A stretch of 64,000 nt of DNA from Paracholeplasma manati. Lineage in GTDB: Bacteria; Bacillota_I; Bacilli_A; Acholeplasmatales; UBA5453. The stretch spans positions 186,001-250,000 of the forward strand of contig NZ_JAOVQM010000001.1 of assembly GCF_025742995.1 (NCBI RefSeq), given 5' to 3'. Made by a program: the position numbers and the translations under genes. Position 1 is the stretch's first letter, and each line of letters opens with the position of its first letter. Positions 1-64,000 of the stretch are shown here, piece after piece. The notes beneath the pieces were generated by a model. It had not been told where the DNA came from, ran no database searches, and worked only from the letters and a program-made list of their open reading frames with translations.

Positions 1-741
1 ATCCCCAGACTTCAAGCCTTTACGTCTTCTTAAAACCAACATCAATATCAAACCAAAGAAGTTCCAAACCCCTTCATATAAGAAGGTTGGATGGTAATAA
101 TTGGTTTCACCCACATTTGAGTCATAGAAATACATATTATCTACAATGAATTTTGGTAACTTAAGGGTGTTTCTTAAAAAGTCTCTCGTGGTCGCAATCC
201 CATTGGCTTCTTGGTTCATAAAATTGCCCCAACGACCTAAAACTTGACCGATCAAGAACCCAGGTGCAAGTAAGTCTAGTAATTTCCAAATGGATAGTTT
301 TTTAAACTTGGTGAAGAAAATGATGAATACCAACGTTGTGATGACTGCGCCATGGATGGCCAATCCACCATTTGGAATATTGATGACATCGATGAAACTT
401 TCATAAGTGCCATTTGGATCAAACATGACATAATAAAGTCTCGCACCGATGATGGCTAGTGGCACCGCGTAAAGCAGTCCATCATAGATATCATCGCGTT
501 TTACACCGATTAAATCAGCTTCTTCCATCGCCATGATGGCACCGAATATGATCCCGGTTAAAATGAATACTGCATACCAAGCCACACGGAGTGATCCCAC
601 TTGAATCGCGATGGATTCATACGGTGCGTCACCACGGGTCGCTATCGTAACCAATAAGATAAACCAAACCACCATCGCTGATCCGATGATGTAGTTTCTT
701 TGATGCTTTTTGATGTGTTCAACGATATTATTCACGGTCAT
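1..741 (-). CDS. lgt: Prolipoprotein diacylglyceryl transferase, 3' end cut by window edge
   Basis: Membrane enzyme that moves diacylglycerol from phosphatidylglycerol to the lipobox cysteine of prolipoproteins. 247 codons read open from an ATG at 741 to the window edge. Visible features are several hydrophobic spans, an NGGLAIHGA stretch and the family signature GRWGNFMNQEANG. The start is preceded by GAGGAAA and overlaps the last 14 bases of hprK, so the two are probably translationally coupled. The many lipobox proteins in this window (MalE, amylase, LRR protein) are its expected substrates. Only the C-terminal end is missing. Confidence 0.93.
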   Translation of the reverse strand, partial: MTVNNIVEHIKKHQRNYIIGSAMVVWFILLVTIATRGDAPYESIAIQVGSLRVAWYAVFILTGIIFGAIMAMEEADLIGVKRDDIYDGLLYAVPLAIIGARLYYVMFDPNGTYESFIDVINIPNGGLAIHGAVITTLVFIIFFTKFKKLSIWKLLDLLAPGFLIGQVLGRWGNFMNQEANGIATTRDFLRNTLKLPKFIVDNMYFYDSNVGETNYYHPTFLYEGVWNFFGLILMLVLRRRKGLKSGD

Positions 742-1666
742 TTTCCTCTGATTTCTTCATATGTCGGGTAATCTCGCGCGTTAAATTGAACGCAGCGTGA
801 TAGCCCATATATTTCAATTTTTCATTCATCGCCGCGCTTTCCACGAGGGTTGCGACGTTTCTACCTGGTAAAACAGGGATGACAACTTTAGGAATCTCTG
901 TATCAAAATACTTGGTGGTTTCCAAATCTAGACCTAAACGGTCATAATATTTGTTTTCTTCCCACTTTTCAAGTTCAACAACCAGACGAATCTTTTTGGT
1001 TTCACGATAAGCACCGACACCAAACATCGATACGACATCTACGATGCCAATCCCTCTAATTTCAAGGTATCTTTCCAATATTTTCGGTGCTTGACCAATC
1101 AGGATGCCAACATCTTTTTGATAAACATCCACACGATCATCTGAAATCAAGATGTGTCCACGCTTAATTAGTTCAAGAGCGGTTTCGCTCTTACCTATGC
1201 CACTCTTACCAATGATGAGTGTGCCTAATCCACCGATATCCATTAAAACACCATGGACGGTTTGACGTTCAGTTAACTTCTCTTGAAGGTAGGAGTACAG
1301 CTTAGAATTTAATGCTGTGGTTCTTAAGTTGGACTTTAAAATAGGTATGCCGTATTCATTGCCCAATCGAATGTAGAGTGGTGAAACCTCGACATTGACC
1401 GAGAATATGACTGCTGGTGGCTTGTGTCCGAAGATATCACGAATACGTTCTTCTTGGATGACTTCAGAAAATAGATTTGAGAATGAATTCTCTTTTGACC
1501 CAATTAAAATCACACGTTTGGAATCGAAAAAGTCCATAAAGCCGGCCAATTCAATCCCGGGGCGAGAAATCATATCTTCATAAATGAAGTTTTCTAAGCC
1601 TGGATGACCTGCCAAAATTTCCAATTGATTGTCTTTAACCAAGTGAATTACTTTAATGCCGTTCAT
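728..1666 (-). CDS. hprK: HPr kinase/phosphorylase
   Basis: Bifunctional enzyme that phosphorylates HPr on Ser46 and removes the phosphate, linking glycolytic state to CcpA-type catabolite control. At 312 aa it has family length. The P-loop GKSGIGKS is at residues 153-160, His138 lies in the HGV motif, the DD pair is at 176-177 (LISDDRVDV), and the HprK signature EIRGIGIVDV follows. It sits between a small membrane protein and lgt; hprK-lgt order is common in Firmicutes. Its presence fits the LacI/CcpA-like operators found in the glucan operons of this window. Confidence 0.96.
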   Translation of the reverse strand: MNGIKVIHLVKDNQLEILAGHPGLENFIYEDMISRPGIELAGFMDFFDSKRVILIGSKENSFSNLFSEVIQEERIRDIFGHKPPAVIFSVNVEVSPLYIRLGNEYGIPILKSNLRTTALNSKLYSYLQEKLTERQTVHGVLMDIGGLGTLIIGKSGIGKSETALELIKRGHILISDDRVDVYQKDVGILIGQAPKILERYLEIRGIGIVDVVSMFGVGAYRETKKIRLVVELEKWEENKYYDRLGLDLETTKYFDTEIPKVVIPVLPGRNVATLVESAAMNEKLKYMGYHAAFNLTREITRHMKKSEENDRE

Positions 1667-1667
1667 A

Positions 1668-2078
1668 TCACTTCAACCCCTTTTTTTGACCTATGGTTTT
1701 CTCATAAGTATATATTAACAATAATCTGAATACGAGAAAAAATACTGTAAACCCGATGATGCCAAAAACAGATTCAAAATAGACATCTGGAACCAGTTGT
1801 TCAGTGATGAAAATTAAGATTAAACCGACCAATGCGAGTATCAATCCAAATGATTGAATCACAAATTGAAAATAATAACGTTTGATCAATAAGCTGACCA
1901 TGGTATCTAGTAGGGTAAATAGGATGACATAAATCATGAATCCTTCAAATGAAGTCACTTTTAGCTGCATTGTAATCCCTACCGTGGTGGCAACAGCGAG
2001 CATATTGATGATGGTTGACATCAAATAGCCAATGCTATAGGAATCCCCTTGAAAAAATGCTTTTATGCCTTTTCTCAT
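1668..2078 (-). CDS. Small integral membrane protein, function unknown
   Basis: 136 aa with about four predicted membrane spans (near residues 15-35, 47-65, 70-92 and 100-125) and a basic C-terminus (KKGLK). The ATG lies 2 bases past the uvrA stop, so it is co-transcribed between uvrA and hprK. Bacillus carries a holin-like membrane protein (YvlD) in a similar uvrA-hprK neighbourhood, but I see no diagnostic motif and infer only positional similarity. I do not recognise the family. Confidence 0.7.
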   Translation of the reverse strand: MRKGIKAFFQGDSYSIGYLMSTIINMLAVATTVGITMQLKVTSFEGFMIYVILFTLLDTMVSLLIKRYYFQFVIQSFGLILALVGLILIFITEQLVPDVYFESVFGIIGFTVFFLVFRLLLIYTYEKTIGQKKGLK

Positions 2079-2080
2079 GG

Positions 2081-6950
<4,870 letters not shown>

Positions 6951-8159
6951 TTAGTGTTTTGTCACAATCACTTTAGATTCTTTGACAAATTTTGGGATAC
7001 GGTTGGTTGTTGGTGATGTCATGATCAGGATGTCCTTAGCACGAGTCATTCCTACGAAAAACAATCGTCGTTCTTCTTCTAATTCCTGACGCGATATAGG
7101 ACGTTTATCTTCAATGCCCATGATGAATACGATACGATATTCTAGACCTTTAGATTGATGAATTGACAAGCAAACGATATCTAAGTAGTAAGAGGATTGT
7201 AAAAGTCGTTTGATTTCAGTGGCTTGAAAATGATTTCTGACGAGAATAATCATGTCCTTTTGTGGGTGTTTTTGACCTAAAAAATGACGTATTTTTGAAA
7301 AAACAAAATCGGCTTCTTTCTTAGTATTATTAAACTGGTGAAATTCTATGATGCCAACCTCTTTACGATGTGCTTTTAGTACCTTGGGGAACCTGTGATG
7401 GTTGTGTTTAATCAGGGTATTGGCAGCGTTAATTATAGATTGAGTAGAACGATAGGTATCATCTAGTGCATATACTGAACACCCAAATGTTTTGATGATA
7501 TGATTAACCATATTATGAGCAGAACCTCGAAACTTATATATGGATTGATCGGGGTCACCAACAAAACATATAAATGTATCACTATGAACAAGGTGTTTTA
7601 GTATCTCAACCTGAATATTTGATAGGTCTTGAGATTCATCGATAAAAATGTAAGAATAGCTATTTAAAGGGGTGTTTTTAGCCTTCAATTCTTTCAATAA
7701 ATGTAGAAACTCGATTTCTAGGTCAACATAGTCAAATAGGTCATTTTTACTTAAAATAGCATTATAACTAGATAACGGCTTGGTTGTCATGTTCTTAAAA
7801 GCCAAAACACCCTTTTTAAGGACAATATTCTGTAACTCTCTAACATCAAATAGGCTAAATAATTCATTGGAGTGATCCACAAGTGCTTTTGAAAAATGGC
7901 TCCCAATATGTGAAAATGCTAACCCATGAAACGTCTTTACTATGGGATTATCAGCCCTAAAAGAAAACTTTAAATTTAAGTCATTTACAGTTCTTCTTGT
8001 AAAAGATATTGCTAAAATTGATTTAGAATCGATGTTTTTCGATAAAAGATGTAATATTCGATTGTAAATGACTGTTGTCTTACCAGTTCCAGCCCCAGAA
8101 ACGACAAAAATGGATTTTTCATCGGAATTTACAATTTTCATTTGTTTGGAATTTAACAT
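6951..8159 (-). CDS. Compact UvrD/Rep-type helicase-like ATPase
   Basis: Superfamily 1A helicase fold, 402 aa, much shorter than UvrD/PcrA (about 700). Motifs in order: Walker A GAGTGKT (residues 22-28), Walker B IFIDESQD, motif III GDPDQSIYKFRGS, motif IV YRSTQSI, motif V IHQSKGLEYRIVFI and motif VI RRLFFVGMTRAKD. The 1B and 2B insertions are absent or very small. It is visibly richer in A/T than its neighbours and is flanked by a long gene-poor stretch, which suggests separate acquisition. True helicase activity and substrate are unknown; it could be an ATPase partner of a repair or defence system. It lies just upstream of ligA on the same strand with no clear terminator between. Confidence 0.85.
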   Translation of the reverse strand: MLNSKQMKIVNSDEKSIFVVSGAGTGKTTVIYNRILHLLSKNIDSKSILAISFTRRTVNDLNLKFSFRADNPIVKTFHGLAFSHIGSHFSKALVDHSNELFSLFDVRELQNIVLKKGVLAFKNMTTKPLSSYNAILSKNDLFDYVDLEIEFLHLLKELKAKNTPLNSYSYIFIDESQDLSNIQVEILKHLVHSDTFICFVGDPDQSIYKFRGSAHNMVNHIIKTFGCSVYALDDTYRSTQSIINAANTLIKHNHHRFPKVLKAHRKEVGIIEFHQFNNTKKEADFVFSKIRHFLGQKHPQKDMIILVRNHFQATEIKRLLQSSYYLDIVCLSIHQSKGLEYRIVFIMGIEDKRPISRQELEEERRLFFVGMTRAKDILIMTSPTTNRIPKFVKESKVIVTKH

Positions 8160-8730
8160 GAATTTTAGACCTCTATTTTATATATACCATTTTAGATTAT
8201 TTTTTACTCTTTTTATCGTATGATTAAAAAGGACATATGTAAATTCTTTCATACTGGATGAAAAGTGTTTAGATCATGTATTTATACCAAGATATCTAAG
8301 CACACTATCAAACAAAGTTGATTCTAAACACGTTTAATTAGATGAAATAATAGGTCTTGATTATTCATAGTAACATCGAATTTGGGCCCTTTTTCTCATA
8401 TGACTAGTAAATGGCTTTGTTATCATATTCAGTACATTCGAAAACATATTTTTTGGCAGGTTCAATGGTGGTGATTGACGTAATCAGTACGTCACACCTC
8501 TCGGTTAGTACGCCACTGACTGTGTTTGAAATTGAGCTACTACTTTGATGTTCAATCTATTTTTATGTTGGCTTATTAATGCGATTATCAGGCTATAAGC
8601 ATCTTTGATATTTTATCACACAATATTTTATTCTTATTATCATTAGTTCAAAAATCACTATTATTCTTGAAAATCACCATTTTTAGGAATGTTTTGGCAC
8701 TTAATTTTCATTTTCACTTTAGTCGAGTAA
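8160..8730. other. Gene-poor AT-rich stretch
   Basis: No convincing gene on either strand. The stretch is rich in A/T apart from about 8440-8530. On the minus strand 8556-8404 is an open frame of 50 codons ending in TAG but lacking a start, with protein-like composition; it could be a gene remnant or chance. An inverted repeat at 8467-8498 (GGTG...TGACGT, 7-base loop, ACGTCA...CACC) could form a hairpin. The pcrA terminator follows. Confidence 0.5.
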
Positions 8731-8757
8731 AAAAAAGAGACTCCGCAGAGTCTCTTT
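8731..8757 (-). terminator. Rho-independent terminator after pcrA
   Basis: Perfect 10-bp stem AAAGAGACTC / GAGTCTCTTT with a 4-base loop (8734-8757), followed on the minus strand by a run of T. It lies 44 bases past the pcrA stop. Confidence 0.9.
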
Positions 8758-8800
8758 GATCGCAATTGAGTATTGTATCATTTTTATATGAATATTTATT

Positions 8801-10885
8801 CTAATTTCCAGATTTTATCTTCTTTAGCGCTTGGTGACCAGTTGTGAATAATTTGATCCCAAATTCAATCGAAAATGCGACTCGAGTGATGTCGTCGTTT
8901 TTCATCACGACCACGCCTTTACCATATTTTTCATGAACAACTGTGTCGCCAACTTTAATGTCTTCTTGTACAATTTCTGGTGCCGCTTCTTTTTCAACAA
9001 CCAATCGTTTTTCTTTTGGTTGATCTAGACCCATATCCTCTATAAAACGTGAAGGTTGATTGTACTGAATTTGTCCGTAACGGAACCTTTGTTTAGCATA
9101 AGAAAGAATGAGCCTTTCTTTTGCGCGAGTGACACCGACGTATGCAACACGTCTCTCTTCCTCGATTTCTGTGAATGAGCCACTAATATCACTTGGAAAG
9201 ACGGTTTCTTCTAAAGCGACCATAAAGACTGCCTTGAACTCGAGTCCCTTCACTTGGTGAATGGTTGCGACCTTAACGGTGTTCTTATCGTCCTCTAAAT
9301 CGAGGTCTGTCTTGAGTGCCATGTCATCCAAAATTTGTTCAATCTTCTCTAAATTAGTTCCCTTATAATCAACTGCGCCATTGTAGAAAATGGACTTTAA
9401 TTCTTGGATATTATCATAGCGGTCTTTGCCTTCATTACCTTCGAGTCTTAACATTTCCTCATACCCAGAAAGCTGTAATGCTAGGTCAACCACTTGGGTT
9501 AAATCATAGACTTGATTGATTTCATCTCTCAGGACTTTGATCATTTTTTTGAACTCAAATAAAGCTTCTTTGGTTTGCCCACCGACATTCAAGTGGTCAA
9601 TGGCTTCATACATAGAGACATGATGAATGGCTGCGTACGACTCCAATTTTGAAATGGTTGTTTGTCCGATTTTCCGTCTAGGTGTATTGATAATTCGTTT
9701 GAGAGAAATGTTATCGTGTTCAAACAATGCCAAGCGAATATAAGACAACATATCCTTAATTTCTTTTCTTGAGAAGAACGATATCCCCCCATAAATAATG
9801 TAAGGAATGTTATATCTTAAGAAGGCTTCTTCAAAAATTCTACCAATCGCGTTGGATCGATATAGCACTGCAACATCTTTAAATTGATAACCACCGCTGA
9901 CTAAAATTTCAATCGCTCTCGCAACAAAATAAGCTTCGTCTTTATCCGACTCTCTGACTTCTTTTATCACCAGTGGTCCTAGACCTAAGTCTGATTTGAG
10001 TTGTTTATCTGTTTTACGATTTCGGTTATTGGATATCAAGTTGTTCGCTGCGTTTAAGATATTCATCGAAGAGCGATAGTTTTCATCCAAGACAATAATC
10101 GTTGGTTTGAAGTCGCTTAAGAAGAATGTATAGTTCTCATAGTTCGCCCCTCTAAACCCGTAGATACTTTGATCTGGATCACCAACGATGAAGACGTTTT
10201 TATAACGATCCCCTAACAGACGAATGAGCTCATATTGTATGATGTTGGTATCTTGGAACTCATCAATCAATATATATTTATACTGTTCTTGGTAAAAGGA
10301 TAATACAGATGGTTGTTCTCTCAATATCTTTAATGTGAAGTTGAGTAGATCATCAAAATCCATTGAGTTGTTAGATTTTAAATATTCGTTATATTTGATG
10401 AAGATTTTTTCTTCTTCGTATTCTAAGGTATCGTATTGACCATTTTTGACTTTGGAGAAGTAATCCTTTAGACGATTGGAATTATAACGGTTGGGGTCTA
10501 AATTCAACTCTTTAACGGTGTCTCTAATGACTTGTTTCGAATCATCTTCATCTAAAATCAAATAATGTCTGGTATATGGTTCCCCAAGGTGTTTAATTTC
10601 GTCTCTTAAAAAGCGCGCACAAAAACTATGAAAGGTGGAGATGGTTGGTGCGAACCCTTGAGGTCCAATCAAATCAACCACACGTTCTTTCATTTCACGT
10701 GCTGCTTTATTCGTAAATGTAACGGCTAAAATGGATGATGGAAATATGTTGTTTTCAATCATGTTCGCGATACGATAGGTCAGTGTTCGGGTTTTTCCTG
10801 AACCTGCCCCAGCGATGACCGCGACTGCGCCTTCAAGCGCTTTAACCGCTTCTTTTTGATGGTTATTTAAGCCCTTTAAATCCAT
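8801..10885 (-). CDS. pcrA: ATP-dependent DNA helicase PcrA/UvrD
   Basis: Superfamily 1A 3'-5' helicase for repair and for clearing the replication path. 694 aa with all motifs: GAGSGKT, VTFTNKAAREMKER, LIDEFQDTN, GDPDQSIYGFRGA, NYRSS, IHQVKGLEFKAVFM and RRVAYVGVTRAKE. The 1B/2B insertions that the short helicase next door lacks are present. The C-terminus has the PcrA-type RNAP-binding tail (VGDTVVHEKYGKGVVV). AAGGAG lies 9 bases before ATG 10885. It follows glnS closely on the same strand, with a hairpin between. Confidence 0.97.
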   Translation of the reverse strand: MDLKGLNNHQKEAVKALEGAVAVIAGAGSGKTRTLTYRIANMIENNIFPSSILAVTFTNKAAREMKERVVDLIGPQGFAPTISTFHSFCARFLRDEIKHLGEPYTRHYLILDEDDSKQVIRDTVKELNLDPNRYNSNRLKDYFSKVKNGQYDTLEYEEEKIFIKYNEYLKSNNSMDFDDLLNFTLKILREQPSVLSFYQEQYKYILIDEFQDTNIIQYELIRLLGDRYKNVFIVGDPDQSIYGFRGANYENYTFFLSDFKPTIIVLDENYRSSMNILNAANNLISNNRNRKTDKQLKSDLGLGPLVIKEVRESDKDEAYFVARAIEILVSGGYQFKDVAVLYRSNAIGRIFEEAFLRYNIPYIIYGGISFFSRKEIKDMLSYIRLALFEHDNISLKRIINTPRRKIGQTTISKLESYAAIHHVSMYEAIDHLNVGGQTKEALFEFKKMIKVLRDEINQVYDLTQVVDLALQLSGYEEMLRLEGNEGKDRYDNIQELKSIFYNGAVDYKGTNLEKIEQILDDMALKTDLDLEDDKNTVKVATIHQVKGLEFKAVFMVALEETVFPSDISGSFTEIEEERRVAYVGVTRAKERLILSYAKQRFRYGQIQYNQPSRFIEDMGLDQPKEKRLVVEKEAAPEIVQEDIKVGDTVVHEKYGKGVVVMKNDDITRVAFSIEFGIKLFTTGHQALKKIKSGN

Positions 10886-10905
10886 GGGATGTGCTCCTTA
10901 AAGTG

Positions 10906-10927
10906 AAAAGGGGGTAAAACCCCTTTT
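10906..10927 (-). terminator. Hairpin between glnS and pcrA
   Basis: AAAAGGGG / CCCCTTTT stem overlapping the glnS stop codon. The T tract is only the four bases of the stem arm, so termination may be partial and pcrA may be read from the glnS promoter. Confidence 0.5.
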
Positions 10928-12558
10928 TATTTTTGGAATGAACTCTTTAATTCGACAATGCGATTGAGTTGTACGTTTTCTTTGGTCGATACTTTATCAA
11001 AAGTGAAATAACCCACACGCATCAATTGGAATGACTTGGTTGGTAATGCCTCATTGAAGGCAGCTTCAATGAAACCATATTTTTTCACCCATGATTCTGG
11101 GTTTAGTCTTTCCATGAATGGGGTTTCTCCATCAAATACCAACGGTCCGAACAAATTGAATTGTGTCTTGATGGCTTGATATGCACAAACAAAGTGGATG
11201 GTGCCATTCGGCTTTCTCGCATCAAATCCAGAACCTGATTTGGTTTCAGGATCATAGGTTGCGAGAATTTCAAGGATATGCCCTTGTTCATCTTTTATGA
11301 TTTCAGTACATTTAATGAAATACGCATGGAATAGTCTAACTTCAATGTCTTTCGCAAGTCTCTTCCAGTTTTTATTTGGTTTTTCTTCAATGAAGTCTTC
11401 TCTTTCGATGTATAACTCTCTACCGAAATAGACGGTTCTATTGCCTAGTTCTGGACGATTTACGTCAAATGGTACTGACAAACTTTCAACTTGTCCTTCA
11501 GGATAATTGGTGATGGTAACCTTTAACGGGTCTACAACACCCATCATCTTGACGGTTGAAACCGATAGGTCATCTCTTAAGAATGACTCTAACATATCGG
11601 TTGAAACGGTGGTGTTGATTCTTGATAAACCTGTGCCTAAGATAAAGTTACGAATGGCTTCTGGGGTGTAGCCTCTTCTTCTCATACCGGATAGGGTAGG
11701 CATTCTTGGGTCATCCCAGCCGACCACTTTCTTTTCATCGACTAGTTGTTTCAAGTAACGCTTGGACATCACGGTGTTTTCAATCGATAAACGACCGAAT
11801 TCGATTTGTCTAGGGACTAAAGGCATTTCGGTTTCACGAACTACCCAGTCATATAGAGGTCTATGATCTTCAAACTCTAAGCTACATAGGGAATGGGTGA
11901 TACCTTCGATGGCGTCTTCAAGTGGGTGTGCATAGTCATACATCGGATAGATGCACCATTTTTTACCTGTGTTGTGGTGTTCAGCGTAGCTAATACGATA
12001 TAACACAGGGTCACGCATGTTCATATTTGGTGATGACATATCGATTTTCGCACGAAGAACGACTTCACCTTCTTTGAATTTGCCATTTTTCATGTCATCA
12101 AAGAGTTGTAGGTTTTCTTCTACAGGGCGATTTCTATTTTTAGATTCGACCCCTGGTGTGGTTAAATTCCCACGGGTACGGGAGATTTCTTCTGCAGTTA
12201 AATCATCGACATAAGCCAATCCTTTTTTAATCAATAATACTGCACGTTCATACATTTCACCGAAATAATCCGATGCGTAGTAAATATTGCTTGGGGTGTA
12301 ACCTAACCATTTGATATCTTCGATGATGGCGTTGACGTATTCAACGTCTTCTTTACCAGGGTTGGTATCATCAAAACGGAGATTGGTGTTTCCGCCAAAG
12401 TTTTTCGCTAATTCGAAGTTATTGATGACCGCTCTCGCATGGCCGATGTGTAAATAACCGTTCGGTTCAGGCGGAAAACGGGTAATAATATCGTTGTGTT
12501 TTTTGGATTCAAGGTCTTGAATCATGATGGTTTTAATAAAATTTGAATGGTTTTCCAT
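10927..12558 (-). CDS. glnS: Glutaminyl-tRNA synthetase
   Basis: Class I synthetase charging tRNA-Gln directly. 543 aa. The HIGH motif is in [16 protein letters not shown] and the KMSK equivalent is [11 protein letters not shown]; these are the GlnRS versions rather than the GluRS ones. The C-terminal beta-barrel anticodon-binding domain ([12 protein letters not shown] onward) is the GlnRS type. Many Firmicutes and most Mollicutes lack GlnRS and use GatCAB instead, so its presence is notable; whether gatCAB is also present cannot be judged here. The start is preceded by AGGAAGTGAT. Confidence 0.95.
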
Positions 12559-12579
12559 AATATCACTTCCTAATTACTT

Positions 12580-12608
12580 ATTATATAATAATCCACCCCT
12601 TCAAACAA
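12580..12608 (-). promoter_or_regulatory. Sigma-A-type promoter for glnS
   Basis: Minus strand: -35 TTGTTT (12603-12608), 17-base spacer, -10 TATAAT (12580-12585), 21 bases before the glnS ATG. The leader is too short for a T-box. Confidence 0.75.
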
Positions 12609-12632
12609 GTTTTATTGACCGTTTGGACAAAG

Positions 12633-12658
12633 AAAAAAGGGTAATTGCTTACCCTTTT
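12633..12658 (-). terminator. Terminator of the malEFG operon
   Basis: Stem AAAAGGGTAA / TTACCCTTTT (12635-12658) with a 4-base loop and a T run on the minus strand. The malG stop codon is inside the 5' arm. Confidence 0.88.
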
Positions 12659-14166
12659 GTTGCACCTGCCATAATCCCTTCGATGAGGTATTTTTGGAAT
12701 ACCATGTAAAGGACAGTGATCGGTAGACCTACCAATAACGCACCTGCGGCGAACGCAGAGTAGTGTTGGTAGTTCACGTCATTAATAAACTTGAATAGAC
12801 CAACAGCCAATGTCCATTGGTTGGTTACGTCGTAGCCAACGCCGGCATTGCGTGGGTAGTAGTTTAATAAGAAGCCCGGTAACATATAATCCATCCATGG
12901 ACCCATGAACATCGATACCGCAACGAATGTTAAAATCGGTACGGATAACGGTAGAATGATTTGTGTAAAGATTTGTACCTTGTTAGCTCCATCAATCATC
13001 GCTGATTCGTCCAAATCCTTCGGAATTTGGCTTAGGAAGCCTTTAATCAACCATAGGTTACCTGGAATCGATCCCCCGATATAAAGAATCGATAGCGCTG
13101 CTGGTTTACCCAATAAATCGAACGTCCAGAATAAGACATACATCGCAATTAACCCCATGAATGATGGGAATGCTTGAAGTACTAAGATGGTTAGTAGTCC
13201 TGCTTTTTTACCTTTGAATTGGAATCTTGCAAAGACATACGCCGCACCGGTAATTAGAATGGTACCTACCAACATATTGATCATCGCAATAACTAAGGTG
13301 TTGCCATACCATCTGAAGAATTTGGTTTCTTCAAATAGATAGGTAAACGCACCTAGGTTCGGATTGGCTGGCCAAATGGTGTTTGGAATACTGGTTTGGA
13401 TGTTTGAGAATGCCAAACCGAAAATGTACACCACTGGTACGATGACAATGACAGCAACCAAAGTGATTTCACCATAAATCAATAATCTCGAAAGAATACT
13501 ACCAAAGCTAAAGGATTGTCTGATGGCACTGTTGGAGATATTACGTTTCTTTGGTACCAACCAAACATAGTAGATTAAACCAAAGATTGGAAGTAATGTT
13601 AACGCATAAATGATCAATGCTTTGGATGAATCTAATTGGTTTGTATTACGTTTATAACCAATCATTTCACCTCTTTGTTCGTTCGATAATTGAACCAAGA
13701 TGTGGAATAAACCAAATAATGGTACCAATGTGATTAGATGAACAAAGATGTCTTCATAACCTTTTTTACGTGCTACTTCAACAACCAATGAGTGGTAAGA
13801 GAATATCACAAATAGTGTGAAATAAATGAATAATAGTGCTTTTAATAAGTCATTCTTAATCGATAAGTAACCCAAAATCGACACCGGAACAATGATGATG
13901 ATGGCGATAACGGTCAATAAGCTGAAGATTAAGAAACTTCTGAACAAGACTTGTGGGTTCCATGCATATCGAATCGATGATTCGGTGGTGTCTTTTAGAT
14001 TCTTCTTCTTCAAAAAATGAATCACACCATAGACAGGAATGAGTCCGATCAAGTGATTGGCTTGTGATTCGTAACCCTTTTTAACGGCAATTTCGTTCGC
14101 AACACTTTGTTGAACGAGTAGGGTAACAATGACTAAGAATCCAATGATATATAGATAGATTGCCAT
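12649..14166 (-). CDS. malG: Maltodextrin ABC transporter permease MalG, with N-terminal membrane extension
   Basis: Inner permease subunit of a maltodextrin importer. The last ~285 residues are a standard MalG: six spans and the EAA loop (DESAMIDGANKVQIFTQIILPL region) that docks the ATPase. The protein is 505 aa, however, against ~280 for the family. The first ~220 residues are hydrophobic and repeat a motif: KKGYESQANHLIGLIPVYG near residue 34, KKGYEDIFVHLITLVPLFG near residue 133, and a shorter TLLPIFGLIYYVWLVPKK near 191. Function of the extension is unknown. It starts 3 bases after malF; the ATPase is not in the operon. Confidence 0.9.
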   Translation of the reverse strand: MAIYLYIIGFLVIVTLLVQQSVANEIAVKKGYESQANHLIGLIPVYGVIHFLKKKNLKDTTESSIRYAWNPQVLFRSFLIFSLLTVIAIIIIVPVSILGYLSIKNDLLKALLFIYFTLFVIFSYHSLVVEVARKKGYEDIFVHLITLVPLFGLFHILVQLSNEQRGEMIGYKRNTNQLDSSKALIIYALTLLPIFGLIYYVWLVPKKRNISNSAIRQSFSFGSILSRLLIYGEITLVAVIVIVPVVYIFGLAFSNIQTSIPNTIWPANPNLGAFTYLFEETKFFRWYGNTLVIAMINMLVGTILITGAAYVFARFQFKGKKAGLLTILVLQAFPSFMGLIAMYVLFWTFDLLGKPAALSILYIGGSIPGNLWLIKGFLSQIPKDLDESAMIDGANKVQIFTQIILPLSVPILTFVAVSMFMGPWMDYMLPGFLLNYYPRNAGVGYDVTNQWTLAVGLFKFINDVNYQHYSAFAAGALLVGLPITVLYMVFQKYLIEGIMAGATKG

Positions 14167-14169
14167 GGT

Positions 14170-16533
14170 TTAATCCTCCTGGAATGCTCTGGTTCTCGAT
14201 AGGTTCCATGCCGTAATAGACCCTACGAATAAGAAGATGAGCACTGAGAATACAGAAGCCATATTGTAGATAGATTCATCTACAGTGAGCTTGTACATCC
14301 AGGAGATCAGAATGTCTGTATCTCCCGCAAATCCCCGGTTATAGTTGCCCGCATTTGGCCCCCCACCGGTAATAAAGTAGATAACTCCGAAGTTATTGAA
14401 GTTACCAGAGAATGTCATAATTAAGATTGGCGCTGTTGAATATAACACCAAAGGCATGGTGATTTGGGTAATCTTTTGGATACCTGTAGCACCATCGATG
14501 TCTGCAGCTTCATATAATGTTTTATCAATCGCCGTCATAATACCGGTCATTAACGCCATAAAGTATGGGAAACCTAACCAGATATTAACGATGACCAGTG
14601 CCAAGCGAACAAAGGTTGGATTGAATGGGTTCGAGAACCAACGGATGTTTTCTTCCCCTAAGAATAAGAGACGATCAATACCCGTTAAGAACTGACCTTG
14701 ACGACCAAGCATACCGATATTTTCCAAAATGCCATAAACGCCAATGTCTCTTAAGAACGCGTTTACGAAGCCGTTATCGTTAAACATAACGGAGAATACC
14801 ATTTGTGAAAGTAACGCTGGAATCGCCCACGGTAAGATGAGGATGGTACGCCATAGTTTTCTGAATACGACCTTTTCACTGTTTAAGATGAGGGCTTGGA
14901 TAAACCCACCAAAGAATACCGTAAATGTCGATAGAATTGCCCAAATGAATGTCCATCCTAAGACACGCCAGAAGGCTTGACCGAAGGATGCACCAAAGCC
15001 ACTTGAGAAATCAAAGAGTGCTGTAAAGTTTTTTAAACCAACCCAGTCGAAGGTTGCGACCATGGAGGTTGGACCTGAAATAGAGGTAAACGCCATGATG
15101 AACCCGAAGGTGATTGGCATGATTGAAATAAACGCCAATACGAGTAATGCTGGAGATAAAATGATGTATTCAAAGAAGTCTTCGTAAACACTCTTAAAGT
15201 ATTTACCTTCTTTAAGTACTTCTTCTCTCTTACGTTTAGCCTCAGCGACTTGATAAGCATCTTTAATCGACCAGAACATAAAAATAAAGAAGAAGAATGA
15301 ACCAATAATAGCGATTAAACCTTGTAACATCAACATGGTAGAAATGTGACCAATGATTGGTACAGATTCTGCTGGTGTAACAAAAGTCGATAGTGGATAA
15401 TCACTACCACTTGTACCAATTAAGGCATCTCTGAGGTTGTTATATTCATTAAAATCGATTTTTTCAGCCACACCTAAGGTAATAACTGACCAATAACCTC
15501 TAACAAATACGCCTGCTTGATCGTAGTAGAATTCATTATATTGGGTTTCAAACGTATCTTTAATTTCAAGATTCATGGCTAAGTAGACTTTAATCATGAA
15601 CTTTGTAAAGTCATCATTATCACGTCTATTGCCTGGTGCCCCATAAATATCATCACGAAGAGATGCTCTCAAAGCGACTGTAAATGGGGTTTCTTTATAT
15701 TGTAAACGAGCCCCTAAATAGACTAATTTAGGTTCGAAGTATTCATAGATGACACCATTATTAACATACAACGGTCCGGATACTTGAACTCTTGCAGGTA
15801 TTTGAGATAAAACAGATACTTCTCCTGTCAAGATATTGATGTATTTGGTTACACCAGCGTCATTGACTCTGACATAATACACCCCGTTTAAACGGTATAT
15901 TTCACCATTCTTTTTGAATTCGGTGAGATTGTCCTTGTTATCTAATATATTACTTTCATTTAAAACACCGGATAATACTGTAATTTCCACGTACTCTTTG
16001 GAAACAGTGCCGTCAGCTGCTGTTTTATTACGTTCGAGATAATATGTCCCATTCGTATCTTTAAACAAATCTTGTCGACGGAATATGTGTATGTTGTTTT
16101 CTGGATTTAAAAAATCTTCTGCGAGAATTTTGACATTTGGTGTAGCGATATTCCAATATACTGTCGGATTATTCTTGACTAAATCTTGACCAACAAACTC
16201 AATGAGTTTTTGCTCATCAAGATTTCCCAAACCGCCAATTTCATCTAAGTAAGCCGTAAAATCGGTGTATTCATCGATTTCACCGCGGTTAACCATATCA
16301 CCATAACGAAGTATAAACTTGTTACTTACCCAAAGATCACCGAAGTTTTCCCCAGGTATCTTGTCGTATGGATTGGTCTCAACAAAGTACTTGCTGGTGC
16401 CTAATTCCAAACCGACAAAAGCCAAAAAAGGTACTAAAAAGAACAGGGCTTTAAAAAACTGGCCATTCAAAACTTGGCCTAAACCCCAGATTAATCCAGA
16501 TGCAATTGCCTTTAAAACGCTTATAAATTTCAT
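14170..16533 (-). CDS. malF: Maltodextrin ABC transporter permease MalF, enlarged
   Basis: Partner permease of MalG. 787 aa, against about 430-510 for common MalF. A first hydrophobic segment (residues ~10-45, containing GLGQVLNGQFFKALFFLVP) is followed by ~340 mostly polar residues expected to face outside, then a span near 395-420, a charged loop (AKRKREEVLKEGKYF), and the canonical MalF core. The EAA loop is YEAADIDGATGIQKI. The outside domain may be an enlarged P2-like domain contacting the binding protein; this is inference. Lies between malE (75-base gap) and malG. Confidence 0.92.
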   Translation of the reverse strand: MKFISVLKAIASGLIWGLGQVLNGQFFKALFFLVPFLAFVGLELGTSKYFVETNPYDKIPGENFGDLWVSNKFILRYGDMVNRGEIDEYTDFTAYLDEIGGLGNLDEQKLIEFVGQDLVKNNPTVYWNIATPNVKILAEDFLNPENNIHIFRRQDLFKDTNGTYYLERNKTAADGTVSKEYVEITVLSGVLNESNILDNKDNLTEFKKNGEIYRLNGVYYVRVNDAGVTKYINILTGEVSVLSQIPARVQVSGPLYVNNGVIYEYFEPKLVYLGARLQYKETPFTVALRASLRDDIYGAPGNRRDNDDFTKFMIKVYLAMNLEIKDTFETQYNEFYYDQAGVFVRGYWSVITLGVAEKIDFNEYNNLRDALIGTSGSDYPLSTFVTPAESVPIIGHISTMLMLQGLIAIIGSFFFFIFMFWSIKDAYQVAEAKRKREEVLKEGKYFKSVYEDFFEYIILSPALLVLAFISIMPITFGFIMAFTSISGPTSMVATFDWVGLKNFTALFDFSSGFGASFGQAFWRVLGWTFIWAILSTFTVFFGGFIQALILNSEKVVFRKLWRTILILPWAIPALLSQMVFSVMFNDNGFVNAFLRDIGVYGILENIGMLGRQGQFLTGIDRLLFLGEENIRWFSNPFNPTFVRLALVIVNIWLGFPYFMALMTGIMTAIDKTLYEAADIDGATGIQKITQITMPLVLYSTAPILIMTFSGNFNNFGVIYFITGGGPNAGNYNRGFAGDTDILISWMYKLTVDESIYNMASVFSVLIFLFVGSITAWNLSRTRAFQED

Positions 16534-16608
16534 CTGTGCCTCCGTTTATATATAATCAAATGAGGGCGGCAAAAATTGCCGCCTTCATCGATTAGTTAAG
16601 TCTTTAAA

Positions 16609-17952
16609 TTAGTTTGCTGATAATCCGGCCAATACTTGGTAAGATTGTTCAGCTTGTTGTGCAGCGGTTAGAGGCACAACGTTATTGTTCCAAACAGCTT
16701 GTAACATAGTTTCACCTGGACCCCAATAGTATGTAACTTGTGGGATGGTTGGCATTGGGATAGATGTTTGTAATTGAACAGCCATAGCCATTAATTTTTC
16801 ATCGTCTGCAACACCTTCGATGTTAGCAAGTAAGTCAGTCTTTAATGCTGGAAGTTTTGTCTTGTATTCATATTGTAAAGCCATAGCAACGTCAGAATTC
16901 AAGAATTCAACGAACTTGATTGCAGCTTCTTTATTTTCTGAATATTTGTAGACAGCAGCCATCATCGCACCTGCGAAAGTCTTCATAGGTTGACCATTGA
17001 TGGTAGGCATTTGTGCAACGCCATAGTTTAAACCTGCATTTTCATAACCTTCGTGGTTCCAAGGACCCGCGATGATGTATGGTACTAAACCAGCTTCAAA
17101 GTTTGCACCACCAGTAACGGAGTTATGTCCACCAGTACCAGTTGTGATAGGTTTTAAAGTGTTTTGGAAATAAGTTAATGCGTTCACAGCATTAGCAAAT
17201 CCTACTTGGTTAGGGTTGTCAAGGGTTGGTCCGAATGGTGTAAAGTTAAATGCGGAATAGAAACCTTGCATGAAGTAAGAGTCTGCCCAGTGGCTGGAAG
17301 TATTTAGATAATATAGACCTTTTTGAGCTCTTGTTTGACCAGAACCGTCATCAACAACAACTGCGTTCCAAGCTTGCGCTTCAGTAACGATTTGTTCCAT
17401 TGTAGTTGCAGGTGTAGTGACTAAGTCTTTGTTATAGAATAGACCAACAGATTCAATTGACATTGGTACTGCATATAGTCTTTCTACAGCGTTTGGAGAT
17501 GCTGGGTCAAAGGATTTCGCATTTTCATCATAGAATAATGTTGCGATATCCAAACCTAATTGGTGTGCTCTGGATTCTAATAAAGTCTTAGTTGCACTTG
17601 GTAATGCGAATACTAAGTCTTCAAGAACCGCTTGTGCTAAGTGGTCATGTGGGAATTGGAATACGTCAGCACCGTTACCAGAAGGACCGAATGTTTTTAG
17701 TCTTTCACGAGCGTCTACTGATCCCATGTGTTGGTGTTCAACAATGATATTTGGATATACTTTATTGAATTCAGCGATAACTGCTTCCATGTATTCGCCT
17801 TCTTCGTCATCGATCCAAACACGGATAGTGGTTTTTCTTACGAAGATGTCACCGAAGTCGACAACTGCGCCATTATTGGTTTCTTTACTGCCGCATGCTG
17901 CTAGTGTAAGAACAGATAGAAGCACAAATACTAATACTAATAATTTTTTCAT
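16609..17952 (-). CDS. malE: Maltodextrin-binding lipoprotein
   Basis: Family 1 extracellular solute-binding protein that hands maltodextrins to MalFG. 447 aa. Signal peptide with lipobox LAAC (Cys20), so membrane anchored by Lgt. Body has the MalE/MdxE pattern: IRVWIDDEEGEYMEAVIAEF near the N-terminus, GADVFQFPHDHLAQ, and AVPMSIESVGLFYNKDLV. Third gene of the operon, after the starch-binding protein and before malF. Specificity for maltodextrin rests on sequence and on the surrounding amylolytic genes. Confidence 0.92.
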   Translation of the reverse strand: MKKLLVLVFVLLSVLTLAACGSKETNNGAVVDFGDIFVRKTTIRVWIDDEEGEYMEAVIAEFNKVYPNIIVEHQHMGSVDARERLKTFGPSGNGADVFQFPHDHLAQAVLEDLVFALPSATKTLLESRAHQLGLDIATLFYDENAKSFDPASPNAVERLYAVPMSIESVGLFYNKDLVTTPATTMEQIVTEAQAWNAVVVDDGSGQTRAQKGLYYLNTSSHWADSYFMQGFYSAFNFTPFGPTLDNPNQVGFANAVNALTYFQNTLKPITTGTGGHNSVTGGANFEAGLVPYIIAGPWNHEGYENAGLNYGVAQMPTINGQPMKTFAGAMMAAVYKYSENKEAAIKFVEFLNSDVAMALQYEYKTKLPALKTDLLANIEGVADDEKLMAMAVQLQTSIPMPTIPQVTYYWGPGETMLQAVWNNNVVPLTAAQQAEQSYQVLAGLSAN

Positions 17953-17966
17953 ATGTTTTGGCCTCC

Positions 17967-19772
17967 TTATTTCTTCACTACTCTGAAGATGAATGTTTGT
18001 TGAGTAACGTTACCCCATTTATCTTCTACTTGTAACATGATGGTATAATCGCCAACTTTAGAAGTATCGATCTTAGAGAATTCGCCTTTTGGAACGAATA
18101 CAAGCGGTGTTAAGTCGCCGTCTCTGTCGTCAATAACTCTATAGCCAGGGAATAAGTTTTGGTCGAATGGTTTGCCCCATTCTACTTCAATGATTCTTTC
18201 AGCAGCTGGTTTGCCAACGATACCTGCAGGAGAAATGAATGTCAATTCTGGAGCATCTGTATCCATGACTAATAACATAGATGCGCTTAAGTTAGGTGTA
18301 GTTGTTCTAACTGGAGCTGCATACTTGTTTTCAGGTGCTTCGATGTCTTTCCAAACTTCAACAGTGTCTTCGAACATGATTTCATCGACATTGTTAGGAA
18401 TGACTAATGCACGGTTAGAGGCGACAAATTCTTCATTGTCCCATGAACCTCTTGTCCATTTGTATTCAAGAACAGTCCAAGCATCTTGAACGCTAACTTC
18501 GAATGTAACTGTATAAACGTTACCTTCTTTAGTTGCTGTATAACCAGTTGAACCTGGAGTCCAACCATTGAATGCGCCAGCTACGCTTAATACAGCGTCA
18601 CTTGGTGTATTTGCAGGTGCAGTAAGTTTCAATGTTACTTCAACATTCTTAGCTGCTGGAAGTGGATCTTCTGGGAATCCTAAATCAAAGAATACTTCAT
18701 ATTCCTTTGTATTGTCCAACTTGTTAGAGTCTTTCAATACAACAACGAATGTATTAAGTGTAGTTGCGGAAAGAGCGAAGTCAACGCGTTCGATTTCTAA
18801 CGCCGGACCATAAGTGTTTTCGCCAGTCTTTTCTCTAACTGAGAACCAACTTTCGATTTGTGCTCTTGCAGCATCTTTATCTAATGCTGTTGGGTATGGT
18901 GAAGTGATAGGTGCAGAAGTTTCAACATAAATATCTGTTGGGTTTTGTGCAAATGTACCAGTCATACCTTCAGCGGTAAATGGTTTTAACTTAAAGCTGA
19001 ATGCTTCGTTTGCGAAGTCTTCATAGTTTCTGAATACGTTTGTGTTGTCTGTCTTAGCATCGCCAGCGTTAACAACATAAACAACGTCAGCTTGACCTAC
19101 TGGAGTTTCAGCAACTGGGTTGATATCGCCAGTCTTCTTAGTTGCGTCAGATCCTGCATAAACAAGTAAACCTGCCCATGATTCTTGACCAGCTAAGATG
19201 ATACCTTTAACATCATAACCAGATAATGCTTTACCAGCTGTACCGAAAGGTTTAGGTGATGCCCATGCTGGGTCAGCAACGGTCATACCCCAGTGGTGAA
19301 CACCAATGGTTTCTTCATATGCGTTTGCAGGGTCATAATAAACCACTAAAACGTTAACTTTGTCAGGATCTGCTGCAAATGCTTGTGCGTTAGTTCCTTG
19401 GAATACATAAACGTGTGTTGTTTTGCCATCTTGCAACACGCTGGTTGAAATCATGACATCGCCTGTTAATTTCTTATCCCAGTTTGGACCGGCACCGCCT
19501 GGCCATTCAACTGCGATAAATCCCATGTCTGCTGGTGTGTCAGGAATAGCGATGTTATCGAAATTCCAATAAGCACCGAAACTGTCAACGCCATCTTTCA
19601 CTTTGCCTGATGTGCCATTCCAACCCCAGCTACCGAGTTCGCTGTAGTCGTAATTGACATCCCATGCTTTGAAGTGAACAACTAAATTACCCGTTCCAGC
19701 TGCTTGAGTCTTCAGACCAAAAAGCGTGAAAGCTGTAACGAATAAAACTAAAGCTGTTAGTACTTTCTTCAT
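17967..19772 (-). CDS. Secreted multi-domain starch-binding protein without catalytic domain
   Basis: 601 aa, N-terminal signal peptide with an ATQAxA-like cleavage region (KTQAAG) and no lipobox. N-terminal CBM41/pullulanase-associated domain (LVVHFKAWDVNYDYSELGSW), similar to the start of the pullulanase encoded opposite. A central region is unassigned. Near residue 390 a CBM20/25-like beta domain (VLSVAGAFNGWTPGSTGYT) occurs, and the C-terminus is an Ig-like DUF5011-type domain (YRVIDDRDGDLTPLV). No glycoside hydrolase motif is present. First gene of the mal operon, with AGGAGG before ATG. Probably captures alpha-glucan at the surface; how it is retained there is not evident. Confidence 0.85.
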   Translation of the reverse strand: MKKVLTALVLFVTAFTLFGLKTQAAGTGNLVVHFKAWDVNYDYSELGSWGWNGTSGKVKDGVDSFGAYWNFDNIAIPDTPADMGFIAVEWPGGAGPNWDKKLTGDVMISTSVLQDGKTTHVYVFQGTNAQAFAADPDKVNVLVVYYDPANAYEETIGVHHWGMTVADPAWASPKPFGTAGKALSGYDVKGIILAGQESWAGLLVYAGSDATKKTGDINPVAETPVGQADVVYVVNAGDAKTDNTNVFRNYEDFANEAFSFKLKPFTAEGMTGTFAQNPTDIYVETSAPITSPYPTALDKDAARAQIESWFSVREKTGENTYGPALEIERVDFALSATTLNTFVVVLKDSNKLDNTKEYEVFFDLGFPEDPLPAAKNVEVTLKLTAPANTPSDAVLSVAGAFNGWTPGSTGYTATKEGNVYTVTFEVSVQDAWTVLEYKWTRGSWDNEEFVASNRALVIPNNVDEIMFEDTVEVWKDIEAPENKYAAPVRTTTPNLSASMLLVMDTDAPELTFISPAGIVGKPAAERIIEVEWGKPFDQNLFPGYRVIDDRDGDLTPLVFVPKGEFSKIDTSKVGDYTIMLQVEDKWGNVTQQTFIFRVVKK

Positions 19773-19819
19773 TTTTTCCTCCTAATGTTTTTGAGAATGT
19801 TTCCATCCTTCTACTCGTA

Positions 19820-19849
19820 ATCATATCATAACGCGCGAAATAATGTAAA
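19820..19849 (-). promoter_or_regulatory. Promoter of the starch-binding protein-malEFG operon
   Basis: Minus strand: -35 TTTACA (19844-19849), 18-base spacer, -10 TATGAT (19820-19825). The -35 lies inside the first operator-like sequence, so a bound repressor would block it. Confidence 0.6.
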
Positions 19850-19902
19850 CGCTTTAGCGTATATGATAATGTGCAAACGGTTTCTTCTTGCAAACGCTAT
19901 CA
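19843..19902. promoter_or_regulatory. Three LacI-family (MalR/CcpA-like) operator sequences
   Basis: Between the divergent mal operon and pullulanase gene. 19843-19857 (ATGTAAACGCTTTAG) matches the cre consensus WTGNAANCGNWNNCW at 13/15; 19871-19885 (GTGCAAACGGTTTCT) at 14/15; 19888-19902 (TTGCAAACGCTATCA) at 15/15. The TTGCAAACG half also fits MalR operators of lactic acid bacteria. The downstream pair precedes a possible -10 (TATAGT, 19933-19938) for the pullulanase gene. Which regulator binds cannot be told from sequence. Confidence 0.75.
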
Positions 19903-19959
19903 TTTTTTCATAATCATTTTCAAATAGCATGATATAGTGTTTATGAAAGAGGTGTTTCA

Positions 19960-22875
19960 ATGAAAAAAATATTATTGCTCTTAGTCGTATTATTTTCATC
20001 ATTAGGGTTCCACGCCATCGTTAATGCAAATGGTGCCCCTACAAAACTGGTTGTTCACTACTTCCGTTATGATGATACCTATACAGACTTTAACATTTGG
20101 TTATGGCCATATCAGCCAGTATCTGCTGGTGGTGTTCAACACAACTTTGACCCGCAACAAAAGGATGAGCATGGGGTTTGGATCGAAATCGATTTAACCA
20201 CTACCTATGCGAATTCTACTGCTGTTGGGATTATCATAAAACAAGGTGGCTGGGATGGCTATCGCGAACCGGGTGGCGATCGCTACATATACCTTTCTAC
20301 CGCAGAAGTTATTGACGGTGTTGCGCATGCATACTTTGTCCAAGGCTCAGTTCAATTCGGTACTTCACAAGCCGATTTAGCAAACAACATTCCAGACTAT
20401 CGTCCAAAAATCTTATCCGCATCCTTTAATGTCAGCAATCAAGTGAAAGCGACATTAACGCACATGGCTGAAAGTTATCAAGTATATGAAAATGATACTT
20501 TAGTAGCTTCAGGGGTTCCTACCACTAAAGATTTGACCATCAGTGTGCCGAATGTTAATATTTCAAAACAATATACACTCAACGTTACTTTCCCTGGTGG
20601 TATCGTTTCTTCTCAAGTCGTTTCCATCGCGAGTTTATATGATACGCCTGCATTTGAAAGCGCGTATACCTATGATGGCGAACTCGGGGTTACATTCGAA
20701 GGTGGAAATACTGTATTTAGATTATGGGCACCATTATCATCAGAAGTATCCTTAAATCTATACAATCAAAACCATCCGAATTATGACAATTCAGGTAATT
20801 TGAATGATGAATTAACGCCTTACCAAGCCGTTGATCTAGAAAAGATTGAAAATGGTGCTTGGGAAGCTGTCGTGCCTGGTAACTTAAATGGTAAGTACTA
20901 TACCTATTCAGTTACCAACAATAACGTTACTTATGAAGTGACTGACCCATATGCATATTCCACAGGTGCGAATGGTCGACGTGGTATGATTGTGGATTTC
21001 AGCACAGTCAATCCAAGCGGATGGAACTATGGTGAAAGACCAAATAACGTGACCAATCCAACCGATTATATCGTTTGGGAATTGCATGTCAGAGACTTAA
21101 CCACCCATAGTTCATGGGGTGGTAACCCTGCTTGGGCTGGTAAGTTCTTAGGGCTTTCGCAAGCGGGTACTCGCTATACTTCTAAAGGCGTCACCGTGAC
21201 CACTGGTTTAGACCATATGGCAGAACTTGGCATCAATGCGGTTCAATTATTACCTATATTTGATTTTGGTTATGTCGATGAAATCCAAGTCGCAACCAAC
21301 CCACGTTATACCAATACCTTTAACTGGGGTTACATGCCATATCATTTCAACACATTAGAGGGTTCTTATTCTACCAACCCATTCGATGGTGCGAATCGTA
21401 TCACTGAATTCAAGACCGCTGTTCAAGCCATTCATGATAAGGATATTCGAGTCATCATGGACGTGGTTTATAACCATACTGGTGAATCTGATACCTCAAA
21501 CTTCCACCGCATCATGCCGGGATATTACCACAGATTAACCTCTACAGGTGGCTTCTCTAACGGTTCTGGTACAGGTAATGAAACCGCATCAGAACGTTCA
21601 ATGACCCGTAAGTTTATGTTGGATTCCCTTAAGTTCTGGGCTACCGAATATAACTTATCCGGATTTAGATTTGACCTCATGGCTTTACACGATGTCGAAA
21701 CCATGAATCAAATCTCTGATATGCTTCATGAAATTGATCCAACCATCGTGATTTATGGTGAACCTTGGAATGGTGGTACAACCACCCTATCTGGTTCATT
21801 AGAAGCCGATAAAGATAATCTAAAAAATATCGATGGTGTCGGCGCATTTAGTGATGTCGTTCGTGACGCTGTCAAAGGTTCTGTATTCAACGCCGCTGAA
21901 GGTGGTTGGGTACAAGGCCGTTCTGATGATGGTGCAGTCAATGGCATTAAATATGGTATCTTAGGTGGTATCGCTTCTAGCAAACACAACATCAATGCGT
22001 GGCACTTAGATCCTTCTAAGACCATCAATTATGTGTCAGCACATGATAATAACACTTTATTTGATAAATTGAGATTAACCGGGGTATCTGTTGCTAACGC
22101 TGAATTATTACAAGTTCAAGCCAATGCGATCATACTAACCAGCCAAGGGGTTCCTTTCCTACATGCCGGGGTTGAATTCATGCGTTCTAAACCGCTTCAA
22201 GGGGGTGGTTATGACCACAATTCCTATGAATCACCAGATTCAGTCAACCAATTACGTTGGGATCGTAAATTAACCTACTTAAATGTATTTGAATACTATA
22301 AAGATTTGATCCAAATTCGTAAAGACTATCAACAATTTAGAATGACCTCTGCTTCTGAAATCGATAGCCGTATCTCCTTCTTACCTACAAATCAAGGCAA
22401 TAAAGCGATCGCGTTTAAGATTGAAGGTACTGCAACCCAACCAGAAGTCATCGTGATTCACAGCCAAAAAGCTTCTGGCGGTCTGACCGAAGTCAGTTTA
22501 ACCCCTGGCAAGAATTACCGTATCTTGACAACCTTAGAATCGTCTAATCCAAACGGACTAGATGTGGTCAATGGTGTTGTGTTTGTTCCAGCCAACGTTT
22601 CGATGATTTTGGTTGAAATTACTGAACCAATCGCTGTGGAAAATGAATTGGTCAAAGTGGGTAAGGGTAAGAATTACGATCCTGCATCCAACATTACAGT
22701 CTACGATAGCAGTGCTGAAATTCACTATTCCAATTTCCATGACACCAACGTCCCTGGTTTCTACGCGGTGACCGTATCTGTCAAAGAATCGTTTGGAAAA
22801 GTTACTTATTATCATTATGTTTTACAAGTCACCGGTGGTTCATTCGATGTTCAATTGAACCAAGGAGGTAACTAA
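19960..22875 (+). CDS. pulA: Secreted type I pullulanase
   Basis: Debranching enzyme that hydrolyses alpha-1,6 links in pullulan, starch and glycogen. 971 aa with signal peptide. Domains in order: CBM41 (LVVHYFRYDDTYTDF), a linker Ig-like region, CBM48 (VFRLWAPLSSEVSLNLY), GH13_14 catalytic barrel, and a C-terminal beta domain. The type I signature is FNWGYMP. Catalytic regions: DVVYNHTGE, nucleophile Asp in GFRFDLMALH, acid Glu in IYGEPWNGG, and YVSAHDNNTLFD. AAAGAGGTG precedes the ATG. Divergent from the mal operon with shared operators; the lipoprotein gene follows immediately. Confidence 0.95.
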   Translation: MKKILLLLVVLFSSLGFHAIVNANGAPTKLVVHYFRYDDTYTDFNIWLWPYQPVSAGGVQHNFDPQQKDEHGVWIEIDLTTTYANSTAVGIIIKQGGWDGYREPGGDRYIYLSTAEVIDGVAHAYFVQGSVQFGTSQADLANNIPDYRPKILSASFNVSNQVKATLTHMAESYQVYENDTLVASGVPTTKDLTISVPNVNISKQYTLNVTFPGGIVSSQVVSIASLYDTPAFESAYTYDGELGVTFEGGNTVFRLWAPLSSEVSLNLYNQNHPNYDNSGNLNDELTPYQAVDLEKIENGAWEAVVPGNLNGKYYTYSVTNNNVTYEVTDPYAYSTGANGRRGMIVDFSTVNPSGWNYGERPNNVTNPTDYIVWELHVRDLTTHSSWGGNPAWAGKFLGLSQAGTRYTSKGVTVTTGLDHMAELGINAVQLLPIFDFGYVDEIQVATNPRYTNTFNWGYMPYHFNTLEGSYSTNPFDGANRITEFKTAVQAIHDKDIRVIMDVVYNHTGESDTSNFHRIMPGYYHRLTSTGGFSNGSGTGNETASERSMTRKFMLDSLKFWATEYNLSGFRFDLMALHDVETMNQISDMLHEIDPTIVIYGEPWNGGTTTLSGSLEADKDNLKNIDGVGAFSDVVRDAVKGSVFNAAEGGWVQGRSDDGAVNGIKYGILGGIASSKHNINAWHLDPSKTINYVSAHDNNTLFDKLRLTGVSVANAELLQVQANAIILTSQGVPFLHAGVEFMRSKPLQGGGYDHNSYESPDSVNQLRWDRKLTYLNVFEYYKDLIQIRKDYQQFRMTSASEIDSRISFLPTNQGNKAIAFKIEGTATQPEVIVIHSQKASGGLTEVSLTPGKNYRILTTLESSNPNGLDVVNGVVFVPANVSMILVEITEPIAVENELVKVGKGKNYDPASNITVYDSSAEIHYSNFHDTNVPGFYAVTVSVKESFGKVTYYHYVLQVTGGSFDVQLNQGGN

Positions 22876-22876
22876 T

Positions 22877-23269
22877 ATGAAAAAACTAGCATTCTTAATG
22901 TTACTACTCGTGAGTGTGTTCACACTCGCGGCTTGTGGTGGTGAAGAAAAATTAACGATTTTGGGCTTAGATGTCTTAGAAGAAACCGTTTATTACGGTG
23001 AAATCACCGTGGGTATTGATCTCGCGTCTGCTGAATACACAGAAGCTGAACTACTTGAAATCGCGAATGGTGTCGCAACCCAAATCTATTTGAAATACGC
23101 GGAGTCGATTGGTCAAACCAAAACCACCCTACGTGTAAACTTATACGATTCTGTGACCTCATTTGAAGCAGAAACCATCACCAATGGGTATGTGATTTAT
23201 CAAATCAATGAATCGCCAACCCAACCAGGCATCGGTTCAAAAACCGTTGAACTCATTGTCATTGGCTAA
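22877..23269 (+). CDS. Small lipoprotein of unknown function
   Basis: 130 aa, signal peptide with lipobox LAAC (Cys20). Mature part ~110 residues, predicted mixed alpha/beta with no family I recognise. ATG follows the pulA stop by one base and its AAGGAGG lies inside the end of pulA, so it is translated from the same message. A role with the pullulanase at the surface is likely from context only. Confidence 0.8.
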   Translation: MKKLAFLMLLLVSVFTLAACGGEEKLTILGLDVLEETVYYGEITVGIDLASAEYTEAELLEIANGVATQIYLKYAESIGQTKTTLRVNLYDSVTSFEAETITNGYVIYQINESPTQPGIGSKTVELIVIG

Positions 23270-23275
23270 AAAAAT

Positions 23276-23301
23276 AAGGGCTGTCCACTTGGACAACCCT
23301 T
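23276..23301. terminator. Bidirectional terminator between the two glucan operons
   Basis: Stem AAGGGCTGTCC / GGACAACCCTT, one C-A mismatch on plus (G-U on minus), 4-base loop, with A-rich left and T-rich right flanks. Serves both the pulA pair and the convergent DUF1189 gene. Confidence 0.85.
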
Positions 23302-24108
23302 TTATTTTAGGCATTTTTTGCCATACTTTAACATCACAATCATGATGGTTAAGCCCATCGCTAACTGGTAAAACACACTACCAAATGATGGTACAAAAAT
23401 CCCGATGATAAACCCGATTACACTTGGTAAACCCATCGATAGTATGATGAATTTTAAACCATCAAAGTAGTTAGGAAAAGACTGATAGCCAAACCTAAAC
23501 AACTGTAATACCGCACCTAGTAATAAAACAAAGGCGAATTGAACCAATATCGAAACAAACGTATTGGTCAGTAACGCATATAAAATGGTGTAACGGCTAA
23601 ATGAACCTTCAATGCTTCTCGCAAACAACAACATCGCGTCCACTTGTTCAGCATCATCCATTAAATTATACGTATTGAAATTAAATGTGTCATTGAACCC
23701 TCGATAAGACCCACTCATTCTCGCCCCTTCACCATCGGTATAAATCACCGTGTCTGAGGTTAGAACGAGTTGTTTTTTAGAGAGGTCTATATCTGCATTG
23801 GTACCGTTAAAAATGTAAGTGACATCTTGATGTGTAAGCACCGTTTTGGTTGTGTTTGAACAGATCAAACGGTTGACTTCAATCGAACAATCGCTTGGTA
23901 AGATCCAATTTGGGCTTTCTTCTAAGAAATCTTGTTCGATAAAATCCAAACGAAAACCTTCTTGTCTTTGAATCAAGAAATTCATGGGAAATAACGCAAT
24001 CAAAGACAATACAATGAAATACACCCATAAACGTTTAAATGGCTCATCAAAATGGGTCAATAAGCTTTCAAACTGAAAGGACGCTTTAAAATACTTCACT
24101 AAAAACAT
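23302..24108 (-). CDS. DUF1189 membrane protein (YvdJ-like)
   Basis: 268 aa: one N-terminal span (residues ~28-48), a ~120-residue outside region, then three or four C-terminal spans. The layout and FKASFQFESLLTH-type start fit DUF1189, whose Bacillus member YvdJ is encoded with the maltodextrin transporter. Function is not established; a role in maltodextrin use is suggested by repeated co-location. Start codon overlaps the amylase stop (TAATG). Confidence 0.82.
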   Translation of the reverse strand: MFLVKYFKASFQFESLLTHFDEPFKRLWVYFIVLSLIALFPMNFLIQRQEGFRLDFIEQDFLEESPNWILPSDCSIEVNRLICSNTTKTVLTHQDVTYIFNGTNADIDLSKKQLVLTSDTVIYTDGEGARMSGSYRGFNDTFNFNTYNLMDDAEQVDAMLLFARSIEGSFSRYTILYALLTNTFVSILVQFAFVLLLGAVLQLFRFGYQSFPNYFDGLKFIILSMGLPSVIGFIIGIFVPSFGSVFYQLAMGLTIMIVMLKYGKKCLK

Positions 24109-25622
24109 TAGATGTAATCTCCAATTTGACTTGGGTTAATCTTTAAAATAACCGTTTGGAAGGCACCTAACACCAAGGACCCATATAAGACTTCTTCATG
24201 TGGGATATCCAAGATGCGTTCAGTGACACCTAAGTTATGAATCACAAGGATGGCTTCTTCAGTATCTTCGTATCGGTAATAACGAACATAGCCTTGAAGT
24301 GCACCTTGATTGTCTTTAAATGGTTCGAAATAATTGCCGTAGGCTAGGGCTGGATGACTATTTCTCAGTTCAATCATGGTCTTATATTGATTCAATAAGG
24401 AATTTGGATTAGCCAATTGGGTCGGAATATCTGCGGTGTTCGCGTTCGATCCGTCGCTTGGTAACCACGTGGTTTGAATGGCTGGATTCCCCCATAATAG
24501 TGGTTGTCTACGGTATTCATCGTATACCACACCATACCCTGGGACGTTCGTACCTTCATAGCGGTAACCCTTCATACCAATTTCATCCCCATAATAGATA
24601 AACGGTGATCCTGGTAAGGTTAATAAGACATTCGCTGCGAGTTTCATGCGTTCTAGACCTTGTGCCCCATTGAATCCAGACATCGATGCGATACGATCTA
24701 AGTCATGGTTCGTGATGAATGGGCTAGCGACATAGTTGGCATTCTCTGCTTTATAATCGTCCATCACACGTTTGATGGATGACGCGAGTTGATATGTATT
24801 TGTACCCACACCAATGCGGTTTTGAATGATGCTCGCTATGGTGAAGTCTAAGATGGAATCTGACCCAATTAAGTAGTCTAGATTGAATTCGTGGTTGTAT
24901 TCGAATACTTCGGAAGTAATGAATGAATCCGGGTAAGTTTCTTTCACATGGGCATTCATTTCTAGTAAGAAGAATGCGTTTTTAAGGGTGACTGCACTGA
25001 CACCTGGTTTATCAAAAAAGTGCTTTGCAGCGTCTAATCTGAATCCTCTGACGCCCATTTCAAGATAGAAATCAAAGATGTTTTTAATCTCGGTTTTAAC
25101 CGCTTCGTCTTCTAGATTCAAATCTACCATCCCACCCACAAAGGATGAGAAAGCGGTAGAGCCTTGCCAAATATAATAGTTACGGTATGGACTGCTGAGT
25201 GAATTTCTCGCATCCACATACCAAGGGTGTTGATCTGATGTATGATTGATGACCAAATCAATCATGATGGTAATGCCTTTTTCTTTGGCTGTATCAATCA
25301 AGTTTTGGAAATCATCTAATGTGCCATATTCTGGGTCAATATCATAATAGTTGGTCACACTGTACCCATGATAAGCGGGGGAAGGATTGATTGGCATGAG
25401 CCAAATGCCGGTTATCCCTAAATCCTCAAGGTAATCGAGGTTTTCAGTGATCCCATTCAAATCCCCAATACCATCGCCATCACTATCGGCGAATGAACGT
25501 ACGAAGAGTTGATAATAAACATCATTTTGAGGGTTGATTTCAGCTAAATTAACCGCTTCTTTTTTCGGTTGACAACCGGTTAATATGAGAACCAGTAATA
25601 ATAAACTCAGGATTTTTTTCAT
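24108..25622 (-). CDS. Alpha-amylase family (GH13) lipoprotein
   Basis: Surface-anchored enzyme cutting alpha-1,4-glucan or maltodextrin. 504 aa, lipobox LTGC (Cys17). GH13 regions: MIDLVINHTS (region I), GFRLDAAKHFF with nucleophile Asp (II), acid Glu in FITSEVFEY (III), and FITNHDLDR (IV). A calcium site DSDGDGIGDL is near residue 52. The C-terminal beta domain is short. Exact product profile (amylase, neopullulanase or alpha-glucosidase) cannot be read. Middle gene of RDD-amylase-DUF1189. Confidence 0.93.
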   Translation of the reverse strand: MKKILSLLLLVLILTGCQPKKEAVNLAEINPQNDVYYQLFVRSFADSDGDGIGDLNGITENLDYLEDLGITGIWLMPINPSPAYHGYSVTNYYDIDPEYGTLDDFQNLIDTAKEKGITIMIDLVINHTSDQHPWYVDARNSLSSPYRNYYIWQGSTAFSSFVGGMVDLNLEDEAVKTEIKNIFDFYLEMGVRGFRLDAAKHFFDKPGVSAVTLKNAFFLLEMNAHVKETYPDSFITSEVFEYNHEFNLDYLIGSDSILDFTIASIIQNRIGVGTNTYQLASSIKRVMDDYKAENANYVASPFITNHDLDRIASMSGFNGAQGLERMKLAANVLLTLPGSPFIYYGDEIGMKGYRYEGTNVPGYGVVYDEYRRQPLLWGNPAIQTTWLPSDGSNANTADIPTQLANPNSLLNQYKTMIELRNSHPALAYGNYFEPFKDNQGALQGYVRYYRYEDTEEAILVIHNLGVTERILDIPHEEVLYGSLVLGAFQTVILKINPSQIGDYI

Positions 25623-25623
25623 G

Positions 25624-26088
25624 TTAGAGTCCTTTCTTCCTTAGACTTTCAGTGGTGCCGAAATATTGGTCACGTTCGGTACGCTTTTCTAAATCAATCA
25701 TTTTGGTTTTAAAAATATAGTCATGGATGGTTCTCGATTGGTCACTTAAGATGAAGAAACTGATGACCATATAGATTCCAAAAGTAAAAATAGACATCGC
25801 TAACTTAAAGACTTCTCTGAGTAAAATACGCCATAGGGGTACATCTTTGCCTGACACATCGACAATCTTAATTTTTTGGATGCGTTTCCCAAAGCTTTGT
25901 CCACTCGAGAATAGATAAGGTAAAAGATAAAAACCTAAAAAACCACCTAATCCGATGACATAGACCAAAGTATTACCTAAAGCACCTGGGAATGTTTGTG
26001 GCATAGGATAAGCAATCATCAACATTAACATGACGGCGGATGTATCAATCGCGAATGCGCGAACACGTTTTTCAAAGGATGGGATCAT
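25624..26088 (-). CDS. RDD family membrane protein
   Basis: 154 aa from ATG 26088, which follows GAGG by 6-7 bases. A longer frame from 26130 would begin inside the -10 box and has no ribosome-binding site. Arg-Asp pattern RVRAFAIDTSAV opens the first span; the GQSFGKRIQKIKIVD loop and further spans are typical of RDD. Function unknown; some RDD proteins act in ion or small-solute transport. First gene of the amylase operon. Confidence 0.85.
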   Translation of the reverse strand: MIPSFEKRVRAFAIDTSAVMLMLMIAYPMPQTFPGALGNTLVYVIGLGGFLGFYLLPYLFSSGQSFGKRIQKIKIVDVSGKDVPLWRILLREVFKLAMSIFTFGIYMVISFFILSDQSRTIHDYIFKTKMIDLEKRTERDQYFGTTESLRKKGL

Positions 26089-26121
26089 AAGAAACCTCGT
26101 TTCTTTTCTAATTTCGGATTC

Positions 26122-26150
26122 ATTATACATGATTAGCGCTTACATAACAA
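26122..26150 (-). promoter_or_regulatory. Promoter with embedded LacI-family operator, amylase operon
   Basis: Minus strand: -35 TTGTTA (26145-26150), 17-base spacer, -10 TATAAT (26122-26127). The spacer is almost entirely an operator-like sequence (minus TGTAAGCGCTAATCA, 26130-26144), 13/15 to the cre consensus in its best register. Binding would directly occlude RNA polymerase. Confidence 0.78.
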
Positions 26151-26182
26151 GTTTGGCACCCGTTACACAAATTTTTACACAG

Positions 26183-26211
26183 AAAAAAACCACTACCAAG
26201 GCAGTGGGTTT
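26183..26211 (-). terminator. Terminator after aldo/keto reductase
   Basis: Stem of AACCCACTGCC with GGTAGTGGTT (one bulge) and a run of seven T on the minus strand. The TAG stop of the reductase is inside the 3' arm. Confidence 0.8.
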
Positions 26212-27119
26212 GACTGTATCTTTTGTTGATACAACGTGATGAGTTTTTGTTTAACAGTCTCTGTAATCGTAAAGTCCACTTCAACAAAGGTCTTCAATTG
26301 ATCGAGCGATTGGATACCGGGAATGACCGCTGTGATTTCTGGGAAGGATAAAATGAATCCCATGGCGGGACCAATCAGATTGTTTTGTTGTGTGATTTGC
26401 TTCACATCTTCAATTAAGTCAGCGCGACGTTTGATCACGTCTTTGGACCAGCGGTTACGAATGCCTGTAAAAATCGAATCTTGGTTATACTTACCTGTCA
26501 ACCACCCCGAATCGAGTGGAACTTTCGCAACCAAGCTGACGCCTTTTTCTTTCGCCAATTGAAAGCCTTGAGCTGGACCTTGAAAAAAGACATTGAAAAG
26601 GATTTCGATGACATCGACTTTCACGTGGTTCAAGACCGTCATCAATTCTTCATACGTATCAATCGATACCCCATATGCTCGAATCAAACCTTTTTGTTTC
26701 AATTGGTTTAACTGTTGGAAATGAGCCGTTTTGCCGGATAATATATCATGACTTGGGTTATGTAATATCGCACTATCTAAGTAAGTGATTTGCATCCGTT
26801 TGAGTGAGGCTAGGATTTGACTTTCTAAGGATTCTACTGAAAAATCCGAAGTGCCATCGGCCAAATGACCCAGTTTGGTATTGATAACCACCTGTTCTCT
26901 ACGGCCTTGGATGGCTATACCTAAAATGGTTTCGCTCATACCGTTCCCATAGCCTGGGGCTGTATCAAAAAAGTTAATGCCTGAAGCGATGGCTGTTTGA
27001 ACTAATTGGATCCCTTCATCTTCTGACATCGATCCCCAAAGGGGGTTGTTGAGTTGCCACGCACCAAAGCCAATACGGTGGATGGTTTTATTCGTTTTTG
27101 CATAAATCACAGATTTCAT
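26193..27119 (-). CDS. Aldo/keto reductase
   Basis: NAD(P)H-dependent oxidoreductase of the AKR family, 308 aa from ATG 27119 (GGTGAT upstream; the longer frame to 27155 lacks support). Barrel start IHRIGFGAWQL. Catalytic tetrad regions: Asp in FFDTAPGYG, Tyr in APGYGNGMSE, Lys in VINTKLG, His in AILHNPS. Cofactor end region VIPGIQSLDQL. Substrate cannot be assigned. Stands alone, divergent in role from the neighbouring glucan operon. Confidence 0.9.
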   Translation of the reverse strand: MKSVIYAKTNKTIHRIGFGAWQLNNPLWGSMSEDEGIQLVQTAIASGINFFDTAPGYGNGMSETILGIAIQGRREQVVINTKLGHLADGTSDFSVESLESQILASLKRMQITYLDSAILHNPSHDILSGKTAHFQQLNQLKQKGLIRAYGVSIDTYEELMTVLNHVKVDVIEILFNVFFQGPAQGFQLAKEKGVSLVAKVPLDSGWLTGKYNQDSIFTGIRNRWSKDVIKRRADLIEDVKQITQQNNLIGPAMGFILSFPEITAVIPGIQSLDQLKTFVEVDFTITETVKQKLITLYQQKIQSNPLPW

Positions 27120-27144
27120 ATCAATCACCAGTCCTATCATAACA

Positions 27145-27172
27145 AAAAGACCCATTTATTCAAAATGAGTCT
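27145..27172 (-). terminator. Terminator after the 469-aa anchored protein
   Basis: Minus strand: AGACTCATTT / AAATGGGTCT stem (one mismatch) at 27149-27172 followed by T run, 10 bases past the stop at 27183. Confidence 0.75.
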
Positions 27173-27182
27173 AGTTGATTTT

Positions 27183-28592
27183 TTATTCCAATCCAAAATG
27201 AAGTCTTAATTCACCATTAATAACATAACTATTATTGATGACAATACCAGAACCTTGGAACATTTCATTGATTTTTTCTTTTGGAATCACAATCGTATTA
27301 CCGACCATCAAGTCTTCATGAAAAATCGCGATGAGGCTTGCTAAAGTAGCTTGATCTAAATCGATTTCGCCAATGTTTGAATCCAAAATGGTTAAAACCA
27401 TATCGCCATTCGCATTCATGCTGATGTTACCACGTAAATTGAACTGCATGTCAAATGCACCAGCCATACCCACTTTGGTTAAAGACATCTTTAAATGAAT
27501 GGATAATACATCGCCTTGCATGCGAACGAATAGGTTGGTCGAACTGAACTTATATTCGATATCATTGCCATTGAGTTTGAACTTGATTGGGAAGTCAAAT
27601 TGAACTTTATCCCCTAAAGTATAATCTAAGATGGCGTTCACATCGGCTTCGGTTAAATCCATACGTGGGTCGGTTGGGTTTAAGAATGCATTGGTGGCCG
27701 CTTGTGTCGCAAGCGAAGCCATGAATGCCGCTTTATCCAAATCGTTTTCCCATTTGGTAAATACAGGCGCATCCAAATCGGTATTGAGTCTTCTAAAGGC
27801 ACCTAAATCCAATGCGATGTCAAACCCGGTATCTGAGATATCCATCACCAATAACGATTCTTTGTAGATGATTTTTAATAGCGCGGCGAACGTTGGGTCG
27901 ATGTCATATAGGAAATCCGTCAATTCGGTTTCACCCACCGTAAAACTGAAGGCTTCTGCATCAAAATCACCAAAGTTCATGTAATCCGCAACCAGTTCAT
28001 TTAAACTCTTGCTGGTGACTTGGTTGACGATAAAATTGGTCAATTGATAGGATTGCTTGAGTGGTAGACGCATGCTACCCATTTGGATTTTATCAACCTT
28101 TAAATAGTATTCATCGTTTTCTGACAATACGATGTCAAAGATGATTTCAAAGCCAGTTTGATACAATACAGAACCACCCATAACGAAATCGGCACCTGCA
28201 GTGATTTTAATTTGATCATCGCTGATGGTCGTCCAAAGCCCTTTAAGACCAACAGATCCTCCAAATACCATCATGTAATCGTGTGCCATTTCACCTTCAT
28301 CAGATGGATTTAGATACTTCGGATTGTCTTTCGATAAGGCTTTTTGAATGACGCGGTTTAAATAGGCTTCAGTCACGCTTAACGTGATTGAATCCGCGTT
28401 GGTATCGGTAATCAGTGTGGAAAGTTCGCTATCGAGTTCAGTATAGAACGCGGTCTCAGAAGATGCCACATATTGATCGATTGGTGCCGTTGTCTTTTTA
28501 TACAACAACGCCAAAGGTAAGACAATGAAAATCAAAGCCAATACGAGTAATACAATGGTAATTCTAAGGACTAATTTATACAGGAACTTCAT
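27183..28592 (-). CDS. Membrane-anchored extracellular protein, unknown function
   Basis: 469 aa from ATG 28592, six bases after GGGGTG; that GGGGTG includes an upstream GTG that extends the frame but would destroy the site. One N-terminal span (~residues 8-30) then a long polar domain with repeating beta-rich segments (VMGGSVLYQTGFEIIFDIVL, MQFNLRGNISMNANGDMVLT) and Asp-rich helices. No catalytic motif recognised. Encoded directly upstream of no partner: tsaD precedes it on the same strand by 27 bases, so it may be read from the t6A operon. Confidence 0.8.
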   Translation of the reverse strand: MKFLYKLVLRITIVLLVLALIFIVLPLALLYKKTTAPIDQYVASSETAFYTELDSELSTLITDTNADSITLSVTEAYLNRVIQKALSKDNPKYLNPSDEGEMAHDYMMVFGGSVGLKGLWTTISDDQIKITAGADFVMGGSVLYQTGFEIIFDIVLSENDEYYLKVDKIQMGSMRLPLKQSYQLTNFIVNQVTSKSLNELVADYMNFGDFDAEAFSFTVGETELTDFLYDIDPTFAALLKIIYKESLLVMDISDTGFDIALDLGAFRRLNTDLDAPVFTKWENDLDKAAFMASLATQAATNAFLNPTDPRMDLTEADVNAILDYTLGDKVQFDFPIKFKLNGNDIEYKFSSTNLFVRMQGDVLSIHLKMSLTKVGMAGAFDMQFNLRGNISMNANGDMVLTILDSNIGEIDLDQATLASLIAIFHEDLMVGNTIVIPKEKINEMFQGSGIVINNSYVINGELRLHFGLE

Positions 28593-28619
28593 AACACTCA
28601 CCCCTTTTATTTTTGAGTT

Positions 28620-29615
28620 TTAGTAGTCTAATGAAGATTGTCCACCTAAAATATAATCTTTGAGTGGGCCTTTTTGTTGATAGGTATAATAAGCAGCTGC
28701 CCCAATCATCGCAGCGTTGTCGGTACAATACTGCATCGATGGGATGATGATTTCTTTGTCTTTTAAAGTTTCAAAAACACGGTTTCTAAGCCCTTTATTC
28801 GCAGCGACACCGCCACAGATGAGGACTTGTTTGACGTCAAAGTCGGTCGCTGCCTTTTTGAGTTTAGATACCAAAACATCGACCACACTCGCTTGAAATG
28901 AAGTACACATATCTTCGACATTGACCACTTCTTCTTTACGTTTCATGTGGTAAATCATGTTGTTAACGGCACTCTTCAAACCTGAGAATGAAAAGTCATA
29001 AGAATCTTCATCAATCATTGGTCTTGGTAAGACATACGATGGTTTCCCAACTTGAGCGAGTTTATCGATGATTGGTCCGCCTGGGTACGCTAAACCAAGC
29101 ATTCTCCCCACTTTATCGTAAGCTTCACCCACCGCGTCATCTTGGGTTTCACCCAGCAATTCAAATGACATATGTTCTTTCATGTAGACCAGTTCTGTGT
29201 GTCCACCAGAAACAACCAAGGCAATTAAAGGAAACTTCATCTCGTTTTCAATGTTGGCAGAATAGATGTGTCCAATCATGTGGTTTACACCCAACAGTGG
29301 TTTGTTGTGTGCGAATGCGAAGGCACTCGCTGCGTTGATGCCCACCAAGAGTGACCCAATCAAACCAGGTCCTTCCGTCACCGCAACCACATCGATGTCT
29401 TGTGGGGTGACTTTTGCCTGTTTAAGTGCTTCTTCAAATACAATGGTCATATTTTCAATGTGGTGTCTAGACGCAATCTCTGGTACGACCCCACCATATA
29501 CTTTGTGAATATCTATTTGTGATAAAACCACATTGCTTAAGACGGTTTTCCCATCTTTAACGATACTTACTGAGGATTCATCGCAGCTGGATTCAACGGC
29601 TAATATCAGCATCAT
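28620..29615 (-). CDS. tsaD: tRNA t6A37 threonylcarbamoyltransferase TsaD
   Basis: Transfers threonylcarbamoyl to A37 of ANN-decoding tRNAs with TsaB and TsaE. 331 aa. ASKHA fold; metal-binding His112 and His116 in [15 protein letters not shown] nucleotide motif; C-terminal metal Asp in [16 protein letters not shown] precedes a double ATG (29615 or 29612). Overlaps the rimI end by 23 bp. Last gene of tsaE-tsaB-rimI-tsaD. Confidence 0.97.
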
Positions 29616-30045
29616 TATCCCTCCAAATTAAAACGTGTGCGTCAATCTTATTATCATAATATTTAAGACGCTTATAACTTTTCTTAAAGCCGAACGATTC
29701 ATACAATCGAATGGCTTTTTCGTTGGTTTCTCTGACTTCTAATGAAATGATGTGGACTTGGTTTTGTTTAAAGTAGTCCATCACAAACGTCATCCAAACC
29801 TTGCCTAAGCCTTGACCTTGTTTGTCTGGTTTAACTAAGAAATTGACAATTTGTCCAATGTCATCATTGATCCATAAACCGACATACCCAACGATTTCAT
29901 TGTCTTGTACATCGACAAAATAATGGGCGAAGTCGTGGTTGTTAACTTCATTATATAGCATATCGTAACCAAGCGTATGACCGAATACCTGTTCTTCAAG
30001 GCGGACAACGGTATCGATATCGTCTGTCGTCATTTTACGAATCAT
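29593..30045 (-). CDS. rimI: Ribosomal-protein-alanine N-acetyltransferase (GNAT)
   Basis: 150-aa GNAT acetyltransferase. Acetyl-CoA loop [15 protein letters not shown], followed by [19 protein letters not shown] typical of RimI. Position within the t6A operon matches Bacillus. Natural substrate (S18 in E. coli) is assumed from the family. Start overlaps the tsaB stop (ATGA). Confidence 0.9.
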
Positions 30046-30626
30046 TCGAGGTTGCGCTCCGCTTCTGTGATTCTTAAGTAGTTTGGTACGAAGTGATGGA
30101 CATCTTCAATATCAAAACTCTTTTGAATGATTTTCTTAGTGTCAATCTCATAATGTCTTTCATCGATAAAATACGGTTTGACTTGATGGGATTTAGCCAC
30201 TTCTCTGACATAGTCAATGGTATATAACCCTTCTTCTAATATCATCTGATCTTCGCCAAAAATCGCAGCGAAGACATTGCCATTTCTAGCATCGATCATC
30301 GGCGCGACCGCTTCTTCAATCCCTGAGGATAAAAAGTACAATGAGGAAACTGCTTTAAGTTGGATGTTTTTGGTATACGCCAACATTTTCGCAACCATCA
30401 CGGCGATTCTCAAGCCGGTGTATGACCCTGGACCATAACCAACAATGATTTCATCGATTTGGTCGATGGTGAGCAATTTTCGTTTGAGCATTTGATCGAT
30501 TCTATCCACCACATATTTCGCATGGTCTTTTTTCCCAATACGGATCGAATAATCAATCATACGGCCATCTTTGGCCAAGGCCATGACTAAGACCCCAGTG
30601 GACGAATCAAATAGGATTTGGTTCAT
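30042..30626 (-). CDS. tsaB: t6A biosynthesis protein TsaB
   Basis: 194 aa, non-catalytic ASKHA partner that stabilises TsaD. N-terminal MNQILFDSSTGVLVMAL and YGPGSYTGLRIAVMVAKMLA are the family landmarks; MIDARNGNVFAAIF follows. Overlaps both neighbours by four bases (ATGA). Confidence 0.94.
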   Translation of the reverse strand: MNQILFDSSTGVLVMALAKDGRMIDYSIRIGKKDHAKYVVDRIDQMLKRKLLTIDQIDEIIVGYGPGSYTGLRIAVMVAKMLAYTKNIQLKAVSSLYFLSSGIEEAVAPMIDARNGNVFAAIFGEDQMILEEGLYTIDYVREVAKSHQVKPYFIDERHYEIDTKKIIQKSFDIEDVHHFVPNYLRITEAERNLE

Positions 30627-31069
30627 AGGTAGTATTCCACCCTTTCATACTTTTCACCTTTGGCTGTAAAGGTAATCTTTCGTTGATCATTGCCTAAGTC
30701 ATCAAACTGAACCAACAAATACTCCCGTGGTAAAATATGGCTCACTTTGTGTGGCCATTCAATCACCGAAATACCATCTGAATTGATGTAGTCTTCTAAA
30801 TCAAAATCAGAGCCCACTTCGTCCAAGCGATATAAGTCGACATGGTAGAGTTTGTTTTCATCCACCATGTAACGTTTCATGATGGTAAAGGTCGGACTGT
30901 TGATGGTTCTTTTGATGCCTAAGGCTTGTCCAATCCCTTTGGTAAAGGTGGTTTTGCCTGCGGCGAGGTCTCCTTCTAATAAAAGAACAGAGCCTGGTTT
31001 TAATAATAAGCCAACTTGATACCCTAAGAAAGTGGTCTCTTTGGCGGAATTTGTGAATTTTTCTTTCAT
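30623..31069 (-). CDS. tsaE: t6A biosynthesis ATPase TsaE
   Basis: 148-aa P-loop ATPase driving the TsaBD cycle. Walker A GDLAAGKTTFTKG near residues 34-46, SPTFTIMKRY, HVDLYRL and VIEWPHKV are all present. First gene of the operon; the start uses GGTGATATC just before ATG. Confidence 0.95.
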   Translation of the reverse strand: MKEKFTNSAKETTFLGYQVGLLLKPGSVLLLEGDLAAGKTTFTKGIGQALGIKRTINSPTFTIMKRYMVDENKLYHVDLYRLDEVGSDFDLEDYINSDGISVIEWPHKVSHILPREYLLVQFDDLGNDQRKITFTAKGEKYERVEYYL

Positions 31070-31135
31070 GATATCACCGTAATTATTTTATCATTTTTCT
31101 CAATAAAGAAAACCATTGTGCATCGATAGGAAACA

Positions 31136-31156
31136 AAAAGGCGATGAACGCCTTTT
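31136..31156 (-). terminator. Terminator after pgi
   Basis: AAAAGGCG / CGCCTTTT stem with 5-base loop, T-rich on the minus strand, touching the pgi stop codon. Confidence 0.8.
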
Positions 31157-32465
31157 ACTTCAATTTCTTTTCAAGTGTTTGTTTTAAATCTTCATACCCT
31201 TTTTTACCTAAAAGAGCGAACATATTCTTCTTGTAGGATTCAACACCAGGTTGATCAAATGGGTTAACATCGAGTAGATAAGCTGACATCGCACACGCTT
31301 TTTCAAAGAAATAGACCATATAACCAAAGGTTTCTGGATTGATGGTTTCAATTTCTAAAACGATGTTAGGCACACCGCCATCCACATGGGCTAATAAAGT
31401 CCCTTGGAAGGCTTTTTCGTTGACGAATTGCATCGACTTACCTGCAAGGTAGTTTAAGCCATCTAAGTCGACTGATTCAGATTCAATGACCAAATCTTCA
31501 GCGGTCTTATTGACTTTAATGACGGTTTCAAACAAATCTCTTTCACCTTCTTGGATGTATTGTCCTAGTGAGTGAAGGTCGGTTGAGAAGGCAGCACTCG
31601 CCACGAATAATCCCTTGTTTTCTTTACCTTCGGATTCACCAAATAACTGTTTCCACCATTCGGAGAAGAATACGAGGCTAGGTTCGTAGTTGACAAGCAT
31701 TTCAATCTTCTTACCAGATTTGTATAAAGCATAACGAAGCGCTGCATAATCATAAGCCACATTGGATTCATTCAAGAACTCATTGTAAGCTTGTTGTGCA
31801 CCCTTTAAGATGGCATCGGTATCAATACCAGCGGCAGCGATTGGCAATAGACCAACAGCGGTTAGAACGGAGTATCTACCACCAATGTCATCAGCGATCA
31901 CATAGGTTGGATAGCCTTTTTCATCGGCAAGTTGTTTTAATGCGCCACGTGCCTTATCGGTGGTTACATAAATACGATTAGCGGCTTCAACTTCACCATA
32001 ACGTTGTTCTAGATAACGTTTGAAGACACGGAACGCGATGGCTGGTTCGGTGGTTAAACCTGATTTGGAAATCACGTTGATTGAGAAGGATTTATCTTCG
32101 AGATACCCAAGTAATGATTTCGCATAAGCAGCGGAGATTTGATGTCCGACAAAAATGACTTCTAAATCGTCTTTCTTAGGGAATGCAGGTCTAAGCATTT
32201 CAAGTGCTGCTTTCGCGCCTAAATAGGACCCACCAATGCCAATAACGACCAAGACTTGTGACTGTTCTCTGATCTTTTTCGCAGAAGCCAATACGCTGGC
32301 ATATTCTGCCTTGTCATAATTCACAGGTAGATCTAACCACCCTAAAAAGTCGTTACCTCTACCGGTTTTTTCATGAATTTGTTTATGGATTTGTTGGATT
32401 TTTGCTTGTGATGGCAAGCTTTCTTTTAAAAATGATACTGCATGTTTTGTATTTAATTTAATCAT
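31155..32465 (-). CDS. pgi: Glucose-6-phosphate isomerase
   Basis: Glycolytic interconversion of glucose-6-P and fructose-6-P; 436 aa, the short Firmicutes form. Signatures [45 protein letters not shown] and [11 protein letters not shown] (catalytic Glu), and ATTACHED-type [12 protein letters not shown] are present. Preceded by AAGGATG and a TATAAT 46-54 bases upstream. Fits the maltodextrin supply encoded earlier in the window. Confidence 0.97.
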
Positions 32466-32514
32466 AGTTACACATCCTTTTTGAACGATACCATTATATC
32501 ACTTTTCAAAGTTT

Positions 32515-32551
32515 ATGATATAAATATCATTCATAAAACGGTTACAAACCG
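32515..32551. repeat. Two short palindromes upstream of pgi
   Basis: Perfect palindrome ATGATATAAATATCAT (32515-32530) and CGGTTACAAACCG (32539-32551) sit about 50-85 bases before the pgi start, upstream of its TATAAT. They could be operator sites; no known family is assigned. Confidence 0.45.
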
Positions 32552-32573
32552 CTTCAATTGACCTTTGTTAAGA

Positions 32574-32607
32574 AAAAAATAAGCGTGGATAATGGTATCC
32601 GCGCTTA
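32574..32607 (-). terminator. Terminator after S1-domain gene
   Basis: Minus strand TAAGCGCGGAT / ATCCACGCTTA stem (one mismatch), then seven T. Begins a few bases after the stop of the S1 protein. Confidence 0.85.
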
Positions 32608-32609
32608 TC

Positions 32610-32933
32610 TTAAGCATCGATTTTCTCTTGAATCCACTCAGGTAGTTTTTCTTCAAGCGTTCTAAATCCGATTTTCATATCACAAATCTTGATTTTTTTA
32701 GAACGGTCACATTTCTTATAGCTGAGTTTTAATTGTTTATTATCCTCATCAGCTTCGATGACGATGACTTTGACTTGATCGCCTGTCATGGCGAACTGAC
32801 TAATATCTCTAACAAACTTGTCTGAGATTTCAGAAATATGAATTAAGCCCGTATAATCATTGATTTTGACAAACACACCATAGGGTGCGATGCCAGTGAC
32901 TACCACGTCGATGATGTCGCCTTTTGTGTACAT
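32610..32933 (-). CDS. S1 RNA-binding domain protein (YugI/CvfD-like)
   Basis: 107 aa. Residues 1-75 are one S1 domain (GDIIDVVVTGIAPYGVFVKI, GLIHISEIS, KQLKLSYKK). Resembles general stress protein 13/YugI and CvfD, ribosome-associated or RNA-binding S1 proteins; the family is also found near pgi in Bacilli. C-terminal ~30 residues include a basic stretch (KKCDRSKKIKICD). Precise target unknown. Confidence 0.85.
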   Translation of the reverse strand: MYTKGDIIDVVVTGIAPYGVFVKINDYTGLIHISEISDKFVRDISQFAMTGDQVKVIVIEADEDNKQLKLSYKKCDRSKKIKICDMKIGFRTLEEKLPEWIQEKIDA

Positions 32934-32994
32934 AAAACCACCCCGTTTGTTTTATTATATCATGTGTTTTTCGAGGATAAAAAGAAAAAGAAAA

Positions 32995-33010
32995 AAGAGG
33001 TTGCCCTCTT
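32995..33010 (-). terminator. Terminator after degV gene
   Basis: AAGAGG / CCTCTT stem with TTGC loop, T-rich tract on the minus strand; the stop codon of the gene overlaps the stem. Confidence 0.7.
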
Positions 33011-33860
33011 ATTGGTTTGCTAAATAGATGCCTAACCCAGCTTTTCCGACATGTACAGCGATGACAGCGGAGATTTTTCCAGTCACTGTGACGGTCACAT
33101 TGTCGAATTTTTCTTTGATCAAATCACAAAATTGATGTGCCACATCCGAGGTGGTGGTGTAGGTAATACGAACCACTGTTTTGGCTTTTGTTGATAATTT
33201 GCCAACTTCAGTCGTTAAATAATTGAGTACACCTTCTGTGCTTCTCACTTTGTGTTCGACATTGAGTACGCCTTGGTCAAATCTTAAAATGGGTTTGATT
33301 TTGAGTAGATTGCCAATCATGCCTTGAATCTTTGATAGACGACCACTCTTAACAACCACATTAAGATCATCGACCGTAAAAATTAACGAACCATGACTTC
33401 TATCGGCGAGAAATGCTTCTAATATCGCTTCTAAAGAGGGCTTGGATTCAATGTGTTCAATCAAACGTTCTGTTAGATATTCAGCCCCACAAATGGCTGA
33501 TTTGGTATCTAAAACGGTAATTTTGTCTTTTTCATCTACCATGTCTTTCGCAAGCAATGCACTATTATAAGTGCCACTTAAAGATTGCGAAACGGTTAAA
33601 CAAATCACGTGCTCATAACCTTCATCCAATAAAGATTGATAAGCAATCATAAAACGATTGGGTGCTGGTTGCGAAGTGGATACTTTTTTATTTTGATCCA
33701 TATAGGCGTAAATCTGTTCATTGGTCAAATCGCCATCTTTATAGGTTTCAGTACCTACAATGATGTCTAAATAAACCACACGTATGTCATTTTTAGATAC
33801 GAATTCTGGTGTGAGTTTAAATGTGGAGTCAACCACGACACCAATCTTGTTTCGATTCAT
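33009..33860 (-). CDS. DegV family fatty-acid-binding protein
   Basis: 283 aa. DegV/FakB fold: VVVDSTFKLTPEF, QPAPNRFMIAYQSLLDEGYE (STS-PS type acyl/phosphate loop replaced by STSQPAPN), TVSQSLSGTYNSA, LDTKSAICGAE. Family members bind fatty acids and present them to FakA kinase for acyl-phosphate formation. No fakA in the window, so the pairing is inference. AGGGTAGTAC precedes ATG. Confidence 0.9.
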   Translation of the reverse strand: MNRNKIGVVVDSTFKLTPEFVSKNDIRVVYLDIIVGTETYKDGDLTNEQIYAYMDQNKKVSTSQPAPNRFMIAYQSLLDEGYEHVICLTVSQSLSGTYNSALLAKDMVDEKDKITVLDTKSAICGAEYLTERLIEHIESKPSLEAILEAFLADRSHGSLIFTVDDLNVVVKSGRLSKIQGMIGNLLKIKPILRFDQGVLNVEHKVRSTEGVLNYLTTEVGKLSTKAKTVVRITYTTTSDVAHQFCDLIKEKFDNVTVTVTGKISAVIAVHVGKAGLGIYLANQ

Positions 33861-33863
33861 GTA

Positions 33864-34307
33864 CTACCCTCCAATATAAAATCCCAATATCGAGACCAAT
33901 ATCCCCAATAAGAACCCTGCAAATACTTCAATTGGAAAATGACCTAGTGGTTCTTTTAAGGCTTTACCTTTATTGATATGATCGTTTTCTAATCCAAGTT
34001 TTTCGTTGATTGCATTTAACATCATGGCGTGTTTGGACGCTTCTAGACGAATGCCCATCGAGTCATGTATAACGACCAATGCGAGTGTTAATGAGATGGC
34101 AAAGTACAATCCTATGCCTTCATAAAGATAAATACTCGCAGTCAAAGAAGTTACCAAAGCGCTATGAGAAGATGGCATCCCACCGGTTGAGATCAATGCT
34201 CGAGGTTGGAATGTTTTCTCTTTAACACTAAATGTAATGAACTTCAAAAATTGAGCTGCGAGTAACGCTATAATTGAATGATTAATGATTTGTTGTGCCG
34301 TGTCCAT
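33864..34307 (-). CDS. Divergent PAP2 family protein (DUF212/YuiD)
   Basis: 147 aa from ATG 34307 (AGGAGGT eight bases upstream; the TTG just before is less likely). Conserved STGGMPSSHSALVTSLT and the HDSMGIRLEASKHA stretch define the family (PF02681). Several membrane spans. Activity not established; relation to PAP2 phosphatases is by sequence only. Four bases upstream of the DegV gene. Confidence 0.9.
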   Translation of the reverse strand: MDTAQQIINHSIIALLAAQFLKFITFSVKEKTFQPRALISTGGMPSSHSALVTSLTASIYLYEGIGLYFAISLTLALVVIHDSMGIRLEASKHAMMLNAINEKLGLENDHINKGKALKEPLGHFPIEVFAGFLLGILVSILGFYIGG

Positions 34308-34320
34308 CAAAGGCTACCTC

Positions 34321-34548
34321 CTATACGGTGATAACTGCAATGACCCCTGGTACGTTTTCTAATAACATTGTTTCGATTCCTTGTCTCAATGTTACGTCGA
34401 TGAGGCCACAGCCATCGCATGCACCTAACATTTTAACATAAACTATCCCATCTTCGACAGAGACAATTTCAATATCCCCACCATCGCGATGTAAATAGGG
34501 TCTAACACGGTCAATCAACTCGTGTACTAATTTGGTTGTTTCATCCAT
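34321..34548 (-). CDS. NifU C-terminal domain Fe-S scaffold (YutI-like)
   Basis: 75 aa, the NfuA-type domain alone. CxxC cluster ligands in GACDGCGLIDVTLRQGIE and the HRDGGDIEIV motif are intact. Likely holds or transfers a [4Fe-4S] cluster. IspDF next door makes an isoprenoid intermediate whose later steps need Fe-S enzymes, but no functional link is shown. Confidence 0.92.
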   Translation of the reverse strand: MDETTKLVHELIDRVRPYLHRDGGDIEIVSVEDGIVYVKMLGACDGCGLIDVTLRQGIETMLLENVPGVIAVITV

Positions 34549-34617
34549 TGTAAATCCCCCCTGCCACTATAGTATATGCTAAAAGCATTCGCCATTTCAA
34601 ATGTTATGATAAGTTCT

Positions 34618-34881
34618 CTATTTAACACGTTTCAAGATGAAATAACCACATTGGTAGTTACATGACTCGTTTAAATAGTCTGGAATGTATTTGAAATAGT
34701 TTTTATCTTTCGCATCTGTAACGAATCCCTTGAGTCTAAGCAAGTCAGAAGCCACATCACCGACTATGTAATCAAAACGATCAAATGTGTCTACATAACG
34801 GGCATTGAATTTTGCAATATCGAAGGCATCTTTTGTGTTGTGAATCAGTTCAAAATTGCCAAATTGTGTTTCTATTAACAT
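34618..34881 (-). CDS. YutD family protein (DUF1027)
   Basis: 87 aa. FELIHNTKDAFDIAKFNARY, FDYIVGDVASDLLRLKGF and the end motif ESCNYQCGYFILKRV match YutD. Function unknown. The yutD/yutI/yuiD set is also clustered in Bacillus. Begins 4 bases after the ispDF stop. Confidence 0.85.
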   Translation of the reverse strand: MLIETQFGNFELIHNTKDAFDIAKFNARYVDTFDRFDYIVGDVASDLLRLKGFVTDAKDKNYFKYIPDYLNESCNYQCGYFILKRVK

Positions 34882-34885
34882 ACCT

Positions 34886-36001
34886 TTATTCTCCTTTAAT
34901 CAATAAAACGGTTGCACTCGCAGCCATGGCTTTTAGGTTGCCAATCGAATCGAGTTTCTCGTTGGTTGCTGCTTTCACATTGATGGCCTCTACGGGTGCA
35001 TCCAACAAGTGACTAATCGATTGTTTTATATCGCCAATAAATGGCGCTAATTTAGGCTTTTCCGCGAATATCGTACAATCGATATTTGACACTTTATAGC
35101 CTTTATTCTTCATCATTTTAACCACGTCTGAAACAATGATTTTCGAATCCATATCTTTGAACTTCTTTTCCGTATCTGGGAAGAATGTCCCCAAATCTCC
35201 AAGTCCTAAAGCACCCAAAATAGACTCGGCTACAGCGTGTAATAAAACGTCTGCGTCACTGTGTCCTAGTAACCCCAACTGGAATGGGATTTCGATCCCG
35301 CCAAGGATCAATTTTCGGCCTTCAACCAATGCGTGAATATCGTAACTATGGCCAATTTTAAACATATAATTTTCGACCTCTTTTTCAAATTGTTCGATGT
35401 CTTTTTGATAAGTGATTTTCGAATTGTTCTGCTCATGCAACACCAAACCAACCTCATGATTATACACCATTTGGTATTGTGAAATATCATCGGTAGATTG
35501 GGGGTTGATGACCTCATAAGCTTTTTTGATTTCTGCTGTAATGAATGCTTGTGGGGTTTCGGCTTCATATAAGAAGCGACGATCTAGTACCTTCAAGGAT
35601 TCATCTTTAGCGTAAATCGTGTTGGTCACTCGTTTGGATAGAACACATGCTTGATGAATCGCTAACCCATTTTCAACTTGATCAATCAGTGTTTCATCAA
35701 TATATACGCGTGCTGCGTCATGAATCATCACATAGGGTTCAGTCACTTGTTGTAATCCATTTTTCACTGACTCTGCGCGTGTCTTACCACCGTAAACTAT
35801 TTTAACATCGTTTGGTACATAACTTCTAATGAATGTTTCATCCTCAGGATTGACGACCAATACCATTTCATAATTTCGATCATAAAATGGTTTAAAGGCA
35901 TACCAAAAAAGCGGTTTTTGATTCACCAAATATCTGAGTTTGTTGTATCCTAAATTCGCTCTGGTGCCAGACCCGGCAGCCACCAATACGCAAGCGTACA
36001 T
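34886..36001 (-). CDS. ispDF: Bifunctional IspD/IspF (MEP pathway)
   Basis: 371-aa fusion. Residues ~1-212 are MEP cytidylyltransferase (LVAAGSGTR, KTRAESVKNGLQQV, MIHDAARVYI); from ~213 is MEcPP synthase (MFKIGHSYDIHALVEGR with Asp-x-His metal ligands, LLGHSDADVLLHAVAES, GDLGTFFPDTEKKFK). Both active regions look intact, so it should catalyse steps 3 and 5 of isoprenoid synthesis. The fusion is best known from Proteobacteria. Confidence 0.95.
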   Translation of the reverse strand: MYACVLVAAGSGTRANLGYNKLRYLVNQKPLFWYAFKPFYDRNYEMVLVVNPEDETFIRSYVPNDVKIVYGGKTRAESVKNGLQQVTEPYVMIHDAARVYIDETLIDQVENGLAIHQACVLSKRVTNTIYAKDESLKVLDRRFLYEAETPQAFITAEIKKAYEVINPQSTDDISQYQMVYNHEVGLVLHEQNNSKITYQKDIEQFEKEVENYMFKIGHSYDIHALVEGRKLILGGIEIPFQLGLLGHSDADVLLHAVAESILGALGLGDLGTFFPDTEKKFKDMDSKIIVSDVVKMMKNKGYKVSNIDCTIFAEKPKLAPFIGDIKQSISHLLDAPVEAINVKAATNEKLDSIGNLKAMAASATVLLIKGE

Positions 36002-36009
36002 GTGTCCTC

Positions 36010-36522
36010 CTATAAGATGTCATCCATCAAAACATCGTGTGGTTCTTGTAAGTCATAATCATATTTAAATGCGGGATAAGTAATCCCCAATTTGTATCCT
36101 TTTTTGTCTTTTAAAAACAGGTCAAAGTAACCTTTACCATAGCCTATTCGAAGGTTTTTTGAAGTAGCGACACAAGGGATTAAGTAGAGCTCACAATCAT
36201 CGATCGATAGGCTATCGTGCGGTGCTTCTTTCAGATTAAACGGTGCGTCGACTAGACTGTTTAATCGCTCTATCAAGCGATATTTAATTTTTCCATATTC
36301 TATGTTTGGTAGATAAAAATGCTTGTTTGGATATAACTCAATGAGTGCCAATAGATTGATTTCTTGTTGAATGGGATAGTAGATGCCAATGTGTTGTGCT
36401 ACTTGAAATTCAGCTCTTTTTTGTAGCTTATCCATAGCCCATTCACTGACCATATTTTGTTCTTCTACAGGGGTGTTTTTACGTTTGTTTAAGACAGTAA
36501 ATCGTAGGGTTTGTTTATCCAT
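36010..36522 (-). CDS. 5-formyltetrahydrofolate cyclo-ligase
   Basis: 170 aa from ATG 36522. ATP-dependent conversion of 5-formyl-THF to methenyl-THF. Substrate/ATP motif RIGYGKGYFDLFL and an N-terminal basic helix (RFTVLNKRKN) are seen. The longer frame to 36573 runs deep into the upstream gene; the chosen start still overlaps it by 8 bases and follows CACGAG. Confidence 0.88.
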   Translation of the reverse strand: MDKQTLRFTVLNKRKNTPVEEQNMVSEWAMDKLQKRAEFQVAQHIGIYYPIQQEINLLALIELYPNKHFYLPNIEYGKIKYRLIERLNSLVDAPFNLKEAPHDSLSIDDCELYLIPCVATSKNLRIGYGKGYFDLFLKDKKGYKLGITYPAFKYDYDLQEPHDVLMDDIL

Positions 36523-38089
36523 GAATCTCGTGATAATAACAAGCGTTGCTTTGATATTGAGGGTTTCTCGCAACCATCAAAGCGTCTTTCGCACGTTGAT
36601 AAATCAGTGTCCCTGTAGCGCCATCTGAGTGACTTCTTGAAATCCCAATCATCACTTCTAAATCGGTCTTGATTGACCCATAGTTCATCTGTAAATTCAT
36701 ATAGGTTTGATTGGCTTGAATGCCTTGTTTGAGCAAATCCATCTTTCGCGGATCGACAATCGTAATGGCGAAAACCAAGCCAGATAATCTAAATAAACTA
36801 GAAGACTCACTCATGAAGGAACCTTTCAGTTTTTTGATGTATTCGCCCATCAACATATTACCGATTTCTCGACCATAGGACTCATTGATTTTCGGGATGC
36901 TTGATAGTTCGATCAATGCCAATTGGAAGTGTTTATTCGCGTTTACCAATTGGTCTAAATGTAATAATAGTTCCGGTTGACCCAATAAACCATCGATTTC
37001 AGAGATATTGATCTTTTGATAACTGCTGGTTTGAACAACATTTAAAGACCCCATAACAATATTTGATGACTTGTCTTCAAAGATCCGTTTTCCAGATTCT
37101 TTAACCCAAATATAATAGCCTTGTTTTAATAAACGATAGGTGGTTTTATAAGTTTGCTTACGGGCGGTTAATCCGCTCAATACGCCAAGATATGTTTGTA
37201 AGTCTTCGTCTTTAATGAGTTTTCTAAAGTCATCTAAATCGATGGTATTTTGAGGGATACCCGTCATTTGAACGAACTGGTCATTACCCCAAATATAGCG
37301 TTCATCGAGATCCATATAGAATAAACCTTCGTCAGATAACTCTAAGGTAGCGATGAATTTTAATCTCATCGATTCGAGGTTTTGTTCAGCGGTTTTGAGT
37401 TCCTTTTCAATCGATAATAAGTCGAAATCACTACGTCTTTCACCAATATTGATTCGACCTTTATACTTGCCTAAAATGAATATCGGTTGTTCAACGGTAT
37501 GTAATAATACGGGTTTGCCTTGATAATTTTGAAACAACATTTCGTGTTCTTCACTCATTTTTGGTTTCGCTATTCTAGGATAATCTTCATAATAGGTTTC
37601 CATCGCACGGTTGTTGGTTTCAACCCCATCAAAAGAGGTAATACGGATACTACGATTCACGATATCAAAGAATGCTTTATCTTTAATTTGTTCTAGTGTA
37701 AAACCGAATTCTTCACAAAGGCTATCGGACATCTCTTTGATTCTACCTTTATGATCAATCACATAATAAGCATTCCATTTGGTTGCTTTAATGGATTTAA
37801 TGAATAGATGGTAGTGATTTTTAGTGAATAAACCTTTTCTAAACACGACAATTGAAGTTGCGATAAACACAATTATCGATACCATGCTTAAATACATATA
37901 AACCGTTTCTAAGATGGTTCCTGCCACATATGCATCATAAAATAACGCTATCGGGATGTACAACAACATCAAAAAGATGGCGATGACTTGAAAGAAACGA
38001 TAGGGTTTCTCGTCAATCACACCAATCAAAATGATGAATACCCAAGTACTGAGCGCTAGAATGAACGGAAATAATGGATAGTAAGACAC
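36515..38089 (-). CDS. Membrane PAS protein with degenerate GGDEF domain
   Basis: 524 aa. Three N-terminal membrane spans (residues ~5-85), PAS domain (~105-235, YVIDHKGRIKEMSDSLCEEF), short coiled coil (~225-250, EKELKTAEQNLESMRLKF), second PAS (~248-370, YMDLDERYIWGNDQF), then a GGDEF-like domain. The catalytic loop is RLSGLVFAI where an active cyclase has R-x-GGDEF-A/L, so c-di-GMP synthesis is not expected. Probably a sensor that binds a ligand or partner. It precedes the folate ligase gene by overlap and follows cdaA. Confidence 0.85.
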   Translation of the reverse strand: MSYYPLFPFILALSTWVFIILIGVIDEKPYRFFQVIAIFLMLLYIPIALFYDAYVAGTILETVYMYLSMVSIIVFIATSIVVFRKGLFTKNHYHLFIKSIKATKWNAYYVIDHKGRIKEMSDSLCEEFGFTLEQIKDKAFFDIVNRSIRITSFDGVETNNRAMETYYEDYPRIAKPKMSEEHEMLFQNYQGKPVLLHTVEQPIFILGKYKGRINIGERRSDFDLLSIEKELKTAEQNLESMRLKFIATLELSDEGLFYMDLDERYIWGNDQFVQMTGIPQNTIDLDDFRKLIKDEDLQTYLGVLSGLTARKQTYKTTYRLLKQGYYIWVKESGKRIFEDKSSNIVMGSLNVVQTSSYQKINISEIDGLLGQPELLLHLDQLVNANKHFQLALIELSSIPKINESYGREIGNMLMGEYIKKLKGSFMSESSSLFRLSGLVFAITIVDPRKMDLLKQGIQANQTYMNLQMNYGSIKTDLEVMIGISRSHSDGATGTLIYQRAKDALMVARNPQYQSNACYYHEIHG

Positions 38090-38113
38090 GAAATCACCTC
38101 AATTTTATCGGTG

Positions 38114-38287
38114 CTATATGACATATACCAAAACAATCAGTACACCAACAACGATGAATGCAATCAACATTTTAAGCCAAGGATTCTTATTGGAAAAACT
38201 GACGATGCGGTCGGAAAATTTCAATTGACCGAATTTGCGAATTGGGTCTAAAATGAATGAGCCAATTTGAACAATGATTTTTTTCAT
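38114..38287 (-). CDS. 57-aa single-span membrane protein downstream of cdaA
   Basis: Small gene on the minus strand. ATG 38287 follows AGGAGGT by 6 bases; stop TAG at 38114. Residues 1-36 are amphipathic and basic (begins MKKIIVQIGSFILDPIRKFG); residues ~37-57 are a hydrophobic span (LKMLIAFIVVGVLIVLVYVI). The end of the gene is 9 bases after the cdaA stop, so it is coupled to the cyclase. In Firmicutes cdaA is followed by cdaR, whose N-terminus is such an anchor; here the YbbR repeats are absent. Confidence 0.8.
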   Translation of the reverse strand: MKKIIVQIGSFILDPIRKFGQLKFSDRIVSFSNKNPWLKMLIAFIVVGVLIVLVYVI

Positions 38288-38296
38288 ATAGACCTC

Positions 38297-39034
38297 CTAT
38301 TTCATAAACATGTTGAGGTATTCATAGATTTTCTCTTTGTCGTTCGCCTTCAACATGATGCCTTCAATGACAATCGATATGGTGCCAGTTTCTTCTGAAA
38401 CAACAATGGTTAGTGAGTCAGAAACTTCAGATATACCCAACGCAGCACGATGTCTAGACCCCATGGTCTTATCGTATTTGGTGGTTTCTGATAACACATA
38501 ATACGCCCCTGCACATCGAATGGTGTCGCCACGAATGATGACTGCGCCATCGTGAAGTGGTGTGAGTGGCGTAAATATATTGATGAGTAGTTCTTTAGAT
38601 ACTTGAGAATTCATTTGAATGGCACGTTCTGCGTATTGATCTAAAGAGCTGTGTTTTTCAATGGTAATCAATGCACCGATATTTTGACTGGACAAATACG
38701 TCACAGCTTCTACAATGTGCTGTTTGGTTTCTGCAGAACCCATGGTTGCGACATCACGTTTAGAATCAATCACGAATGCCGATTCAAAACTTTTACGAAT
38801 GTCTGGGGATAGGATAACCACAAAGATAAGCGGAATCCACTCTTTTACATACCCTAAGATGGTGGCTGATATGACGAGTTCTAATTCTTCAGCACCCCAA
38901 GTGATCACGTATAGGAAAACAATGAATAATAACATCCTAAAAACACGCTTGCTACTTAAGAAAAAGCTGAGTAAAAAAAAGACAATCATCCATACAATAT
39001 AGCCATCTAGTAAGATAAATAACCAATCCGTCAT
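38297..39034 (-). CDS. cdaA: Diadenylate cyclase CdaA
   Basis: Makes c-di-AMP from two ATP. 245 aa with three N-terminal spans (~5-25, 32-50, 58-78) then a DAC domain. Catalytic DGA at residues 162-164 (LHDGAVIIRG) and RHR at 194-196 (GSRHRAALG) are intact. GAAGGAAGTGG precedes ATG. A small membrane protein follows in place of cdaR; no glmM is next to it. Confidence 0.96.
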   Translation of the reverse strand: MTDWLFILLDGYIVWMIVFFLLSFFLSSKRVFRMLLFIVFLYVITWGAEELELVISATILGYVKEWIPLIFVVILSPDIRKSFESAFVIDSKRDVATMGSAETKQHIVEAVTYLSSQNIGALITIEKHSSLDQYAERAIQMNSQVSKELLINIFTPLTPLHDGAVIIRGDTIRCAGAYYVLSETTKYDKTMGSRHRAALGISEVSDSLTIVVSEETGTISIVIEGIMLKANDKEKIYEYLNMFMK

Positions 39035-39246
39035 AATTCCACTTCCTTCTCATTAATTATATCATAATATTATAGCGTTGAATCAGGGAATCTCACTGTA
39101 TTCATTTAGCCTAATAAAGCGAATTTTAGAAGACTTCTATTTTGTAAGAATTTTCAAAAATTATGGACACCAAAGTAAAACCGCTAAATAAAGACATATC
39201 TATGTAATCGAGCAATAAAGCGGTAAAAATTAGTTGTTTTTTTCTC

Positions 39247-39275
39247 TTGCTTTTGATACCGAATACCTTTATAAT
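39247..39275 (+). promoter_or_regulatory. Sigma-A-type promoter for nrdJ
   Basis: -35 TTGCTT (39247-39252), 17-base spacer, -10 TATAAT (39270-39275), 25 bases before the ATG. Just upstream a palindrome ACATATCTATGT (39190-39201) lies between inverted ACCGCT (39180) and AGCGGT (39215), a possible operator or hairpin. No cobalamin riboswitch is recognisable. Confidence 0.8.
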
Positions 39276-39300
39276 CAAACATACAAGGAAGGGTGTTTCT

Positions 39301-41823
39301 ATGAACTTATATTCGAAATCCTTAACGGATAAAATCAATCAAGATATCAAACAGTTTTACCCCCACTTATTTCCAATCACAGCAGACATGCATATGGCAT
39401 TTTCTGGTGTGTCACGCTTGGTTATGTTGGACCGCTACACTCAAAAGGACCTAGCACTTGTCACATTAGGCGTCGGTGACTTGGTTGTTGCAATCATCAA
39501 ACATGACCCTAAATTCCCAGCGAGAGGGATTGGTTATATCACCAAAATCGAAGAACACCATGTACACATTAAAGTCGAAGAGGAATTCATCGGCCAAATT
39601 GGTGACGATCACATCGATGGTGTGGTCAGACGTGAAAAACGTGAAATCGAAAAACCATTGGAACTCTATTATGAACAAATCGCGAAACGCGTCGGTTCAA
39701 ACTTGGGTGAAGGCGAACCTCAAGCCGTCATCGACGAATTCGTTCATGAATTAAGCAGCTTGCACCTCATTCCAGCAGGCCGTATTTTGTATGGTGCTGG
39801 TTCTAAATCCAAAGTAACGTACTTTAACTGTTACGTTATGCCATTCATCGAAGACTCCCGTGAGGGGCTAGCACTTCACCGTAAAGAAGTCATGGAAATC
39901 ATGGCTAGAGGTGGTGGGGTCGGTACCAACGGTTCTACCTTAAGACCCAAGAATGCCTTAGCCAAAGGTGTGAATGGTAAGTCTTCTGGTTCTGTTTCTT
40001 GGCTACATGACTTAGCACAACTTACCCACTTGGTTGAACAAGGTGGTTCTAGACGTGGTGCCCAAATGATCATGTTGGCGGACTGGCATCCAGACATCAT
40101 TGAATTCATCATCTCGAAGATGCAAAACCCACGCATTCTTCGTTTCCTAATCGATAATAGTAAAGACGAAACCATCATTCGTATGGCGAAGGATAAACTC
40201 AAATTCAAACCGTTATCGAATGATAAATTCAATATGTATCAACAAATCATCCAATTATCTGACATCAACTCACACTTTTTCTCTGCATCGGTTGTCGATG
40301 AAGCGAAGCGTTTGGTCAGTGATGGCGGTGAATATGATGTCCAAAACCCTGACTTCTTGACTGGTGCGAATATTTCTGTCGCCATTACTAAAGATTTCAT
40401 GGAAGCCGTTGAAAAAGACGCCATCTATGATTTAAAATTCCCTGACTTAGATGCTTATACCAAAGAACAAAAAGCTTTCTATGATAAAGAATGGAAAAAC
40501 ATTGGTGACGTTCGCGAATTTGAACGTTTAGGCTATCCAAGCCGTGTTTACCATCAAATCAGAGCACGTGAACTTTGGAACTTAATCAACGTTTGTGCTA
40601 CCTACTCTGCAGAACCTGGTATTTTCTTCATCGATAACGCGAATGATAATACCAACGCGACAGCTTATGGTCAAAAAGTCGTTTGTACAAATCCATGTGG
40701 CGAACAACCACTCGCACCATACTCGGTATGTAACCTCGCTGCAATCAACTTAGCCACAATGGTTAACCCTAAAACCCATGAAGTATTATGGGACCAATTG
40801 GGTAGAACCGTTCGTAACGCGATTCGCATGCAAGACAATGTCATCGATCAAACTTACTACTTCTTAGAACAAAATAAACAACAAGCCTTGGGCGAACGCC
40901 GTATCGGTATGGGTGTCATGGGTCTCCATGACTTACTCATTTACGCAAACAAGCGTTATGGTTCGCACGATGGTAACATCTTAGTCGATCAACTCTTCAA
41001 GTTTATCGCAACCAAAGCTTATGAAACTTCAATTGAACTTGCGAAAGAAAAAGGCTCATTCCCATTCTTGGAACAATACGGTTCTAGAGAAGCCTTTGTC
41101 AAAGGTCGCTTCATTCAAAAACTCCCTGCCCATGTTCAAAAAGGCATTCTCGAACACGGCATTCGTAACTCACACTTACTCACCATCGCACCTACAGGTT
41201 CTACAGGTACCATGGTTGGGGTATCCACCGGTCTTGAACCGTACTTCGCCTTCACTTATTTCCGTAGCGGTCGCTTAGGTAAATACATTGAAGTCAACGC
41301 GAATATCGTGGATACATTCCTTGAATTGCACCCTGAATACACCAAAGAAACCTTACCAAACATTTTCGTTCCTGCCATGGAATTAGCGCCTGAAGAACAC
41401 GCCGATGTCCAATGTATTATTCAATACTGGGTAGACTCCTCTATTTCTAAAACTGTTAACGCGCCTAAAGGTTATACCGTTGAAGAAGTTGAACGCGTCT
41501 ATATGCGTCTATACAAAGGTGGCGCTAAAGGTGGTACCGTCTATGTCGATGGATCTCGTGATGCCCAAGTCCTCAGTTTGAAGAAGGAATCCGATACCCC
41601 AGTTCAAGTTGAACTTTCAGACTTAGGCGTTCAAATGCCTGGCGCTCAAAGCCAAACCCATAACGATGAACTCGCTACACCGTTGCGTAGCGACCGTCAA
41701 GACCGTGAAATCGGTGTTGAAGTCGGTAACCTTTGCCCAATCTGCCGTGAAGGTACGGTTCAAGATGTGGGTGGATGTCACACTTGTACCAACTGTGGTG
41801 CACAACTTAAATGTGGATTGTAG
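39301..41823 (+). CDS. nrdJ: Adenosylcobalamin-dependent (class II) ribonucleotide reductase
   Basis: Makes deoxyribonucleotides without oxygen or an iron subunit. 840 aa from ATG 39301, after AAGGAAGGG; a longer frame begins inside the promoter. Features: FNCYVMPF (first redox Cys), NPCGEQPL (thiyl radical region), GGGVGTNGSTLRP, PTGSTGTMVGVSTGLEP, and a C-terminal CxxC zinc-ribbon tail (CPICREG...CTNCGAQLKCG) typical of NrdJ. No NrdB-like partner. Implies B12 uptake or synthesis elsewhere. Confidence 0.94.
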   Translation: MNLYSKSLTDKINQDIKQFYPHLFPITADMHMAFSGVSRLVMLDRYTQKDLALVTLGVGDLVVAIIKHDPKFPARGIGYITKIEEHHVHIKVEEEFIGQIGDDHIDGVVRREKREIEKPLELYYEQIAKRVGSNLGEGEPQAVIDEFVHELSSLHLIPAGRILYGAGSKSKVTYFNCYVMPFIEDSREGLALHRKEVMEIMARGGGVGTNGSTLRPKNALAKGVNGKSSGSVSWLHDLAQLTHLVEQGGSRRGAQMIMLADWHPDIIEFIISKMQNPRILRFLIDNSKDETIIRMAKDKLKFKPLSNDKFNMYQQIIQLSDINSHFFSASVVDEAKRLVSDGGEYDVQNPDFLTGANISVAITKDFMEAVEKDAIYDLKFPDLDAYTKEQKAFYDKEWKNIGDVREFERLGYPSRVYHQIRARELWNLINVCATYSAEPGIFFIDNANDNTNATAYGQKVVCTNPCGEQPLAPYSVCNLAAINLATMVNPKTHEVLWDQLGRTVRNAIRMQDNVIDQTYYFLEQNKQQALGERRIGMGVMGLHDLLIYANKRYGSHDGNILVDQLFKFIATKAYETSIELAKEKGSFPFLEQYGSREAFVKGRFIQKLPAHVQKGILEHGIRNSHLLTIAPTGSTGTMVGVSTGLEPYFAFTYFRSGRLGKYIEVNANIVDTFLELHPEYTKETLPNIFVPAMELAPEEHADVQCIIQYWVDSSISKTVNAPKGYTVEEVERVYMRLYKGGAKGGTVYVDGSRDAQVLSLKKESDTPVQVELSDLGVQMPGAQSQTHNDELATPLRSDRQDREIGVEVGNLCPICREGTVQDVGGCHTCTNCGAQLKCGL

Positions 41824-41830
41824 TATAATT

Positions 41831-41859
41831 AAGAATAGCCGCGTGCTATTCTTTTTTTT
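41831..41859 (+). terminator. Terminator after nrdJ
   Basis: AAGAATAGC / GCTATTCTT stem, 5-base loop, eight T. The hflX ribosome-binding site follows directly. Confidence 0.9.
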
Positions 41860-41871
41860 GGTGGTGATATC

Positions 41872-43125
41872 ATGGATAGAGCATTATTGGTGGGTTTAGA
41901 TTTAGGCGAATATGAGATGAAACAGTCGATGAACGAACTGGCGAGTCTAGCCGAAACCTTAGAGATTCAAGTGATTGATCAATTCGTTCAAAAAGCCAAT
42001 TTACCCAATGGCCGTACCTACATTGGTACAGGTAAAGTAGAGGAAATCAAGAAGGCCATTGAAGTGCTCGATATCGACATCGTGATTTTTAACGATGAAC
42101 TATCGCCCGCTCAAATACGAAACCTTGAAAAAGACTTAGAAGTCCAAATCATGGACCGTAGTTTTTTAATTTTACAAATTTTTTCTAAGCGTGCTCAAAC
42201 CAAGGAAGCTACCCTTGAAGTCACCCTTGCACAACAGCGCTACATGTTGCCAAGACTCATTGGTTTATCCTCTAGTTTGTCTCGTCAAGGTGGTGGTTCT
42301 TTCAATGCGAAAGGGGCTGGGGAAACCCAACTCGAACTAGATCGCAGACGTATTGATGCCAACATTACCCAACTCGAACGCGAATTGGATAAGATTAAAA
42401 AGGAAAAAGACACCGCGCGTAAACGTCGTCAAAATAATGAAATTCCGATGGTTTCATTGGTTGGTTATACCAACGTTGGTAAATCAGCAACCATGAATGC
42501 AATCTTAGATTATATTTTAAAAGTAACGGATAAAAATGTCATTGAAAAAAATATGTTATTCGCGACATTGTCGACCTTTTCCAGACGAATCAAACCAGAG
42601 AAAAAACCGGAGTTCATCTTAACCGATACCGTTGGTTTTGTTTCAAGATTACCCCATGATTTGGTGCGTTCTTTTGAGTCTACCTTAAGTGAGGTTAAAC
42701 ATGCCGATTTGATTCTTTATGTGATGGACGGGTCTAGTTCTTTGGCTCCGATGCAGATTGAAACAACCTCTTCTGTTTTGAAAACTTTAGAAGCCGATCA
42801 AATCCCTCATCTATATGTGTTAACCCATAAAGATATGATGTTTAATGATCATGTTGGTTACTATCATGACATCGCAATTTCCAATAAATCTTATGAGAAT
42901 ATCGATCGTTTGGTAGACCTCATTTATCAAAAAACCTATGGTAAGAAAATTGTGGTTACATTGAACGTACCGTATAGTGAACATGGGGTTTTACATCACC
43001 TTGAAAATGATACCAACATCCTATCAAAAGTCTATACGGATAACGGTACTGAAGTATTGGTCGAATTATACGAAAAACAATTGAAACAATTCATAGCGTT
43101 CTATAAGAAGGACATCACACTATAA
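41872..43125 (+). CDS. hflX: Ribosome-associated GTPase HflX
   Basis: 417 aa. Splits stalled ribosomes in related bacteria. HflX domain (PNGRTYIGTGKVEEIK), GAGETQLELDRRRI, then GTPase: G1 VGYTNVGKSATM, G2 MLFATLSTFSR, G3 DTVGFVSRLPHDLV, G4 THKD in place of NKxD. Start follows GGTGGTGATATC. Lies right after a strong nrdJ terminator, so a separate promoter or readthrough is needed; none is obvious. Confidence 0.95.
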   Translation: MDRALLVGLDLGEYEMKQSMNELASLAETLEIQVIDQFVQKANLPNGRTYIGTGKVEEIKKAIEVLDIDIVIFNDELSPAQIRNLEKDLEVQIMDRSFLILQIFSKRAQTKEATLEVTLAQQRYMLPRLIGLSSSLSRQGGGSFNAKGAGETQLELDRRRIDANITQLERELDKIKKEKDTARKRRQNNEIPMVSLVGYTNVGKSATMNAILDYILKVTDKNVIEKNMLFATLSTFSRRIKPEKKPEFILTDTVGFVSRLPHDLVRSFESTLSEVKHADLILYVMDGSSSLAPMQIETTSSVLKTLEADQIPHLYVLTHKDMMFNDHVGYYHDIAISNKSYENIDRLVDLIYQKTYGKKIVVTLNVPYSEHGVLHHLENDTNILSKVYTDNGTEVLVELYEKQLKQFIAFYKKDITL

Positions 43126-43132
43126 CAAAAAC

Positions 43133-43155
43133 GACCCTGAAATCAAATCAGGGTC
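43133..43155. terminator. Bidirectional terminator between hflX and dusB
   Basis: GACCCTGA / TCAGGGTC stem with a 7-base loop, A-rich to the left and T-rich to the right. The dusB stop codon is within the loop and stem. Confidence 0.82.
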
Positions 43156-44147
43156 ATTTCTTTTTGGTTTTCGATTTCTTGATCAAAATAGGTGTTGATA
43201 ATCTCAACAAATTCTGACCAGGTTTTGACTTTAGAGAGTTTATCCTTGGTTTCTTTGGCGTTGTGTAATCCTTTAAAATACCAGGTACCTTGACCACGCA
43301 TTTGTAACATCGCGAGGTGTTCACCTTTCAAATCCATCAACGATTTTCCATGTTCTAAAATCATTTGTTTGATTTCAGTTAACGAGGGTCTAGGTGCTTC
43401 TTCCCCTGTTTGAAGGTAATGATTGATCTCATAGAAAATCCATGGGTTACCCAAGGCAGCTCTTCCGACCATCACAGCGTCAACACCGGTATAATCTAGC
43501 ATTCGTTTAGCAGATGGCCCATCTTTGATGTCGCCGTTGCCGATGACTGGAATCTTAACGGCCGCTTTAACCGCTTTAATGACTTCCAAATCTGCTAGCC
43601 CTGTATACATTTGGCTACGGGTTCTGCCGTGAATGGTAATCGCGCTTGCACCAGCAGCTTCTGCTTTTCTCGCAATCTCAACCGCGTTGATGCAGGTGTG
43701 GTCCCACCCCGCTCGAATTTTAACAGTGACCGGTTTTGACACATTCGCTTTAATGGCTTTGATGATGTCATATACTTTGTCTGGGTCTTTGAGTAGGGCT
43801 GCACCAGCTTGAGCGCGTTGTGCTACCTTGGGTACAGGACAGCCCATATTGATGTCGATGATATCGCAATCGGTATGTTGGTCTACATACTTCGCCGCTT
43901 CAACCATGGTTTCAATGTCTGATCCAAAGATTTGTTGAGCATAAGGGTGTTCACCTGGTACAGAGGTCAGTAAGTCCTTGGTTTTCTCATTGTCGTGTGT
44001 GAGGCCTTTATCGGAGACCATTTCCGCGAAAACGACACCAGCCCCTAAGTTTCTTGATATTAAACGAAACGATGCGTTGGATACCCCCGCCATTGGCGCG
44101 AGCACAACATTCGAATCGACTTGTATTTTGTCTATTTTAAATCCCAT
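43143..44147 (-). CDS. dusB: tRNA-dihydrouridine synthase
   Basis: FMN enzyme reducing uridines in the tRNA D-loop. 334 aa. VLAPMAGVSNASFRLI start, DIDINMGCP with catalytic Cys, AQRAQAGAALLKDP, KIRAGWD, ITIHGRTRSQMYTG and GNGDI give the DusB subgroup. Single gene, divergent from hslO. Confidence 0.94.
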   Translation of the reverse strand: MGFKIDKIQVDSNVVLAPMAGVSNASFRLISRNLGAGVVFAEMVSDKGLTHDNEKTKDLLTSVPGEHPYAQQIFGSDIETMVEAAKYVDQHTDCDIIDINMGCPVPKVAQRAQAGAALLKDPDKVYDIIKAIKANVSKPVTVKIRAGWDHTCINAVEIARKAEAAGASAITIHGRTRSQMYTGLADLEVIKAVKAAVKIPVIGNGDIKDGPSAKRMLDYTGVDAVMVGRAALGNPWIFYEINHYLQTGEEAPRPSLTEIKQMILEHGKSLMDLKGEHLAMLQMRGQGTWYFKGLHNAKETKDKLSKVKTWSEFVEIINTYFDQEIENQKEMTLI

Positions 44148-44242
44148 CTTTATAACAACCTTTCCTTAGTATTGTATCATAACAGTATCATTATTCAACA
44201 AAGTTGACACTTGTGGTAAAATGATTCACGAGGTGTATTCAT

Positions 44243-45124
44243 ATGAAAGATTATTGTTTAATTTCAACAGCCTATCACGGGGAAGCCCGCATCTATGTGT
44301 CTTACAGTCAAGCTTTGGTCGAAAAAGCCCGTACCACCCATGGTACTTGGCCAACCGCATCCGCTGCACTAGGTCGTTTTTTAACCGTATCGGCGATGAT
44401 GGGGTTAATGGTTAAAGATGGCGAGTCCATTACATTAAAAATCGAAGGGGACGGCCCAATCGAATATATGTTGGTAGAGACCAATGCGAAAGGCGAAGTC
44501 CGTGGCGATATTAAAAATCCTGAAGTCTATTTAACTTACAATAGCGGTCCAAAAGCAGGCAAACTCGCTGTGGGTAAAGCCGTTGGTAATGGCTACTTAC
44601 ATGTCACCAAAGATTTGAACATGCGTCACAATTTCACATCGAGTATCGCATTAGAAACCGGTGAAATAGGTGATGACTTTACCTATTATTTCACTTCCTC
44701 TGAACAAACGCCTTCTGCGGTTGGTTTAGGGGTATTGGTCAACCCTGACCAATCGATTAAGCACGCTGGTGGTTTCATCATTCAATTGTTACCAAACGCA
44801 TCTGAACAAACCATCACACAGATTGAAAAAGTACTATCCAATATCCAAGCGGTCACTGAATTATTCGAACAAGGGTTATCGGTGGAAGACATCACCGATA
44901 TTCTATCGAGTGGTACCGCTAAAAAACTATCTGAACATGACATCGCTTATATCTGTCATTGTTCTAAAGAAAAGTTTGCGAAATCGTTGGAAAAGTTGGA
45001 TGTTAAAACCCTTCAAACCTTCATCGAAGAAGACCATGGTGCAGAAGTTGTCTGTCACTTTTGTAAGTCTAAATATCACTTTGATGAGGATGAACTCAAA
45101 AAAATCCACACAAACAAGCACTAA
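44243..45124 (+). CDS. hslO: Redox-regulated chaperone Hsp33
   Basis: 293 aa. Holdase activated by oxidation. C-terminal zinc site is CHCSKEKF then CHFCKSKYHF (CxC...CxxC), intact. N-terminal domain has EARIYVSYSQALVEKARTTH and GDGPIEYMLVE. GAGGTG before ATG 44243. A TTCAAC/TAAAAT pair with a 17-base spacer upstream could be its promoter. Confidence 0.96.
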   Translation: MKDYCLISTAYHGEARIYVSYSQALVEKARTTHGTWPTASAALGRFLTVSAMMGLMVKDGESITLKIEGDGPIEYMLVETNAKGEVRGDIKNPEVYLTYNSGPKAGKLAVGKAVGNGYLHVTKDLNMRHNFTSSIALETGEIGDDFTYYFTSSEQTPSAVGLGVLVNPDQSIKHAGGFIIQLLPNASEQTITQIEKVLSNIQAVTELFEQGLSVEDITDILSSGTAKKLSEHDIAYICHCSKEKFAKSLEKLDVKTLQTFIEEDHGAEVVCHFCKSKYHFDEDELKKIHTNKH

Positions 45125-45125
45125 A

Positions 45126-45149
45126 AGCCATCCATTGATGGTTTTTTTT
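45126..45149 (+). terminator. Terminator after hslO
   Basis: CCATC / GATGG stem with 4-base loop and eight T, 3-5 bases past the stop. Confidence 0.82.
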
Positions 45150-45234
45150 AAGCCTTTTGTAAGATTTCAATCTTTTAGCCTTGTTGAAAAGTGATGAAGT
45201 GATATAATATTACAAAAGATTGGGAGATGGTCTT

Positions 45235-46887
45235 ATGAAAAAGACCCGATTATGGTGGTTTTTATTGATCTTCTTCCTTACAGGCTGTCAAGCTTTACCG
45301 CCTTCATCAGAGGTTCCGTTCGAGTTCACATTCGAAACCGTGGATGAACAAGTATACATCACAGGATATGTCGGGAAGATACCAAAAAATCTAACGCTAC
45401 CTGCGAAAATGGACGATGATCCCGTCTACGGCATCAAAAAAGATGCCTTTAGACTCGCAAAAGTAGAAAGCATTTTCGTACCGGCTTCAATTGAAGTCAT
45501 TGAATCCGGGGCCTTTTACGCGGCCAAACTCCATGAGATTACATTCCATAAAGACAGTAAATTAAGACTCATTCAAAGTTACGCATTCGCTTATACAGAA
45601 CTCATCGAAATTGAAATCCCGGCATCTGTTGTTTCACTTGGTGACTACGCCTTCACCCACAGTACCTTAGAAGAAATTCAATTCAAATCCAACACACAAT
45701 TAAAAACTATTGGCAAATATGCCTTTTACAATAACGTTTTATTGAATTTCATTGTCCTACCTGAAGGTGTAACCAGTATTGGTGATTACGCTTTTTACGC
45801 AGCATTCAAATTGGATTTCGTCACCATCCCAGCCTCTGTCACATCCATTGGTGTGGATGCCTTTGGTTTTACAAGACTGTTAACCCGTATTGAAGTAGAT
45901 GGAGATAATCTACAGTACAAAGATATTAACGGGGTCCTTTTAAGCAAGGACGGCAAATTACTTATCCATTATCCATCCAATCATCTAGAACGAATTTATA
46001 CTTTACCTGATTCTGTTACCTTCATTGAAGACCACGCTTTTATGGGTTCTAGAATCGAATCGATAGTATTTTCACCCAACACCCAGTTAAGAACCATCGG
46101 TAAAATGGCTTTTAAACAAACCCGGCTTAAAGGTAACATCCATATCCCATCTGGGGTAACCGCCATCTATGAAGAAGCGTTTTTTACCAAAGACATCAAG
46201 TCCATTTTCATACCTGATACGGTAACCTCAATTGGTGAGGATGCGTTTGACAAATTCTACATTCAAAATATCTTTGTTGAGTTTGAGGAAAATACCATCA
46301 ATAAAACCAACGCTTTGAATTTTGTCCTCGGGAATGTCTTTTACGAGGCTATTTATGGTGAAACAGCTCAGTTTTCATACATTCAATTCCCAACTGAGGT
46401 CTATGTCTATGAATACATCAACACCCCAGTCACCTATGAAATAACCATTCCAGATACCATCAATGGTTTACCAGTCACCCGTATTTTGACCAGTGCCTTC
46501 ATGAATACCTTCATCACCAAAGTAACCATTGGTGTCAACGTTGAAGTCATCCATAGCCGTGCCTTTCTAAACGCTGAAAAACTCCAAACCGTTGAGTTTG
46601 TCAGTGGATCTAAAATCCAATCGATCAATGGATTCTCATTCTATGGTACCGATGCACTAGATAGTCTCACTTTACCGACTGGTTTGACCACCATTCAGTT
46701 TGGGGCGTTTATGAGTAGCGGATTAGAATATATCTATATCCCTAACACCGTGAATAACGTCGCGATGAATGTCTTCTTGGATAACCCAAACCTCACGATA
46801 TATACCGAGTTTAAGTCCATACCTACGACTTGGGACGCTTCATTTAACCCCGATAATGTGCCACTTGTATATGAATCCACCCCTTAA
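45235..46887 (+). CDS. BspA-type leucine-rich repeat lipoprotein
   Basis: 550 aa from ATG 45235 (GGGAGATGG upstream; the frame extends five codons further without need). Signal peptide with lipobox LTGC (Cys18). From ~residue 60 to the end there are about fifteen LRR_5 repeats of ~23 residues (IPASVVSLGDYAF, LPEGVTSIGDYAF, IPSGVTAIYEEAF, IPDTVTSIGEDAF). Such proteins often bind host or matrix surfaces; the ligand is unknown. Stands alone with its own terminator. Confidence 0.92.
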   Translation: MKKTRLWWFLLIFFLTGCQALPPSSEVPFEFTFETVDEQVYITGYVGKIPKNLTLPAKMDDDPVYGIKKDAFRLAKVESIFVPASIEVIESGAFYAAKLHEITFHKDSKLRLIQSYAFAYTELIEIEIPASVVSLGDYAFTHSTLEEIQFKSNTQLKTIGKYAFYNNVLLNFIVLPEGVTSIGDYAFYAAFKLDFVTIPASVTSIGVDAFGFTRLLTRIEVDGDNLQYKDINGVLLSKDGKLLIHYPSNHLERIYTLPDSVTFIEDHAFMGSRIESIVFSPNTQLRTIGKMAFKQTRLKGNIHIPSGVTAIYEEAFFTKDIKSIFIPDTVTSIGEDAFDKFYIQNIFVEFEENTINKTNALNFVLGNVFYEAIYGETAQFSYIQFPTEVYVYEYINTPVTYEITIPDTINGLPVTRILTSAFMNTFITKVTIGVNVEVIHSRAFLNAEKLQTVEFVSGSKIQSINGFSFYGTDALDSLTLPTGLTTIQFGAFMSSGLEYIYIPNTVNNVAMNVFLDNPNLTIYTEFKSIPTTWDASFNPDNVPLVYESTP

Positions 46888-46904
46888 TCCGGGTGGATTT
46901 TTTC
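46874..46904 (+). terminator. Terminator after LRR lipoprotein gene
   Basis: AATCCACCC / GGGTGGATT stem, then T run. The TAA stop is in the loop. Confidence 0.85.
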
Positions 46905-46931
46905 AAAAAAAGAAGCCTTATTCGGCTTCTT
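46905..46931 (-). terminator. Terminator after maf
   Basis: AAGAAGCC / GGCTTCTT stem with 6-base loop and a T tract on the minus strand; the maf stop codon is in the loop. Confidence 0.82.
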
Positions 46932-47478
46932 CAAAACGTTTTAATTCCTGTAAAAGCGATTTGAGCGGTAACCCTACAATGGTAAAGAAATCACCACTAT
47001 AGTGATCAACAAACTGTTCGCCTAACCCTTGAATGGCATAGGAACCCGCTTTATCCATCGGCTCCCCTGTTTTGATATACTCATAGATTTGTAAGTCATT
47101 ATAGTTTTTCATCCAAACTTCTGACATGGTGAAAAAAACAACTTCTTTTTGACTATTTAGGATACAAACCCCTGTGTATACTTCATGCATGTCGTTGTCT
47201 AAGAGTTTGAGCATTCGATAAGCATCGGCTTCATCTTTTGGTTTGCCCAATACTTCACCATCTTTAACAACGATGGTGTCAGCAGCGATGATGATGTCAT
47301 CGGGATATTGATCGAAAACTGCCTGTGCTTTCTTTTTCGCAAGCATCATGACGATTTTCTCTGGCTTCATTTTTTCTAAAACTGTTTCGTCTACATCAGG
47401 CACGACTACCTTAAAAGGTACCCCTGCATCTTCTAGTAGTTTCTTACGTCTGGGTGAATTGCTGGCTAATATGTACAT
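46918..47478 (-). CDS. maf: Maf family nucleotide pyrophosphatase
   Basis: 186 aa. Hydrolyses non-canonical or modified nucleoside triphosphates. Motifs ILASNSPRRKKLLEDAG, DVDET, AADTIVVKDGEVLGKP and TVYTG-like EVYTGVCIL are intact. GGAGGG precedes ATG. Its promoter abuts the end of the IS605-family element. Confidence 0.94.
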   Translation of the reverse strand: MYILASNSPRRKKLLEDAGVPFKVVVPDVDETVLEKMKPEKIVMMLAKKKAQAVFDQYPDDIIIAADTIVVKDGEVLGKPKDEADAYRMLKLLDNDMHEVYTGVCILNSQKEVVFFTMSEVWMKNYNDLQIYEYIKTGEPMDKAGSYAIQGLGEQFVDHYSGDFFTIVGLPLKSLLQELKRFEEAE

Positions 47479-47498
47479 TTTAACCCTCCAGTTAATAC

Positions 47499-47507
47499 AT
47501 TATAGCA
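47499..47507 (-). promoter_or_regulatory. Extended -10 promoter for maf, next to IS end
   Basis: Minus strand TGCTATAAT, 20 bases before the maf ATG. Any -35 would fall inside the end of the inserted element (GTGGTGGGTAGTTCAC). Confidence 0.55.
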
Positions 47508-47510
47508 TAT

Positions 47511-47640
47511 TGTGAACTACCCACCACTTAAATAGAAGTGGGGGCTTCCTATCCAAACCAGTCTTCACCAGTGACTCAATAGGCTATCCCCGTAGTCCCT
47601 ACGGTTCTTATTCATTTATAACTGAAATGCTAACTTATAC
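47511..47640 (-). ncRNA. Predicted omega RNA at the 3' end of tnpB
   Basis: In IS605-family elements the RNA that guides TnpB covers the 3' end of tnpB and the right end, with the guide lying just outside. Here the hairpins at 47591-47603 and 47520-47544 and the terminal TTCAC fit. The guide would be read from bases below 47511, i.e. the maf promoter and leader. Boundaries are estimated. Confidence 0.55.
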
Positions 47641-48716
47641 TTTCTAAACCCTTCTTTGTTGATATTGATCGCTGCGTTATGATCTCTATCCAAATGTAAC
47701 TCACAATTTGAACAATGATAGACTCTCTCAGATAACTTCAAATCTGTTTTGATGTCCCCACAACAGCTACATCTCTTTGACGATGGATACCACTCGTCCA
47801 TCACCATCAAAGTCTTACCTTGTGTTTCTAACTTGTACTTCAAGAATGATATAAACCTAGTCCAACCAAACCTAGAAATCTGTTTGGCATAATAGGGACT
47901 TGTTTGAGACATATCTTTAAGATTTAAACCTTCGACACTCACCAAATCATAACGCTTGGCTATCACGTTAGATAGTTTATGTAGGAAGTCATCTCTTTTA
48001 TGTCTGATTCTTTCATGTAATAAGGCGATCTCTAATACTTTTTTATGATAGTTATTAGAACTTTGGATTCTTCTAGATAGACTTCTTTGAAGAATACTTA
48101 GTTTGTTATAGTCTGTTTGAATATCGGTTGGGTAATCTAGTTTGAATCCTTGATCATCCACAAAAAAATGATTCATCGAGAAATCTAGACCAATCGATGT
48201 TTTGATTTCTTGTCTCTTAATCTCTTTCTGGTATTCATAAAGTATCGAGACATAGTACTTACCTGTACTACTCTTAGAAACAGTTACGTTCTTCAAAGAC
48301 ATATCACTAGGTATGGCTCTGTGTTGTTTGATTTTCACTTCACCGAGTTTAGGTAGTTTGATATAACCCTTTAATAGAACGATGTTATTGTTAACAAGGT
48401 TGGTTGTATAGCCATAGTCTTGTTTCTTAGAATGAAATTTGGGAAAATCTTGTTTATGATTGAAGAATTGTTTAAAAGCTTTTTCTAGATTGAGTTGCGT
48501 ATTGGCTAGAGATAATGAGTCGATGACTTTTAGAAATGGATAAGTATCTTTATACTGTGCAGGACGGTTGAATAACATGGTTTTATCAAGTTCATACTGT
48601 TTCTGCTTATCTTCTAACATCTTATTCCAGAGAAAGCGATTATGGCCTAGAGTCATATGGATTAAAGTCTTTTGAGATTCATTGGGATAGATACGAAACT
48701 TAAAGGCTTTATTCAT
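47616..48716 (-). CDS. tnpB: RNA-guided endonuclease TnpB
   Basis: 366 aa, full length. RuvC catalytic residues are likely Asp178 (SIGLDFS), Glu262 (LVSVEGLNLKDM) and Asp345 (LDRDHNAAININ), all present. Four-Cys zinc finger at Cys316, Cys319, Cys335 and Cys338 (RCSCCGD, YHCSNCEL). N-terminal helix-turn-helix region FKFRIYPNESQKTLI. GGAGG before ATG and a TATAAT about 45 bases upstream. No tnpA in either orientation nearby. The frame is undamaged, so it may still be active. Confidence 0.95.
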   Translation of the reverse strand: MNKAFKFRIYPNESQKTLIHMTLGHNRFLWNKMLEDKQKQYELDKTMLFNRPAQYKDTYPFLKVIDSLSLANTQLNLEKAFKQFFNHKQDFPKFHSKKQDYGYTTNLVNNNIVLLKGYIKLPKLGEVKIKQHRAIPSDMSLKNVTVSKSSTGKYYVSILYEYQKEIKRQEIKTSIGLDFSMNHFFVDDQGFKLDYPTDIQTDYNKLSILQRSLSRRIQSSNNYHKKVLEIALLHERIRHKRDDFLHKLSNVIAKRYDLVSVEGLNLKDMSQTSPYYAKQISRFGWTRFISFLKYKLETQGKTLMVMDEWYPSSKRCSCCGDIKTDLKLSERVYHCSNCELHLDRDHNAAININKEGFRKYKLAFQL

Positions 48717-48941
48717 GTTACATCCTCCATTTCACAGTGTTTATGTATATTGATTATTCAACTATATTATAACATATATTTATAAGGTTTTGTGAAATAA
48801 AAATGAAAGAAATAAACCCATCAATTCATCCCGCTACCTGAAGAGGGTGTGGACTTCTTGATTGTGTTGTTAAAAAACGGACAATCCTCAAAAATAATCC
48901 AAGCGATTATGATATAATAATGAGTTGAAAAGAGGGGTCTT

Positions 48942-50222
48942 ATGTTAAAAGCCATTCAAGAAAAACTCCATCCTTTCTTAGACCATCCATGGGTTGTATC
49001 GGTTTCGACCGGTGTTGATTCCATGGTTCTTTTGGATTTGGTCCGAAGACTCAACCACCCCATCGTGGTGGTACACTTCAACCATCAAAAGCGTATTGAA
49101 TCGAATACCGAAGCCGAATTCATCCAAAGTTATTGTGAAACGCACCACTTGGATTTACAATACATCAAACTCGAAATCCCTAGTGGTAACTTCCAAGATG
49201 AAGCACATCATTTGAGAAAGCAACATCTTGAGGGGGTTGCGAGAACGTATCAAACCCCTTATATTCTCACCGCACATCACGCCAATGACTTGGCTGAGAC
49301 CGTTTTAATGCGTCTATCGAGGGGATCCAATTTACTTGGTTATGCTGGTCTTCAACCGGTATCTGCACAAGGCGATTTTATTTATCTAAAGCCATTATTG
49401 AGTTTTTCAAAAGCGGATTTATACGCTTACGCAAAAAACCATCAAATTCACTTTTTTGAAGACGCTTCAAACCAAGAAAATCTGTATACAAGAAATCGTT
49501 ATAGAAAACAGATCGTTCCCCAAATGATTGAAGAAAACCCGCAGTTCTTAAACAAGGTGATTCAATACAGTAATCATCTCAATGAAGCCTTTTCCTATAT
49601 TAGAAAACAATCTAAAAAGTACTTAAGTGTTCATGATAATCATCTTCTATTATCGACATTTTTTTTAGAAGATGTTGTTATTCAGAAAGACATCATCGCC
49701 TGCTTATTAGAGTCCAATCAAATCGAATTTAATCAGTTGAAATTAGACAGTATCTTAAGCTTTTTGACCCACAGTGGACCTAACCAATCATTTCAACTCG
49801 ATGATACCTTGATTTTACGACGCGTTTATCAAAAAGTATCGATCGTTGAAGCCACCCCAAGTAAGCCATTCAACCAAGTCTTGGATTTAGAAGCTTTTAA
49901 TGTCTTAGAAACTATGGGCTTTGTCACATTTTTAGACGCCCCTAGCAATTCATCTTTTTATGAAATAAAACTATGTTATAATAAATTAGCGTTACCTTTG
50001 GTAGCGAGACAACGTCAACCTGGCGATATATTGGAGTTTCCTTACGGTAAAAAGAAACTCAAAGATTACTACATTGACCATAAAATTCCGATGCATATTC
50101 GCGATCGAGACATCGTCATTACGGATCAAACCGGGCGCATTTTATCGGTATTAGGTAGGTATTACAACACGTCAAAAGACTTAGATAGCGTCATCAAGCT
50201 AAGATATAAGAGGGGGTATTAA
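48942..50222 (+). CDS. tilS: tRNA(Ile)-lysidine synthetase
   Basis: Converts C34 of tRNA-Ile(CAU) to lysidine using ATP. 426 aa. PP-loop VSVSTGVDSMVLLDL (SGG replaced by STG), VVHFNHQKR, LTAHHANDLAETVLMRLSRG, and the C-terminal TilS domain (RQPGDILEFPYGKKKLKDYYIDHKIP). AGAGGGG before ATG. Begins the tilS-hpt-ftsH-rqcP-lysS series. Confidence 0.96.
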   Translation: MLKAIQEKLHPFLDHPWVVSVSTGVDSMVLLDLVRRLNHPIVVVHFNHQKRIESNTEAEFIQSYCETHHLDLQYIKLEIPSGNFQDEAHHLRKQHLEGVARTYQTPYILTAHHANDLAETVLMRLSRGSNLLGYAGLQPVSAQGDFIYLKPLLSFSKADLYAYAKNHQIHFFEDASNQENLYTRNRYRKQIVPQMIEENPQFLNKVIQYSNHLNEAFSYIRKQSKKYLSVHDNHLLLSTFFLEDVVIQKDIIACLLESNQIEFNQLKLDSILSFLTHSGPNQSFQLDDTLILRRVYQKVSIVEATPSKPFNQVLDLEAFNVLETMGFVTFLDAPSNSSFYEIKLCYNKLALPLVARQRQPGDILEFPYGKKKLKDYYIDHKIPMHIRDRDIVITDQTGRILSVLGRYYNTSKDLDSVIKLRYKRGY

Positions 50223-50773
50223 TGATGAGTATTTATAATGACATTGAAAGAGTATTGGTTAGCCAAGATGAGATTGCAGCCATATGTGAACGCCTTGGGA
50301 AGCAAATTACCGCTGATTATCAAGGTAAAGAAAGACCCATCTTACTAGGATTGTTAAAAGGCTGTGTGCCATTTATGTCTGATTTATCCAAACACATCGA
50401 TTTGCCAATTGAAATCGAATATATGGATGTATCAAGTTACCACGGAAACATCACTTCTTCCGGGGATGTGAAGATTCGTAAAGACATGAACACATCGGTT
50501 ATGGACCGTGACATTTTGATTGCTGAAGACATCGTCGATACCGGCAAAACCTTAGACACCATCGTTAAATTACTAAGACACCGTGGTGCGAAATCTGTTG
50601 AAGTCGTCACGTTACTCGATAAACCCGCAGGACGTGTCATCCCATTTACACCGAAATACATCGGTACCGTTGTCCCTAAAGAATTCGTTGTTGGTTATGG
50701 TTTGGATTACAACGAACTGTATCGTAACATCCCATATGTTGGGGTATTAAAACCAGAAATATATAAGAAATAG
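50222..50773 (+). CDS. hpt: Hypoxanthine(-guanine) phosphoribosyltransferase
   Basis: Purine salvage. 183 aa. PRPP-binding motif ILIAEDIVDTGKTL, flexible loop MDVSSYHGNI, and VGYGLDYNELYRNIPYVGVL C-terminal hood. ATG overlaps the last base of the tilS stop; a second ATG three bases on is possible. Confidence 0.96.
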   Translation: MMSIYNDIERVLVSQDEIAAICERLGKQITADYQGKERPILLGLLKGCVPFMSDLSKHIDLPIEIEYMDVSSYHGNITSSGDVKIRKDMNTSVMDRDILIAEDIVDTGKTLDTIVKLLRHRGAKSVEVVTLLDKPAGRVIPFTPKYIGTVVPKEFVVGYGLDYNELYRNIPYVGVLKPEIYKK

Positions 50774-50785
50774 TGAGGCATTTTC

Positions 50786-52750
50786 ATGCAAGATCCTAAA
50801 AACCCGAAAAATATGAAGAAAACCCCGATGAACTATGGCATCTATATTATCGCCATCATAGTTCTATTCGGTTCGTTCTTCTTCATCCAAAATTTATTTA
50901 AACCGAGTGCACCAGAGCCACTTACCCCAACTGAGTTTATCGAGAAACTCGATGCTGGAGAATTCGCTGGTATGACCATCAAGTATACCCCAATTGGTGG
51001 GGAAGATAACAACGTTTATCGCGTCACCATTTCGGATGCAGAAGGTCCTCAATATGTCTTTGAAATCTTCATGCCAACCTTGAATGACATTCTGTTAACC
51101 ATCGAACCTACCGATAACATCACATTGGATTACGTGGAAAAGTCCACAGTTACCATTTGGGCTGTCTTAGGGAATATTGTGATTCCTGTCATCTTGGTTA
51201 TTGGTCTGATCATCTTCTTATACCGCACCATGAGTGGTGGCGGTAACAACAAAGCCTTTGAATTCTCAAAATCTCGTGCTCGTCTTTCCAACAGTAAAGC
51301 TGTTACTTTTAAAGATGTTGCCGGCTGTGATGAGGAAAAGACCGAGTTGGTTGAAGTCATCGACTTCTTAAAATTCCCTAGAAAATATAAAGAAATGGGT
51401 GCTCGTATCCCTAAAGGTATCCTTTTGGTTGGTTCACCAGGTACTGGTAAAACCTTATTAGCGAAAGCCGTTGCCGGTGAAGCAAGCGTTCCATTCTTCT
51501 CCATTTCTGGTTCTGACTTCGTCGAAATGTTCGTCGGTGTCGGTGCTTCACGTGTCAGAGATTTATTTAAGGTTGCGAAAGAAAACGCCCCTTGTATCAT
51601 CTTCATCGATGAAATTGATGCAGTAGGTCGTCAAAGAGGTGCTGGTATGGGTGGTGGTCACGATGAACGTGAACAAACCCTGAACCAATTGCTCGTTGAA
51701 ATGGATGGATTCAATCCAAATGCTGGTATCATCATCATGGCTGCGACCAACCGTCCAGACGTTTTAGACCCAGCATTATTAAGACCAGGCCGTTTTGACC
51801 GACAAATTACCATTAATTTACCAGATGTTATTGGCAGAGAAGCCATCCTTAAAGTTCACGCAAGAAACAAAAAAGTTTCCCCAGAGGTTAAGTTTGAAGA
51901 CATTTCTCACCGTATCCCTGGATTCTCCGGCGCTGACATCGAAAACCTATTGAATGAAGCAGCGTTACTCGCTGCTAGAGCCAATCGTAAGATGATTGAA
52001 TTGTCCGATATCGATGAAGCGGTTGACCGCGTTCTCATGGGACCTGCGAAGAAATCGCGTAAAGTTACCGAAAGAGAACGTCAAGTCATTTCCTACCATG
52101 AAGCAGGACATGCAGTCATTGGTATTAAATTAGAAAACGCAAGTATTGTTCAAAAAGTAACCATCATTGCGAGAGGTCGTGCTGGTGGATATAACTTAAT
52201 GTTACCTAGAGAGGAAGGCTACCTTAGAACAAAGAAAGCCTTACTTGAAGAAATCACTGGTAACTTAGGTGGCCGTGTGGCTGAAGAACTTGTCTTTGGT
52301 GACGTGACTACCGGGGCTTATCAAGACTTCCAAACTGCAACCAAAATTGCGAGAGCAATGGTCACTGAGTATGGTATGTCCAATTTAGGTCCAATCCAAT
52401 ACGAATCTCAACAAGGCTCTGTCTTCTTAGGTAGAGACTACTTGAAAGAACGTAATTTCTCCGATCAAGTCGCACTAGAAATCGATAAAGAAGTCCGAGA
52501 AATCATCACCAGCTGTTATGAACAAGCCAAACAAATCATCATTGAAAATCGAGCACTACTCGATACCATTACCCATTATCTACTTGAAGTTGAAACCTTG
52601 AACAAACAAGATATCGATGAAATTGTAGCGTCTGGTAAACTCGGATGGTGGGAAGAACGCAAGCTTAAAAAAGATGAGCCTGTAAATTCTGATAATCCAC
52701 TCGATAAAACCGATGAAAATCCATTGGTAAAAGCCGATGAGACTCGATAA
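50786..52750 (+). CDS. ftsH: ATP-dependent zinc metalloprotease FtsH
   Basis: Membrane AAA+ protease. 654 aa: spans at ~17-36 and ~124-146, extracellular domain between. Walker A GSPGTGKT (216-223), Walker B IIFIDEID, second region of homology [20 protein letters not shown], zinc site HEAGH (438-442). C-terminal tail is acidic. Its end overlaps rqcP by 14 bases. Confidence 0.98.
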
Positions 52751-52991
52751 GTATCTAAAAGTATCTCGCTTAATCAAACGTAGAACGGTTGCGAAAGACG
52801 CTGCTTTAGCGGATTTGATCTACATCAACGATAAAGTGGCGAAACCCGCTTCTACTGTTAAACCTGGCGACACTTTGACACTTCACTTTGGAATAAAAAT
52901 CCTAACCGTCAAAGTGGTTTCCATTGATATCCCGAAACCCAAATCGGAGGATGTCATGTTTGAACTCATCAGTGAAACAAAAAAGTCGTAA
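52737..52991 (+). CDS. rqcP: S4-domain ribosome quality control factor RqcP
   Basis: 84 aa. S4 fold [23 protein letters not shown] and VKPGDTLTLHFGIKILTVKV match YabO/RqcP, which helps RqcH add alanine tails on stalled 50S subunits. rqcH is not in the window. Starts inside the end of ftsH. Confidence 0.92.
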   Translation: MRLDKYLKVSRLIKRRTVAKDAALADLIYINDKVAKPASTVKPGDTLTLHFGIKILTVKVVSIDIPKPKSEDVMFELISETKKS

Positions 52992-53009
52992 CGTAGTTAT
53001 GGCTTTTTT
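52981..53009 (+). terminator. Terminator after rqcP
   Basis: AAAAGTCGTAAC / GTTATGGCTTTT stem (two G-U pairs), 3-base loop, T run. The rqcP stop is in the 5' arm. Confidence 0.75.
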
Positions 53010-53056
53010 ATTGGGTATCATGTATAATGAATATGCTATTTTTAGGAGGTAACCAC

Positions 53057-54544
53057 ATGGATTATACTGAATTAACCGAACAAGAACGTATAAGACGTCA
53101 AAAAATGGAAGAATTAAGAGCTAAAGGTGTCGATCCATTTGGTTCACGATTTAACCGCACAACCACAACCCAAGCCATTAGAAACCAATATGAACAATAC
53201 AGCCACGATGAACTTGAACAAATGCATGTTGAAGTGGTCATTGCCGGTCGTATCATTCGTAAAAGAGACCAAGGTAAGGCAGGTTTCTTACAACTTCAAG
53301 ACCGCGATTCTAACATTCAAGTGTATGTCAGAAAAGACGCGATTGGCGACGATGCATTTGAAGTCTTCTTAAGCAGTGACTTAGGCGACATTGTTGGTAT
53401 CAAAGGCTTAGTGTTTAGAACCAAAACCAATGAACTCACCGTTAAGGCGAGTGAATATACCCATTTAACGAAAGCGTTGAGACCACTACCGGACAAGTTC
53501 CACGGTCTTCAAGACGTTGAAGAATCCCGTCGTAGACGTTATGTCGACTTAATCGTCAACGAAGAAGCGAGACGCATCGCGATGTTAAGACCAAGAATCA
53601 TTAGAGAAATTCAAAAATTCTTTGATGGTAGGGGCTTCATCGAAGTCGAAACCCCTGTACTTCACCCAATCCTTGGGGGCGCTGCAGCTAGACCGTTCGT
53701 CACACACCACAACACCTTAGATATGCCATTCTATCTACGTATCGCTACCGAATTACCACTTAAACGTCTAATCGTAGGCGGCTTAGAAGCAGTCTATGAA
53801 ATTGGTCGTTTGTTCCGTAATGAGGGTATGGATGCGAAACATAACCCAGAATTTACCACCATTGAAGCTTACTTAGCGTATTCCGATATGGAAGGTATGA
53901 TGGATTTGGTTGAAGACGCGATGTCTACCGTTGTGTACAACGTTTTAGGCACTTATGAAATCACTTATGGTGAAAAACAAATCAACATGGCACCAAAATG
54001 GGCGAGAGTTCATATGGTTGAAGCGATTAAAAACATCACTGGTGTTGACTTCTTCGAGATTGCTGATTTAGAAACCGCGACTAAGGTTGCGAAAGAAAAA
54101 CACATCAAAGTTGAAAAACACTACGGTGTAGGACACATCATTCAAGCCTTCTTCGATGAATTCGTTGAAGATACCATCACACAACCCACTTTCGTTTACG
54201 GACACCCAATTGAAGTGTCTCCACTAGCGAAAAAGAATGCTCAAAACCCGAGATTCACAGACCGTTTTGAATTGTTCATTGATGGTAGAGAATATGCGAA
54301 TGCGTTCTCTGAACTCAATGACCCAGTGGATCAAAGAGGCCGTTTTGAGGATCAATTGAAAGAAAAAGAATTGGGTAACGATGAAGCGACTGAAATGGAC
54401 GTCGATTTCGTAGAAGCCCTTGAATATGGGATGCCACCAGCAGGTGGTCTCGGGATTGGTATCGACAGATTCATTATGCTTATTTGCAACGTGAATAATA
54501 TCCGCGATGTCATTCTGTTCCCTCACATGAAACACAAACCTTAA
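53057..54544 (+). CDS. lysS: Lysyl-tRNA synthetase, class II
   Basis: 495 aa from ATG 53057, preceded by AGGAGGT (the frame extends to 53027 but without a site). OB anticodon-binding domain (VVIAGRIIRKRDQGKAGFLQLQD), motif 2 FRNEGMDAKHNPEFTTIEAY and motif 3 PAGGLGIGIDRFIML are intact. TATAAT lies at 53023-53028. No T-box is seen in the short leader. Confidence 0.97.
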   Translation: MDYTELTEQERIRRQKMEELRAKGVDPFGSRFNRTTTTQAIRNQYEQYSHDELEQMHVEVVIAGRIIRKRDQGKAGFLQLQDRDSNIQVYVRKDAIGDDAFEVFLSSDLGDIVGIKGLVFRTKTNELTVKASEYTHLTKALRPLPDKFHGLQDVEESRRRRYVDLIVNEEARRIAMLRPRIIREIQKFFDGRGFIEVETPVLHPILGGAAARPFVTHHNTLDMPFYLRIATELPLKRLIVGGLEAVYEIGRLFRNEGMDAKHNPEFTTIEAYLAYSDMEGMMDLVEDAMSTVVYNVLGTYEITYGEKQINMAPKWARVHMVEAIKNITGVDFFEIADLETATKVAKEKHIKVEKHYGVGHIIQAFFDEFVEDTITQPTFVYGHPIEVSPLAKKNAQNPRFTDRFELFIDGREYANAFSELNDPVDQRGRFEDQLKEKELGNDEATEMDVDFVEALEYGMPPAGGLGIGIDRFIMLICNVNNIRDVILFPHMKHKP

Positions 54545-54552
54545 TAACGACT

Positions 54553-54588
54553 AAAAGCCCTTAGACATCACATCTAAGGGCTTTTTTT
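54553..54588. terminator. Bidirectional terminator between lysS and uracil permease
   Basis: Perfect 13-bp stem AAAAGCCCTTAGA / TCTAAGGGCTTTT with a 7-base loop and T run on the plus strand. Confidence 0.92.
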
Positions 54589-54600
54589 ACTGTCTTAATT

Positions 54601-55857
54601 TTATGCTTTTGAACTGAATCCGTTGAATACAAGGTTTAAAATAATCCCGACAACAGCTGCTAAACTCATGCCTGTAAGAGCTGCAGTTGGTGTCAATTGA
54701 ATGACTGCACCACCTAAACCTAAAACCAACATGGTTGAGACGATGATCAGGTTTTTCATATTGCCTAAATCGGTTCTATCTTTGATCAATACTTTGACCC
54801 CGTTGGCTGCGATTAAACCGTATAATACCACGGTCATTCCACCGATGACTGCCCATGGAATACTTGCGATGAACGCTTGGATGTATCCAAAGAATCCAAG
54901 TAGTATCGCAAATACTGCGGCTAATCCTGTTACATAGACTGAACCTACTTTTGTGATGGCTACAACGCCTGTGTTTTCACCATATGTGGTGTTGGCAGGG
55001 CCACCAATTGCACCGGCAACAAGGGTTGCAATCCCATCACCTAGTAAAGTCTTATCGAGACCTGGGTCTTTTATAAAGTCATTACCAGTGATTTCACCTA
55101 AAACGACATGGTCACCAATGTGTTCTGCAATGGTGACAAACGCAAGCGGTGCGAACACCAATACAGCGTCTAAGTTAATGTCATAAGTACCGAAGATTTG
55201 GAAGTTTGGTACTTGGAAGAAGGATACTTCCTTAAAGATTTCAAAATCGACAATACCGAAAAGTACGGCTGCGATATATCCAACGAAAATAGCTAATAGG
55301 AATGGTACGATTTTAATGAATCCTTTACCATAAACGGCCATCGCAGATACCGCGATGAATGTGATTAATGCGACTGCAGCAACATCCCCATTGAATGCAC
55401 CATTCGCTAGTCCAATGTTACTAACTGCGACACCGGCAAGCCCTAAACCAATGATGATGATCATCGGTCCGATGACAACTGGTGGTAATAAATGTTTTAA
55501 CCAATCACTACCTGCAAAACGAATGATGAGTGCGACCACAATATAAATCAAACCAACCACCATCAAACCGATTAAGCTTGAATCAAATGACCCAGAAGCT
55601 GTCGCGGTCGCTGTAATGGTTGTCATATAAGCAAAACTACTACCCAAATAAACAGGCACTTTACCTTTAGTACATAAAATGTAAATTAGAGTACCTAAAC
55701 CACTGGCTACCAAAGCCACCCCAATGTCTAACCCCGTAATGAGTGGTACAAGTACCGTTGCTCCAAACATCGCGAATACGTGTTGTAAACTAAGTACAAC
55801 CCATTTCAAAATCGATGATGGTCTTTCTTGAATCCCGACAATCAATTTCTCTTCCAT
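54601..55857 (-). CDS. pyrP: Uracil permease (NCS2 family)
   Basis: 418 aa from ATG 55857 (AAGGAG upstream); a longer frame to 55905 would enter the attenuator. About 14 spans. Family motifs QHVFAMFGATVLVPLITG, YLGSSFAYM, LAFVTIAEHIGDHVVLG (transport Glu/His) and GGPANTTYGENTGVVAIT fit UraA/PyrP rather than xanthine carriers. The PyrR-type leader supports uracil as substrate. Confidence 0.93.
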   Translation of the reverse strand: MEEKLIVGIQERPSSILKWVVLSLQHVFAMFGATVLVPLITGLDIGVALVASGLGTLIYILCTKGKVPVYLGSSFAYMTTITATATASGSFDSSLIGLMVVGLIYIVVALIIRFAGSDWLKHLLPPVVIGPMIIIIGLGLAGVAVSNIGLANGAFNGDVAAVALITFIAVSAMAVYGKGFIKIVPFLLAIFVGYIAAVLFGIVDFEIFKEVSFFQVPNFQIFGTYDINLDAVLVFAPLAFVTIAEHIGDHVVLGEITGNDFIKDPGLDKTLLGDGIATLVAGAIGGPANTTYGENTGVVAITKVGSVYVTGLAAVFAILLGFFGYIQAFIASIPWAVIGGMTVVLYGLIAANGVKVLIKDRTDLGNMKNLIIVSTMLVLGLGGAVIQLTPTAALTGMSLAAVVGIILNLVFNGFSSKA

Positions 55858-55890
55858 ACAGTTCTCCTTTTCTTGAAAAGGCCTTTTAAC

Positions 55891-55978
55891 AAAAAAAGAC
55901 ACCACTGGTGTCCTTTAAATGTATAGGTAAAAATGATTCCGTTACCTTAAAATGCTCACAGGCATCTTTTAAAGGACC
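55891..55978 (-). promoter_or_regulatory. PyrR-type transcription attenuator before uracil permease
   Basis: On the minus strand: a stem-loop (55975-55945) with the PyrR hexaloop CNGNGA (CTGTGA, 55961-55956) on an AUGC/GCAU stem; an exact 10-base pairing GTCCTTTAAA (55977-55968) with TTTAAAGGAC (55919-55910) forming an antiterminator; and a terminator GACACC-AGT-GGTGTC (55912-55898) with seven T. With UMP, PyrR would stabilise the first loop, freeing the terminator. Confidence 0.88.
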
Positions 55979-55990
55979 TTCACTGTTAGT

Positions 55991-56018
55991 AGTATATCAA
56001 AATTTAAAGAAAGTTCAA
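55991..56018 (-). promoter_or_regulatory. Promoter for uracil permease
   Basis: Minus strand: -35 TTGAAC (56013-56018), 16-base spacer, -10 TATACT (55991-55996). Transcription would start just before the attenuator. Confidence 0.72.
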
Positions 56019-56035
56019 CCCCCAAAATCACTTTT

Positions 56036-56070
56036 TACAAAAAGAAAAGCAGACCTCTACAGGACTGCTT
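56036..56070 (-). terminator. Terminator after the 183-aa helical protein gene
   Basis: AAGCAGTCCT / AGGTCTGCTT stem (one mismatch) with a 4-base loop, then T-rich tract on the minus strand. Confidence 0.75.
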
Positions 56071-56079
56071 CTATCATCA

Positions 56080-56631
56080 CTAAATTAATCCGAGTTCGTC
56101 TGCGATATCAAAGAAGATATTGTTGATTGGATAATAATCCATCTCTAATTCTTTGTAGATACCCTCTGTGACGTTATCGAGTTTTTCATGTAGTTCTTTT
56201 GGCGCATCCCCTTGTTTTTCAAGGATGGACAAAATCTCATGTTCGATATCGATCAAGGATTGCATATGTTGTTCATTCGGTTCTTCAATTGCACCGATGA
56301 GTTCGTTTTGAAAATCCAATGTATCCAATAATAAGATGACGGTTCCCGCATGCTTATTCAACAGTTCAACGTCGCCATTGTAGTCGTGTTCTAATAAGAG
56401 TTTGACGTTTTCAAACGCGTCAAATATGTAATAGAACCCAGTTTCAAAAATGTTACTTTCTTCTGGTGACAATGTCTTCTCTTCAATTTTTTTGTTGTAC
56501 AAGAATTCTAATACCTCAATGACGTATTTAAAACGTTCATAGATATTGGAGTTCGATGTTTTCAACCCTTCGACCAAATCGCTAGTCTCGATGATCCAGT
56601 TAGCGTAATCGTGATATAGTGCATCAATCAT
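56080..56631 (-). CDS. Helical cytoplasmic protein, unknown function
   Basis: 183 aa, acidic, predicted nearly all helical with no membrane span or signal. Features include SDLVEGLKTSNSNIYERFKY near the N-terminus and PINNIFFDIADELG at the end. No family recognised. GGAGGTG before ATG, own promoter and terminator, so a real single-gene unit. Confidence 0.8.
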   Translation of the reverse strand: MIDALYHDYANWIIETSDLVEGLKTSNSNIYERFKYVIEVLEFLYNKKIEEKTLSPEESNIFETGFYYIFDAFENVKLLLEHDYNGDVELLNKHAGTVILLLDTLDFQNELIGAIEEPNEQHMQSLIDIEHEILSILEKQGDAPKELHEKLDNVTEGIYKELEMDYYPINNIFFDIADELGLI

Positions 56632-56655
56632 AGTTCACACCTCCGACTTAATATA

Positions 56656-56683
56656 ATTATACAAATAATTCCTAACTTATCAA
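56656..56683 (-). promoter_or_regulatory. Promoter for the 183-aa protein
   Basis: Minus strand: -35 TTGATA (56678-56683), 16-base spacer, -10 TATAAT (56656-56661), 25 bases before the ATG. Confidence 0.72.
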
Positions 56684-56755
56684 TACTTTTACAAAAATAA
56701 TACATGAGGAGAAAATTTATCTCATTTTATGGGATGTTTCACAAATCACTTTGAT

Positions 56756-56783
56756 TTGAAAATCAAAATAGATTTGTTATGAT
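56756..56783 (+). promoter_or_regulatory. Promoter for yhhN-like gene
   Basis: -35 TTGAAA (56756-56761), 16-base spacer, -10 TATGAT (56778-56783), 32 bases before the ATG. Confidence 0.6.
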
Positions 56784-56814
56784 TAAGTCAGGATTCTTAA
56801 AGGAGAAAACAATA

Positions 56815-57519
56815 ATGTTAAAAAATAAAGTGTATGATGCGCGATTTTTGACCCCATTGATGATCGTCATCACCTATGTATGGATTCAATTATTTAACCT
56901 GTCTGGCATAGGGGTAAATGCCGGTATGGTCTATCAAATGATTTTGGTTTTATATGTGTTTTTCTTAACGTTTTATAAGCAGATCAAACCACTTCAAAAA
57001 TTATACTTAGTCTTAGGTATCTTATTTTGCTTAATTGGGGATATGGCGCTATCTCGCGCTTTTGATACACCTAACGGTTATCGTTTACCGATTGGTATGG
57101 GTCTATTTTTTATTGGTCACGTGAATTTTATCTTAGGCATTTTCAGCTTTAGAAAACCCAAAATAAAGTCTTTTAGAACCAACTTTTTAATCGTCTTTTC
57201 TGTGATTGTTTTGTTATTCGTATTTACCGTATTTAATCCGGATGAACTGTTGTTATCCATCTTAGCAATCGTGTACGCGGTTGCGTTAGGCATTGGATTA
57301 ACCTTAGGATTATCCATGAAGGATAACCCTATCTATCGTTTCCTCGCGTGGGGGTATGGTATCTTTATATTTTCTGACTGGTTGATTGCAATCAGAGCCA
57401 TCAAAGGTTGGAACACCCCTGATCTAATCAATAATCAAGGGGTTTGGTTAACCTATATTGTTGCGTTGTCTTTAATTTGTTATTCAATCGTCCACCTCAA
57501 TCGCTCTATAAACAAATAA
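56815..57519 (+). CDS. YhhN/TMEM86 family membrane protein (possible lysoplasmalogenase)
   Basis: 234 aa from ATG 56815, after AAGGAG; the frame extends to 56779 but that would lie in the promoter. Seven to eight spans. LGILFCLIGDMALSR and GLFFIGHVNFILGIF are the family motifs. Members hydrolyse the vinyl ether of lysoplasmalogens in animals and some bacteria; here this is inferred only. Confidence 0.82.
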   Translation: MLKNKVYDARFLTPLMIVITYVWIQLFNLSGIGVNAGMVYQMILVLYVFFLTFYKQIKPLQKLYLVLGILFCLIGDMALSRAFDTPNGYRLPIGMGLFFIGHVNFILGIFSFRKPKIKSFRTNFLIVFSVIVLLFVFTVFNPDELLLSILAIVYAVALGIGLTLGLSMKDNPIYRFLAWGYGIFIFSDWLIAIRAIKGWNTPDLINNQGVWLTYIVALSLICYSIVHLNRSINK

Positions 57520-57621
57520 CCACCCCAGTTTTGACAGTAAAAAGTGTAGAATGTTAAAAGAAATATATTCAAGGGATGTTTTCTTTTGTGCCTTATAATG
57601 AAGCCATAAAGGAGAAATAAC

Positions 57622-58212
57622 ATGAAAAAAACACTTTTATTGATTGGCGCATTATTACTTACAGGGTTCCTAACAGTCGGTATATTCGCTGCTAGCACCC
57701 CAACCACTATGACATCTACATCTTTGGATTTAGAAGACAGTTACACTTTAGAGGAAATGTTGAACATCACATTACTCGATGAGTTAAAAGCGAAAGCAAC
57801 CTATGAGGCAATCATCGATACATATGGTGAAGTTAAACCATTCACTCGTATTGTATTGGCTGAACAACGTCACATTGACGCGCTACTTGTATTATTTAAC
57901 ACTTATGGTTTTGAAGTGCCTGCCTTTGATTCAAGCACCGTTGTAGTTCCAGAATCACTCACTGCAGCACTTGAAGCTGGTGTACAAGCTGAAGTCGATA
58001 ATATCGCTTTATACGACGCATTCTTAAGCCAAACCGATTTACCTGAGGATGTTGTTACGACATTTACGGCATTACAACGTGCATCAGAAAATCACTTAAG
58101 AGCATTCAATCGTGGTTTAGTTGGATCACAAATCCAAAATTTCGGACAACAAATTCGTAACCAATTTGGTAAACTTGGATTCAAAGGTAACGGCCATAAA
58201 GGCAACAAATAG
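57622..58212 (+). CDS. Secreted DUF2202 ferritin-like protein
   Basis: 196 aa with signal peptide and no lipobox (cleavage near FAAST). Four-helix DUF2202 domain with DELKAKATYEAII, LAEQRHIDALLVLF, AEVDNIALYDAFL and ASENHLRAFNRGL, containing Glu and His spaced as in ferritin-like di-iron sites. The C-terminal ~25 residues are Gln/Asn/Gly/Lys-rich. Metal binding is plausible; role unknown. Confidence 0.87.
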   Translation: MKKTLLLIGALLLTGFLTVGIFAASTPTTMTSTSLDLEDSYTLEEMLNITLLDELKAKATYEAIIDTYGEVKPFTRIVLAEQRHIDALLVLFNTYGFEVPAFDSSTVVVPESLTAALEAGVQAEVDNIALYDAFLSQTDLPEDVVTTFTALQRASENHLRAFNRGLVGSQIQNFGQQIRNQFGKLGFKGNGHKGNK

Positions 58213-58227
58213 TTTTTAGGTAACAAA

Positions 58228-58260
58228 AAGACCTGGTCAAAATGATCAGGTCTTATTTTT
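58228..58260. terminator. Bidirectional terminator between DUF2202 gene and fba
   Basis: AAGACCTGGTCA / TGATCAGGTCTT stem with A-rich left and T-rich right flanks. Confidence 0.85.
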
Positions 58261-58275
58261 ATATGTGTGTTAAGA

Positions 58276-59142
58276 TTAAGCCTTGTTAACGGATCCGAAC
58301 ATGGTTAATTTTTCTCTAACCACTTTCTTGATTGCTTCAACGCCTGGTGCTAATAATTTACGTGGGTCAAAGCCTTTGGATTCTAAGTCTTTACCAGCTT
58401 CGATGTATTTACGTGTAGCTTCAGCGAATGCCAATTGTAATTCAGTGTTAACGTTGATCTTTGTAACGCCTAAAGAGATCGCTTTTTTGATCATGTGTTC
58501 AGGAATACCTGTACCACCGTGTAATACTAGAGGTACTCTGTTGGTGACTCTTTGTACTTCTTGTAGTACATCGAAGTCTAAGCCTTTCCAGTTTGCAGGG
58601 TATTTACCGTGGATGTTACCAATACCTGCTGCGAATAGGTCAACACCTAAGGACGCGATGAGTTCGCATTCTTTTGGATCAGCCAATTCACCTGCACCAA
58701 TGACGCCGTCTTCTTCGCCGCCGATGGAACCAACTTCAGCTTCAACAGACACGCCTTTTGCGTGGCAAGCTGCGACGATTTCTCTGGTCTTTTCAACGTT
58801 TTCAGCGATTGGATAATGAGAACCGTCAAACATGATGGATGTGAATCCGGATTCTAATGCTTTGTATGCACCTTCATAAGTACCATGGTCTAGATGTACA
58901 GCTACTGGTACTGTGATGCCTTGTGACGCGATCAATTCTTTGACCATCGCCATGACTAAACGATAACCACCCATGTACTTAGCTGCGCCTTCAGATACGC
59001 CTAAGATGATTGGGGAGTTCAATTCTTGTGCAACTTGTAGGGTTGCTTTTGTCCATTCAAGGTTGTTGATGTTGATTTGAGCGACGCCATAACCGTTATC
59101 TCTAGCCTTGATTAACATTTCTTTTGCAGAAACTAATGCCAT
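58276..59142 (-). CDS. fba: Fructose-bisphosphate aldolase, class II
   Basis: Zinc aldolase of glycolysis. 288 aa. AVHLDHGT (zinc His and catalytic Asp), SVEAEVGSIGGEEDG, AAGIGNIHGKYP, LVLHGGTGIPEHMI and KINVNTELQLAF are all present. AGGAGG before ATG. Own promoter and shared terminator. Confidence 0.97.
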   Translation of the reverse strand: MALVSAKEMLIKARDNGYGVAQININNLEWTKATLQVAQELNSPIILGVSEGAAKYMGGYRLVMAMVKELIASQGITVPVAVHLDHGTYEGAYKALESGFTSIMFDGSHYPIAENVEKTREIVAACHAKGVSVEAEVGSIGGEEDGVIGAGELADPKECELIASLGVDLFAAGIGNIHGKYPANWKGLDFDVLQEVQRVTNRVPLVLHGGTGIPEHMIKKAISLGVTKINVNTELQLAFAEATRKYIEAGKDLESKGFDPRKLLAPGVEAIKKVVREKLTMFGSVNKA

Positions 59143-59181
59143 TTTTATGTCCTCCTAGATTTATTGTAATGTCCATTATGT

Positions 59182-59210
59182 ATTATACGCTTAATTGCCT
59201 TATTTTACAA
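59182..59210 (-). promoter_or_regulatory. Promoter for fba
   Basis: Minus strand: -35 TTGTAA (59205-59210), 17-base spacer, -10 TATAAT (59182-59187). Confidence 0.8.
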
Positions 59211-59234
59211 ATAAGTAATGCGTGAAAACGATTA

Positions 59235-60848
59235 TCATTTGTCTTGTTTATTCAGAATTGCTGCTTCGATGAATCCTTTAAAAATTGGATGAGGGCGAAG
59301 TGGTCTAGATAAGAACTCTGGATGGAACTGACAAGCGATAAAGAATGGGTGTTCAGGAATTTCAATCATCTCGACTAAGTTGAGTTTTTCGTGTAATCCA
59401 GAGAAAACCATGCCATAAGATTCAAAAGCTTCACGATAGGCATTATTGAACTCATAACGGTGGCGATGTCTTTCTTCAATGACATCTTTTTGATAGAGCT
59501 TTTGAGCCAATGTATTTGGTTTGATATGACAGGTGTATAACCCTAAGCGTTGTGTCCCACCCAAATCTTTGGAGAGGTCTTGTGAATGCATCAAATCGAT
59601 GATTGGATATTTGGTTGCAGGATCGATTTCAGTCGTTGTTGCTAGCCCAATACCCATGACATTTCTCGCAAACTCAATCGAAGCGAGTTGTAAACCATAA
59701 CAAATGCCAAAGAATGGTACGTTGTGGGTTCTCGCGTATTGAATGGCTGCCATTTTACCTTCGGTAGCACGTTCACCAAAGCCCCCCGGTACCAAGACAC
59801 CGTCAGAACCGGCCAACACTTCCTTCACATTTTCTGTATTGATTTTTTCTGCATTTAGATACTTGATGTTGATGTTTTTACCAAAGTGATAACCTGCATG
59901 TTTTAAGGATTCAGAAACCGATAAATACGCATCATGAAGGCTGACATATTTACCTACCAATGCGATGTTGATGGTATCTTTTGCATGTTCAATCTTATGA
60001 ATCAAATCCATCCACGGGGATAAATCAGCTTCCATCTTAGGTTCTAATTCAAAGTGTTCTAAAATCAAATCATCGATTTTTTGAGCCTTCAAGTTCGGAA
60101 TGGTTTTATACAAGACATCGACATCGACCGATTCAAATACGTGGTCTGTTTCTACGTCACAAAATAACGCAATCTTTTCTTTGGTCGATTTCGCAACCGG
60201 TACTTCACTTCTTAAAACGATCATATCCGGTGAAATCCCTAAAGATCTCAACTCTTTAACCGAGTGTTGGGTCGGTTTGGTTTTAATTTCATTCGCTGCT
60301 CTTAAATATGGTAACAAGGTGGTGTGGATGTATAACGTGTTTTTATGCCCAAAATCACGTCTGGCTTGTCGGATGGCTTCTAAAAAAGGGAGCGATTCAA
60401 TGTCCCCAACGGTCCCACCAATTTCAGTGATGACCACATCCGCTTTAGATGATAAAGCAACCCGTTTCAAACGGTCTTTGATTTCATTCGTGATGTGTGG
60501 AATGACTTGGATGGTTGCGCCAAGGTAAACACCTTTACGTTCTTTATCGATGACGGTTTGATAGATTTTCCCTGTGGTTACTGAGGAATCTTTCGATAAG
60601 TTTTCATCGATGAAGCGTTCATAATGTCCTAAATCGAGGTCTGTTTCACAACCGTCATCGGTAACAAACACCTCACCATGTTGGTAAGGCGACAATGTGC
60701 CTGGGTCGACGTTGATGTATGGGTCGAATTTTTGCATGAATACTTTGAGTCCACGACTCTTGAGTAGCTGTCCAACCGTGGACGCCATAATGCCTTTACC
60801 AAGCGATGAAACGACACCGCCGGTAACGAAAATAAACTTTGTTTTCAT
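59235..60848 (-). CDS. pyrG: CTP synthase
   Basis: UTP to CTP using glutamine. 537 aa. Synthetase domain opens [17 protein letters not shown]; glutaminase domain has the nucleophile Cys in [11 protein letters not shown] and His-Glu in CQFHPEF. GAGGTG before ATG. Preceded by its own promoter and a leader terminator, and by rpoE, as in Bacillus. Confidence 0.98.
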
Positions 60849-60869
60849 CTCTTCACCTCGAAAAATATA

Positions 60870-60914
60870 AAATAAAAAGGTCTCCCTTTACAGGAGACCT
60901 TATATGAGTTGCCC
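60870..60914 (-). promoter_or_regulatory. pyrG leader attenuator, CTP-sensitive reiterative type
   Basis: Predicted transcript begins at 60914 with GGGC, seven bases after the -10. Fourteen bases on comes a terminator AAGGTCTCC / GGAGACCTT (60901-60877), then TTTTTATTTT. The 5' arm TCTCC could pair with extra G residues added at the 5' end when CTP is low, preventing termination. This is the arrangement shown for Bacillus subtilis and Lactococcus pyrG; here it is inferred from sequence. Confidence 0.8.
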
Positions 60915-60920
60915 TTCTTA

Positions 60921-60949
60921 ATTATATCAAATAAAAATCGGTGAAGCAA
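60921..60949 (-). promoter_or_regulatory. Promoter for pyrG
   Basis: Minus strand: -35 TTGCTT (60944-60949), 17-base spacer, -10 TATAAT (60921-60926), then TAAGAA before the GGGC start. Confidence 0.85.
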
Positions 60950-60957
60950 CGAGAATT

Positions 60958-61485
60958 TTACTTGTCGTACATGTCTTCGTAATCGTCCATGATTTCGTTG
61001 TAATCATCGTCGTCGAAGTCAATGTCTTCTTCATCTTCAATGATGATGGCGTCTTCTTCGTCAAGTAGTAAGTCTTCCTCTTCTTCATCGTCAGGAAGGA
61101 TACCATCTTCTTCTTCATCGTCTTCTTCATCATCTTTGAGTTCGATTTCGTCTTCTTCAGGAATATAGTAGTCGTCAACAGTCAATGTGTCGTCTTCTTC
61201 TTCCTCTACCACTTCTTCAGTGGTGTTGAAGTAAGAACCATCTTTATCCCAAAGTTCAAGGTTATTTTCTTTTAGATCCCATTCATCATTGCCACAAAAA
61301 ACGAATTTTGCTGACAAGGTCATGTCAATGTATAGTTGTGTTAATTTTTCAGTGTCTTCTTTAGAGATTTCTTTAAGTGATGCCACTGATTCTAATAAAT
61401 CGTAGATATTCTTTTTGCCTTCTGATCTTAAAATCTCTTCAGCAATTTCAACCATGGATTTGTTTACATACGTTTGTTTAGCCAT
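60958..61485 (-). CDS. rpoE: RNA polymerase delta subunit
   Basis: 175 aa. N-terminal HARE-HTH-type domain (MVEIAEEILRSEGKKNIYDLL, FVFCGNDEWDLKEN) and a long, almost wholly acidic C-terminal tail (residues ~90-175). Speeds RNA polymerase recycling and sharpens promoter choice in Firmicutes. Directly upstream of pyrG. Confidence 0.95.
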   Translation of the reverse strand: MAKQTYVNKSMVEIAEEILRSEGKKNIYDLLESVASLKEISKEDTEKLTQLYIDMTLSAKFVFCGNDEWDLKENNLELWDKDGSYFNTTEEVVEEEEDDTLTVDDYYIPEEDEIELKDDEEDDEEEDGILPDDEEEEDLLLDEEDAIIIEDEEDIDFDDDDYNEIMDDYEDMYDK

Positions 61486-61509
61486 AGTTTCCTCCTAAAA
61501 TACTATATT

Positions 61510-61538
61510 ATTGTATACGATGTGCTATGTTTTTGCAA
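61510..61538 (-). promoter_or_regulatory. Promoter for rpoE
   Basis: Minus strand: -35 TTGCAA (61533-61538), 17-base spacer, -10 TACAAT (61510-61515), followed by AGGAGG and the rpoE ATG. Confidence 0.78.
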
Positions 61539-61543
61539 GACTT

Positions 61544-61891
61544 TTATTTGAATAATCGAAATTGCACGATTTTCTCGGTGGTAACGCCTTCGATTTGATG
61601 GCGATAGCCAATTTCAATCAAATCTGGCGTTACAATTAAGTCGTGTGTTTCGACAATAGACTTAAATAGGATGCCTTCTTGACGATAATACCCCATCGTT
61701 CTCTGATGGGGAATATACGATTCTTGGAAAGAAACTTCGCCAGTGCGTCTGATTAAAACCTCGTTTAAATTGTAATAAACGGTGACGAGGCTAGCGGTGT
61801 TTGGATCCTGATATGTGATTTTTCCTGGTTCAAAAGTTGAATCGACTTGAAAGCTTTCTATTTGTCCGTCAGTAGTGATTGTTAGGATCAT
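61544..61891 (-). CDS. DUF1934 (YwiB-like) beta-barrel protein
   Basis: 115 aa, nearly all beta strand. Pattern VTVYYNLNEVLIRRTGEVSFQ and IEIGYRHQIEG fits DUF1934, and YwiB also lies near rpoE in Bacillus. No signal peptide. Function unknown. ATG overlaps the end of the upstream small membrane gene (4 bases). Confidence 0.65.
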   Translation of the reverse strand: MILTITTDGQIESFQVDSTFEPGKITYQDPNTASLVTVYYNLNEVLIRRTGEVSFQESYIPHQRTMGYYRQEGILFKSIVETHDLIVTPDLIEIGYRHQIEGVTTEKIVQFRLFK

Positions 61892-62166
61892 GCCATCAAG
61901 ATTCTAGCTAAGACGATGATAGCTAAAATAACGACCACGATGATGAGTAACTTCATCATCTTTTTCGCGATTGCGAACACACCGAAAATGATGACTACAG
62001 CAAGGCCTAGGGTGCCAAGAATCTTCATCCATTCAGGTAGCGGCATGATGACGTCGTTGTAGAAGTTAAGAGCGAGCCCATCAAAATCTACCAATTCTTC
62101 CAACATGCTGTCTAAATCCCCGAAAATACTCATTAAGAATGCCCAAATTTGATCTAGAATTTCCAT
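61888..62166 (-). CDS. Small two-part membrane protein, unknown function
   Basis: 92 aa from ATG 62166, seven-nine bases after AAGGAG; a TTG two codons earlier is less likely. N-terminal acidic amphipathic half (FGDLDSMLEELVDFDG), then two hydrophobic segments (~49-66, 72-90) split by AKKMMK. No family recognised. Between recR and the DUF1934 gene, same strand. Confidence 0.72.
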   Translation of the reverse strand: MEILDQIWAFLMSIFGDLDSMLEELVDFDGLALNFYNDVIMPLPEWMKILGTLGLAVVIIFGVFAIAKKMMKLLIIVVVILAIIVLARILMA

Positions 62167-62179
62167 ATACAATTTCTCC

Positions 62180-62773
62180 TTATTCGTACTTTTGTCTATT
62201 ATTCAGTGCGAGTTCTAGGGTGTGATCATCCGCGAAACTTAAATCCGCACCGACTGGAATGCCATATGCAATACGAGAAACCTTGATGCCTTTAGGTTTG
62301 AGTAATTCTTTTAAGTACTGTGCGGTGAGTTCCCCTTCCACAGTACCTGCCAAAGACAGGATGATTTCTTCAATCCCATTCAATCGTTGAAACAATGATT
62401 CAATGTTTAAATCTTCTGGGCCAATGCCTCTAGAAAAATCAATTGAACCCCCCAATACATGGTATAGCCCATGGTAGATTGGGTTGCGTTCCAAGACGAA
62501 CACATCTTTGTCTTCCGAAACCACCATGATGGTGTTTCGTTCACGGTTAAGGTCTTCACAAATAGGGCAGTGGCTTTCCATTAAGGTACCACACACTGGA
62601 CAATGTGAGATGTTTTGTTTCGCTTCAACCAAATGTTGGCTGAATGCGTCGATTTGATTTTTTTCAATCGTAGAGATGGTATAAAGTGCCAATCGTTCTG
62701 CGGTCTTTTTACCAATGCCAGGAAATTTTTTAAAATCTTCTACGAGTTTTAAAAAACTTTCAGGGTATTTCAT
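62180..62773 (-). CDS. recR: Recombination protein RecR
   Basis: 197 aa. Helix-hairpin-helix (FKKFPGIGKKTAERLALY), four-Cys zinc finger (CPVCGTLMESHCPICED), Toprim (TIMVVSEDKDVFVLER) and C-terminal Walker-like region are in order. Part of RecFOR repair. Start overlaps the ebfC stop. Confidence 0.97.
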   Translation of the reverse strand: MKYPESFLKLVEDFKKFPGIGKKTAERLALYTISTIEKNQIDAFSQHLVEAKQNISHCPVCGTLMESHCPICEDLNRERNTIMVVSEDKDVFVLERNPIYHGLYHVLGGSIDFSRGIGPEDLNIESLFQRLNGIEEIILSLAGTVEGELTAQYLKELLKPKGIKVSRIAYGIPVGADLSFADDHTLELALNNRQKYE

Positions 62774-63063
62774 TAGAATCCGCCAAACCCCATACCAGCT
62801 GTGAATTTGCTCATTTCTTGGTTGGTGGTCTTATCCACGACTTCAACCGCGTTATTGATGGCTGCTAAAATCGCGTCTTGTAACATTTCGACATCTTCCA
62901 GTAACTCTTCAGAAATCTTAATGTCGACCACTTGATGAGAACCTAACATGACCACTCTAACACCTGAAGCGGTGCCCGTAAATTCGGTCATTTGTAATCT
63001 TTCTTGGGTTTCTTGCATCTCTTTTTGAATCTTTTGTAACTTTTTAATCATGCCTGCGTTCAT
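62773..63063 (-). CDS. YbaB/EbfC nucleoid-associated protein
   Basis: 96 aa. N-terminal coiled helix (IKKLQKIQKEMQETQERLQ), core EFTGTASGVRVVMLGSHQV and DAILAAINNAVEVVD. Dimeric DNA-binding protein of the dnaX-ebfC-recR set. Begins 5 bases after dnaX. Confidence 0.95.
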   Translation of the reverse strand: MNAGMIKKLQKIQKEMQETQERLQMTEFTGTASGVRVVMLGSHQVVDIKISEELLEDVEMLQDAILAAINNAVEVVDKTTNQEMSKFTAGMGFGGF

Positions 63064-63068
63064 TATAT

Positions 63069-64000
63069 TTACTCCTTTATCATGACTTTGTCTTTGCCAA
63101 AGAAATCAATGGCTAAGGATACAGATCCTGGTTGCCAAGACTCTTCTACGGCTTCATATAAACCTAAATCGAGTTTAGGTAAGGTTGGTTTTTTGTTGCC
63201 ATCACGCCATTGTTTTGCAAAACTGTCAAACAATACTTGCCATGAAGCTTCATCGATACAAATGTAATCATCGATGAGTTTGGTTTTACTATTCAGAATT
63301 TCAAATACCAACTGTTTTGTGTTTGGTTTTAACATCATTTGACAATTGATTTTATCTGGATAGACCAAGAGAATTTCTTTATCGCTGGCTGCTACCAACT
63401 TGCCTTCATGTAACAACATGGCTGCGGCTTGTAGTTTCGCATCCTTGATTTGTGGGAGTCGTTCCCACCCTTTTAATAACAAGGCTTTTTTATCAATATT
63501 GGCGTTTTGTAGTAGTCTTTCGACATCTTGGACAGTGACCAATGGTTTTTTATCCGAAATGGTGGGTTCAGGACTGGTTGGTTCGATGGATTCTTTTTCT
63601 TCGACCACGCGTCTGATTTCTCGAGGGGCTGTCTTCAATTTGGAAATGTCAAATTCTAATCCTTTAATGCGTTCTTGAAGGCCTTGGAGTTGTTCTTGAT
63701 ATTGGATACGGTCCATATTTTGATGGTCAATCATCTTCACAATTGCAAGTTCAAGATAGGCACGTTTTTGATTGCTCCACTTGATATCATTTTGTGTACC
63801 ATTAAGCACTTCAAGGTAGAAGTAAATGCGGTCATTGGAATATTGTTTTGACAAATCTTCCACATATTTGGTTGGTCGAATGGCGTCAAATACGACATTC
63901 TTTTCAATCAATAAGTCTCTTAGTGTGGCAATTAAATCTGAAACTATCTTGTTCACTTCTTTACCATCTTCGATCATGTCGTTGAGTAAAGAAAAGGCTT
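63069..64000 (-). CDS. dnaX: DNA polymerase III gamma/tau subunit, 5' part cut by window edge
   Basis: C-terminal ~310 codons; the frame stays open to the window edge, so the ATG at 63977 is internal (upstream codons read AFSLLND). Residues match DnaX domain III onward (SDLIATLRDLLIEKN, NDIKWSNQKRAYLELAIVKM) and a tau-type tail. The N-terminal ATPase is outside. Order dnaX-ebfC-recR is conserved. Confidence 0.93.
   Translation of the reverse strand, partial: AFSLLNDMIEDGKEVNKIVSDLIATLRDLLIEKNVVFDAIRPTKYVEDLSKQYSNDRIYFYLEVLNGTQNDIKWSNQKRAYLELAIVKMIDHQNMDRIQYQEQLQGLQERIKGLEFDISKLKTAPREIRRVVEEKESIEPTSPEPTISDKKPLVTVQDVERLLQNANIDKKALLLKGWERLPQIKDAKLQAAAMLLHEGKLVAASDKEILLVYPDKINCQMMLKPNTKQLVFEILNSKTKLIDDYICIDEASWQVLFDSFAKQWRDGNKKPTLPKLDLGLYEAVEESWQPGSVSLAIDFFGKDKVMIKE

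Follow-up and report, generated by a model that had tools for sequence, protein, structure and literature searches.

The leader that precedes pyrG, the gene for CTP synthase, in Paracholeplasma manati is, with a probability of roughly 0.87, a transcription attenuator that senses CTP and needs no protein to do so. In a 64,000-nucleotide stretch of DNA (the window) we found an extended -10 element, a GGGC motif and an intrinsic terminator with a pyrimidine-rich 5' arm in succession ahead of pyrG. The initial annotation had proposed that this leader works by the same CTP switch as in B. subtilis, and the presence and selective conservation of all sequence features needed for such a switch support this proposal.

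On the minus strand the elements are arranged in the order TTGCTT-17-TGaTATAAT-TAAGAA-GGGCAACTCATAT-AAGGTCTCCT-GTAAA-GGGAGACCTT-TTTATTTT, followed by GAGGTG and the pyrG ATG (Table 1). As annotated, six bases (TAAGAA) separate TATAAT from GGGC, and the terminator, with TCTCC in its 5' arm and a T tract (60901-60869), lies ahead of pyrG, between the presumed transcription start and the Shine-Dalgarno-like motif. The hairpin, comprising AAGGTCTCCT, the loop GTAAA and GGGAGACCTT, corresponds to +14 to +38 relative to the presumed +1 G, with 13 nt ahead of it in a leader of 66 nt, matching the length that had been estimated. The description of the promoter as near-perfect holds for the extended -10 element, which is indeed perfect, but not for the -35 hexamer, which matches the consensus in only three of six positions at a 17-base spacing. 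For this reason a consensus promoter scan missed the pyrG promoter, the hairpin being listed.

Table 1. Elements of the pyrG leader and flanking genes in the window (positions count from the first nucleotide of the window).
Feature	Position	Strand	Basis
-35-like hexamer TTGCTT	60944..60949	-	3/6 consensus, 17 bases 5' of -10 (sequence)
Extended -10 TGaTATAAT	60921..60929	-	TG 60929-60928, TATAAT 60926-60921
GGGC, putative transcription start and slippage site (+1 G at 60914)	60911..60914	-	position relative to -10, invariant alignment columns
Terminator 5' arm AAGGTCTCCT	60892..60901	-	hairpin scan, folding, pyrimidine bias in relatives
TCTCCT in 5' arm, putative target of poly-G run	60897-60892	-	
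Intrinsic terminator hairpin, 10 pairs, loop GTAAA	60877..60901	-	-16.0 kcal/mol with flanks; covariation
Terminator T tract TTTATTTT	60869..60876	-	sequence
Shine-Dalgarno-like GAGGTG	60854..60859	-	sequence
pyrG, CTP synthase, 537 aa, ATG start, TGA stop (table 11)	59235..60848	-	TIGR00337 790 bits, NF003792 821 bits
rpoE-like gene upstream (RNA polymerase delta, acidic C-terminus)	60958..61485	-	ORF list, sequence

The pyrG product matches the profiles TIGR00337 and NF003792 well above their cut-offs. As pyrG ends in TGA, the standard code applies, and the annotation of the organism as a probable mollicute is true in the broad sense, the genome belonging to the order Acholeplasmatales. The rpoE-like gene lies upstream and fba downstream of pyrG, a neighbourhood similar to that in B. 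subtilis, where the gene order is rpoE-pyrG-fba. The rpoE-like gene of the window has no terminator of its own ahead of the pyrG promoter, and the leader hairpin would stop its transcription too.

In B. subtilis scarcity of CTP leads to reiterative addition of G at GGGC, and the poly-G thus formed blocks termination (Meng, Turnbough and Switzer 2004, cited by PMC4448216 and PMC4403831); adding four Gs to the 5' end of the pyrG transcript increased the amount of its mRNA about 325-fold (PMC4403831). For S. agalactiae and S. pyogenes, too, untemplated Gs at the pyrG start are reported (PMC4448216, PMC6431027). From the analogy with B. subtilis we infer start site, slippage, CTP dependence and readthrough in the window leader. 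Transcription would begin at the first G of GGGC. If CTP is ample, C would be added and the polymerase would leave the promoter and halt at the hairpin, resulting in little pyrG being made. If CTP is scarce, the polymerase would stall before the C, and the short GGG RNA would slip on the template, several untemplated Gs being added. The poly-G 5' end could then pair with the TCTCCT arm as it emerges, ahead of synthesis of the 3' arm, and with the 5' arm occupied in this way the terminator would fail to form and pyrG would be transcribed.

We folded the leader with increasing numbers of extra Gs. When folding was limited to the part preceding the 3' arm, six or more extra Gs lowered the energy of the hairpin between poly-G and the 5' arm from -2.6 to -9.0 kcal/mol, although the duplex comprises only six pairs, of which three are G-U. 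In the full leader at equilibrium, however, the terminator (-16.0 kcal/mol) accounts for 98% regardless of how many Gs are added. The leader of B. pumilus, used as a close relative of B. subtilis and serving as control, behaved alike, with energies of -9.1 to -20.4 kcal/mol and a terminator fraction of at least 91%. As the terminator wins at equilibrium, the switch would have to work kinetically, and it is probably decided by the order of folding, in which the poly-G hairpin can form first. We rejected equilibrium folding as proof of switching because it does not discriminate, the terminator winning in the Bacillus control too. Ranked by the energy gained from added G, the leader came third, not first, among the 16 terminators of the window.

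A GGGC motif downstream of a -10 element is not unusual on its own, as the pattern TATAATN{5,7}GGGC had three matches in the 1.87 Mb genome and two in the reversed control; it was thus rejected as evidence by itself, being at chance level. With the pyrimidine arm and the T tract included the pattern occurs at a single place in this genome, before pyrG. The full strict pattern was detected in 51 of 160 Acholeplasmatales genomes, the reversed pattern giving no match, and comparison with the positions of pyrG located nearly all matches in the order directly 5' of this gene. Those located otherwise are three leaders before DUF1846 genes (see below), one leader at a contig end (G011:C32), which is not joined to the pyrG contig of that genome, and two matches away from pyrG (G117:C190 and G148:C6), which look like chance and were discarded. 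A second, class-wide pattern scan added little. The related genomes make a chance origin of the leader very unlikely.

We also read and classified the pyrG upstream regions independently of the strict pattern. Alignment of related pyrG leaders, suggested as a check in the initial annotation, revealed that GGGC, its spacing, the hairpin and the pyrimidine arm are conserved across the order. In all 54 GGGC pyrG leaders (54/54; families f1, f3 and f4) the motif is located exactly six bases after the -10 element and is almost always followed by A; the -10 element is TATAAT or a one-base variant in 54/54, with TG in the f1 and f4 leaders. These leaders are 59 to 100 nt long, counted to a script end point that falls a few bases into the gene. 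Beyond the order, pyrG is preceded by the same leader in those f16 genomes for which loci were read. In 19 aligned leaders the GGGC columns are invariant, eight of the nine stem pairs exhibit two-sided compensatory changes that keep the pair, and the loop-proximal stem alternates on its 5' side between C and U alone. Among the six innermost bases of the 5' arm, at least five are pyrimidines in 42/44 leaders vs 26/148 other terminators drawn from the window and related loci (Fisher 6e-22), and the 30 distinct arms agree (28/30, 1.6e-15), with the p values overstating independence as the leaders are related. Ten GGGC leaders for which the script gave no simple hairpin, most of them compact variants, were left out of the arm count. 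Terminator strength alone does not require a pyrimidine bias of the 5' arm. The elements, their conservation and spacing, the covariation and the strand asymmetry are direct observations.

Leaving aside the phytoplasma-like group, 36 pyrG regions have no GGGC leader, many pyrG genes lacking it because they lie close behind a dapL-like or purF-like gene with no promoter visible. In five small phytoplasma-like genomes (L048, L050, L051, L052, L262) there is likewise no such leader before pyrG. Other relatives have altered leaders. GAGC replaces GGGC in G018, G126, G070 and L077, with promoter and pyrimidine-arm terminator being kept, and the GAGC leaders at loci L027, L224, L226 and L077 represent natural changes of the putative slippage site. 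In G006 (L047) the pyrG start has GGGA (GGGGA) in the position of GGGC, G116 (L255) has a GGGT start and no clear hairpin, and G156 (L261) carries GCAGGC instead. The terminator stem of genus g7 (G014, G055, G065; loci L055 and L054 in G014 and G055, respectively) begins at +1 so that GGGC is inside the 5' arm. In genus g15 (L035, L037, L041, L042, L043) a pyrimidine run, CCCTTTTT or TCCCTTTTT, is located right after GGGCA, so that Gs added at the start could fold back onto it through a very short loop.

That some relatives keep promoter and hairpin with GAGC, GGGA or other starts was counted against the switch, and other readings of the leader have to be weighed. CTP might act by slippage and start-site choice alone, through unproductive initiation, with the hairpin attenuating at a constant level. 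Nucleotide-sensitive slippage at initiation is known from E. coli pyrBI, codBA and upp, which are regulated without a terminator step; these promoters, however, have no poly-G antiterminator and sense UTP rather than CTP. Slippage alone does not explain why the pyrimidine bias is selective for the 5' arm, whereas pairing with poly-G does, and we thus consider this reading very improbable. Slighter still is the chance that the hairpin simply terminates transcription of rpoE, the gene upstream, and is situated just behind an unregulated pyrG promoter. No other rpoE terminator precedes pyrG in the window, and the hairpin would also stop readthrough from rpoE, but five related loci (L017, L038, L040, L225, L244) have a separate rpoE terminator upstream and yet keep the leader hairpin, indicating that the latter is distinct. 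Moreover, the leader is also found behind genes other than rpoE, and conservation of GGGC together with the pyrimidine arm would not be expected of an rpoE terminator.

The slightest chance of all is given to control of the terminator by a protein, such as PyrR, or by a riboswitch, with GGGC merely being a good start site. Gram-positive bacteria commonly regulate pyrimidine genes through PyrR-dependent attenuation, but a leader of this length, with so few nucleotides before the hairpin, could hardly accommodate an aptamer or a competing hairpin. In a search of the leader against Rfam no family came close to its gathering score, and PyrR was absent even at E values up to 5.

The CTP-sensing attenuator proposed here resembles the one of B. 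subtilis pyrG in the GGGC start, the pyrimidine-rich 5' terminator arm and pyrG downstream, and the L. lactis pyrG attenuator follows the same principle. Whereas in the Bacillus relatives GGGC is followed by CTC or CTT, the -10 element is weaker and the terminator is located at about +42 (B. pumilus), the window leader has an extended -10, GGGCA and a terminator at +14. The annotation as very compact is therefore appropriate in comparison with Bacillus, but the leader is ordinary within Acholeplasmatales. G reiteration at the pyrG start of S. agalactiae and S. pyogenes is known from RNA, in contrast to the window leader, which is known from sequence alone; in S. agalactiae a terminator lies downstream of the pyrG start, as in the window leader. 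We found no report of the attenuator in Mollicutes in the literature searched, a limited collection. Judged from the conserved sequence features, a known Bacillus-type mechanism extends to a new branch, the mechanism being very likely. New are the conservation across the order with repeated losses, variants that carry GAGC or are very compact, and the occurrence of the leader before DUF1846.

In four genomes of one Acholeplasmatales genus the leader precedes a gene for DUF1846 (UPF0371, PF08903) instead of pyrG (loci L149/L191 in G038, L177/L189 in G136, L175/L185 in G138 and L190 in G144), and pyrG is located elsewhere in these genomes, without the leader. GGGC, spacing, hairpin and pyrimidine arm are kept. 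In G022 an aminotransferase-like gene is followed by the leader, pyrG and fba, and in G136 the same aminotransferase-like gene is followed by the leader, DUF1846 and fba; these matching neighbours, clearest in this pair, indicate that the leader stayed while the gene behind it was swapped in place. The four DUF1846 leaders differ in their hairpins but share GGGCACC, the spacing and the pyrimidine arm. Such persistence suggests that the leader is still in use, although it could also be due to common descent. If the switch still works, DUF1846 may be under CTP control in these four genomes, a reading that we hold only tentatively and consider rather unlikely. To our knowledge, pyrG has been the only target of such a CTP switch so far. 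Other DUF1846 members with a located start, i.e. all but a few in the order and the class sample, have no such leader. The predicted DUF1846 fold (pLDDT 87) confidently matches its own family alone (3bh1 and 7f00), arguing against a CTP-synthase-like enzyme, which was rejected as a candidate, and structure comparison gave no link to CTP. For C. difficile, DUF1846 is given as an essential, unassigned protein (PMC12548448), and a hemin-binding role has been claimed for it in S. pneumoniae (PMC9238395).

Comparison of the leaders reveals the fixed parts of the switch, namely GGGC six bases after the -10 element and the pyrimidine arm, and the natural series of intact leaders, GAGC, GGGA, hairpins from +1 and the phytoplasma-like loss constitutes a ready-made mutant panel. 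CTP control of DUF1846, if true, would hint that its protein bears on the CTP pool, making the leader a testable clue to an essential family of unknown function. For the Acholeplasmatales, the pyrG leader would mean that a nucleotide sensor needing no protein, of which few Bacillota have provided proof, has been carried into a wall-less, small-genome branch.
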